IMG/VR virus record: IMGVR_UViG_3300027736_000143 | Coordinates: 1 to 32,742 of that record | Length of the DNA stretch: 32,742 nt | Strand: one strand, 5' to 3' | Source: a virus | Shown: in pieces, positions 1 to 32,742 of the stretch | How the letters are laid out: the number at the start of each line of letters is the position of its first letter | Position numbering within the stretch: the stretch's first letter is position 1 | The notes under the pieces: model-generated | What the model was told of the DNA's origin: nothing | Seen by the model: the letters and a program-made list of their open reading frames with translations, nothing else | The model's database searches: none | Translations under genes and position numbers: made by a program

Positions 1-620
1 TTTGCTCTACCATTTGGTCGACCAATATAAACAACTTTCTTCATTTTTCCTGGGTGGAAGGCATTGCATAGCATACCAGCATCCATAGGATAATCAACAA
101 CACGAGCACCATCGGGCACCTTTAAAGTTTTCGCAACTTCACTTGTATTAGTTGCATTTGCAGCAATAGTCCAACGAGACCAGTCCTCATTGGGTAGCAA
201 TTCCCACAAGAAAGATAGGTCAGGGTCATCATTAATAAAGATGATACGACCCTTGTGTTCGTTAATCATCTCTACAGTTACATCCCAATACTTCTTGTAG
301 AACTGAATGTTTGTACCACCGAATTCAAGAATCAAAACGTCGACTGGCTTATAGACGCTGCTAAATTCAACCCCCTCCGCCTCGGTCTGGTCAGTAGGTT
401 GAGATAGAAGAGCAATATTATAATTGTTGTCTAGCAATTTCTTGAAGAGAGCAACTCGCTTCTCTACCCAAGCGCCACGGACGCCATTCTCATTGTCTGT
501 CAAGCCAACCTTACCAGATACTCGGCGATAGCCAATAGTTTTGCCCGTATTGCTGGCATTCTTATCTGTATACCAACTAAGAGCAGCCTCTTCGCCAAAC
601 AAAGATCCCAATAGACTCAT
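1..620 (-). CDS. Putative DNA glycosyltransferase, T4 beta-glucosyltransferase-like (partial, 3' end cut off)
   Basis: The visible part is 206 residues from an ATG at 620; the C-terminus lies beyond the window edge. Upstream GGAG gives a good ribosome site, and only 14 bases separate it from the preceding dioxygenase stop, so the two are co-transcribed. The layout resembles the N-terminal half of T4 beta-glucosyltransferase as I recall it: a hydrophobic strand VDVLILEFGG, a conserved-looking IIFINDDPDLSF segment (compare the T4 YYLFTDIRLPF region), then VVDYPMDAG and KKVVYIGRPNGR near the domain junction (compare DVIYGGSFRSGQR). The expected role is transfer of a sugar from a nucleotide sugar to a hydroxymethylated base in phage DNA. 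The pairing with a TET/JBP-type enzyme supports this. The GT-B assignment comes from motif layout only; a glycosyltransferase acting on a surface or other target cannot be excluded. Confidence 0.55.
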   Translation of the reverse strand, partial: MSLLGSLFGEEAALSWYTDKNASNTGKTIGYRRVSGKVGLTDNENGVRGAWVEKRVALFKKLLDNNYNIALLSQPTDQTEAEGVEFSSVYKPVDVLILEFGGTNIQFYKKYWDVTVEMINEHKGRIIFINDDPDLSFLWELLPNEDWSRWTIAANATNTSEVAKTLKVPDGARVVDYPMDAGMLCNAFHPGKMKKVVYIGRPNGRA

Positions 621-634
621 AATATAATCTCCAA

Positions 635-1993
635 TTATTCGAACAAACTATCTATGGTCGATTCCTTATTATACGCCTCTGGATGGTATTTGTCAAGCAT
701 TTCACGACCACCATTTTTCTCAAGGTAATCATACCATTCTTGGCTTGACCACATACCTTCGCTGATACCGTTCCAAAGTTTACGCTGCATAGGGTGTTCT
801 TTGTTCTTACGACGATACTCTACGAAGTTGAATCGGCTGTTCTCGTATTCATACGAACCTAGTTCAAGCATCTTCTCGCGAAGATAACAAACGAGACTAA
901 TGCGCTCACCATCGTCATAAGTTTCGATTGGCGTATTACCGTGCATAATTTCATGGTTGTTTACAAGAAGAAGATCGCCTGGACGAACATTAACAGCGAT
1001 ACGATACTCAGGGAATACAAGATATCCACCAGTATACTTTCCGTTGTTAGAAAGAACAAGAAGATTGCTCAAACCTTCCGTGAAGTCACCAGCGTCGCGA
1101 TGGCAAGCAGTACGGAATGTCTTATTGACGGTGACTGTGGTAAACACAGTCTTGGGTACTAGGAATCTTGGGTCAACCTTATCTGCTGCTGCCCTTTGGT
1201 TTCCCCATCGCCAAGGAAGAAGTTTCTTATATCCCTTATCCAAAGACTGTAGGAATGGGAATGACATCTTAAACTTGTCATAATGGTTTTGCGTATAGGC
1301 AGTAGCACGACCATAAGGAATGCGCGGATAACGGTCAAACCATCCAGCAATGCCAGAGTTTACCACGTTTGCATAGGTTGTATCTGAAATATAAGTTTCT
1401 TCGATACCACGAGCCTCTTCTTTACGCTGCGTAATTGTCATCTTGACAGCCTTGGCTAGCCACTTGTCAAAATTAAACTTATCTTCTTTGACTTTAGCGG
1501 AGAGCCAAACTAAACCACGACTATCCCCACCGCTCGCATACTTCTCTTTGAGGAATTCAACTTCTTTCTTGATATCTAGTTTGACAAGAGTATTTTCAGG
1601 CTCTTTCTTAAAGAGGTCAAGAACAGCAAGTTGAAATTCTGTCACCCACTCGCGACCACCACATTTGTCGCCCTTCGGTCCAGCGGCAAGTCCACGGTTC
1701 TGGGTTTGTGTTGCTGCTTCGCGCAAACCAAGATATGCTTGTTCTTGTTCTTCTTTGCTGAAGAAATTCTTTCTAAACTTGAACGCAATCTTGCGCTCAT
1801 CCTTGGTATTCTTTTGCTTACACTCTGCGCAATTACCTTCTTCGCAAGAAGCAAGCATTGTAGGATCGCATTCTGCTTTTTGATAGCAGTCCGTATCCTC
1901 TTCGATAAGAACGTCATAATGAGATTCATCAACGAATTGCCCAAGCAATTTTTCGCAATCAATCTTTTCTCTTGCTACAATAACTTTAACCAT
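635..1993 (-). CDS. TET/JBP-family 2-oxoglutarate/Fe(II) dioxygenase (probable 5-methylpyrimidine DNA hydroxylase)
   Basis: 452 residues. The C-terminal half has the double-stranded beta-helix signature of this superfamily: an HxD iron motif at H298-R-D300 (ACHRDAGD), a glycine-rich GGYLVFPEY strand, GDLLLVNNH, the distal iron histidine H351 in MHGNTPI, and a 2-oxoglutarate-binding arginine R364 in ERISLVCYLR. TET/JBP enzymes oxidise 5-methylcytosine or thymine in DNA; phage members are known to act on 5-methylcytosine together with glycosyltransferases. Residues 36-58 contain five cysteines (C36, C42, C50, C55, C58), a possible metal-binding module. Residues 115-290 probably form family-specific helices. 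The start is the ATG at 1993, preceded by a perfect AGGAGG and a consensus promoter. A glycosyltransferase follows in the same operon. Family assignment is fairly firm; the exact base modified is inference. Confidence 0.75.
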   Translation of the reverse strand: MVKVIVAREKIDCEKLLGQFVDESHYDVLIEEDTDCYQKAECDPTMLASCEEGNCAECKQKNTKDERKIAFKFRKNFFSKEEQEQAYLGLREAATQTQNRGLAAGPKGDKCGGREWVTEFQLAVLDLFKKEPENTLVKLDIKKEVEFLKEKYASGGDSRGLVWLSAKVKEDKFNFDKWLAKAVKMTITQRKEEARGIEETYISDTTYANVVNSGIAGWFDRYPRIPYGRATAYTQNHYDKFKMSFPFLQSLDKGYKKLLPWRWGNQRAAADKVDPRFLVPKTVFTTVTVNKTFRTACHRDAGDFTEGLSNLLVLSNNGKYTGGYLVFPEYRIAVNVRPGDLLLVNNHEIMHGNTPIETYDDGERISLVCYLREKMLELGSYEYENSRFNFVEYRRKNKEHPMQRKLWNGISEGMWSSQEWYDYLEKNGGREMLDKYHPEAYNKESTIDSLFE

Positions 1994-2016
1994 GATATTC
2001 CTCCTGGGTGTACTCT

Positions 2017-2045
2017 ATTATATATCTGACAAGAGGCAATGTCAA
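2017..2045 (-). promoter_or_regulatory. Consensus sigma70-type promoter for the dioxygenase-glycosyltransferase operon
   Basis: On the minus strand a perfect TTGACA (2045-2040) is followed by a 17-base spacer and a perfect TATAAT (2022-2017). The ATG at 1993 follows closely, with AGGAGG in between. This is the strongest host-type promoter in the window and implies early expression by unmodified host polymerase. Confidence 0.85.
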
Positions 2046-2069
2046 ACTAAGTGATTTCCGAATGCAAAT

Positions 2070-2090
2070 GCAGCGGCACGAAGCCGCTGC
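2070..2090 (-). terminator. Strong hairpin between the winged-helix gene and the dioxygenase promoter
   Basis: Inverted repeat GCAGCGGC / GCCGCTGC with a 5-base loop. It lies downstream of the 97-residue gene (stop at 2118) and just upstream of the next promoter, the expected place for a terminator. The T-tract after it on the minus strand is weak (ATTTGCATTC), so termination may be inefficient or factor-assisted. Confidence 0.5.
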
Positions 2091-2117
2091 AAAGATCCTT
2101 GCGGATATTGGCTAAAA

Positions 2118-2411
2118 TTAGCCGTTCATCGTAACGCTGATTGCATCACGATAGAGAGTCTTGCGAGCACGCGCAACATGGCGGCTGGCGAAATAACTCT
2201 CAAATGCCTTGCTCGGCGAACCGATACGGTAGGCATAAGTCTCCGTGCCATCGCTTAGAGTGGTGCGGTTCGTGTAAACAGCGACACCCTTATTGCGTAG
2301 ACGATAGACTAGGTCAGCGACGTTCGACACCTTGAACATGGTGCGAGCTGCTCGCGAAGTGACCTGATTGCCCTTGGCAAGATAATTGTAAAGAGAAACG
2401 ATTGCAGACAT
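2118..2411 (-). CDS. Small winged-helix/helix-turn-helix-like protein, unknown function
   Basis: 97 residues from the ATG at 2411, which has GGAG about 8 bases upstream; a longer reading from TTG at 2438 has no comparable ribosome site. Residues 1-65 read like a phage winged-helix domain: a short N-terminal helix (IVSLYNYLAKG), a helix-turn-helix (TSRAARTMFKVSNVADLVYRLRN), then a beta wing (AVYTNRTTLSDGTETYAYRIG). The C-terminal 30 residues are basic (RHVARARKTLYR). Similar small proteins are widespread in T4-like and marine phages with no established role. DNA binding is inferred from the fold pattern. It has its own sigma70-type promoter at 2482-2510. Confidence 0.6.
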   Translation of the reverse strand: MSAIVSLYNYLAKGNQVTSRAARTMFKVSNVADLVYRLRNKGVAVYTNRTTLSDGTETYAYRIGSPSKAFESYFASRHVARARKTLYRDAISVTMNG

Positions 2412-2481
2412 ACTATAAACTCCAAAAACACCCCTCAAAATTTAGAAGCAAAGACGGGGCTTCCCTTGCTCCATACCATAT

Positions 2482-2510
2482 AGTATACTATAACAAACGG
2501 CAAATGTAAA
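2482..2510 (-). promoter_or_regulatory. Sigma70-type promoter upstream of the winged-helix gene
   Basis: Minus-strand TTTACA (2510-2505), 17-base spacer, TATACT (2487-2482); one mismatch to consensus in each hexamer. It lies immediately after the AAA+ gene stop codon and drives the 97-residue gene through a leader of roughly 60 bases. Confidence 0.75.
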
Positions 2511-3926
2511 CTATTTAGCGACATTCACTTTGGCAATAACCTTGTCCGCAAAAGCAGGTTCACACATTTCCATCAGCCTCACTCGGGCTTCTGCAAGAGC
2601 ACGTTCCTCGCCCTTATGAGCCATTTCCAACGTGTCACAAACTACTTGCGCAAGTACAGTGTTCGTCGGCATATGGGTTGCGGTAAGAGTTATGCTATTG
2701 TCGACGGCATCAGAAGTCAAAGAAATCACAACCTCAGCAGCATTATACAACGAAGGAGTTGCATCCGCATCGATCTTAGTATAGAAGTCCAGGAAGGAAT
2801 TCTTGGTATCCGTATCGAAACGGTTCAAGCACAACTCGATCGCCTTCTTGCGATTCTTAAAGATGCTGTATGCCTTGGCGATATGCACCAGACGTCGGGT
2901 CGAGATAACCTCATCGCAGCCATGGTCTTCGAACGTCTTGCGGATACTCTCAGCCCACGTTACCAAACGCTCGATGAATTCCAGGTCACTCTTCTCGGTG
3001 ATACCCAACTCGAAGAAATTCTTCTCGAGGATCTTGCGCTCGGTAGCGACAGGAGGATATTCCTGCTCGACCGTGATGGCGAAACGCTCGAGGAACGCTT
3101 CGTTCAGGAGGTTGGTGCCGATGAATCGACCGTCGTCGTTGCCCTTGCCCTTGGTGTTAGCCGTGGCAATGATGTTGAAACCTTCGACGGGGCTGACAAC
3201 TTCGCCAGTCTTCTTGTCGAAGTATGGCTTACCCTCAAGGATGGGCTGAAGGCACAGAAGATCTTCCGTACCCAAGTCCGTCTCGTCGAGCAGCAGTACT
3301 GCACCACGACGCATCGCGGTCAGAACTGGACCTTCGCGGCGAACCGTGTTACCGTCAATCAACTCATAAGAGCCAATAAGATCGGTCTCGTCGGTGCGCT
3401 TGGTGATATTGACGCGAATCAACTCACGCTTACTGGTCGCACAAACCTGCTCAATCATCAGGGTCTTGCCATTGCCCGACAGACCCGTGATGTAGATCGG
3501 ATAAAAGATCTTGCTCTTGATAATGTCACGAAGATCGTTGTAGAAGCCAAACGGCACATAGGTCACGTTCTTCTCTGGCACGAACGATTCAGTCGTGTTG
3601 AGTGCACGTCTACTCGCGAGGTTCACGATGGTAGCAGCCATCGCGGGAGCGGACTCCGCAACAGCAGCCTGAACCGCAGCACGCACTTTGGGTGCTGCCT
3701 TGCTCTTGGTTTTCGTCGCCTCGACCGCACCGTCACCGACACGATAGAAGCCACGACGCACCTTGCGCGAATCGTCGCGGAACAGGAAGTATGGCTGACC
3801 CAAATCGCGGTCTCGCGCATAATCTGTAATCTGCTTGCCGCTCAGGATATCAGCGTCATAAAATTCGCCGAGGTCCTTGAGGAATTTCGTCTGTTCCGCG
3901 ACGGTTGTATAATTCGACTTAGCCAT
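2511..3926 (-). CDS. AAA+ ATPase, MoxR/CobS-like
   Basis: 471 residues from the ATG at 3926, with GAGGGA upstream; an in-frame GTG at 3953 lacks such a site. The AAA+ core has Walker A GLSGNGKT (residues 148-155), Walker B AVLLLDE (209-215), a sensor-1-like NIIATANT and an arginine-finger-like FLERFAIT. The N-terminal 60 residues are a separate small domain, linked by an Ala/Lys-rich stretch (70-100). MoxR-type ATPases, including the CobS chelatase subunit often annotated in marine T4-like phages, work with a VWA partner to insert metals or remodel proteins. That partner is encoded two genes upstream at 5397-7706. The gene looks more GC-rich than the structural genes (a spot count at 3061-3120 gives 37 of 60). 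True cobalt chelation is doubtful because no other cobalamin genes are visible. Confidence 0.85.
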   Translation of the reverse strand: MAKSNYTTVAEQTKFLKDLGEFYDADILSGKQITDYARDRDLGQPYFLFRDDSRKVRRGFYRVGDGAVEATKTKSKAAPKVRAAVQAAVAESAPAMAATIVNLASRRALNTTESFVPEKNVTYVPFGFYNDLRDIIKSKIFYPIYITGLSGNGKTLMIEQVCATSKRELIRVNITKRTDETDLIGSYELIDGNTVRREGPVLTAMRRGAVLLLDETDLGTEDLLCLQPILEGKPYFDKKTGEVVSPVEGFNIIATANTKGKGNDDGRFIGTNLLNEAFLERFAITVEQEYPPVATERKILEKNFFELGITEKSDLEFIERLVTWAESIRKTFEDHGCDEVISTRRLVHIAKAYSIFKNRKKAIELCLNRFDTDTKNSFLDFYTKIDADATPSLYNAAEVVISLTSDAVDNSITLTATHMPTNTVLAQVVCDTLEMAHKGEERALAEARVRLMEMCEPAFADKVIAKVNVAK

Positions 3927-3991
3927 AATATAATTCCCTCTCACCAGTATCACTTACCATAACTGTAGTATGCCTGAAAAGGCGAAAAACA

Positions 3992-4027
3992 CAATAGAAA
4001 AAACTCTAATAAAATCAACGACTTACG
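3992..4027 (-). repeat. 36-base element upstream of the AAA+ gene, copy A
   Basis: Nearly identical to 7759-7794: 34 of 36 positions match, including an uninterrupted 27-base core. On the minus strand it starts in the last codons of the haloperoxidase gene and ends 65 bases before the AAA+ start. It contains TTGATT, a 16-base gap and TATTGT, which could serve as a promoter. A second shared patch, CTTTTCAG, follows about 10 bases further on. Confidence 0.8.
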
Positions 4028-5316
4028 TGCGCCCCAAAAAGAGCCTCAGATTTGCGCCAAACCTGCTCGCCAATCTTCTTGCCCATGTGTCTTGCGACAA
4101 GATCGCCATCCTCAAAATGGATACCACCGTATCGGCGGGACATACCTGCCTCATCAGCGGCTTCCGTAAATGTGCGCCAAGAAAGAGTTACGCCATTCTT
4201 ATCAACGAAATACTCAAACTTATCGCTTTCAGTAAACTCGCGAAGAACAACAGCAGCTGCAGCACTGAACGTACTGTGACCTGAAGTGTATTCTGCAAAC
4301 GGTGGCGTCAAGAAACTATCTGGCTGATAAGGCTTCCAATTAGCGCCATCAACAAGAACGCCATTCACACCCTCAATCGTTTGACCTGCATACAGGTAGC
4401 GGATTGCAGTAATCGGGCGAACAGAGTCATACGTTACCTTTGTCGCCCAGCAACCAATGCTAGCATCTAGCAATGCATTGCCAAGAGCAAAGAACATCTT
4501 AGCATCTTGGTCGGTGGTGTGATTGTCTCGCTTAGAAACAACTTCCGCAAACAAAGTCCAGTGTCCAGGAGGCAACTCAGACTTCGGTCCGTCAGCCCAA
4601 TACTCAGCGATTGCCTTCTGCTTATCTGTTAGATTAGCAGTAATGTTTACAATCTCTTGAGCCTGATGAATGAATCGAGTAGACCCAAACTCTGCTGGTG
4701 GCTTAGGAAGAAACTGCGTTGCGCTTGTAAGAGCAAACGGAGTCACGTTCTTCCAGTGTGGAGCAACAAACCTTTGACCAGGCAAAGGTTGCCAGTGATT
4801 AACGTCAGCAACATAAGTTGGCGTATTGACAGGTTGGTATCCAGTAGTATCGGCATATCCGTTTAACTGGTTCGAACCGTCAGTGTGGCGATATGAAAGA
4901 ACTGCACCACATGCCTTTTTGGCGATATCAGCAGCACCAGTATCATTCTCGGAATATCCAAGAGAAGTCAACTTCTGCTGAAATTGCGCCCTTCGGCTTG
5001 GGTACACATCTGACAGAGCCATGAATGCAGCGTGGCTGATTGCCTCTCGCTTGTTGGCTTCCGTTCGTGCACCTTCAGGCTGACGCAAATCATCACCGTA
5101 CATAGTACCAAGAGCAGCGTTGTCATATGCAGCCCAAGCATCATAAATGCAGGTATGCACAATAGCAATCGCTCGAGCAGTCATCGGCGGTCCTGGCTTC
5201 GTATCGCGAATTGCCTGGAGCATCGTTTCATTCCACTCAACCGAAATAGTATCGGCGACTGCACTTCCAGAACTAGCCAAAAGTACAGCCGCCACAATCG
5301 TCTTTAAATTAGTCAT
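4015..5316 (-). CDS. Secreted vanadium-dependent haloperoxidase / PAP2-superfamily enzyme
   Basis: 433 residues with a clear signal peptide: a hydrophobic run IVAAVLLASSGSAVA ending in an AVA-D cleavage site near residue 21, so the product should reach the periplasm or medium. The vanadate-pocket residues of vanadium haloperoxidases are in order: K293 and R300 (KVTYDSVRP, seven apart as in fungal chloroperoxidase), S345-G346-H347 (YTSGHS) and R394 with H400 (RRYGGIH, six apart). These enzymes use peroxide to oxidise halides to hypohalous acid; the same pocket in PAP2 acid phosphatases hydrolyses phosphate esters. Length and spacing fit bacterial haloperoxidases. GAGGGG precedes the start. It sits between the two halves of an AAA+/VWA pair. 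The choice of haloperoxidase over phosphatase activity is inference. Confidence 0.85.
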   Translation of the reverse strand: MTNLKTIVAAVLLASSGSAVADTISVEWNETMLQAIRDTKPGPPMTARAIAIVHTCIYDAWAAYDNAALGTMYGDDLRQPEGARTEANKREAISHAAFMALSDVYPSRRAQFQQKLTSLGYSENDTGAADIAKKACGAVLSYRHTDGSNQLNGYADTTGYQPVNTPTYVADVNHWQPLPGQRFVAPHWKNVTPFALTSATQFLPKPPAEFGSTRFIHQAQEIVNITANLTDKQKAIAEYWADGPKSELPPGHWTLFAEVVSKRDNHTTDQDAKMFFALGNALLDASIGCWATKVTYDSVRPITAIRYLYAGQTIEGVNGVLVDGANWKPYQPDSFLTPPFAEYTSGHSTFSAAAAVVLREFTESDKFEYFVDKNGVTLSWRTFTEAADEAGMSRRYGGIHFEDGDLVARHMGKKIGEQVWRKSEALFGAHVSR

Positions 5317-5362
5317 AATATCCCCTCTTCATGATTTAGATTATCAACACTCAACACTCTGA

Positions 5363-5387
5363 TTCTCGGTGGGGGCGTTACCAAGAA
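5363..5387 (-). terminator. Weak hairpin after the VWA gene
   Basis: On the minus strand TTCTTGGT and ACCGAGAA form an 8-base stem with one G-T pair around a 9-base loop, just after the VWA gene stop at 5397. No T-tract follows, so this may be a processing site or chance. I see no convincing promoter in the 80-base gap 5317-5396. Confidence 0.25.
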
Positions 5388-5396
5388 TTAGAAACT

Positions 5397-7706
5397 TTAC
5401 GCGACTAGACCACCAGCCGCGATTTCCTTAGCAAACTGCGAAACTAGCGCACGGCTCGACTTCTTGCTATTCATGCTCTTCTTGAAAGCAGAAGTAATCT
5501 TAGCCTTGGACAAACCAGTCAGGTCACCGATTCCGTCCTCAGCGATCTGCTCCTGCGCAGCCTCGATGTAGAAGTAATTGTCATAACCGAGATTCGGCAT
5601 CGCAAAGAACTTATCCTCGCGCAGCTGCTTCAAGACTGCCGAACGTTTCACAGCGTCGCCCTTGATGTCGCGGATAATCCACTTCATGCTGCGCTTTTCT
5701 ACCAAGTAGAAGCCGATATGTTTGCATCCAGTAACATCGCGAACAAGGCTAGTGACTGCGGCTTGCTGGTTCCAATCGTCGTCGATACGAACCTTCTTCT
5801 TAGTCTTCTTGTCGACAAGATAGACAACACCAAGTTTGTTATAGCGGCTGCTGTACATACTAGTGTGATTCGGGCAAGACAAACCATCACCACCCTCACC
5901 GTCGGTGAGGTATACGACGTTGGTCACGTCCAACTTATGGGCAGCTCGGAAACTCTTGATAATCTCGCGGGAAGCGAGCAGCGTATGGACAAACGGAGTA
6001 CCGTTCAACCCGAAGCCAGAAGCGTCCCAATTGCGATCGAAGTAGCCACAATCTTTTTGATAATAGCCACCGATATACTCATTTGCAACAACACACAAAG
6101 TATTGAACGCACGACGCATAGCAATAGGCGAAAGCGAAGAACCGATCAGGTGCTTGAGGTGGAACGAATGCCCCATGACTTTGCAAACATTGTCGCCCTT
6201 GCAATCGAACTTGCTAGAATTTGTCAAAGCAATATTTCGCGAAGTTGTCAGATTGCTGCTGCTATACAGGTCGTCAGAAAAGCCATAAACATCGAATGGG
6301 ATGCGCACAGTCTTGCAAAAAGAAACGAGCACAAGCAGCTGCTCGAGCGTATTGCGCAGGATGTTCTGCATAGAACCAGACATGTCCAGGAACAAAATCA
6401 TGCCGTGGTTCTTGCCACGAGGCATAATCGTTACCTTCTTGAAAAGGTCAGAGGAGAACTTGTACTTATGCAACACGTTCATATCCAACTCGCCAGTCTT
6501 AGCAGTCTGCTGACGGGCATACTGAGATGCCGTCTTGCGCATCTCAAATTCCTTGACGAGATGCATCACAAACTTATTGTTGTTGCGAGTAAACTTGCGG
6601 ACGCACTTCTGGACAACCTTGTCGTAATCAACACCGTTCTTGCTGTAGATGGTGCTGTTTTGAGTTTGTACTCGCAACCATGCTTCGAGGTCGTCCATTA
6701 CAATCTTGTTTGCAACCATAATCTTGCTAAGATCGGCTTCTGGCAACTCGAACATCGAGATGATACCGTCTTCGTTGACTAATTCGGCTTCACGATTGCG
6801 GAAGTTGGTATCGGTCACGGATTCAGGTTCGTTAGACTTTTCCTCACCGTTATTCAGCCCACCCTTAGAGCCGAAACCACCTTCTTCATCTGAGTCTTCA
6901 GATTCTTCTTCGCTACCGTCGCTGTCGGCATCTTCACCGTCATCGTTGCCGCTAGAAGATTCGTCACCTGCTTCGTCATCGAGATCGTCATAATCGTCGT
7001 CGCGTTCGTAGCCGCCACCAAAATTTTGTTCATCAGAATCCGTATTCTCGTCGGTTTCTTCATCGCCGTCGTCTTCAGAATTTTCCTGGTTCTCAAGATT
7101 CTTGAGCGCATCCTTGAGGTCTTCCATGGACTGGATCTTGTCCTGCTCATGTTCCTTGGTATAGCCATACACACGACGAGCAAGTGCTTCGACATCTTCC
7201 CAAGTTTCGGCAGTCTCGACCTCGGCGACCATTGCGCGCTCTTCGTCGTTGAAAGGCACGTGAACGTGTGCGCCCAACTTGAACCGAATGTTGATTCGGT
7301 CGATGAGCGTCATCTCACCGATGTCAAGATTCTTAATACCGAAGAAGTCGCGGTCCCACAGACCCTTATAGGCTGTGGAAAACGAACGACCAAGACCAGG
7401 GAATCGCGACTTAATCTTGCGCTCGATACGCGCATCTTCGATGACGTTCAAGAAACCCTTAAACTTGGTGTCACCGTCCTTGACGGCATTATGCCAACCC
7501 TGCTCAGGTGTTTCGAGCGCATGACCGACTTCGTGACCCATGAGCAAATCGTACAGGTCGCCGTCCATGTCCTTCCACACGGGGCAGACGAGTGTACGGT
7601 TCTTCAGGTCAAAATATGCCGTTTGGGTGTTCTGGTGTGACACCGTAATGTTTTCGCTGGCTAGCAATTTTGCTAGTAGTGACTTTGAATTCTTGATATC
7701 TGCCAT
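5397..7706 (-). CDS. CobT/NorD-like VWA protein with an HExxH zinc-protease-type motif
   Basis: 769 residues; GAGGAG precedes the ATG at 7706. Residues 58-62 read HEVGH, with a VIEDARIE segment at 88-95 that can supply the third metal ligand, the arrangement of gluzincin-type metallopeptidases and also seen in CobT/NorD-type proteins. Residues 207-278 are a very acidic low-complexity linker. From about 435 to 640 a von Willebrand A domain begins with the MIDAS motif D441-M-S443-G-S445. VWA proteins of this type are partners of MoxR/CobS AAA+ ATPases, and such an ATPase is encoded at 2511-3926. The pair may remodel or activate a protein, or insert a metal. Whether the protease motif is catalytic is unknown. 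A copy of the 36-base element lies upstream. Confidence 0.8.
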   Translation of the reverse strand: MADIKNSKSLLAKLLASENITVSHQNTQTAYFDLKNRTLVCPVWKDMDGDLYDLLMGHEVGHALETPEQGWHNAVKDGDTKFKGFLNVIEDARIERKIKSRFPGLGRSFSTAYKGLWDRDFFGIKNLDIGEMTLIDRINIRFKLGAHVHVPFNDEERAMVAEVETAETWEDVEALARRVYGYTKEHEQDKIQSMEDLKDALKNLENQENSEDDGDEETDENTDSDEQNFGGGYERDDDYDDLDDEAGDESSSGNDDGEDADSDGSEEESEDSDEEGGFGSKGGLNNGEEKSNEPESVTDTNFRNREAELVNEDGIISMFELPEADLSKIMVANKIVMDDLEAWLRVQTQNSTIYSKNGVDYDKVVQKCVRKFTRNNNKFVMHLVKEFEMRKTASQYARQQTAKTGELDMNVLHKYKFSSDLFKKVTIMPRGKNHGMILFLDMSGSMQNILRNTLEQLLVLVSFCKTVRIPFDVYGFSDDLYSSSNLTTSRNIALTNSSKFDCKGDNVCKVMGHSFHLKHLIGSSLSPIAMRRAFNTLCVVANEYIGGYYQKDCGYFDRNWDASGFGLNGTPFVHTLLASREIIKSFRAAHKLDVTNVVYLTDGEGGDGLSCPNHTSMYSSRYNKLGVVYLVDKKTKKKVRIDDDWNQQAAVTSLVRDVTGCKHIGFYLVEKRSMKWIIRDIKGDAVKRSAVLKQLREDKFFAMPNLGYDNYFYIEAAQEQIAEDGIGDLTGLSKAKITSAFKKSMNSKKSSRALVSQFAKEIAAGGLVA

Positions 7707-7758
7707 GTGGTTTTCTCCTCAACCTATAAGCCATTCTCGCTGAAAAGACTAAAAAAGG

Positions 7759-7794
7759 CAATAGAAAAAACTCTAATAAAATCAATAACTTACG
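7759..7794 (-). repeat. 36-base element upstream of the VWA gene, copy B
   Basis: Direct repeat of 3992-4027 with two differences. It begins in the last codons of the deformylase gene (stop at 7790) and ends 52 bases before the VWA start. The possible promoter hexamers are TTGATT and TATTGC with a 16-base gap. With copy A it brackets the haloperoxidase and VWA genes. Confidence 0.8.
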
Positions 7795-8407
7795 CAAGCC
7801 CCTTATTTTGGAGCAACAAAGCAGCCTTTTCAGCCTGTTCTTGGGTGACTCTACCCATCTTCTTGAGGTTCTTCTTTACCTTTGATTTGGCTTGGTCGAG
7901 TTTAATTTTGCTAATCTTATCGGTGAATCTAATACCGTCTAAGTGGTCGATCTCATGCTGAACACAAACAGCACTTAGCCCGTCAAACTTCTGCTCAATA
8001 AACTCACCGCCCATAGCCTGGAAACGAACAGTAACACTACTTGCTCTAGGAACTTTAATGTATAGTCCAGGAAGAGATAAACAACCTTCTGTAAATGTGG
8101 CTGGGATATAAGAGCGATCAATAATTACTGGATTGAAAAGAATCCAAATTTTATCGCCCATGTTAATCGCGCAAACTCTTTTGTTGATACCGCATTGATT
8201 CGCGGATAACCCAAGACCCTCATACTTACCAAGCGTTTCAGCCAATGAGTACCCAAGCACTTCCGCTTCTCTTCTTGCGTTTTGCATATTAAAATCAAAT
8301 GGCTCTGTTGGTTTGCCTAATACATCGTCATAGTAATCGACCAGCTTATAGACCTCATACTCAACCATGGACCCATTTACGAATTTAATCATTCTAGACA
8401 TAATCAT
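7790..8407 (-). CDS. def: Peptide deformylase
   Basis: 205 residues. All three deformylase motifs are visible: GLGLSANQ (64-71), EGCLSLPG with metal ligand C109, and QHEIDH with H151, E152 and H155. The enzyme removes the N-formyl group from nascent proteins. Phage copies are known in marine T4-like phages and are thought to support rapid synthesis of phage-encoded proteins. The C-terminal 35 residues (lysine-rich, then QEQAEKAALLLQ) extend past the catalytic core and resemble the helical tail of bacterial enzymes. The start ATG at 8407 overlaps the gene 46 stop in ATGA, so translation is probably coupled; ATGs two and five codons further on are possible alternatives. Confidence 0.93.
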   Translation of the reverse strand: MIMSRMIKFVNGSMVEYEVYKLVDYYDDVLGKPTEPFDFNMQNARREAEVLGYSLAETLGKYEGLGLSANQCGINKRVCAINMGDKIWILFNPVIIDRSYIPATFTEGCLSLPGLYIKVPRASSVTVRFQAMGGEFIEQKFDGLSAVCVQHEIDHLDGIRFTDKISKIKLDQAKSKVKKNLKKMGRVTQEQAEKAALLLQNKGLA

Positions 8408-10113
8408 ACCACCATTTGCGAAAAGTTTTTTACCTTGTTGAAGCGAATCGTATGCTTAAACTTATCAACCATCTGGTCAGTCTTGTGAGTAATGACGAAG
8501 ATGTTTGTGTTCTCGTTCAGCATATTTATCAACTTCATAAATTCTTCTGTGCCATTAATGTCAAGAGAACCGTCGAAGACCTCGTCGAAGATTAACAGAT
8601 TAGTATTGACACTGTTTTTCAACTTAGCAACGGCTCGCCAAGTGAATAGCAGAGCCAGGTCAATACGCTTCTTTTCGCCTTCAGAAAAGTTCTCGTAGGA
8701 GAAGTCATCACGGTGTCGCGACTTAATACTTTCTTTAAATTCTTCGTCAATCGTAAAGTTAACAAAGAAGTCCATAGCAGCGAGATACTTGTTTACAAGT
8801 TTATTAATTACAGGAACATACTGCTTGATAATCTTAGACTTGATACCACCGTCTTTAAGTAACTGAGAGACGATATCATAGTGCTGAGATTGTTCGGCAA
8901 CAGACTTGCGAGCCTCGTTATACTTTTGTAGATCGTTCAGTAATTGCTTAGACTGAGCCTTAAAATCATCACTCATTGCTGGCTTCAACTGAAGGGCGGA
9001 AATTTCATTTTCTAACTTCTTGATGTACTTTGAGGTCTGAAAAGAGCTGGTATTCTTGCTAGTTAGTTCTTGCTGTAATTTTTGAATCTCTTTCTGAATG
9101 CCTTTGATTTCCTTGATACGCTCAGTTACTACATCAGATTCTTTCTTCAGTTTAGATAGACCTTCGTTCAACTCACCGATCTTATGATTGCAAGCAGTTA
9201 CCTTTTCATCTTTGTTATTGATGCTCTGGTCGCAAGTAGGGCAGGTAGAGTTATCGATATAGAACTCAATATCCTTTTCTAACTTGCCGATGTTGTTTTC
9301 AATCTTGGCTTCAAGCTGGGTAAACTTGGAAAGTTTCTTTGTAGAAGCCTCGTCGTCAGTAATGCTTGTGAGTAGAGTCTCAATCTTGTCTTCAAGAACA
9401 GCAACGTCAAATAAGATCGTTGATATTTGTTCTTGGTTCTGAGTAATTTCTAATTTCTTAGCGTCGATAATTTCTTTATTGTTTTTCTTCAGCTCGTCAA
9501 GGTGACGCTTATGTAATTCAATTTTTTCTCTAGTGGTATCAATTTGAATCTTTAGTTTAGCACCTTCGTCCTTCAAGTCATGTACCTTAGACTTAACGAT
9601 CTGGTTCATCGCACTGAAGATTTGGATATCTAAGAGATCTTCAATAACTGCTCTACGCTCACCAGCACTGAGTTGCATAAATGGCGTAAAGTTTGTAGAG
9701 CCAAGAATAACAATTTGGGTGAAGGACTTGTAGTTCATCTTGAGGATAAGTTTCTCAAGCATGTCCTGATAGTCTTTAGCCTTGGCGTCTTGGTTCAGTA
9801 GTTCTCCATCACAATGGATCTCAAAGATATTTGGTTTGATACCACGAATAATCTTGTAGTTCTTCTTGCCAACAACAAACTCAATTTCAACAACGCAATC
9901 TTTTTCATTGATTGAGTTGACCAGCTGAGGTTTGTTGATATTGCGGAATGGCTTGCCGAAAAGCGAGAACGTGATTGCATCTAGGAACGTTGACTTACCT
10001 GCACCGTTCTCGCCTACAATCAACGTTGTTGGATTCTTGTCAATTGGAATTTGGGTAAAGATGTTTCCAGTCGACAAGAAATTCTTATAACGAACAGTCT
10101 TGAAATGTATCAC
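8404..10113 (-). CDS. 46: gp46 recombination endonuclease subunit (Rad50/SbcC-like ATPase)
   Basis: 569 residues, close to T4 gp46 (about 560). It has Walker A VGENGAGKS (33-41), long coiled coils on either side of a zinc hook CPTC (C291, C294), an ABC signature FSEGEKKRIDLAL and Walker B LLIFDEVFD near the C-terminus. With gp47 it forms the Mre11/Rad50-type complex that resects DNA ends for recombination-dependent replication and helps degrade host DNA. The start codon is GTG at 10113, overlapping the gp47 stop (GTGA). It lies in one operon with 47 and def. Confidence 0.95.
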   Translation of the reverse strand: MIHFKTVRYKNFLSTGNIFTQIPIDKNPTTLIVGENGAGKSTFLDAITFSLFGKPFRNINKPQLVNSINEKDCVVEIEFVVGKKNYKIIRGIKPNIFEIHCDGELLNQDAKAKDYQDMLEKLILKMNYKSFTQIVILGSTNFTPFMQLSAGERRAVIEDLLDIQIFSAMNQIVKSKVHDLKDEGAKLKIQIDTTREKIELHKRHLDELKKNNKEIIDAKKLEITQNQEQISTILFDVAVLEDKIETLLTSITDDEASTKKLSKFTQLEAKIENNIGKLEKDIEFYIDNSTCPTCDQSINNKDEKVTACNHKIGELNEGLSKLKKESDVVTERIKEIKGIQKEIQKLQQELTSKNTSSFQTSKYIKKLENEISALQLKPAMSDDFKAQSKQLLNDLQKYNEARKSVAEQSQHYDIVSQLLKDGGIKSKIIKQYVPVINKLVNKYLAAMDFFVNFTIDEEFKESIKSRHRDDFSYENFSEGEKKRIDLALLFTWRAVAKLKNSVNTNLLIFDEVFDGSLDINGTEEFMKLINMLNENTNIFVITHKTDQMVDKFKHTIRFNKVKNFSQMVV

Positions 10114-11162
10114 ATCGTCTCCATTGAAATTGCTTCGTTGTATACATCACGAAGCACAGTCTTAATTCTATCAGATTCTACTGGCAAAGTCAAGCCGTCG
10201 ACGTACTTGTTAAGAATGCTAATCGTATCTTCAGCTTGGTCTACGTCGACCTCAACGTCATTAATAATGTCTGAGTAGTCTTCTACGACCGAACATTCGA
10301 GTGGGCTGACCTTTGCAATTTGGTCAAGCAAAGTATCAAGCAAGAATGCATTACCACGCTTCTCTACCACAATCTTGACGTACTTACCTGCAAGATGTGA
10401 GTAATCTGTATTGATGACGTTCTCGTAGAACAACTCATCGTCATGATACTTAATCTTGTGGAACATATTGCCTGGGTTTTTAATGAACTCCAGCTCTAGT
10501 GTGCTCGTATCCAAGATATGGAAACCGCGCTCGTCATTATAGTCTGACCAAGTCATTTCCCCAGGAGTTCCAACATAAACGATGTTGCCACTGTTGCTCT
10601 TGTGATGGAAGTGACCAGAAAGAACTAGGTCATATTTCTTGAGTACACTGGCTTCCATACCTTCATGACATACATTACCGCGATCCATCTCAAACCCAGC
10701 AAGCTCGAAGTGCCCGAAGCAAACTTTGTTAGTGGTTTCTTTGATGTGCCTAAGAATTGCTTCTTCATTATCTCTGCATATCCAAGGGATGATATCAACC
10801 CCATTTACTTCGGTTGGGCTGCTGTGTAGGGTTATGTTTTTATAATCCTGGAGTAGCAGCTCGGGAGAGTTGACCTCAAGCGTATTCTTGAACGTAATAT
10901 CATGATTGCCTATTAGCGCATTAAATTCAATACCTTCTTTCAACATAACATCAAAAAAGTATCGGCGGCACAGGGCAAGAGTTTGGAAAGAAATATACTT
11001 GCGTCGATCAAATAGATCTCCAAGTTGCCAAACTGTATTGATGTTATGTTCTTTCAGATAAGGGAAGAACGTGTTTTGATAGAACTCTCTGTAATGGTTA
11101 TGGAAGGCAATAGAATCGCCTCGCATACCAAAATGAGTATCTCCTAAAATTGCAATCTTCAT
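10110..11162 (-). CDS. 47: gp47 recombination nuclease subunit (Mre11/SbcD-like)
   Basis: 350 residues, against about 339 in T4. The calcineurin-like phosphoesterase motifs are in order: GDTHFG (D8, H10), LGDLFDRR (D49), GNHD (N86, H87) and GHFHHKS in the C-terminal part of the nuclease domain. These residues bind two metal ions for 3'-5' exonuclease and endonuclease activity. The product pairs with gp46, encoded next. The start ATG at 11162 overlaps the stop of the 41-residue zinc-ribbon gene (ATGA) and has GAGG upstream. Confidence 0.95.
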   Translation of the reverse strand: MKIAILGDTHFGMRGDSIAFHNHYREFYQNTFFPYLKEHNINTVWQLGDLFDRRKYISFQTLALCRRYFFDVMLKEGIEFNALIGNHDITFKNTLEVNSPELLLQDYKNITLHSSPTEVNGVDIIPWICRDNEEAILRHIKETTNKVCFGHFELAGFEMDRGNVCHEGMEASVLKKYDLVLSGHFHHKSNSGNIVYVGTPGEMTWSDYNDERGFHILDTSTLELEFIKNPGNMFHKIKYHDDELFYENVINTDYSHLAGKYVKIVVEKRGNAFLLDTLLDQIAKVSPLECSVVEDYSDIINDVEVDVDQAEDTISILNKYVDGLTLPVESDRIKTVLRDVYNEAISMETM

Positions 11163-11284
11163 CGTAATTCCTCAATAGGGCACTTGCTATTACTGCAAAT
11201 AAACCCCTTGTCTAGTCCTGGTGTCAAGTGCTTACCACAAGTTGCGCAACGCTCAGGCACCTTCGATTCCTTTAATTCCACCAT
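11159..11284 (-). CDS. 41-residue zinc-ribbon protein, unknown function
   Basis: Short ORF between the late sigma factor and gene 47. It has four cysteines in two pairs, C13/C16 (CATC) and C30/C35 (CSNSKC), spaced as in a treble-clef or ribbon zinc site. It starts at the ATG at 11284 with GAGG a few bases upstream, overlaps the 3' end of gene 55 by 32 bases in another frame, and ends in a 4-base ATGA overlap with gene 47. Start site, stop overlap and cysteine spacing together support a real gene. T4-like phages often have tiny zinc-binding ORFs here. No function can be assigned; nucleic-acid or polymerase binding would be a guess. Confidence 0.75.
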   Translation of the reverse strand: MVELKESKVPERCATCGKHLTPGLDKGFICSNSKCPIEELR

Positions 11285-11810
11285 CTTCTTCCTCAGCAAA
11301 TTTTTCTAGGTTTGTCTTCTTCGCTTTCTTTTCTTTGCGAGCATTCTCATAGGTTTGGATAAACGCTGAGATATTTTCATACAATTCAAACTGCCTAAAC
11401 GTACCGTCTTCGTTCTCGTTAATCTCAAACTCATCAAGGATACCAGCGTTCTCAGTTGACTTGTATTTCACATAGAGCTGCTTCTTTTCTTTCTGTATAC
11501 GACGCAAGAATGCATAATAAGAAATTTGAGTAAAGTATGCAAAAGGATTACTAGAACGACTCGGGTCAAAATTATCGACATACATTACACAATTCTCAAT
11601 CGCGTCAGCCACCATCTCATCTCTAAACGTATAGTTAATAAAGTTTGGCTTATGTGATAAATTTTCTGAAATCTTCATAAACGCTTCAGCAACATATTTT
11701 GGGATCTGAGGCTTCTTCTCACCAGCCCTCTTAGCCTTATGTACTGCAATACGATATGCAGTCATTTCTGTGAGGAAGTCTTTGTTATTAATGTAATGAT
11801 TTTTTGCCAT
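11253..11810 (-). CDS. 55: gp55 late-transcription sigma factor
   Basis: 185 residues, the same length as T4 gp55. The middle segment (DEMVADAIENCVMYVDNFDP, then NPFAYFTQISYYAFLRRI) is the sigma region-2-like core that binds RNA polymerase and recognises the late -10 element TATAAATA. Motifs of that kind lie upstream of the structural genes here (for example 17880-17887 and 30283-30290). In T4 late transcription also needs gp33 and the sliding clamp. The C-terminus is lysine-rich and then acidic; I do not see an obvious clamp-binding tail. The gene follows the 142-residue gene after 9 bases. Confidence 0.93.
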   Translation of the reverse strand: MAKNHYINNKDFLTEMTAYRIAVHKAKRAGEKKPQIPKYVAEAFMKISENLSHKPNFINYTFRDEMVADAIENCVMYVDNFDPSRSSNPFAYFTQISYYAFLRRIQKEKKQLYVKYKSTENAGILDEFEINENEDGTFRQFELYENISAFIQTYENARKEKKAKKTNLEKFAEEEDGGIKGIEGA

Positions 11811-11819
11811 GATTGACTC

Positions 11820-12248
11820 TTAGTGTACTGGTTTGTCTTTCTTGTTTGCGAGTGCGTCGAAGATTGACACTACTTTTTCTTGAGCAGCACCATCAACCTT
11901 TTCTTTCTTCTTTGTGTTTATTACTGGTTCGTTGTTATAGAAGAAGTCACTCACATATTCATACTGCTCAAAGAAGTCAGCCTTGACTGTAGCGACGAAG
12001 TGTACGTCTGACATGTCTAGGTCAACGCTGCGCTTCTCGACGATAGATTGCGGTAAATATTCTTGCATAGAAAGGACTTGCCGACCTTCCTCAAAGATAG
12101 TTTCGACCATAACCCGCAAAGGCATATCAACATTGATAGTTGAATTGCTAGTTTCAGTTACATATCCAATAATATCCTCATCAAAGCCGCGAAGTCTTAC
12201 AAACTTCAGGGTACGCTCCTCGGGAGGTGGTGCTTTCTTTTTAGCCAT
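11820..12248 (-). CDS. Conserved phage protein between gene 55 and uvsW, function unknown
   Basis: 142 residues. The start ATG shares one base with the uvsW stop codon (TAATG). Residues 10-85 look like an all-beta domain (LKFVRLRGF, IIGYVTE, INVDMPLRVMVE, HFVATVKADF), which could be Sm-like or OB-like. The C-terminus has a lysine-rich linker and a short amphipathic end (VVSIFDALANKK). Its position next to the late sigma factor raises the possibility of a late-transcription accessory factor such as gp33, but I see no sequence match. Left as unknown. Confidence 0.75.
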   Translation of the reverse strand: MAKKKAPPPEERTLKFVRLRGFDEDIIGYVTETSNSTINVDMPLRVMVETIFEEGRQVLSMQEYLPQSIVEKRSVDLDMSDVHFVATVKADFFEQYEYVSDFFYNNEPVINTKKKEKVDGAAQEKVVSIFDALANKKDKPVH

Positions 12249-13708
12249 TAGTTTATCCTTACATTACTTGAAGTGAAAACAAACTTCTCTTCACTATAGA
12301 TCTTGATACGTTCTTCATAATGTTTCAATGTGAAGTTTGTATAAGGACCATAGCGAAGGTCATCTGCTATATCATACAGAGTGGCAGTGTCTTTATTTTC
12401 GCCTAAACGTAACACACGACCAATTGATTGCAAACTACGAATCTTGCTCTTGGTTGGTGAAGAGAAGATGACGTTATGCAGATTGCGAATATTTACACCA
12501 GTCGAGAACGTGCCATAACTTGCTACGATAACAGCGTCGTTCTCTTGCTCAGTAATCCGTCTAACTTCTTCGCGGTCTTCCGCATCTACCCCACCATGTA
12601 CAAAGAATACTTTTCTACCTTTGCACTTAGATGTTATGTCATCAAATAGTATTTTACCGTGTTTCTCAACATAAGTAAATAAAACCAGCGTGTTTCCTTT
12701 AAGATTTATTGCAAGGTCAGCAATAAACTTGTTACGACCCTCATGTCCAACCAGAAACGCCATTTCATCTTGGTAAGTGAATCCTTTGACGATCTTGCAA
12801 GTGGCTTCGGGATACTTGAGAACGATGCACTTGATTGAGAAGTTTGCAAGTTGCTTACGGTCAATCAATTCTTTAGTGCTGATAACTTTTTGGGCTGGTC
12901 CAAACAAACCCTCAAGAACAAGTTTGTTTATCTTGCTATCATCGAGTGTTCCTGTCGTACCAATACGCACATCGCAGTTTGTCAGTTTAGTCATGATATC
13001 AGTCAACGACTTAGCCTTAAATGTGTGGGCTTCGTCGCCAATAACAAAATCAAACTGCGAGAAGTATTTCTTTGGCATGTCATAGATGCTTTGCCAAGTA
13101 GAAATAATTAATTCAGAATCAGGGATCTTACTTTCTCCGCCGTAGATCTTTTGGCAATGCTTTTCGACATCCCAACCATTTAACTGAGAATAGTTTTGAA
13201 AGTCGCTGTACATCTGAGTTACAAGATTGATCGTAGGAACAATCAGAAGCCCACGCTTCTTACCGTCGCTCAGTAGGTGGCGTATCATCATATAGATAAT
13301 TAGAGACTTGCCCGATGCCGTCGGCGAGATTAGTACCGTTCTCTTCTTCGTAAGTCCGATGCTAGAAGCAACAAGCTGGTAATCTCTTGGCTCCATTGGG
13401 AGACTAAGAGAAGCTGCAAGGTTCTTCGTATCGATTGGGAAAAGTTCTTTTTCTTCATCATACTCATAACTATAGTTTCGTTGTTTACAAAACTCTTTGA
13501 TATATCGAACGAGACCAACGTAGATCTGATGGGTCTTTAGATTTAACAAACGAATCTTGCCGTCCCAATGTCTGTTTTTGTATGCAGGGCTAAATTGATA
13601 GCCAGGTGTTGAGAATGTAAAAAACTCTGACATCTCTTGCAAGATGTCAGCTTCAGCATGTATTCTTACATACACGTTCCCTACAGTCTCAACCTTCACA
13701 TCACACAT
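12248..13708 (-). CDS. uvsW: UvsW RNA-DNA and DNA-DNA helicase
   Basis: 486 residues, close to T4 UvsW. An N-terminal substrate-binding domain (1-105, including the SPAYKNRHWDGKIRLLN segment) precedes a superfamily 2 helicase core: Walker A SPTASGKS (128-135), DEAH at 225-228, motif III GTTGTL, motif IV LVLFTYVEKHG, and motif VI QSIGRVLRLG. UvsW unwinds R-loops and branched recombination intermediates and helps shift T4 from origin-dependent to recombination-dependent replication. The ATG at 13708 overlaps the 65-residue gene by 8 bases. It lies in the uvsY-uvsW-55-47-46 block. Confidence 0.95.
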   Translation of the reverse strand: MCDVKVETVGNVYVRIHAEADILQEMSEFFTFSTPGYQFSPAYKNRHWDGKIRLLNLKTHQIYVGLVRYIKEFCKQRNYSYEYDEEKELFPIDTKNLAASLSLPMEPRDYQLVASSIGLTKKRTVLISPTASGKSLIIYMMIRHLLSDGKKRGLLIVPTINLVTQMYSDFQNYSQLNGWDVEKHCQKIYGGESKIPDSELIISTWQSIYDMPKKYFSQFDFVIGDEAHTFKAKSLTDIMTKLTNCDVRIGTTGTLDDSKINKLVLEGLFGPAQKVISTKELIDRKQLANFSIKCIVLKYPEATCKIVKGFTYQDEMAFLVGHEGRNKFIADLAINLKGNTLVLFTYVEKHGKILFDDITSKCKGRKVFFVHGGVDAEDREEVRRITEQENDAVIVASYGTFSTGVNIRNLHNVIFSSPTKSKIRSLQSIGRVLRLGENKDTATLYDIADDLRYGPYTNFTLKHYEERIKIYSEEKFVFTSSNVRIN

Positions 13709-13898
13709 TCTTTAGACCGAAATACGACAGGATAGCAGCACCAATTTCATCTTGGTCGGTATCTTCCATATAGTTTGCAATCTCAGCTGCATGCTTAGCG
13801 ACAAGTTCACCAAATTTGTTAATTTGATTTGCTGCTGCGCCATCTTCGTAGATTGTATGGAGTCCTGCTTGCTTTGCGAGTTCTAAAAATTTAGTCAT
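13701..13898 (-). CDS. Small conserved phage protein, unknown function
   Basis: 65 residues from the ATG at 13898, which has AAGGAG seven bases upstream and shares a base with the uvsY stop (TAATG). An in-frame start further upstream (to 13952) would lie inside uvsY and lacks this site. The composition is helical and acidic, with the pattern FLELAKQAG, FGELVAKHAAEIANYMED, IGAAILSYFGL. Small proteins of this pattern (N-terminal ELAKQAG, central FGELIVRECA-like helix, C-terminal ILxHFG) are widespread in T4-like and other phages and have no known role. Confidence 0.75.
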   Translation of the reverse strand: MTKFLELAKQAGLHTIYEDGAAANQINKFGELVAKHAAEIANYMEDTDQDEIGAAILSYFGLKNV

Positions 13899-14341
13899 TA
13901 TCTTGCTCCTTGAACGAATTTTTCCCAACCAATATATTCTTTCAACTGCCAAGTACGATTACTTATCTCTTTCATCACGTTAGTGCAAAAACTTGCAGCT
14001 TCTTCGTGATATGCATGCTTACGCTTTAGTTTACTCAAATCATCGTCGGCATCAAGGTAGACCCCAATATCAGACTTTAATGTAAAGCGAAACGGTTCCC
14101 ATCCAAGTTTATCTAACTCATCCTGGTCGAGTTTGCCAGTGTAGTAGAGCCACTTGAGTTTCTTCATTTTTGCAAATTCAATTTCTGCTTTCTTGGCAGA
14201 AAGATTGTGCAAGGATAGATACTTATTGTATTTGTTATGGAGGATAGGGATACGAATAATTTCCCTACCTGGCTCTGTGATATCAACCTCAGAGTCTTTT
14301 TCCCACTGCTTCATCACTTCTTCAAGCGGAGGTGTTTGCAT
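13898..14341 (-). CDS. uvsY: UvsY recombination mediator protein
   Basis: 147 residues, against 137 in T4. The N-terminus (PLEEVMKQWEKDSEVD) parallels T4 UvsY (LEDLQEELKKDVFID). It is followed by a basic segment (HNLSAKKAEIEFAKMKKLKWLYYTGKL) like the KKEMLRIEAQKKVALKARLDYYSG region, and a C-terminal helix with EYIGWEKFVQG. UvsY loads the UvsX recombinase onto gp32-coated single-stranded DNA. The position next to uvsW is as in T4. The start is the ATG at 14341; its ribosome site is weak, but the N-terminal match favours it. A sigma70-type promoter lies just upstream. Confidence 0.88.
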   Translation of the reverse strand: MQTPPLEEVMKQWEKDSEVDITEPGREIIRIPILHNKYNKYLSLHNLSAKKAEIEFAKMKKLKWLYYTGKLDQDELDKLGWEPFRFTLKSDIGVYLDADDDLSKLKRKHAYHEEAASFCTNVMKEISNRTWQLKEYIGWEKFVQGAR

Positions 14342-14374
14342 TGTACATGACCAAATAAAGTTACACGAACCTCT

Positions 14375-14403
14375 ATTGTACCCTACTTTGAGGTGAAAGT
14401 AAA
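14375..14403 (-). promoter_or_regulatory. Sigma70-type promoter upstream of uvsY
   Basis: Minus-strand TTTACT (14403-14398), 17-base spacer, TACAAT (14380-14375), about 30 bases before the uvsY start. It fits early or middle transcription of the whole recombination block down to def. The rest of the 140-base gap 14342-14481 holds no gene. Confidence 0.75.
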
Positions 14404-14426
14404 GCCTGCAAATTTGCGATAAAATA

Positions 14427-14454
14427 CTTTACTGTTTTGCTAATCAGCGTATAA
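14427..14454 (+). promoter_or_regulatory. Possible plus-strand (antisense) promoter
   Basis: TTTACT (14427-14432), 16-base gap, perfect TATAAT (14449-14454), pointing into the 3' end of the tail-tube-like gene. No plus-strand gene follows. It may be chance in AT-rich sequence or give an antisense transcript. Confidence 0.3.
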
Positions 14455-14481
14455 TAGACTATGTCGGGGCTTAAGTAGGAC

Positions 14482-15027
14482 TCAAATCCTTTCGTAGTTA
14501 AAGTATGAGAACCTGAAAGTAGCGTCGCAAGTGACAATGTTTTCAGCAGTGTCGCTGACATTAAAGATAAGAGAACCTACGTTTGTAGGGAACATATCAT
14601 ACATCTTCACGCGGAAGTTTGGGTTGTTCTTATTTGTATAAATGGATAAAATACCCATAGAGTATGGGGTTGGCTTGTTTGCGTTTGCTGCAGCAAGCAT
14701 TCCAGACTTGCTTAACTTAGCAAGATCTTTGTAGTCTGTAAAACTAGTCGGGAATGTAATAGCGCGGATCCAATCATGGATCTCCGTCCAAGCGCGCAAA
14801 TCTTCATCTACCAAGAACGTGACGTTGAAGCTGTCATATACAATCTTTTCGCCTGGATAATAGAGATCTACAAATGGAGTTCCAATTGGCACTTCTGTGA
14901 GTGATACGCCTGGAAGATTAGCTGTTTGACAAAAAAATGTCACACCAGGAAGGCGATCGAATGTTACACGAAATTTTGTGCTTTGTAGTAAGTCTGTATT
15001 ACTAGGATTGCGTTCTAATGCGCCCAT
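14482..15027 (-). CDS. Second tail-tube-like structural protein (gp19 family)
   Basis: 181 residues, related in layout to gp19 encoded at 22421-23002. Both share an N-terminal F-x-V-x-F strand with a CQTANLPGVSLTEVPIG loop (compare CKAAQLPESTIGVAPV), VTFLVDEDL before a tryptophan/acid-rich segment (compare VTILNDEDF), MFPTNVGSLIF (compare MFPTNIAAIDLDW) and a closing FRFSYFNYE (compare TFAYQWWE). Tail-tube-fold proteins form the tube or its initiator at the baseplate. It lies right after gp23 and its terminator, where T4 has the vertex gene 24. GAGGG precedes the start. It may be a tube paralogue, a baseplate tube-initiator-like protein or a minor structural protein. Confidence 0.8.
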   Translation of the reverse strand: MGALERNPSNTDLLQSTKFRVTFDRLPGVTFFCQTANLPGVSLTEVPIGTPFVDLYYPGEKIVYDSFNVTFLVDEDLRAWTEIHDWIRAITFPTSFTDYKDLAKLSKSGMLAAANANKPTPYSMGILSIYTNKNNPNFRVKMYDMFPTNVGSLIFNVSDTAENIVTCDATFRFSYFNYERI

Positions 15028-15051
15028 TCATAAACCCTCAACCGTTTCATG

Positions 15052-15059
15052 TATTTAGG
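15052..15059 (-). promoter_or_regulatory. Candidate T4-type late promoter (CCTAAATA)
   Basis: CCTAAATA on the minus strand, 24 bases upstream of the tail-tube-like ATG and directly after the capsid-gene terminator. The same octamer lies upstream of the 67-like gene. It differs from the T4 late element TATAAATA at the first two bases. Confidence 0.5.
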
Positions 15060-15063
15060 TCAT

Positions 15064-15090
15064 AAAAAAAGGGGAGACTTTCGTCTCCCC
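15064..15090 (-). terminator. Intrinsic terminator after the major capsid gene
   Basis: Perfect 8-base stem GGGGAGAC / GTCTCCCC with a GAAA tetraloop on the minus strand, followed by seven Ts. This is a textbook rho-independent terminator closing the capsid transcription unit. Confidence 0.95.
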
Positions 15091-15137
15091 TAATTCTTGC
15101 CTTATTATTGTTATAATTTGGCAATATCACTACGCTA

Positions 15138-16463
15138 TTAGGCGTTGATATTTGACACGAGGAACTTACGATAGTATACGTTTGTTCCGTCGGTAATCGC
15201 ACCGTTACCTGCTGCAGTCGCAAATGGATTTGCAACCAAACCGTAACGAGTCTTGAATCCAACTTTTGGCTGGAAGGTCGTTGGGTCAATCGCACGTACC
15301 ATCTGTAGAGGAACGTATGGGCAGTAGAAGATACCAGCGTCGTAAGGCGTTGTACCCTTATAACCAACTACGGCATAGTCGTAACCAGTTACTGAGTATG
15401 GGTCAACATAAACCTTGATGCGACCGAACAAAGTACCAGCAAAGGTATTGCCTGTATCGTCAACAGCGAGGTTGGTGTTGTTGCTTAGAGCTGAGTTGTA
15501 GTCAAGAAGACCAGTCATCGAAAGAGCCGATGCTACGTCTGTAGAGACGATTAGCATGTTACCCTTACCACGACGAGTATCCTTAGCAATCTTATTAGCA
15601 GCTCTTTCAACTGCGAATAGGAGTGACTTATACTTTTCTACCTGCCAACGACCCGAAGTACCGTTCTGCTGTACGTTTGCATTGTTGAGGTCGAAGTTAG
15701 CTGTTGCTAACGATACGACGCCGACGTTTGCAGATGCGTATACAGTACGAACAACTTCACGGTTGATTTCAGCAAGAATTTCTGTCGACAAAATGTTTGT
15801 CAACTCTGTTTCTGCGTCTAGACCGTGGATTGCCTTGAGGTCCTGTGCTAGTTCTAGGGTGTAACCAGCTTGCAAACCACGTGTCTGTGCAACAACCGAT
15901 ACGCGATCGATGGTGAAGCCCATATATGCCATAGACTTGTCTTCACCGAAAGAAGTGCTAAAAGCAGTACCAGTGTTAGCAAGTAGTAGAGCAGCAACGT
16001 TGGCTGGAAGGGTTGCTTCTGCGCCGCCTGTTGCAACGTTGCCTGAGTGACCAGTGTTGGCTTCTTGGAATAGAGCCTCACCGCCACGTGCAGTATTCGA
16101 TGCATAGTTCGAACGCATTGCAAAAATCAAACCTGTTGGACCAGTCATTGGCTGAACGCCGCAGATGTCGTATGCCATTAGGTTTGGAAGTGCACGACGT
16201 ACGAGACCGATTAGGATTGGGTCAAAACCCTTGATGCCACCTTCGCCACCAGTTACTGGTGACATGCCGCCGCCTACTTGGTTGGCTGGATAGCCAGCTT
16301 CCCATAGGTTTGACATTGAACGTGATTCTTCCATTAGGGCGCGTTCTTGGTTCTCGAGAACTAGAGCTGTAACAGCACGCTTGTACTGGTCAGTGATCTG
16401 TGGGAGTTCTGAGTGGTCAAGAACAGGCGCCCACTTCTTTGTGTATGTTTCGTTAAGATACAT
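15138..16463 (-). CDS. 23: gp23 major capsid protein
   Basis: 441 residues, shorter than T4 gp23 (521) but in the range of exo-T-even capsid proteins. The T4-type signature MTGPTGLIFAMRSNY and the HK97-fold C-terminal half (RIKVYVDPY, YDAGIFYCPYVPLQMVRA, PKVGFKTRYGLVANPFA) are clear. A prohead protease site L53-W54-E55 before A56 predicts a mature chain from A56, like the propeptide removal of T4 gp23. It follows scaffold gp22 after 24 bases and ends before a strong terminator. No gp24 vertex paralogue follows, so gp23 may also form the vertices. Confidence 0.95.
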   Translation of the reverse strand: MYLNETYTKKWAPVLDHSELPQITDQYKRAVTALVLENQERALMEESRSMSNLWEAGYPANQVGGGMSPVTGGEGGIKGFDPILIGLVRRALPNLMAYDICGVQPMTGPTGLIFAMRSNYASNTARGGEALFQEANTGHSGNVATGGAEATLPANVAALLLANTGTAFSTSFGEDKSMAYMGFTIDRVSVVAQTRGLQAGYTLELAQDLKAIHGLDAETELTNILSTEILAEINREVVRTVYASANVGVVSLATANFDLNNANVQQNGTSGRWQVEKYKSLLFAVERAANKIAKDTRRGKGNMLIVSTDVASALSMTGLLDYNSALSNNTNLAVDDTGNTFAGTLFGRIKVYVDPYSVTGYDYAVVGYKGTTPYDAGIFYCPYVPLQMVRAIDPTTFQPKVGFKTRYGLVANPFATAAGNGAITDGTNVYYRKFLVSNINA

Positions 16464-16487
16464 TTGAGTGATTCCTTGTTCTAAAAA

Positions 16488-17852
16488 TTAGGCTTTTGGA
16501 GCCGTTTTGGTGATTGCATTTACATATTGTTTCATATACAAAGGAACTTCTGCTACTTCTGGCTCTTCGACGTATGATTCTTGAAGAGTCTTTACCTCAC
16601 TTTTCACGGATACTTTAGATGGGAAGTAGTTCTCGCGAATTACTGCGAGCTTATTATCAAAATCACCTTCTGCGGTGAACTCCACGCCCTCTGCGAGCGA
16701 TTTCATTTTCTCGGTTTGCACTTGGGTTAGACCCTCGCAAATACGAGCAATTGCTTCTGTCTTCTTGACGGAACTTAGTTCTTCAACAAGACTTGCTAAC
16801 ACTTCTTCGGTTTCTTCAGCTTCTTCCTGTAGTTCTGCAACCTGTGCAGCTAGGGCTTCAGCGATGTCAACCTTGGTGTCAGGAATATCGATGTAGTGTT
16901 CTGTGAACAAATTCTTTAGACCGCCGATGAAGTCTTCTACGAGTTCAGCGCGGAGACCTGTTTCGATAGCAACCTGATTTTCTTCGACCCACTCTTCAAC
17001 AACATAGTTGAGGTAGTCGTCAACCTGCTCAGAAAGTTCTTCCTGAACATTAGCAATTGCTTCTTCAAGAACTGCGTCGTTCTCGTCAAGAATTTCTTCA
17101 AGAATTGCTTCTACGCGAGACTGAACAGCTGCTTCGAAGATTAGAGTTGCTTTGACGCGGAAGTCTTCAGATAGTGATTCGCCGTTGAATAGCGCATCAA
17201 CATCTTCCTTCATTGAGCCTCTGTATCTGGCGACTAGGTCTGCCTTGTATGCTGCTCTTTCGGCTTCTTCGTCAATTTCAACTTCTTCATTTTTCATTTT
17301 ACGATTTTTTAGTTCAGCGCTAATGTGCTTAGTCATAGGATGGTCACCGCCACCCGACTGACCCATGTTATATTTTTCTAGATACTTTAGATGAGCAGTT
17401 GGTGCAATTTTAATGCGCTTCATCTTAGTTTCGTGGTCGGTTTCGTCTGAGTCTAGCATATCGCCGAGCTTCTCAGCTCCACGACTCTCATCTAATTCAA
17501 CCTCTTCATTCGCAAGAGCTTCTAGTTCTTCTTCAGTCAAAGAGTCAAGATATTCATCGATCTCTTCTTCAGTTAGTTCTTCTTCTTCAGAAAGAACATC
17601 TTCTTCTGATTCTTCTGATTCTTCAGAAGCCATCTTCTTGGTGCCTTCAGCTGGAACGCCAGGAGCGCCAGGTTTTGGTGCTTCTTTTCTCTTTGCTGAT
17701 GAAGCTGCCCCAACAGCATTACCTGCTGGATTGTCATGTGTTGCACCACCGAGGTCTTCTACCTCAGCTGGGATTGTTGCTGCTGGTTCCTTGCCTGCAT
17801 TCATCGATGCATTAAGGATCTCAGCGGCGGATTCTGCTAATGTCTTGCTCAT
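16488..17852 (-). CDS. 22: gp22-like prohead scaffold core protein
   Basis: 454 residues, longer than T4 gp22 (269). The C-terminal 260 residues are the helical acidic scaffold (repeated LEEILDEN, VEEWVEENQ, AELQEEAEETEEV heptad-like stretches). The N-terminal 190 residues are an added region: Ala/Pro/Gly-rich to about residue 72, then acidic with E-E-V-E-L/I-D-E motifs. Several gp21-type cleavage sites (L/I-x-E before A, S or G) are visible after E7, E122, E240, E332, E373, E388 and E425, consistent with destruction of the scaffold during maturation. AGGAG precedes the ATG and a perfect T4 late promoter lies at 17880-17887. It sits between protease and capsid genes as in T4. Confidence 0.88.
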   Translation of the reverse strand: MSKTLAESAAEILNASMNAGKEPAATIPAEVEDLGGATHDNPAGNAVGAASSAKRKEAPKPGAPGVPAEGTKKMASEESEESEEDVLSEEEELTEEEIDEYLDSLTEEELEALANEEVELDESRGAEKLGDMLDSDETDHETKMKRIKIAPTAHLKYLEKYNMGQSGGGDHPMTKHISAELKNRKMKNEEVEIDEEAERAAYKADLVARYRGSMKEDVDALFNGESLSEDFRVKATLIFEAAVQSRVEAILEEILDENDAVLEEAIANVQEELSEQVDDYLNYVVEEWVEENQVAIETGLRAELVEDFIGGLKNLFTEHYIDIPDTKVDIAEALAAQVAELQEEAEETEEVLASLVEELSSVKKTEAIARICEGLTQVQTEKMKSLAEGVEFTAEGDFDNKLAVIRENYFPSKVSVKSEVKTLQESYVEEPEVAEVPLYMKQYVNAITKTAPKA

Positions 17853-17879
17853 TTGGTTGAACTCCTAAAGAAGTAAATT

Positions 17880-17887
17880 TATTTATA
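17880..17887 (-). promoter_or_regulatory. T4-type late promoter for genes 22 and 23 (TATAAATA)
   Basis: Perfect TATAAATA on the minus strand in the 39-base gap between genes 21 and 22, 28 bases before the gp22 ATG. This matches the late element recognised by gp55. Confidence 0.85.
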
Positions 17888-17891
17888 TAAA

Positions 17892-18536
17892 TTAAAGTTT
17901 TGACAAAAAGTTCTCAAAGATTTTTAATGAGATTTCGTCAATTTGTTTTTGCTTTGCGTTCTTAATTTGGTTGTAATATGCGTTAACGTCCATTTCTTTG
18001 ACAACGCCATTATCCCATACCCACTCTCTACCTTCCATAATGCCTTGAACGAAAGCCCCTGGTGCGGACGGATCCGCTACAATATCCGCCGCTGTGGCAA
18101 GATAATAATCATCTTGCACCACATTGACACCGTTTACTTCTTTGAGTGAACCCATGCCACGTGATGATACACCTAAGCAAGCACCGCCTTCCATAAGGCT
18201 CTTAGCAATCTTACCCATTGGTGTCTCAAGAATTTTTGCCTTACCAACCCAAATGTTGTCTTCTTGCTTCAAATTGGTGATAAGGTGAGAGACGCGATCT
18301 AGATTGATGCTTGGAGTATCTGGATGCCCAAGCTCGCCAAATGCGCGACCCTTTGTTACATATTCTTCGTTGTATCTGCCGACTTCTTTTGCAAGAGTTT
18401 CCGACCTATACATACGTCCGTTCTTGTTTGCCTTCTCAGCAACAAGAAATGGTCCAGTGATGAAAAGAGTCTTTACACCGTTTTTGTCTTCGGTGATGAC
18501 CTTTACTTCTTCTACTGTTTCTCTGATTAGTTTCAT
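17892..18536 (-). CDS. 21: gp21 prohead maturation protease
   Basis: 214 residues, against 212 in T4. The serine-protease signature of the family is present: FGELGHPDTP with catalytic His H71, and LGVSSRGMG with catalytic Ser S124 or S125, followed by a conserved ATAADIVADPSAPGAF segment. gp21 cleaves scaffold, core and capsid precursors after L/I-x-E; such sites are visible in the neighbouring genes 22, 23 and 67-like. The C-terminus is a lysine-rich helix that may be removed by self-processing. It starts at the ATG at 18536, four bases after the preceding stop. Confidence 0.93.
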   Translation of the reverse strand: MKLIRETVEEVKVITEDKNGVKTLFITGPFLVAEKANKNGRMYRSETLAKEVGRYNEEYVTKGRAFGELGHPDTPSINLDRVSHLITNLKQEDNIWVGKAKILETPMGKIAKSLMEGGACLGVSSRGMGSLKEVNGVNVVQDDYYLATAADIVADPSAPGAFVQGIMEGREWVWDNGVVKEMDVNAYYNQIKNAKQKQIDEISLKIFENFLSKL

Positions 18537-18540
18537 TGGC

Positions 18541-18834
18541 TTATAGTCCTAATGCTGCTCTTTTTCTAAGAGACTTTTTTCTCGCCATCAAAGCACGAGC
18601 AGCTTTTGCCTTACGTTTGATAGCACCTTTTCTAGCACCACGCTTTCTCTTCATTTTCTCAGCGGGAGATTCTTTAGCCAACTTACCGCCAACCATTTTA
18701 AATTTGCCAGCAAGCGATGGATCTTTTATTTTCTTGCGACGCTGAACCTTACCGCCACGAACACGCGCTTTAACGATCTTGATTCTTCCTTCAAGGATCG
18801 CTAACTTTACTGATTCTAGTAATTCGTTGCTCAT
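18541..18834 (-). CDS. Highly basic prohead-core-region protein, unidentified
   Basis: 97 residues. After a short N-terminal helix (ELLESVKLAILEGRIKIVKARVRGGKV) it is extremely rich in Lys, Arg and Ala (EKMKRKRGARKGAIKRKAKAARALMARKKSLRKRAALGL). The start overlaps the previous stop in ATGA. The position between the portal and protease genes is where T4 carries core genes 67 and 68, so a small core protein or internal DNA-binding protein is plausible. No sequence match to gp68 is claimed. Confidence 0.7.
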   Translation of the reverse strand: MSNELLESVKLAILEGRIKIVKARVRGGKVQRRKKIKDPSLAGKFKMVGGKLAKESPAEKMKRKRGARKGAIKRKAKAARALMARKKSLRKRAALGL

Positions 18835-19604
18835 TTTTTCTTAGGCTCTTCTTCTTTGTATGCACCGTTTCTTAACGCAAACGATGCTACTTTTTTAAAA
18901 CTTTCTGGATCAGTGGAGATCTTATCCATCATCGTCATCTTATTCTCGGGCGATAACTGCTTATGTAGGTTAGTTATTGCTCTTGCTGTTAGATGATCGA
19001 CGTGCATATTGTCGCCAGTCTTGAAGTTGATGCTGACTGGTTTCTTTTGTGACGCAAAACGTAAACGCTTTAGGTTTTCTGTGAGCATCTCGTCGCCATA
19101 ATCTTCAGCATCTTCATGCACGCCCATAATAGAAGGCTCAACTTGCTCGCCACCAGAATATGGCACAGTAAATGTTAAGCCGAGCTGATCGTTAGTGTAT
19201 AGAGCAACCTTTTTTCCATCAGGAAAGATACGGATACCCTTACGCTTAAGAACCATAACCATTGGCGGGTCGTGAGGCATATTCGCAGCCTCAATAACAA
19301 TATTATCTACTTCTACTTCTTCAGATTTAAGGTTTCTGAGAGCAGCGTTCATTGCAGTTGGAGAAGAAACGACAGCGCCAAGTATGTTGTTGCTAAAATC
19401 GTTTAAAATTCTTCTATGCTTTGGTTGAACTTTATTAATATCTCCGCCAGCTCTTTGGAGTTGAGTCATGGCTGTTTGAAGTGCATTTGCTGCTGAAGAC
19501 TGTGCCTTGCCTCGTACACCACCACCCCTGGCTAATCTCCGTATTTGTTGGAGATTAGCCAATTGGGCTTCATCTAAGTTTTGGCGAAGATCCTTAAATT
19601 TCAT
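18831..19604 (-). CDS. Prohead-core-region protein, function unknown
   Basis: 257 residues; the ATG at 19604 shares a base with the previous stop (TAATG). The N-terminus has a gp21-type site L10-D-E12 before A13, which suggests processing in the prohead. Residues 1-75 are a basic Ala/Gln-rich helical region. Residues 95-160 look like a beta domain (VLKRKGIRIFPDGKKVALYTNDQLGLTFTVPY). The C-terminal part is helical (TARAITNLHKQLSPENKM) with a charged end. It lies between the 67-like and basic-protein genes, so a head-internal or core role is inferred from position. Confidence 0.65.
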   Translation of the reverse strand: MKFKDLRQNLDEAQLANLQQIRRLARGGGVRGKAQSSAANALQTAMTQLQRAGGDINKVQPKHRRILNDFSNNILGAVVSSPTAMNAALRNLKSEEVEVDNIVIEAANMPHDPPMVMVLKRKGIRIFPDGKKVALYTNDQLGLTFTVPYSGGEQVEPSIMGVHEDAEDYGDEMLTENLKRLRFASQKKPVSINFKTGDNMHVDHLTARAITNLHKQLSPENKMTMMDKISTDPESFKKVASFALRNGAYKEEEPKKK

Positions 19605-20746
19605 TATTCGCTCTTTTGGGCTCTTCTTGCCTTGGCGCGTGCTTCGAGTTCAGCAGAAGTAATCTTTACCTTACGACGCTTATCGCTCTTAGCAATTTCA
19701 TCTCCAGTTCTTGAACGCCAAGAAATACGCGATTCACCCTTGGCTTCGTCGATCTCTTCGACTTCTTCCATGGTCGCCCATTTTTTATCTTTCTTTGGCG
19801 GATTATACTTTTCTTGTTCAACTGGTTTCTTTTCTGGCTTATAAGCAGTTCCTTCATTAATACCGTGCTTTTTCTTTAAAGCGGCAAGTGCTTTTTCATA
19901 TGCACTAGAAGTTGATGCTTTTGATGCTGGTTTTGGTTTAACGGCAGATGAAGTTTGTGGCTTATATGGTGCTTCATAATCACGGTTATCATCATTGCTT
20001 ATTTTTTCTAGATACTTTTTAGCCGTTGGGTGCAGTTTGTGCCCATTAATTGTTCCAGATTCTGCTTCTGATTCTGAATCTGGGTGATTGTGAATTAGCC
20101 AAGATTGCACTTCAGGATGTTTTTGGTGAGCATTCATTGCTGCCTTAACTTCCTTATGCCCAATTCCGCCTTTATACTTTTCATTTTTCATATATTCAGG
20201 CACACCACCATGGGTGCTGAATATACCGCCAACATGTTTTCCGTCATGGTGAACATCAATATGGTGGTCACCATCCCAACCAATTGCTGATGTTACCTTT
20301 ACTCCATTGTCATGATGTGTAATTACTTTATCAGATTGACCATCACCACCAGGTTGACCGCTGTGTGTTTTGCCGAAACTTACTTCAAGTTCTTTTGCAG
20401 CAGATTTTACAGCTTCATCAAGTTCAACTTCTTCGTTCTTCATAGGAAAGGATTTCATTAGTCTTTTAACTTTTCTGGCTCTGTCTGCTTTAGGGTTTCC
20501 AGTTGATACACCCTTTGCCTTCATCCATTGCTCTCTTGCCTTTAGTGCATCTTCATCAAGATCGACTTCTTCCTCAACTACTTCATTAGAAGCAGGAGCA
20601 ACAAGAGTTGATGCGATCTCAACCTTCTTGAGTTCTAGAGCATCACTCACCTTTGCGGCAAGTGCTGAATGGAATGCTGACATGAAGCCTTCCTTGTCAC
20701 CAAGTGTTACGGCTTCGACAATTTCTTCTGATAGTAGTTTGGACAT
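19604..20746 (-). CDS. gp67-like prohead core protein with a large His-rich insert
   Basis: 380 residues from the ATG at 20746 with GGAG six bases upstream; a TTG at 20758 is less likely. The first 50 residues (EAVTLGDKEGFMSAFHSAL, then VSDALELKKVEIASTLV) match the pattern of T4 gp67 (AIKSNDLVAARKLFAEAM, then IDLIKEEKIAIARNFL). Unlike short T4 gp67, a further 330 residues follow, including a His/Gly-rich region at about 125-250 (HHDNGVKV, DGDHHIDVHHDGKHVGG, WLIHNHPD). gp21-type sites lie at E111 before A112, E298 before G299 and E334 before A335, so the His-rich region could be released inside the head. It is transcribed just after portal gene 20, as T4 gene 67 is. Confidence 0.7.
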   Translation of the reverse strand: MSKLLSEEIVEAVTLGDKEGFMSAFHSALAAKVSDALELKKVEIASTLVAPASNEVVEEEVDLDEDALKAREQWMKAKGVSTGNPKADRARKVKRLMKSFPMKNEEVELDEAVKSAAKELEVSFGKTHSGQPGGDGQSDKVITHHDNGVKVTSAIGWDGDHHIDVHHDGKHVGGIFSTHGGVPEYMKNEKYKGGIGHKEVKAAMNAHQKHPEVQSWLIHNHPDSESEAESGTINGHKLHPTAKKYLEKISNDDNRDYEAPYKPQTSSAVKPKPASKASTSSAYEKALAALKKKHGINEGTAYKPEKKPVEQEKYNPPKKDKKWATMEEVEEIDEAKGESRISWRSRTGDEIAKSDKRRKVKITSAELEARAKARRAQKSE

Positions 20747-20771
20747 CGATGTCTCCAAAAAGAATTATAGT

Positions 20772-22385
20772 TTATTTAGGTACTTCTGCAGAGAATGCAG
20801 AATTGATATCTTGTGGTGCTGGCGCTCCAGGTGTTCCTAGTGGTGGCTGACCGAGTTGTGGGATTGGCATCCCTGGTCCTCCAGGCACAGGAGCTGGTGC
20901 TTCAGCAAGCTCTTGTTCAATTTCTTCTTCCATTCTCTCAACACCTTCTTCATCAAAGTGAAGAACGTGCTTTTTGACCCATGCCTTAGAGAAGTATGCG
21001 CCAACATATGGATCAACTTGCGACATGAGTTGCAAGCGTGTAGCCAATAGTTCTGCTTCTCTAAGTTCGGTGAAGTTGTTATCTTTCAAGAAGTCATAGT
21101 GAATGGTCTCGCGCAACTTTTCCCACTCATCGACAGAGCAAATGCCCTTGAGAGCAAGTTGACGCTGCATGAGTTCATCAAACAATAGACTAAACTTGTT
21201 GCGAAGTTTTTCAATAAACTTGTTAAACTTCAATTCGTCTCTTGTAATTTCAGATGAACGTCCAAGAGAAAATCCAGTTTGTGGAACTAGGCGACCAATA
21301 GGGATATTGAGCGACTTGTATAACTTTTCTTCGAAGTAACGAACGTCACCCATCTCACCAAGGTTTTGACCAGGAGGAAGTGTAGTGATTTCTGTGTTCT
21401 TGCCTTCGCCGCGACGAGGAATCCAAAAATCTTCCATCATCGACATAAACTTGCGGTCGTCTTTTACTTCACCCGTAGATGGGTCATAGACAACCTTGTT
21501 ACGAAATTTCGTCATAATATCGCGCAAGTATTGCTCAGCTTTTAGTTTAGGCATGTTGCCAACGTCGATGTAAAATACACGGCGTTCTGGTGCGCGAGAC
21601 ATACGATAGATAACAACAGCGTCTTCAACCATTCTTAACTGATTGAGTGGCTTAATTGCCTTATGCAAGTACGATAAAACCATATTGCGCTTGGCATCCA
21701 TTAGACCAGAATTAACATTGATGATAGCATCAACGGCAACTTTGACGGATGCGTCGCTCATTGATGTTACAAGCGTCTGACCTTGTGTCGACGCCTTGTC
21801 GTTGTAGACGTAAAATTCTGTTACGCCATCTACAACTTCGATGCCCGTGCGAGGGTCTTTCTTCTTATTGACCGCACGAACTTTCTTAATCTTGCGAGGA
21901 TCGATATAAACTAGTTCTTGAATGCCAAGTCTTGGTTGCTTTTGGTCAAGCAAAACTTGATAGAACAAACGACCATCGATATACCAGTTACGGAATACAT
22001 CTTGTCCAAAATTAGAAAAGTCTAATAAGCGAAGAACATTATCAAATTCTTCACGGATCGCTTTCTTAATTTTTTCTGGCTGCTCTAAATCGTCCAAAAT
22101 GATAGTGACTGATTTGCCAGTTACATCGTGGACGATAGATTCATTGACAATATCGTCAATTGCAGTTTCTAACTCAGGTTGCATCGCTACCTCACGGTAG
22201 CGTGTAATAAGATCACCTTCGTTCTTAAAGCTGGCTTCAAGATCTAGGTATGTGCCAAAGTAACCACCAGAGGTAATATTAACGGCACCGTCATCAGCAA
22301 CAGGTGCAGCCAGTTGGGGCTGCACCTGAGTTGCTTCACTTTTCTTACTACGAACTAACTCAAAGCCAAATAGATTAATGGCCAT
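20772..22385 (-). CDS. 20: gp20 portal protein
   Basis: 537 residues, against 524 in T4. Characteristic portal segments are visible: IDDIVNESIV near the N-terminus, FSNFGQDVFRNWYIDGRLFYQV, a YIDPRKIKKVRAV strand, YLHKAIKPLNQLRMVEDAVVIYRMSRAPERRVFYIDVGN, PRRGEGKNTEITTLPPGQNLGEM, and SRSSEITRDELKFNKFI-like helices. The portal dodecamer nucleates the prohead and is the channel for DNA packaging by gp17. The C-terminal 50 residues are Pro/Gly-rich and poorly structured. GGAG precedes the ATG. Position between the tube and core genes is as in T4. Confidence 0.95.
   Translation of the reverse strand: MAINLFGFELVRSKKSEATQVQPQLAAPVADDGAVNITSGGYFGTYLDLEASFKNEGDLITRYREVAMQPELETAIDDIVNESIVHDVTGKSVTIILDDLEQPEKIKKAIREEFDNVLRLLDFSNFGQDVFRNWYIDGRLFYQVLLDQKQPRLGIQELVYIDPRKIKKVRAVNKKKDPRTGIEVVDGVTEFYVYNDKASTQGQTLVTSMSDASVKVAVDAIINVNSGLMDAKRNMVLSYLHKAIKPLNQLRMVEDAVVIYRMSRAPERRVFYIDVGNMPKLKAEQYLRDIMTKFRNKVVYDPSTGEVKDDRKFMSMMEDFWIPRRGEGKNTEITTLPPGQNLGEMGDVRYFEEKLYKSLNIPIGRLVPQTGFSLGRSSEITRDELKFNKFIEKLRNKFSLLFDELMQRQLALKGICSVDEWEKLRETIHYDFLKDNNFTELREAELLATRLQLMSQVDPYVGAYFSKAWVKKHVLHFDEEGVERMEEEIEQELAEAPAPVPGGPGMPIPQLGQPPLGTPGAPAPQDINSAFSAEVPK
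20773..20780 (-). promoter_or_regulatory. Candidate late promoter before the 67-like gene (CCTAAATA)
   Basis: CCTAAATA on the minus strand overlapping the last codons of gene 20, 26 bases before the 67-like ATG. It is identical to the motif at 15052-15059. Confidence 0.5.
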
Positions 22386-22420
22386 TCAAATTCTCCATCA
22401 TGTAATCGGTCAATAAACTA

Positions 22421-23002
22421 TTAAGCGATGAGGCGAGTATTGTCACCTGGTTGCGCTTCCCACCACTGGTAGGCAAAGGTAACTGAATACTCTTCGATAG
22501 CATCATTTGTTCCCCAATCTAGGTCAATAGCAGCAATATTGGTTGGGAACATACCGATAAAGTGGTATGTAGCAGCCTTACCGCCGAGCTTGCCGTAGTG
22601 AGTCACCTTAGCCTGTGTGCCGTAACCGCCAATGTTACCTGGCTGCGAGCTTAGGTTTAGAGCTGCTGGATCGCGTTGATTTCCTGCATGGCTGTTAATA
22701 CCATTCATCCAACGTTCGAAAGCGCTTCTGATTAGGAAGTCTTCGTCGTTAAGAATGGTTACAGTCCAGTCAGCAAATGTACGATTACCAGCAAACTTTA
22801 CCTCACGACCGAAGTATTGTACAGGGGCAACGCCAATTGTCGATTCTGGCAATTGGGCAGCCTTGCACATAAACTTCGAACTTTCTGCAGCACGCTTGCT
22901 GTTCAAAATAAAGTTAGGGAAAGTTAGTTCAACTTCGAAGAGGTTGGCGCGAGCGCCGTCGTTCTTCATCTCAGCACGAAATTGATTAATATTAAAAGCC
23001 AT
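22421..23002 (-). CDS. 19: gp19 tail tube protein
   Basis: 193 residues, against 163 in T4, directly downstream of the sheath gene as in T4. The tail-tube pattern is visible: FNINQFRAEM at the N-terminus, NLFEVELTFP, CKAAQLPESTIGVAPVQYFGREVKFAG, WTVTILNDEDFLIRSAFERWM, MFPTNIAAIDLDW and a final YSVTFAYQWWE. Hexamers of gp19 stack to form the inner tube that carries DNA. AGGAG precedes the ATG. A paralogue-like gene lies at 14482-15027. Confidence 0.93.
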   Translation of the reverse strand: MAFNINQFRAEMKNDGARANLFEVELTFPNFILNSKRAAESSKFMCKAAQLPESTIGVAPVQYFGREVKFAGNRTFADWTVTILNDEDFLIRSAFERWMNGINSHAGNQRDPAALNLSSQPGNIGGYGTQAKVTHYGKLGGKAATYHFIGMFPTNIAAIDLDWGTNDAIEEYSVTFAYQWWEAQPGDNTRLIA

Positions 23003-23027
23003 TATAGTCTCCTGACTTAACTATTTG

Positions 23028-23035
23028 TATTTATT
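23028..23035 (-). promoter_or_regulatory. Candidate late promoter before gene 19 (AATAAATA)
   Basis: AATAAATA on the minus strand at the end of gene 18, 25 bases before the gp19 ATG; one mismatch to TATAAATA. Confidence 0.45.
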
Positions 23036-25049
23036 AGAAACGACCGACGATTTCATCGAAGGCAACACCGCTTCTAACTGCCACGAAGTTCAGCTGGATG
23101 AAGTTGATGCTTCTTGCTGGCTTGACGTAGATGTCGCCAACAAACTCATTACGGTCAATAACCGATGGTGGGTTGTTGGTTTCATCGCAAACAACGCGGA
23201 AGTCATAGATACCACGACGACCCTGAACATCTCTCAAGAATGGCTCAATTAGAGCAACGAACTGAGATCTTGTGAACTCATCGTTGAACTCGAATAGTGC
23301 TTGGCGCGAAGCCTTCGAAATTGCCTTCTCAAGAACAATGAATAGACGACGAACGTTGATACGGTCAAACGCTGACGAACGACCCTGCATTGTCTTGTCT
23401 CCGTAGAGGATTGTACCCTCGCCTGGGAACGAAACAACTGGGTTTACGCCATTCTTGTAAAGTGTATCGCGCTCACTTGGTAATGGGTTGAACGATAGTT
23501 TTACAATGTTACGAATTTGACCACGACTTAGACCTGCTGGCGAGAACCATGGGTCACGTGTTGTGTCAGTGCGTACGCATAGACCAGCGATGTCAGCATT
23601 CAAAGGAACCCAACGATATACGTCGTTGTACTTGTCATACTGATACTTCCAACCAGAGTCCATTACGCCGTAAGATGTTGATCTTCTAGCGTTACGGTTA
23701 TTGACAACGTCAGTTACCTTGGTCGTTGAAGTTACTGCATTTGCATATTGCGGGGAAACAAATGCTACGCAGTCTTTACGGGTGTCAGCGATTAGAAGGG
23801 TAGTGTTAGCAACCTGTCCTACATCAATCGCTGCATTAGCAGAATATCCGCAGTCACCAGAAAAGAGCAAGGAAATGTCATATGATTCTTTGTCTGCGAA
23901 CAAATTAAATGCATTCTCATAGTCATCAGTATGAGGTGTACCATTTGTACCGTTCATTAGCGAGTTGGTTACTACTGCTGCTGGGCTGTGGTATGATGTA
24001 GTTGCTGCGTCTACAAGTGTAGAAACAGGCTGACCCCATGCATTTGCACTTATTGCTGATGCATTGTCTGGGTGACCGAGCCAGTGAATATACTTAGAAG
24101 TGCGATATACGGCTTCTTTGTAATAATTTGCTGTTCCGTCGTTTGTCTTAGCATCAGATGCCTTTGAAACGTATGCGAAACGCTCTAGAACTGTGTTTGC
24201 AGCGCCAGAAAACTGGCCATCTTCGTCAACAACAACGATGTGCATTTCGTCATTTGCTGTTGCTAGACCAGACTGAGCAGCATAATCTGAAGTACCTGGA
24301 GCGCTATCAAAGAAGATAGCATATGGCCAAGCACTATATGCTGCTGTAGTTGCACAAACAGAAACTTTTAGCGAATTGCCGAGCTTGCCTGGGAAGCGGG
24401 CTGCCCAGTAAAGATCTGAACTTGCTGTTAGATATTCGTTTGTCGAATAATCTATATCGTTTGGAATTACTACCTTAGCTGGACGCTTTACAGCTGTGCT
24501 GATCGCCTTGTCTCTACCATTGTTGGTAAAGGCAGCAGTTACAGTAAAGACGTTTGCATTAGTAATCGAATCTACGACGCGAATTTCGCTGTTGCAAGTA
24601 ACATAGTCGCCTACAACTAGTTGAGTAAAACCTGCACTAGTACTACCTAAAGAAGAAGTATTTGCTTCTACTAGAGTTGATGTTAGGTTAACTTCAACAG
24701 AATTTAACGTAAGAGTAATCGATACGTTAGCGCGATTTGCATCTAAACCGCCAACAGAATTATATGTTGAGTCTGATGCGTTACTTGTTTCACGGATTAC
24801 GCGAACGAGGTTTAGATCGTTACCGTAACCTAGGAAATTTGCAGCGGAAAGGAAAGAACCTGCAGTTGAGTTATCAGGCTTAAAGAATCTCTCAAGGAGA
24901 TCAGATTCGCTCGAAACTTGTACGACAGTATTTGCTGGACCCCAACGAAAGAAACCAGCTGTTGCGCCCGAAGAGACGCCTACGGATGGAACTGACGAGG
25001 TCAGATCGATTTCAGAGGTATTGACCCCTGGAGAAACTAAAAGTGCCAT
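23034..25049 (-). CDS. 18: gp18 contractile tail sheath protein
   Basis: 671 residues, against 659 in T4. The N-terminus MALLVSPGVNTSEIDLTSSVPSV and the segments AGFFRWGPANTVVQVSSESDLLERFF, FLGYGNDLNLVRVI, PGKLGNSLKV and the C-terminal NEFVGDIYVKPARSINFIQLNFVAVRSG are typical of T4-like sheath subunits. The C-terminal third (LSRGQIRNIVKLSFNPLPSERDTLYKNGVNPVVSFPGEGTILYGDKTM) is the conserved core used for contraction. A large variable insert lies between about residues 100 and 400. GGGAG precedes the ATG. It lies between 17 and 19 as in T4. Confidence 0.95.
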   Translation of the reverse strand: MALLVSPGVNTSEIDLTSSVPSVGVSSGATAGFFRWGPANTVVQVSSESDLLERFFKPDNSTAGSFLSAANFLGYGNDLNLVRVIRETSNASDSTYNSVGGLDANRANVSITLTLNSVEVNLTSTLVEANTSSLGSTSAGFTQLVVGDYVTCNSEIRVVDSITNANVFTVTAAFTNNGRDKAISTAVKRPAKVVIPNDIDYSTNEYLTASSDLYWAARFPGKLGNSLKVSVCATTAAYSAWPYAIFFDSAPGTSDYAAQSGLATANDEMHIVVVDEDGQFSGAANTVLERFAYVSKASDAKTNDGTANYYKEAVYRTSKYIHWLGHPDNASAISANAWGQPVSTLVDAATTSYHSPAAVVTNSLMNGTNGTPHTDDYENAFNLFADKESYDISLLFSGDCGYSANAAIDVGQVANTTLLIADTRKDCVAFVSPQYANAVTSTTKVTDVVNNRNARRSTSYGVMDSGWKYQYDKYNDVYRWVPLNADIAGLCVRTDTTRDPWFSPAGLSRGQIRNIVKLSFNPLPSERDTLYKNGVNPVVSFPGEGTILYGDKTMQGRSSAFDRINVRRLFIVLEKAISKASRQALFEFNDEFTRSQFVALIEPFLRDVQGRRGIYDFRVVCDETNNPPSVIDRNEFVGDIYVKPARSINFIQLNFVAVRSGVAFDEIVGRF

Positions 25050-25089
25050 GTTTTTACTCCCTGTGGAGAAATGAGAAATTCTACGTCTT

Positions 25090-25097
25090 TATTTAGT
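25090..25097 (-). promoter_or_regulatory. Candidate late promoter before gene 18 (ACTAAATA)
   Basis: ACTAAATA on the minus strand in the 60-base gap between genes 17 and 18, 40 bases before the gp18 ATG. Confidence 0.5.
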
Positions 25098-25109
25098 GTT
25101 TTCTATTTT

Positions 25110-26741
25110 TTAGCGTTCAACCACTTGCCAAACAGAACCATTTTCTACAAACCCATTCAATTGGTCTTCATGACTCATAGGCATGGGTAACATTTCTTCT
25201 TCAATTTGTCGCAATTGCTCCTCATGGAGCTTGTGTTTAATATTTGTATTAGTCATATCAGCAAAAAATTGTTGGTTTGTCATCCAAGAGAATAAAACCA
25301 GACACATTACGAGGTCATCATGGGAGCCTTCTTCAGCCTCAAAGCTGGTTCCTTTAGAAATAAAGGTAGAAAGTTCAGCAATAATATCAAAATCTTGTAT
25401 AAAAATCTTTTGACTTTCGATCAAATTTTTCATCAAAGAGCACCCAAGACGCTTTACGGACTTGGTTGTACGGATTCCGCGAGTAGATTTGTTACCATAT
25501 CCCCAAGTAAGGGCAATTCTTCCCTTAACTTCTATTGTGGATAAGATATTTTCATACTCATAATCATCAAAAAGACTGTCCGCAACTTGTTGACCGATAT
25601 CATTAATTTCTATCAAAGCGTATGCAGCATTATAGTAGTCGCCTAATCGCTTGATGATTGATGGGTAAACTAGTGGAGAAATATTGTTATCTTTATATGT
25701 AGCAACAACTCTGTAAGGAATGCTAGTGACATCAATTACAACTGCAGCCGAATAGTCAAGCCCCTTTCCTCGAGAAGTATCTACAACTACAGAGTATGAG
25801 TGCTCAGCAATTGGCTGCTGGTAGATATTAATCCCAGAATCTGCTTTATGTAGAGGCTTGACGAATGCTAGTGCTTTGAGCGCAGCACCTGAAATAAGGG
25901 TTCCCGAAGAACCCATAAACTCGCATTCCATTTCCTGAAGATACTTTTGCTCACCAAGAACTCTGCGCTGCTCATCAGCCCACTTTTGGTCTCTTCCTGG
26001 AATTTGTCGCCAGTTAGCCTCAATGTTCATAAAGCCATTTTGACCATCGACCGATTCAGTCCACATCTTATAAAAGTGGTTCATACCGTTTGGTGTTGAT
26101 GATATAAGAATCTTAGAGGTTGTACCAGAAGAAATCGTAGGATATACCGAAGTAAAGAACTCTTCTGCAATATTCGTAGGAACGAATGCAAATTCGTCAA
26201 GGTACAAAAGCGAGATCGAGTAACCGCGGATAGCACTTGATGCAGTAGAAGTGGCCATCACACGACAGTTATTTTCTAGTTCAATGTCACCCTTGTTCCA
26301 AGTACGAACGCCCTGCTGCAGCCATAAAGGTAATGCTTCGTATGCAATCTTAATACGGTTTAGGATTTCACGAGCCGTTGGCGCCTTGTTAGCAAGAATT
26401 GCGACAAATTTATCTTGATTGAATAAAATGTACCAAAGGATGTAAGCCACAACCATGGTAGTCTTACCAACCTGACGACCAGCCTTTACAATTACTCGAC
26501 GATTATCATTGATATCTGTAATTGCTTGTCTCTGGAACGGATACAATTTAATTTGCACGAAGCCATGGTCAAGAGTAATGACCTTGACATAGTTTTCAGC
26601 AAAGTAGATTGGGTCTTGAGAACACTTATAAAATTCTCTAATCTGAGCCTCAGATATGTCTTGGTTAATGCCCACTCTTTTCAGATGCGGATTGCCCAAG
26701 TAGTGCTTCATTTTAGAAGCAACTCTATTGGCTAGATTCAT
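25110..26741 (-). CDS. 17: gp17 terminase large subunit (packaging ATPase and nuclease)
   Basis: 543 residues from the ATG at 26741; a GTG one codon earlier is also possible. The ATPase domain has Walker A KAGRQVGKTT (86-95) and Walker B LLYLDE with D182 and catalytic E183, followed by a coupling-type ISSTPNG. The RNase H-like nuclease domain has D321 (VVVDTS), E378 (IEIND) and an HDD cluster at 474-476. The D321-E378 spacing of 57 equals that of the T4 nuclease residues D401 and E458. gp17 cuts concatemers and pumps DNA through the portal. It overlaps gene 16 by 17 bases in another frame. Confidence 0.96.
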   Translation of the reverse strand: MNLANRVASKMKHYLGNPHLKRVGINQDISEAQIREFYKCSQDPIYFAENYVKVITLDHGFVQIKLYPFQRQAITDINDNRRVIVKAGRQVGKTTMVVAYILWYILFNQDKFVAILANKAPTAREILNRIKIAYEALPLWLQQGVRTWNKGDIELENNCRVMATSTASSAIRGYSISLLYLDEFAFVPTNIAEEFFTSVYPTISSGTTSKILISSTPNGMNHFYKMWTESVDGQNGFMNIEANWRQIPGRDQKWADEQRRVLGEQKYLQEMECEFMGSSGTLISGAALKALAFVKPLHKADSGINIYQQPIAEHSYSVVVDTSRGKGLDYSAAVVIDVTSIPYRVVATYKDNNISPLVYPSIIKRLGDYYNAAYALIEINDIGQQVADSLFDDYEYENILSTIEVKGRIALTWGYGNKSTRGIRTTKSVKRLGCSLMKNLIESQKIFIQDFDIIAELSTFISKGTSFEAEEGSHDDLVMCLVLFSWMTNQQFFADMTNTNIKHKLHEEQLRQIEEEMLPMPMSHEDQLNGFVENGSVWQVVER

Positions 26742-27138
26742 CACGTAATTTCTTTAGGAGATCTGCAGTACTGCCAACAAAGACTGCTCTCTCGACGTTA
26801 ATGTTCTGACTTGTTGGAGCCACAACTTCATCTTTCTTAAGTTCTTTTTGCTGCTTTTGAAGAATCATAAGTTTCTCAGTAACATCTGAGAGATTCTTAA
26901 TCATGTTAGCAGCAACTTCATAGGCTCTTGGATGCTGAGATTCTTTAGCAACCTCGAGGATACCTTCAAGAGCCTCATTACCCTTTTCAATCAGGTTGTA
27001 ATAATTTGAGCGTGAATAGTCTGCATCTGGGTCGCGTTCCACAGTATGGTGTATAGTTACGGGCTGGTTTTCTTTTACCGCTGGGATATACTCAGCAGTG
27101 TCAAGAATATTGCTCAACTTTGAATCAACTTCACTCAT
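26725..27138 (-). CDS. 16: gp16 terminase small subunit
   Basis: 137 residues, against 164 in T4. The C-terminal segment NINVERAVFVGSTADLLKKL parallels T4 gp16 NIQNATVFMGSPTELM. The middle is helical (GNEALEGILEVAKESQHPRAYEVAANMIKNL, then a coiled coil LMILQKQQKELKKDE), as expected for the oligomerising core, and parallels T4 [20 protein letters not shown]. gp16 regulates gp17 and recognises concatemer DNA. Gene 17 starts inside its 3' end. Confidence 0.9.
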   Translation of the reverse strand: MSEVDSKLSNILDTAEYIPAVKENQPVTIHHTVERDPDADYSRSNYYNLIEKGNEALEGILEVAKESQHPRAYEVAANMIKNLSDVTEKLMILQKQQKELKKDEVVAPTSQNINVERAVFVGSTADLLKKLRDESSQ

Positions 27139-27147
27139 AAATTACTC

Positions 27148-27480
27148 TTAGGCTAGTCGAACGTATACCAGACCAGTTGAACGATAATATGGGTTACCAA
27201 CAGATACCCCTGCGCCCGATGCAGCAATGTCGTCAGTATAAGGTCCTGGTATACCTGGATAAGTTCCCTGGATACCCTGTGTACCCTGTATACCCAAAGT
27301 TCCCTGGATACCTTGAGTTCCTTGGCGACCTTGAACACCCTGGATTCCTTGAGCACCCTGAACGCCGCCAGTAGTGTATAATTCAATAAAGTTGTTGTTA
27401 ACTTTACCAAAAGCAACTCGAAGCGTGTCGCCGGTTGCGTCGTTTGCGTTAGTGCCAACACCAATGTTTTGTCTAGCCAT
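27148..27480 (-). CDS. Short collagen-like structural protein
   Basis: 110 residues. The N-terminal 35 residues ([30 protein letters not shown]) form a domain often seen at the start of fibre proteins in marine T4-like phages. A run of about 13 collagen-like Gly-x-y triplets of the G-x-Q-G type follows (about 39-80), then a 30-residue C-terminus ([19 protein letters not shown]). Trimerisation through the collagen-like stalk is expected. It lies between neck gene 15 and terminase gene 16, an unusual place for a fibre. A neck whisker or head-neck fibre role is a guess from position. The ribosome site is weak, but the ATG at 27480 follows the gene 15 stop by only 5 bases. Confidence 0.75.
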
Positions 27481-27485
27481 TTTTG

Positions 27486-28559
27486 TTATCCGTTGTCTAC
27501 TGTTAGATCGGTAGCATCAGCTGTTGTTACGGAGCTGTCTGCGTTATCGTCATTGTTTATATTCGGGAATTCCTGGAACACTTCTGTAAACCCAAAGTCA
27601 TCATTAGCGTTTGCGCTTAATAGATTTGGATATACAGAGAGGCGCATAATTTGATTGTCGTACTGTTCATACGAAGAAAGGTTCCATGCAGCATTAGTTA
27701 TTGCCCCATGAACTTTTGAATTAACTGTGAGACCACCTGTGATATCGTTAACAACAATTTGATTTGCTGAAGGATATGCGGACAATACATATCCTCGCAT
27801 CGTGGCTTCTTCAAGTTTATTGCCCTGATAAACTAGTTCACCGACTTTGAATAAACCTGAGCCAGTATTAAACGTCAGTTTTCTGTCAACATCGCCAAAC
27901 TCTGAATTGTCGATATATGTGTTTGCAGTTGCCTTGCGAATAATCTTAGAGTTCGCGCCTGACGTAATTGGACCATACAGATATGCTTTCGCAGTAAAAG
28001 TTAAAGTCCATATGAGCATTCTCATGGTATCGGCGCCACCAGTATCGTTTTCTACGTTATAGCTGACGGTTTCAAGAATAATAGGCACATCAACAGGTTT
28101 GCCGACACTAGCAATATACATAGTGACAGTGTAGTCTGGATTGAAGTACGGAAGAATTTGCTCAATTAATTGAGTACCATCTTCCGTATTGCGAACATAA
28201 ATTTGTAGCGTAAAGTTAAAGTTGTATGGCGCTTGATAACCACTCTTAACTCCAGCGCCATCAGCAGAAAATTGCTTTTGAAAACTTGATATTTTGCGCA
28301 ATGGATCGTATGTAATTGAATCTAACTCAAACGACATACGAGGTAGTGCAATCTCCATCTGCATGTTTAAATTTGGGTCTTGAGTAATACGAGTATAAAA
28401 CTTTTCTTTCGGTGAATAAGTCAATGGTACGGTTACACGTTCAATCTCAACTGTACCTGCCAGATTGTAACGGACTAATCGAAGATTGTTGAACATCGTG
28501 CCAAATGCTACGACGAGTTTACGAGTAATACGATGATAAAAGTGTTCGTTAGACAGCAT
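27486..28559 (-). CDS. 15: gp15 tail terminator (sheath-completion) protein with extra C-terminal beta module
   Basis: 357 residues, longer than T4 gp15 (272). The N-terminal 200 residues match the family: [65 protein letters not shown] and [18 protein letters not shown]. gp15 caps the tail tube and sheath and joins tail to neck. Residues about 230-300 carry an extra module beginning [10 protein letters not shown] that is also present in gp14 next door. The C-terminal 50 residues are acidic, ending in a Thr/Asp-rich stretch. The start shares one base with the gene 14 stop. Confidence 0.93.
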
Positions 28560-29497
28560 TAGAATTGCTCATTAGGCATGCCAAACGGATTAGTTTCCGT
28601 CCAGTCGAGAATATTATCGCCTTCTGTTTCAAGAATTACATTATCATCATATGCGTCGTTAGCATTCTCTTCTTGATTACCGCTAGTAATCGTCCAACTA
28701 GCGCCAGATGTAGCACCAATTACCACTGTACTATTTGTAAATACGCCTTTGATATTTCTGATAGTAAGTTTTCTATTAGGCAAATCCCAGTTAGAAACAT
28801 AACCCTTAGAAGTTGCAGTAGCGAGTGAAGCACCTTGATATACAACTTCATGTGTGCTGTATGTACTAGTACCGCCAGCGTTTAATGTAAATTGTATACC
28901 AAACGAATAGACATCTTGAAGATTGTCGATACCCGAAATACCAGTATCAAGAAACTCGCCATTATACTTAAACATTTCAACACTCAATTCATACATATAC
29001 GGGAACAAACGCCCTAACTGGTCATGCGCACCACGAGTAGAAGCAGCAATAGCACCCCGATGTACACCCTTACCTAACTGGAAGAAGTTTTTTTCTTGCT
29101 CGACAAATTTAACTTCCATCAGCTTTTGCAGTGTAGGCATCCAGATAAGGTCGCCTTCTTTCGGGAACTCTCTAACATCAGTCGGCAGATACTTTTCGAA
29201 TGTTCTACGAGCCAAACCTAGACGAGCAGTCTTTTGCACCTCAAGACCAAACTTAGAGAAGAACTCTTGATTGCCTTCGAAGTCGTTGAAAGTTTCTAGG
29301 AACATTTCCATAGGATATGCGCTTCGATAAGTTTTTACTGGATCATCACCAAACAACTTATCAACCTCAGACTGAGACTCTCTTGGAAGATAGTAAACAT
29401 CCATTCCATGATTTTTGATAGATTCAATAACCATATCCTCGATGAGCAGTTGCTCGCGAGTTGCTCCTTGGTTATTAAAATATACTGACGTTCCCAT
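28559..29497 (-). CDS. 14: gp14 neck protein with extra C-terminal beta module
   Basis: 312 residues, against 256 in T4. The N-terminal 200 residues are typical: YFNNQGATREQLLIEDMVIESIKNHGMDVYYLPRE, then KLMEVKFVEQEKNFFQLGKG and YELSVEMFKYNGEFLDTGI. gp14 and gp13 seal the portal and connect head to tail. Residues about 216-273 hold a module (EVVYQGASLATATSKGYV, then IRNIKGVF, GATSGASWTI) shared with gp15. The C-terminus ends in a conserved-looking DWTETNPFGMPNEQF. The ATG follows the gene 13 stop after one base. Confidence 0.93.
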   Translation of the reverse strand: MGTSVYFNNQGATREQLLIEDMVIESIKNHGMDVYYLPRESQSEVDKLFGDDPVKTYRSAYPMEMFLETFNDFEGNQEFFSKFGLEVQKTARLGLARRTFEKYLPTDVREFPKEGDLIWMPTLQKLMEVKFVEQEKNFFQLGKGVHRGAIAASTRGAHDQLGRLFPYMYELSVEMFKYNGEFLDTGISGIDNLQDVYSFGIQFTLNAGGTSTYSTHEVVYQGASLATATSKGYVSNWDLPNRKLTIRNIKGVFTNSTVVIGATSGASWTITSGNQEENANDAYDDNVILETEGDNILDWTETNPFGMPNEQF

Positions 29498-29498
29498 T

Positions 29499-30257
29499 TT
29501 AGCCTACCAACATCGCTACTGGCATTTCATAGGTATCTCTTAGCATGACTTCTAATGCTTCTACCTCAGTTTCCGCGTCATTGTAGATCTTTTCGCCGTT
29601 AACGATTAGACCGCCTGGAAGCGTATAGTTTGCATACTTGGTAAGATTTGAACCCCACTGTCTTTTGAACAATGCAGTAACATATTTCTTGAGCCAAGCA
29701 TCACTGTAAATTTTGTTATATGTTTCTGGATCTACGATTCGAATTGCCTCAAAGCAGAGATAGTCGCCTGGGTGAACTTTTGCATTCCAATCAATAAAGA
29801 TATGTAGTTTGTGAGTTTTCTTGTTAAACTCGAATGGATACTCACCAGTTACAATCATGTTCAACATCTCGAGATGTTGCCTTGCGATAACGTAGTAAGT
29901 ATACGAGCTGGCAGTAAGATTGTAAAAATCGTTCAAACGAATCTGATAGTTAATATCAAAAATGTTAAAACCGCCACCAGAAGAACTAACACTTCCAGGG
30001 ATAAATGGCATAATTCTACGGACGCCAATAATATTGTCAGAAAGTTCTGCATACTTGTCGGTGACGTTATTAGCTGTAACTTGACTGGCTAGATAAATCT
30101 GCTCTGTGCCGTCGTAGTGGTATTCGCGATAGAGTTGAAGAGCATCGTCGATGCGGTCTTCTAACTGGTCGTCGTCCACGTTAATGTCAATAACTGGAAA
30201 GCCCAACTTTCTCAGCGCATAATCTTTTAGTTCTGTTCGAGAAGTTGGTGATGCCAT
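29499..30257 (-). CDS. 13: gp13 neck protein
   Basis: 252 residues, shorter than T4 gp13 (309). The N-terminus is typical of the family: SRTELKDYALRKLGFPVIDINVDDDQLEDRIDDALQLYREYHYDG. The later segments VRRIMPFIPG, YYVIARQHLEMLNMIVTGEYPFEFNKKTHKLHIFIDW and the C-terminal WLKKYVTALFKRQWGSNLTKY also fit. It is the head-completion protein that caps the portal after packaging. A perfect T4 late promoter lies 25 bases upstream. Genes 14 and 15 follow with almost no gap. Confidence 0.93.
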   Translation of the reverse strand: MASPTSRTELKDYALRKLGFPVIDINVDDDQLEDRIDDALQLYREYHYDGTEQIYLASQVTANNVTDKYAELSDNIIGVRRIMPFIPGSVSSSGGGFNIFDINYQIRLNDFYNLTASSYTYYVIARQHLEMLNMIVTGEYPFEFNKKTHKLHIFIDWNAKVHPGDYLCFEAIRIVDPETYNKIYSDAWLKKYVTALFKRQWGSNLTKYANYTLPGGLIVNGEKIYNDAETEVEALEVMLRDTYEMPVAMLVG

Positions 30258-30282
30258 TTTAGTTCTCTTTACCTATTTGCTC

Positions 30283-30290
30283 TATTTATA
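30283..30290 (-). promoter_or_regulatory. T4-type late promoter for genes 13-14-15 (TATAAATA)
   Basis: Perfect TATAAATA on the minus strand, 25 bases before the gp13 ATG and directly after the stop of the 59-residue gene. Confidence 0.85.
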
Positions 30291-30292
30291 GG

Positions 30293-30472
30293 TTATGGGG
30301 GAGGTGATTCTGGTGGGCTGTATGGTGGCCAAATATATCTCGGCTCATTCCCGGCATTTATCCATGCGATGTATTCAAGAAAATCTGCATCTGTTGCACT
30401 CTCGCATGGAGCAACAATCTTGCCGTCGCTATCACGATATACGTTACCTTCTTCATAGACTATTGTGTACAT
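30293..30472 (-). CDS. 59-residue tail-fibre assembly-factor-like protein
   Basis: The ATG shares one base with the fibre gene stop (TAATG), so translation is coupled. The sequence runs MYTIVYEEGNVYRDSDGK, then ATDADFLEYIAWINAGNEPRY, and ends in a proline-rich tail PPYSPPESPPP. The pattern of a short beta N-terminus with a C-terminal Y-x-x-W-x-x-x-GN-x-P motif is common in small proteins encoded after phage tail fibres and in fibre-assembly chaperones. Position and motif support a fibre-assembly or fibre-associated role; this is not proven. Confidence 0.7.
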   Translation of the reverse strand: MYTIVYEEGNVYRDSDGKIVAPCESATDADFLEYIAWINAGNEPRYIWPPYSPPESPPP

Positions 30473-32742
30473 TATGAGTAGTCCGATTCGATATAAAAGT
30501 TAACGATATCAATTTGTGGAGTTCCTGAAGTGGCTGCAGTCGCTCTCCACATTCTTGGAGAAAGTAGTGTAGTATTTGCAGGAAGTTGTGTGCCAGCAGT
30601 AACAGCAGTTACTGACCCGATTGCATTGTCTCCAGTATTTAGTCTGGTAACTTCATAGTCAACTTCTGTCCAGGTATCTGTAGCTGAATACAAAATTAGT
30701 TCATATATATCGGTATTTGCTGTTTGAGATGGGAAGTTAGCGCCAAGATCAATTGGTGTTTGTGCTGCAGAACCACCATAATAGAAAAAAAGATTAGTGT
30801 TAGCAGTACCGCATCCAACTCCAATAGCGTTTGTTAAAGTAGCAGGTTCGACACTTGTTGGAGTAGCAGTACTGTTAGTCATACCAACAAATGTTCTACC
30901 GTTAGTGACGGCATCAGAATTACCCCACCGAAACACGACATAAAATCCACCAGCAGGAATTGCGCCACCAATACCCAGAGAGTAATTGTTCAGGTTAATA
31001 CGCCATCCAGCAACGTTGGTGGTGCCGCTAGTTCCAACATAACCTTGTTTCCCTACTCTAGTGTAGAAATTAGTAGTGGCAGTTGTTCTTGCAGTAGCAG
31101 AGCCAGAAGAAGTAGTGACGCTTGCTGCAGCAAGACCAAACACACCTGGCGCAGTCGCGGAGCTGGCTGGAGGAGTCCAAAGACCCATTCTATTCATACC
31201 TAGGAATGGCTGGAATGGACTTTCGTTACCGGAAGGTACACGAAACTCTGGCATCATTCTTCCGCCATTATATCTAGCGTAGAGTGATACATTATTTGCT
31301 GTTGGAGTAAGACCTGTGCTAGCTGGAAAAGTAATGCTGTTTGTAGTTAATGTATTAGAAGAAACATTAAAGGTAAGCTGAGCAACAGCACCAAATGTAG
31401 AGTTATTGTTAAACACAACATAAGTGTTAGCACCAGGAACAGTAACAGAAGTGCCTTGAACACCTTGTAGACCTTGAGCACCTTGGGAACCAGTACCAGT
31501 TAGCCCCTGAAGTCCTTGAGTGCCTTGGGTTCCTGTTGTTCCCTGAGATCCAGTGGTGCCTTGTAGACCCTGAAGACCTTGAGTTCCTTGCGATCCTGCG
31601 GTTCCTTGAGAACCAGTTCCTGCCGTTCCCTGAGATCCAGACCCAGTAGTGCCCTGTAGACCCTGAAGACCTTGTGTTCCCTGAGATCCAGTTCCAGTTG
31701 CACCTTGAAGCCCCTGGAGACCTTGCGTTCCTTGAGAACCAGTCCCAGTAGTGCCCTGTAGACCTTGGAGACCTTGTGTTCCTTGTGACCCTGTGGTTCC
31801 CTGAGATCCAGTTCCAGTAGTGCCCTGTAGACCTTGGAGACCTTGTGTTCCTTGTGACCCTGTGGTTCCCTGAGATCCAGCGCCAGTTGCGCCTTGAAGT
31901 CCTTGGAGACCTTGTAGCCCTTGAGTGCCTAAATCACCAGCTCTTGTAAACAAAACCGATACACGCTCACCAGCAGTTGGATTATTAGTTCCACTTCCAT
32001 TTTGAACATTTATTTGGAACCAAGTACTGTTATTTGCAACTGATGTTACTTGAAAAATACCAAGAGTACCATCGCCAGGAGAAATGCCATTTTGAATGTA
32101 TAAGTGACCTTTAACTGTGCTTGTTGAACCAGAAACTGCATCCCACCAAGGAGAATAATCATATGAAGCACCACCAACAATGTCGTACCTCCCTACAGCA
32201 ATTGCAGTTACTGATGATGGTGTTGTCGCGGCAGTATTAAAACGAATAAATCCCGTGCCAGGATCAGCCATTGTAGTAGTTGAGTTAAAACTGTATGGTA
32301 TACCAGCTCTACTTAAAATTGTTCCTTGTGTTCCCTGTGGACCTTGAATGCCTTGTGACCCAGCGCCAGTTAGTCCCTGGATTCCCTGCGTCCCTTGAGC
32401 AGTTCCAGCTGTTCCTTGAATACCTTGAACGCCTTGTGCACCTTGAATTCCTTGTGAGCCTTGAGTTCCTTGCGCTCCTTGAGTTCCAGTACCCGTAGTG
32501 CCCTGTGGACCTTGGTTGCCCTGAGTTCCTTGGATTCCTTGTGAACCTTGGTTGCCTTGAGTTCCCTGGATGCCTTGTGAACCCTGAGTTCCCTGGATGC
32601 CTTGTGAACCCTGAGTTCCCTGGATTCCCTGAGCACCTTGGTTTCCTGTGGTTCCCTGGATTCCTTGTGAACCCTGAGAACCTTGGATTCCCTGAGCACC
32701 TTGGTTTCCTGTGGTTCCCTGGATTCCTTGTGAACCCTGAGA
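30472..32742 (-). CDS. Long collagen-like tail fibre / receptor-binding protein (partial, 5' end outside the window)
   Basis: At least 756 residues; the reading frame is open to the window edge. Order of domains: collagen-like G-x-Q-G repeats (32742 to about 32337); a beta domain of about 130 residues (TTTMADPGTGFIRFN to VLFTRAGDLG); a second collagen-like block (about 31925-31440) with repeated GTQGLQGLQG units; then a C-terminal domain of about 320 residues with RVPSGNESPFQPFLGMNRMGLW, TRVGKQGYVG and WRATAATSGTPQIDIVNFYIES. The C-terminal part is probably the receptor-binding tip. An ATG at 32271 (MADPG) is in frame but has no ribosome site and lies mid-domain, so it is taken as internal. 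The small gene after it may help assembly. Confidence 0.85.
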   Translation of the reverse strand, partial: SQGSQGIQGTTGNQGAQGIQGSQGSQGIQGTTGNQGAQGIQGTQGSQGIQGTQGSQGIQGTQGNQGSQGIQGTQGNQGPQGTTGTGTQGAQGTQGSQGIQGAQGVQGIQGTAGTAQGTQGIQGLTGAGSQGIQGPQGTQGTILSRAGIPYSFNSTTTMADPGTGFIRFNTAATTPSSVTAIAVGRYDIVGGASYDYSPWWDAVSGSTSTVKGHLYIQNGISPGDGTLGIFQVTSVANNSTWFQINVQNGSGTNNPTAGERVSVLFTRAGDLGTQGLQGLQGLQGATGAGSQGTTGSQGTQGLQGLQGTTGTGSQGTTGSQGTQGLQGLQGTTGTGSQGTQGLQGLQGATGTGSQGTQGLQGLQGTTGSGSQGTAGTGSQGTAGSQGTQGLQGLQGTTGSQGTTGTQGTQGLQGLTGTGSQGAQGLQGVQGTSVTVPGANTYVVFNNNSTFGAVAQLTFNVSSNTLTTNSITFPASTGLTPTANNVSLYARYNGGRMMPEFRVPSGNESPFQPFLGMNRMGLWTPPASSATAPGVFGLAAASVTTSSGSATARTTATTNFYTRVGKQGYVGTSGTTNVAGWRINLNNYSLGIGGAIPAGGFYVVFRWGNSDAVTNGRTFVGMTNSTATPTSVEPATLTNAIGVGCGTANTNLFFYYGGSAAQTPIDLGANFPSQTANTDIYELILYSATDTWTEVDYEVTRLNTGDNAIGSVTAVTAGTQLPANTTLLSPRMWRATAATSGTPQIDIVNFYIESDYS
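31747..31884 (-). repeat. 69-base tandem repeat in the fibre collagen region
   Basis: Two adjacent copies, 31747-31815 and 31816-31884, differing at only two positions. Each encodes 23 residues (mostly G-x-Q-G type triplets) in frame. The near-identity points to recent duplication. Confidence 0.9.
32622..32742 (-). repeat. 63-base tandem repeat in the fibre collagen region
   Basis: The unit starting at 32622 recurs at 32685 with a 63-base period up to the window edge. It is in frame (21 residues) and probably continues beyond the window. Confidence 0.85.

Follow-up and report, generated by a model that had tools for sequence, protein, structure and literature searches.

In the base J pathway of kinetoplastids, a TET/JBP oxygenase (JBP1 or JBP2) hydroxylates the base, and a glucosyltransferase then places a sugar on the new hydroxyl. 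In phages, operons in which a TET stands beside a glycosyltransferase of the TAGT family (PF20691) were predicted by Aravind and co-workers in 2013, who proposed that phage glycosyltransferases associated with TET/JBP enzymes act on 5-hydroxymethyluracil (5hmU), as cited in PMC4111573. Phage TETs that act on 5-methylcytosine (5mC) were described by Burke in 2021, and in such cytosine clusters, to go by PMC12730594, which cites this work, oxidation by the phage TET and glycosylation likewise follow replication. Phage T4, in contrast, makes hydroxymethyl-dCMP before replication through gp42 and also encodes a DNA beta-glucosyltransferase (BGT). A further system is the thymidine hypermodification of phages M6 and PaMx11.

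The locus described here lies in a phage record and joins a TET/JBP dioxygenase gene to a second gene, which we call GT1. It shares with base J formation the TET/JBP oxygenase and, in our reading, the transfer of a sugar to the new hydroxyl, with thymine as the favoured base; unlike base J formation, it is a phage pathway held in a single operon, and its transferase, whose activity is predicted, would have the BGT fold. In relatives, the position that GT1 has here, behind a TET of this kind, can be filled by TAGT, whereas GT1 does not match PF20691 and has a predicted GT-B fold like that of T4 BGT. Phage operons of TET and glycosyltransferase are thus known or predicted, and what is new is the GT1 family, its linkage with TET and the evidence for thymine. 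Neither a BGT-like GT1 family, nor its near-fixed bond with TET, nor evidence for thymine in this TET group was found in the open-licence literature. The reading that we favour, and hold to be fairly probable, is a post-replicative hypermodification of the base J type, in which TET makes 5hmU from thymine, GT1 glycosylates it and a HAD-type phosphatase-like protein helps.

The record and its phage

The window, by which we mean the whole stretch of DNA analysed, is the complete viral record IMGVR_UViG_3300027736_000143 (G000), a genome fragment of 32,742 bases. It comes from a T4-like environmental phage and has genes for the major head protein, portal, tail sheath, terminase and UvsY, besides a late sigma factor and a pair of SbcC/SbcD-like nucleases; judging from its relatives, the full genome of the phage is probably about 140-200 kb. 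Among its other genes is a phage peptide deformylase (7790-8407, minus strand; PF01327, 1e-35), and phage DLP6 likewise has a peptide deformylase annotated directly 3' of its TET. The gene for a vanadium-chloroperoxidase-like protein (4015-5316, minus strand; DUF6851 1.5e-27, VCPO_2nd 8.6e-9) is flanked by genes for a MoxR-type ATPase and a peptidase-like protein, and a tblastn search of 50,697 named phage records gave no match to it at E 1e-3.

A TET/JBP dioxygenase with TET enzymes as nearest folds

The first gene of the operon (635-1993, minus strand) encodes an Fe(II)/2-oxoglutarate dioxygenase of 452 residues. Its membership of the TET/JBP family, proposed in the preliminary description, is confirmed by the Pfam profile Tet_JBP (PF12851; E 2.2e-25, 89.2 bits, above the cut-off of 34.9) and by phrog_24024 (E 1.5e-168). 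The motif residues named there are also in place: the HxD motif H298-R-D300 (codons 1094-1102), His351 (941-943) and Arg364 (902-904), all on the minus strand. An alignment of 50 rows that includes the window's protein (A1) shows no variation at H298, D300, H351 or R364. As in other members of the family, His351 would be the distal iron ligand and Arg364 the 2-oxoglutarate binder. The predicted model (pLDDT 88.8) agrees with this placement, since the 16 best rows of a VIA structure search are all TET2, NgTet1, CMD1 or CcTet (Z 17.3-20.5; for TET2, Z 20.5 and rmsd 4.5 over 269 residues), and the first non-TET structure, ALKBH3, follows at Z 14.3. Searches of the PDB turned up no JBP oxygenase sequence or structure for comparison. 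The TETs of phages DLP6, Cr30, S-CBWM1 and HTVC112P are annotated as 'SNF2 DNA repair protein', a misleading label apparently inherited from JBP2. The TETs of Caulobacter phage Cr30 and of DLP6 have about 50% identity, while that of S-CBWM1 is more distant.

The same structures bear on the choice of base. NgTet1 is a 5mC enzyme, and the TETs that head the structural list have been studied on 5mC, CcTet also on 6mA; the listed rows hold no thymine enzyme, and the residue five places after the HxD histidine is Asp in most TET rows, as in NgTet1. These features speak for a cytosine route, in which 5mC made by the host or by an unlinked phage gene would be oxidised by TET to 5hmC and then glucosylated by GT1; host-made 5mC could indeed serve the enzyme. 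Taking the methyltransferase and neighbourhood evidence below into account, we consider this route unlikely, while giving it appreciable weight.

GT1 is predicted to fold like T4 beta-glucosyltransferase

GT1 starts at position 620 on the minus strand, 14 bases after the TET stop, a spacing already noted in the preliminary description, and the gap (621-634) contains a GGAG ribosome-binding-like site for GT1. The reading frame (3-620) runs off the end of the record, so that the window holds only the N-terminal 206 residues of a protein whose full-length homologues have 304-347, a truncation that the preliminary description does not mention. One such homologue, of 343 residues, is encoded by contig L080 (2907-3938) and is 95% identical across the 206 shared residues. 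For GT1, Pfam, PHROGs, NCBIfam and the PDB sequence and profile searches named no family; weak rows for interleukin-2 and SufI were taken as chance. GT1 has no match among named phage records, including Cr30, DLP6 and S-CBWM1, none to the TAGT profile PF20691 at E up to 1, and no significant BLASTP match to CDS0067, which neighbours the TET of phage C48C1. T4 BGT itself receives a probability of 0.6% in hhalign, and the two proteins share 14-15% identity on structural superposition.

The predicted fold is more telling. For the L080 model (pLDDT 86.6), T4 BGT (1j39) is the best Foldseek match, with E 6.9e-9, and in VIA-align it reaches Z 21.9 and rmsd 3.4 over 294 residues, the next protein being TarM at Z 17.7. 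In a sequence alignment at about 15% identity, D100, R191, R195 and R269 of T4 BGT (sequence from AF158101) align with D138, R207, R211 and R279 of L080, four catalytic-type residues that are conserved across the GT1 family; MAFFT (three settings, one seed alignment) and hhalign agree on the pairing of D138 with D100. In the window the first three of these L080 residues correspond to Asp132 (225-227) and to the two Arg of R201-P-N-G-R205 (6-20), both on the minus strand, the Asp and the two Arg being invariant in the GT1 alignment (A2). We take Asp100 of T4 BGT to be catalytic and Arg191, Arg195 and Arg269 to bind phosphate. Two further residues of T4 BGT are unmatched, Glu272 falling on His282 and Glu22 on Lys60 of L080. 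On the strength of the predicted model, GT1 is most likely a GT-B glycosyltransferase resembling T4 BGT. The likeness that had been suggested from segments of the sequence is therefore right by the predicted fold of L080, and the sequence tools used here show none.

That the nearest fold belongs to a 5hmC enzyme counts for the cytosine route. However, a BGT-like fold does not decide the base, because T4 BGT accepts not only 5hmC but also 5hmU, the latter when it lies in a single strand or a mispair (PMC4111573).

GT1 is coupled to TET and to a HAD-type gene

Gene neighbourhood ties the GT1 family to TET. Our set of 82 GT1 loci comprises the best 80 of 86 profile-scan relatives and two more, and a TET lies within the fetched stretch at 77 of them. 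It stands directly 5' of GT1 at 63, and in 59 of those 63 the two genes are -4 to 9 bases apart. As for the five loci without a TET, two contigs are cut inside GT1 (L090 and L163) and a third starts 106 bases before it (L158); L089 and L166 have several kb of upstream sequence without a TET, and the rest of both contigs (for L166, all but 147 bases) has none either. Downstream, a HAD-type phosphatase-like gene follows within two genes of GT1 at 68 of the 75 loci that have a downstream gene, and L089 too has such a gene after GT1 (43% identity), which the gene picker had overlooked. Three architectures recur: a TET of about 430-470 residues, GT1 and HAD; a ParB-like gene, a TET of about 290-325 residues, GT1 and HAD; and a ParB-like gene, GT1, HAD and a TET of about 266 residues. 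Many loci are near-copies of one another, and the counts are thus not counts of independent events. The coupling of the two genes, and with it the operon of TET and glucosyltransferase-like gene as first described, is borne out, and GT1 is supported as a near-dedicated partner of TET.

This linkage also weighs on a different reading, in which GT1 and HAD would glycosylate a glycan, lipid or protein and the neighbouring TET would be incidental. GT-B folds are common, and the fold lists continue after BGT with enzymes that do not act on DNA, such as Gtf3 and TarM. On the other hand, BGT stands 4 Z units above other structures, and a TET accompanies GT1 at nearly all loci and in several gene orders. 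We regard this as the least probable of the readings considered here.

Which base is modified, and when

A cytosine methyltransferase had been predicted elsewhere in the genome. The search with PF00145 was negative in three sets of 22, 39 and 45 records and in the window's own record. Five of the 45 repeat earlier records, so that 102 distinct records with a relative of this TET or with GT1, the window's genome fragment included, gave no match; 99 of them have the TET in view and 11 are of at least 139 kb. The same search was positive in 10 of 14 control genomes. For the window alone the test is weak, because the genome is incomplete and a methyltransferase could lie outside the 32.7 kb; most of the records, too, are fragments, which weakens every absence. 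The prediction is thus not borne out in this group, which differs in this respect from the Burke-type clusters, and the result argues against the cytosine route.

The contrast is weaker than these numbers suggest, since a lack of PF00145 is not confined to this TET group. Among 35 records with small TETs, PF00145 occurs in four, each of which belongs to the 11 most diverged (L250-L271). The remaining 24, which are those nearest to P12024L and its kin, lack it as well; they include L189, a second record of phage P12024L, which also stands among the earlier records as L101. The four positive records favour a cytosine route to some degree: in one of them, L251, a TAGT-like gene comes right after the TET, an arrangement that would fit cytosine as the base of TAGT. 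None of the four has GT1 in the stretch examined. More generally, cytosine is the established base for phage TETs that occur together with C5-methyltransferases and glycosyltransferases (Burke 2021, as cited in PMC12730594).

The timing of the modification can be approached through the thymidylate synthase/dCMP hydroxymethylase family (PF00303), the search for which does recover T4 gp42. A member was found in one of 22 records (Cr30) and in one of 45 (L089), and neither gene adjoins a TET-GT1 pair. Because such genes are so rare and never stand beside the pair, oxidation would take place after polymerisation and not before it; the proposal of a post-replicative modification, unlike that of T4, is thereby supported. 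The Cr30 protein has the uracil-type Asn, a position that serves as a rule for the base preference of these synthases (PMC8670742).

A pre-replicative source of hydroxymethyluracil has nevertheless to be weighed. ThyX is present in 14 of 22 and in 3 of 45 records, and with the Cr30 synthase counted beside it, 15 of the 22 have one or the other, which we also count in favour of thymine over 5mC. The Thy1 homologue gp130 of phage SP-15 was hypothesised to be a hydroxymethyluridylate synthase (PMC5977210), and by analogy a phage ThyX might make hydroxymethyluracil before replication, leaving TET to another task such as further oxidation or action on RNA or host DNA. But GT1 is tied to TET at 77 of 82 loci, and ThyX is found in only those 3 of 45 GT1 records; moreover, the hydroxymethylase-like gene of L089, described next, stands in for a missing TET, as if the two were alternatives. 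We consider the ThyX route very unlikely.

L089 is a contig of 28.5 kb in which a GT1 of 40% identity is followed by HAD, a PF18723 protein ('5-hmdU DNA kinase, helical domain', HMUDK_hel; E 1e-40), a synthase homologue and a dCMP deaminase-like gene, the last 37% identical to that of L080. The synthase homologue is closest, among phages, to those of PaMx11 (50%) and phi_M6 (45%), and its residue at the uracil-type position, aligned in register with both, is Asn; in PaMx11 the PF18723 gene immediately precedes the synthase homologue, and in phi_M6 it lies two genes ahead of it. M6 is reported to be a 5-hmdU phage (Lee 2018). L089 thus joins GT1 and HAD to the M6 and PaMx11 type of thymidine hypermodification, whereas the window's lineage has a TET instead: among 40 records, HMUDK_hel is found only in L089, M6 and PaMx11, and in none of the other 37. 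L166, the other TET-less GT1 locus with upstream sequence, has no PF00303 match. Since a uracil-type hydroxymethylase-like gene is present where TET is missing, L089, on which the argument rests as a single contig, points to 5hmU as the acceptor of GT1, and the same association of GT1 with 5-hmdU genes speaks against the cytosine route.

Taken together, the preliminary proposal of a 5-methylpyrimidine that is oxidised and then given a sugar holds in respect of the TET, the BGT-like transferase, their coupling and the timing; its 5-methylcytosine version does not fare as well, given the missing PF00145 and the uracil-type genes of L089. The evidence points to thymine and 5hmU as a more likely base than 5mC.

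Exchangeable second steps behind related TETs

Behind related TETs, the second step is represented by GT1, by TAGT, by a Glycos_transf_1 protein (F20) or by an ADDT set. The latter consists of a GATase_6 glutamine amidotransferase, an amidoligase-like protein, an acetyltransferase, ADDT (PF18724) and a P-loop kinase-like protein, the amidoligase-like and kinase-like matches both lying under Pfam's cut-off. ADDT, the 'amino acid:DNA transferase', and the kinase-like gene occupy the place of GT1 in other TET relatives; ADDT is present in 10 of 22 records, and 376 named phage records, including 162 of Salmonella, contain a homologue. Such phages are reported to carry modified thymine. By this and by its company in Pfam, thymine would be the substrate of ADDT.

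Across 79 loci with at least three genes after TET, a count that includes duplicates of one contig, ADDT occurs alone at 38, F28, F32 or F20 alone at 35, both at one (Cr30) and neither at five. Strict exclusivity between glycosyltransferase and ADDT was considered and given up, as the separation is not clean: besides Cr30 and the five loci with neither, six of the ADDT loci have F49, which is Glycos_transf_1-like just under Pfam's cut-off. On a tree of 61 TETs, the cassette labels need 20 changes, where the least possible is 5, and GT1 alone needs 8, at least 6 of them forced by starred branches; these counts, from 61 rows and a quick method, are rough because long branches meet.

Among the small TETs of about 270-300 residues (L250-L273), a ParB-like gene precedes the TET at 23 of 24 loci, ADDT lies within the next genes at 7 and a TAGT-like gene at one; the same second steps therefore recur beside other TETs. 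Some neighbourhoods contain further candidate genes. In phage C48C1 (L004, 7353-9385), the TET is followed by an unnamed protein of 344 residues and then by a UDP-galactopyranose mutase, as might be expected if the DNA carried galactofuranose. S-CBWM1 has TAGT and a gene annotated as glucose-1-phosphate thymidylyltransferase. In L040, L045, L046 and L003 (Cr30), TET and ADDT have inositol-1-phosphate synthase-like genes nearby, a hint that inositol may be part of some modified base. For DLP6, 18 restriction enzymes have been tried (PMC5349666).

A proposed pathway and its implications

The favoured pathway builds on the protein families, the predicted folds, the conserved catalytic-type residues, the gene linkage and the absence of PF00145 from the records searched. 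First, TET would hydroxylate the methyl group of thymine in replicated phage DNA, giving 5hmU. Second, GT1 would move a sugar from a nucleotide sugar onto the new hydroxyl, and the HAD phosphatase-like product would aid the reaction, perhaps by acting on the donor or on a base phosphate. The pathway would end in a base J-like nucleotide, which would hide the DNA from host nucleases. In the wider form of this proposal, to which we give slightly better than an even chance, a phage pathway of the base J type would have a thymine-directed TET at its centre and exchangeable cassettes behind it (GT1, TAGT, other GT-B proteins, or a kinase with ADDT), each leading to a different bulky thymine.

The window's TET is thus a specific and testable candidate for a thymine-directed TET in phages, and TET and GT1 could both serve as reagents for labelling 5hmU. 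If the proposal is true, thymine-directed TETs would exist outside kinetoplastids, and phages would possess a modular way of changing their DNA coat. Swapping cassettes while keeping the dioxygenase would account for quick changes of the phage DNA mask.

Follow-up and report, generated by a model that had tools for sequence, protein, structure and literature searches.

A predicted exported vanadium haloperoxidase encoded at the CobT/CobS junction of a T4-like phage contig

Virus record IMGVR_UViG_3300027736_000143, analysed here over its whole length of 32,742 nt (the window), contains a gene with the signature shared by vanadium haloperoxidases (VHPOs) and PAP2 phosphatases. VHPOs are found in algae, fungi and bacteria, and convert peroxide and halide into bleach-like oxidants.

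By gene content, the 32.7-kb record was a T4-like phage contig. It encoded a gp23-type capsid protein, prohead protease, scaffold, portal, sheath, tube and terminase, together with gp46/47-like proteins, a late sigma factor, UvsW and UvsY. Its gp23 was about equally distant (54-55% identity) from those of a pelagiphage, a cyanophage, a Methylophilales phage and a Stenotrophomonas phage. The haloperoxidase gene is thus plainly carried on the contig of a T4-like aquatic phage. CobT-like relatives on 22 IMG/VR contigs defined a set of siblings. Other genes of the window included a peptide deformylase gene (nt 7790-8407, minus strand; 1e-35), present in every sibling covering that region, and a tail fibre protein gene with collagen-like repeats (nt 30472-32271, minus strand). 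A Tet/JBP-type 2OG-Fe(II) dioxygenase (nt 635-1993, minus strand; 2.2e-25) shared 69-78% identity with its counterparts in close siblings and 51% with that in sibling L053; DNA base modification is possible in this phage group.

The haloperoxidase gene and the features around it are listed in Table 1. The first-pass annotation had located the gene exact to the base without naming a strand; it lies on the minus strand, and the plus strand over the same interval contains stops. The open reading frame is far beyond chance, because it matched cellular proteins over the full length at up to 59% identity, the nearest being from Methylococcales and Nitrospira; relatives also occurred in Actinomycetota and others.

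Table 1. Coordinates of the haloperoxidase gene, its predicted functional segments and the adjoining phage features in the window
Feature	Coordinates (nt)	Strand	Details and evidence
CobS-like AAA+ ATPase, downstream neighbour	2511..3953	-	phrog_249; domain/PHROGs match
Phage promoter box of the CobS-like gene	3992..4026	-	GTAAGTCGTTGATTTTATTAGAGTTTTTTCTATTG; first bases double as the final codons and stop of the haloperoxidase gene
Vanadium haloperoxidase gene	4015..5316	-	433 aa, ATG start, TGA stop; ORF, Pfam, PDB matches, predicted fold
Third segment, S393-R394-x5-H400, predicted axial vanadate ligand His400	4117..4140	-	Invariant in alignments A1 and A3
Second segment, F340-x4-S345-G346-H347, predicted acid/base His	4276..4299	-	Invariant in A1 and A3
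First predicted vanadate-binding segment, K293-x6-R300-P301	4414..4440	-	Invariant in A1 and A3
Predicted Sec signal peptide, residues 1-21, cleavage after AVA	5254..5316	-	Sequence reading; hydropathy compared with window proteins and relatives
80-bp leader, CobT-like stop to haloperoxidase start	5317..5396	-	Shine-Dalgarno-like GAGGGG
CobT-like peptidase/vWA-like protein, upstream neighbour	5397..7706	-	phrog_459; PHROGs match
Second promoter-box copy, upstream of the CobT-like gene	7759..7793	-	Repeat and sibling comparison

Two Pfam domains scored above their cut-offs, DUF6851 (1.5e-27) and VCPO_2nd (8.6e-9); no matching model was found in NCBIfam or PHROGs. Sequence matches in the PDB were VHPOs, namely 9l8x, 9ptr, 4cit, NapH3, NapH1 and Curvularia chloroperoxidase. 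A family profile retrieved VHPOs at 1.2e-98 to 6e-12 as the only credible PDB matches, with no phosphatase up to E=10. AlphaFold gave a poor model from 7 sequences (pLDDT 55), whereas that of the mature protein built with 13 sequences in the alignment reached pLDDT 87.8 and pTM 0.91. The predicted fold was a full-length VHPO helical bundle (Z 40-42 over 369-396 residues), matching 4cit with Z 42.5 over 369 residues, XhnO11 with Z 42.1 over 394 residues, and NapH1 with Z 41.8 and rmsd 1.9 Å over 392 residues. By every available test of sequence and fold, the predicted identity of the enzyme is that of a VHPO, complete, of the bacterial DUF6851/VCPO_2nd type and, as such, an ordinary addition to a known family.

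The vanadate-pocket residues K293, R300, S345-G346-H347, R394 and H400, proposed in the first-pass annotation, were all found at those numbers with the spacing of the family. All seven were invariant in alignment A1, which comprised the window protein and eight cellular relatives (9 sequences), and remained so in A3, an alignment of the same type with three distant viral homologues added. Offsets in the phmmer alignment equated K293, R300 and S345-H347 with K353, R360 and S402-H404 of Curvularia chloroperoxidase, and by arithmetic on these offsets W290 and F340 correspond to W350 and F397. In A1, two segments found in most of the cellular relatives were missing from the phage copy, the SRVEPG loop of about 14 residues and a shorter one following WQPL; their loss may have altered the entrance to the active site.

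The N-terminus, MTNLK-TIVAAVLLASSGSAVA followed by DT, is laid out like a Sec signal peptide, with a positive n-region, a hydrophobic h-region and an AxA-type cleavage site. Its mean Kyte-Doolittle value, 2.28, made it the most hydrophobic N-terminus among the 22 window proteins compared; the next (1.85) was a stretch of the prohead protease without the signal-peptide layout, and most of the others were about 1 or less. A similar start was found in most of the close cellular relatives. The convincing signal peptide claimed at first reading is thereby supported, and a Sec signal peptide would send the enzyme to the periplasm or out of the infected cell.

Between the CobT-like and CobS-like genes, the haloperoxidase gene occupies a junction whose setting is conserved, since the order gp46-PDF-CobT-CobS-wHTH-Tet/JBP was common to the better-covered sibling contigs. 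The junction was read in nine siblings (L040-L044, L047, L048, L053 and L054); none of the nine had a haloperoxidase match there. The gap was short, wide enough in places for a single small ORF, and five whole sibling records gave no PAP2 match. In close siblings, the box GTAAGTTATTGATTTTATTAGAGTTTTT or a variant of it, followed by -35/-10-like hexamers, was located upstream of both CobT and CobS; it probably serves as a phage promoter that includes an upstream element. The two copies of the box in the window shared 27 identical bp (nt 7759-7785 in the upstream copy), against a chance expectation of 0.00. The haloperoxidase gene ends inside the CobS copy, its last codons, GTA AGT CGT TGA, being the start of the box; thus, the gene was inserted after the CobT stop and before the CobS promoter, with neither harmed. 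Nothing convincing as a promoter or RNA structure of its own was detected in the 80-bp leader (promoter scan, none; RNA fold z -0.26). These findings indicate the clean insertion of one gene into a T4-like genome, at the CobT/CobS junction.

Assembly could mimic such an arrangement, and a chimera, or a piece of bacterial DNA fused to phage sequence, would account for the absence of the gene from all siblings inspected, the more so as the case is judged from an assembled contig. However, the gene is internal, with conserved phage genes in conserved order on both flanks, its 3' codons are formed by the phage promoter box, and its GC (48%) and GC3 (41%) fall within the spread of the window genes. 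Even from an assembled contig, synteny and junction are strong evidence, on which contamination was rejected; we regard it as exceedingly improbable, and the description of the enzyme as phage-encoded holds.

Regarding the identity of the product, the first-pass annotation had left haloperoxidase and PAP2 enzyme side by side, and only the former name stands. An exported PAP2 acid phosphatase, supplying phosphate to a phosphate-limited host, would share with the window protein the KX6RP / SGH / SRX5H signature and part of the fold, and vanadium apochloroperoxidase is able to dephosphorylate (title of PDB 3bb0). A PAP2 match was indeed obtained (E 2.5e-4), though at 21.2 bits against a cut-off of 27.2 (23.1 bits in another scan), whereas the VHPO-specific domains exceeded theirs. 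Acid phosphatases aligned with the predicted fold at Z ~13 over only ~200 residues, about half of it, the sequence profile retrieved VHPOs only, and the near relatives have VHPO domain architecture. Domain cut-offs, the profile search and the extent of the fold alignment together led us to reject a phosphatase identity, which we consider very unlikely. Somewhat less remote, but still improbable, is a degenerate or repurposed homologue that does not oxidise halide, for which the family offers a precedent in NapH3, which rearranges an alpha-hydroxyketone (PDB title), or an inactive remnant. The lost loops and a fairly long branch (0.7) would suit such a fate, but the reading frame is intact, the signal peptide is present, and none of the seven pocket residues has been lost, not even the SGH histidine that is replaced in the aligned motif of 9ptr and NapH1.

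In the tree, the phage protein formed a lone branch, of that same length, within the cellular clade; nesting inside the main Methylococcales clade was disfavoured (AU p 0.034). Matches at E<=1e-30 were obtained in 23 of 201 Methylococcales genomes versus 2 of 398 genomes sampled from across the phylum, both counts including genomes already known to hold a relative. In the sampled genomes the cellular relatives were flanked by unrelated genes, consistent with an exported enzyme that acts on its own. Among viruses, no credible homologue was found in 50,697 catalogued phage records (noise only at the limit of E=10), and scans of IMG/VR with the single protein and with an alignment pattern yielded no close phage relatives, only distant ones, so that this version of the haloperoxidase was seen in one phage genome only.

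The distant homologues comprised a VHPO group on other metagenomic phage contigs (L036, L030/L033 and L038), 34-37% identical and with the same pocket residues; one of these contigs is 207 kb long and carries gp23, and in L030/L033/L038 a phrog_455-type protein and a helicase are encoded near the VHPO gene. A single clade of all phage VHPO copies was neither supported nor rejected (p 0.204); separate acquisition of this group is likely. A further homologue, with an extra N-terminal region, was encoded on L065 (nt 4741-6726, plus strand), a contig that by eye is giant-virus-like, with thymidine kinase-, ThyX- and thiol-oxidase-like ORFs as well as GIY-YIG-like ORFs. Among viral structures, a Klosneuvirus protein matched the window enzyme best.

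Taken together, we hold with considerable confidence that the gene specifies a complete and probably Sec-exported DUF6851/VCPO_2nd VHPO, ultimately of bacterial origin, inserted singly at the CobT/CobS junction and probably expressed by read-through from the CobT promoter. The phage lineage would have gained the gene ultimately from a bacterium as a one-gene insertion; read-through is assumed, with no promoter of its own evident. Once exported, the enzyme would coordinate vanadate through His400 and, with H2O2 as the oxidant, turn bromide or iodide, and perhaps chloride, into hypohalous acid, peroxide also being consumed. In established VHPO chemistry, peroxide adds to the vanadate anchored by the histidine and the peroxo group is then attacked by halide, releasing HOX; within the family, loops at the active-site entrance influence the halide range (PMC11871015). 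Since the phage enzyme lacks loops of its cellular kin and resembles the compact 4cit at this entrance, an iodo- or bromoperoxidase seems likelier, by analogy, than a chloroperoxidase.

A likely role would be the consumption of H2O2 and production of HOBr/HOI in the host envelope during infection. As to benefit, for which the first-pass annotation had suggested peroxide detoxification, quorum interference, harm to competitors or phosphate supply, our guess would put removal of peroxide around the infected host first, action of hypohalite on competitors or signals second, and release of phosphate last. The fuller picture, in which a T4-like phage arms the envelope of its host with a secreted halide oxidiser, infected cells use up H2O2 from their surroundings and give off HOBr/HOI, and this is the first phage-borne VHPO, is offered tentatively, at a little short of even chances. 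If the enzyme, a compact one for testing (412 aa when mature), is active and exported, phage auxiliary genes would extend to vanadium-dependent halogen chemistry and extracellular peroxide control; secretion of a VHPO during infection, if true, would make viruses contributors to aquatic halogen and peroxide chemistry.

Among known systems, the closest are the DUF6851 VHPOs of Methylococcales and Nitrospira, which share with the phage protein the pocket, the kind of signal peptide and full-length identity of at most 59%, but are cellular and retain the loops that the phage protein, on its separate branch, lacks. The distant phage group differs in having no signal peptide, longer loops and other gene neighbours. 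NapH1 and XhnO11, bacterial VHPOs, match over the full-length fold (Z ~42); NapH1, however, is missing the SGH histidine kept in the phage enzyme, and acts in a natural-product pathway, whereas no pathway genes lie beside the phage gene. The vanadium iodoperoxidase of Zobellia galactanivorans (4cit) has the TPPFxEYTSGHS and SRxYGGIH motifs in nearly identical form and a similarly short loop before the third motif, although it comes from a marine flavobacterium and is only 24% identical overall. The enzyme itself thus belongs to a known family, and its carriage by a phage is the unusual part, apparently unreported, as no phage-borne vanadium haloperoxidase was described in the open-access papers searched. 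The nearest precedent for a phage-encoded halogenating enzyme is VirX1 of cyanophage Syn10, described as the first halogenase characterised from a virus (PMC8407142), which is an unrelated flavin-dependent enzyme working without vanadium chemistry.
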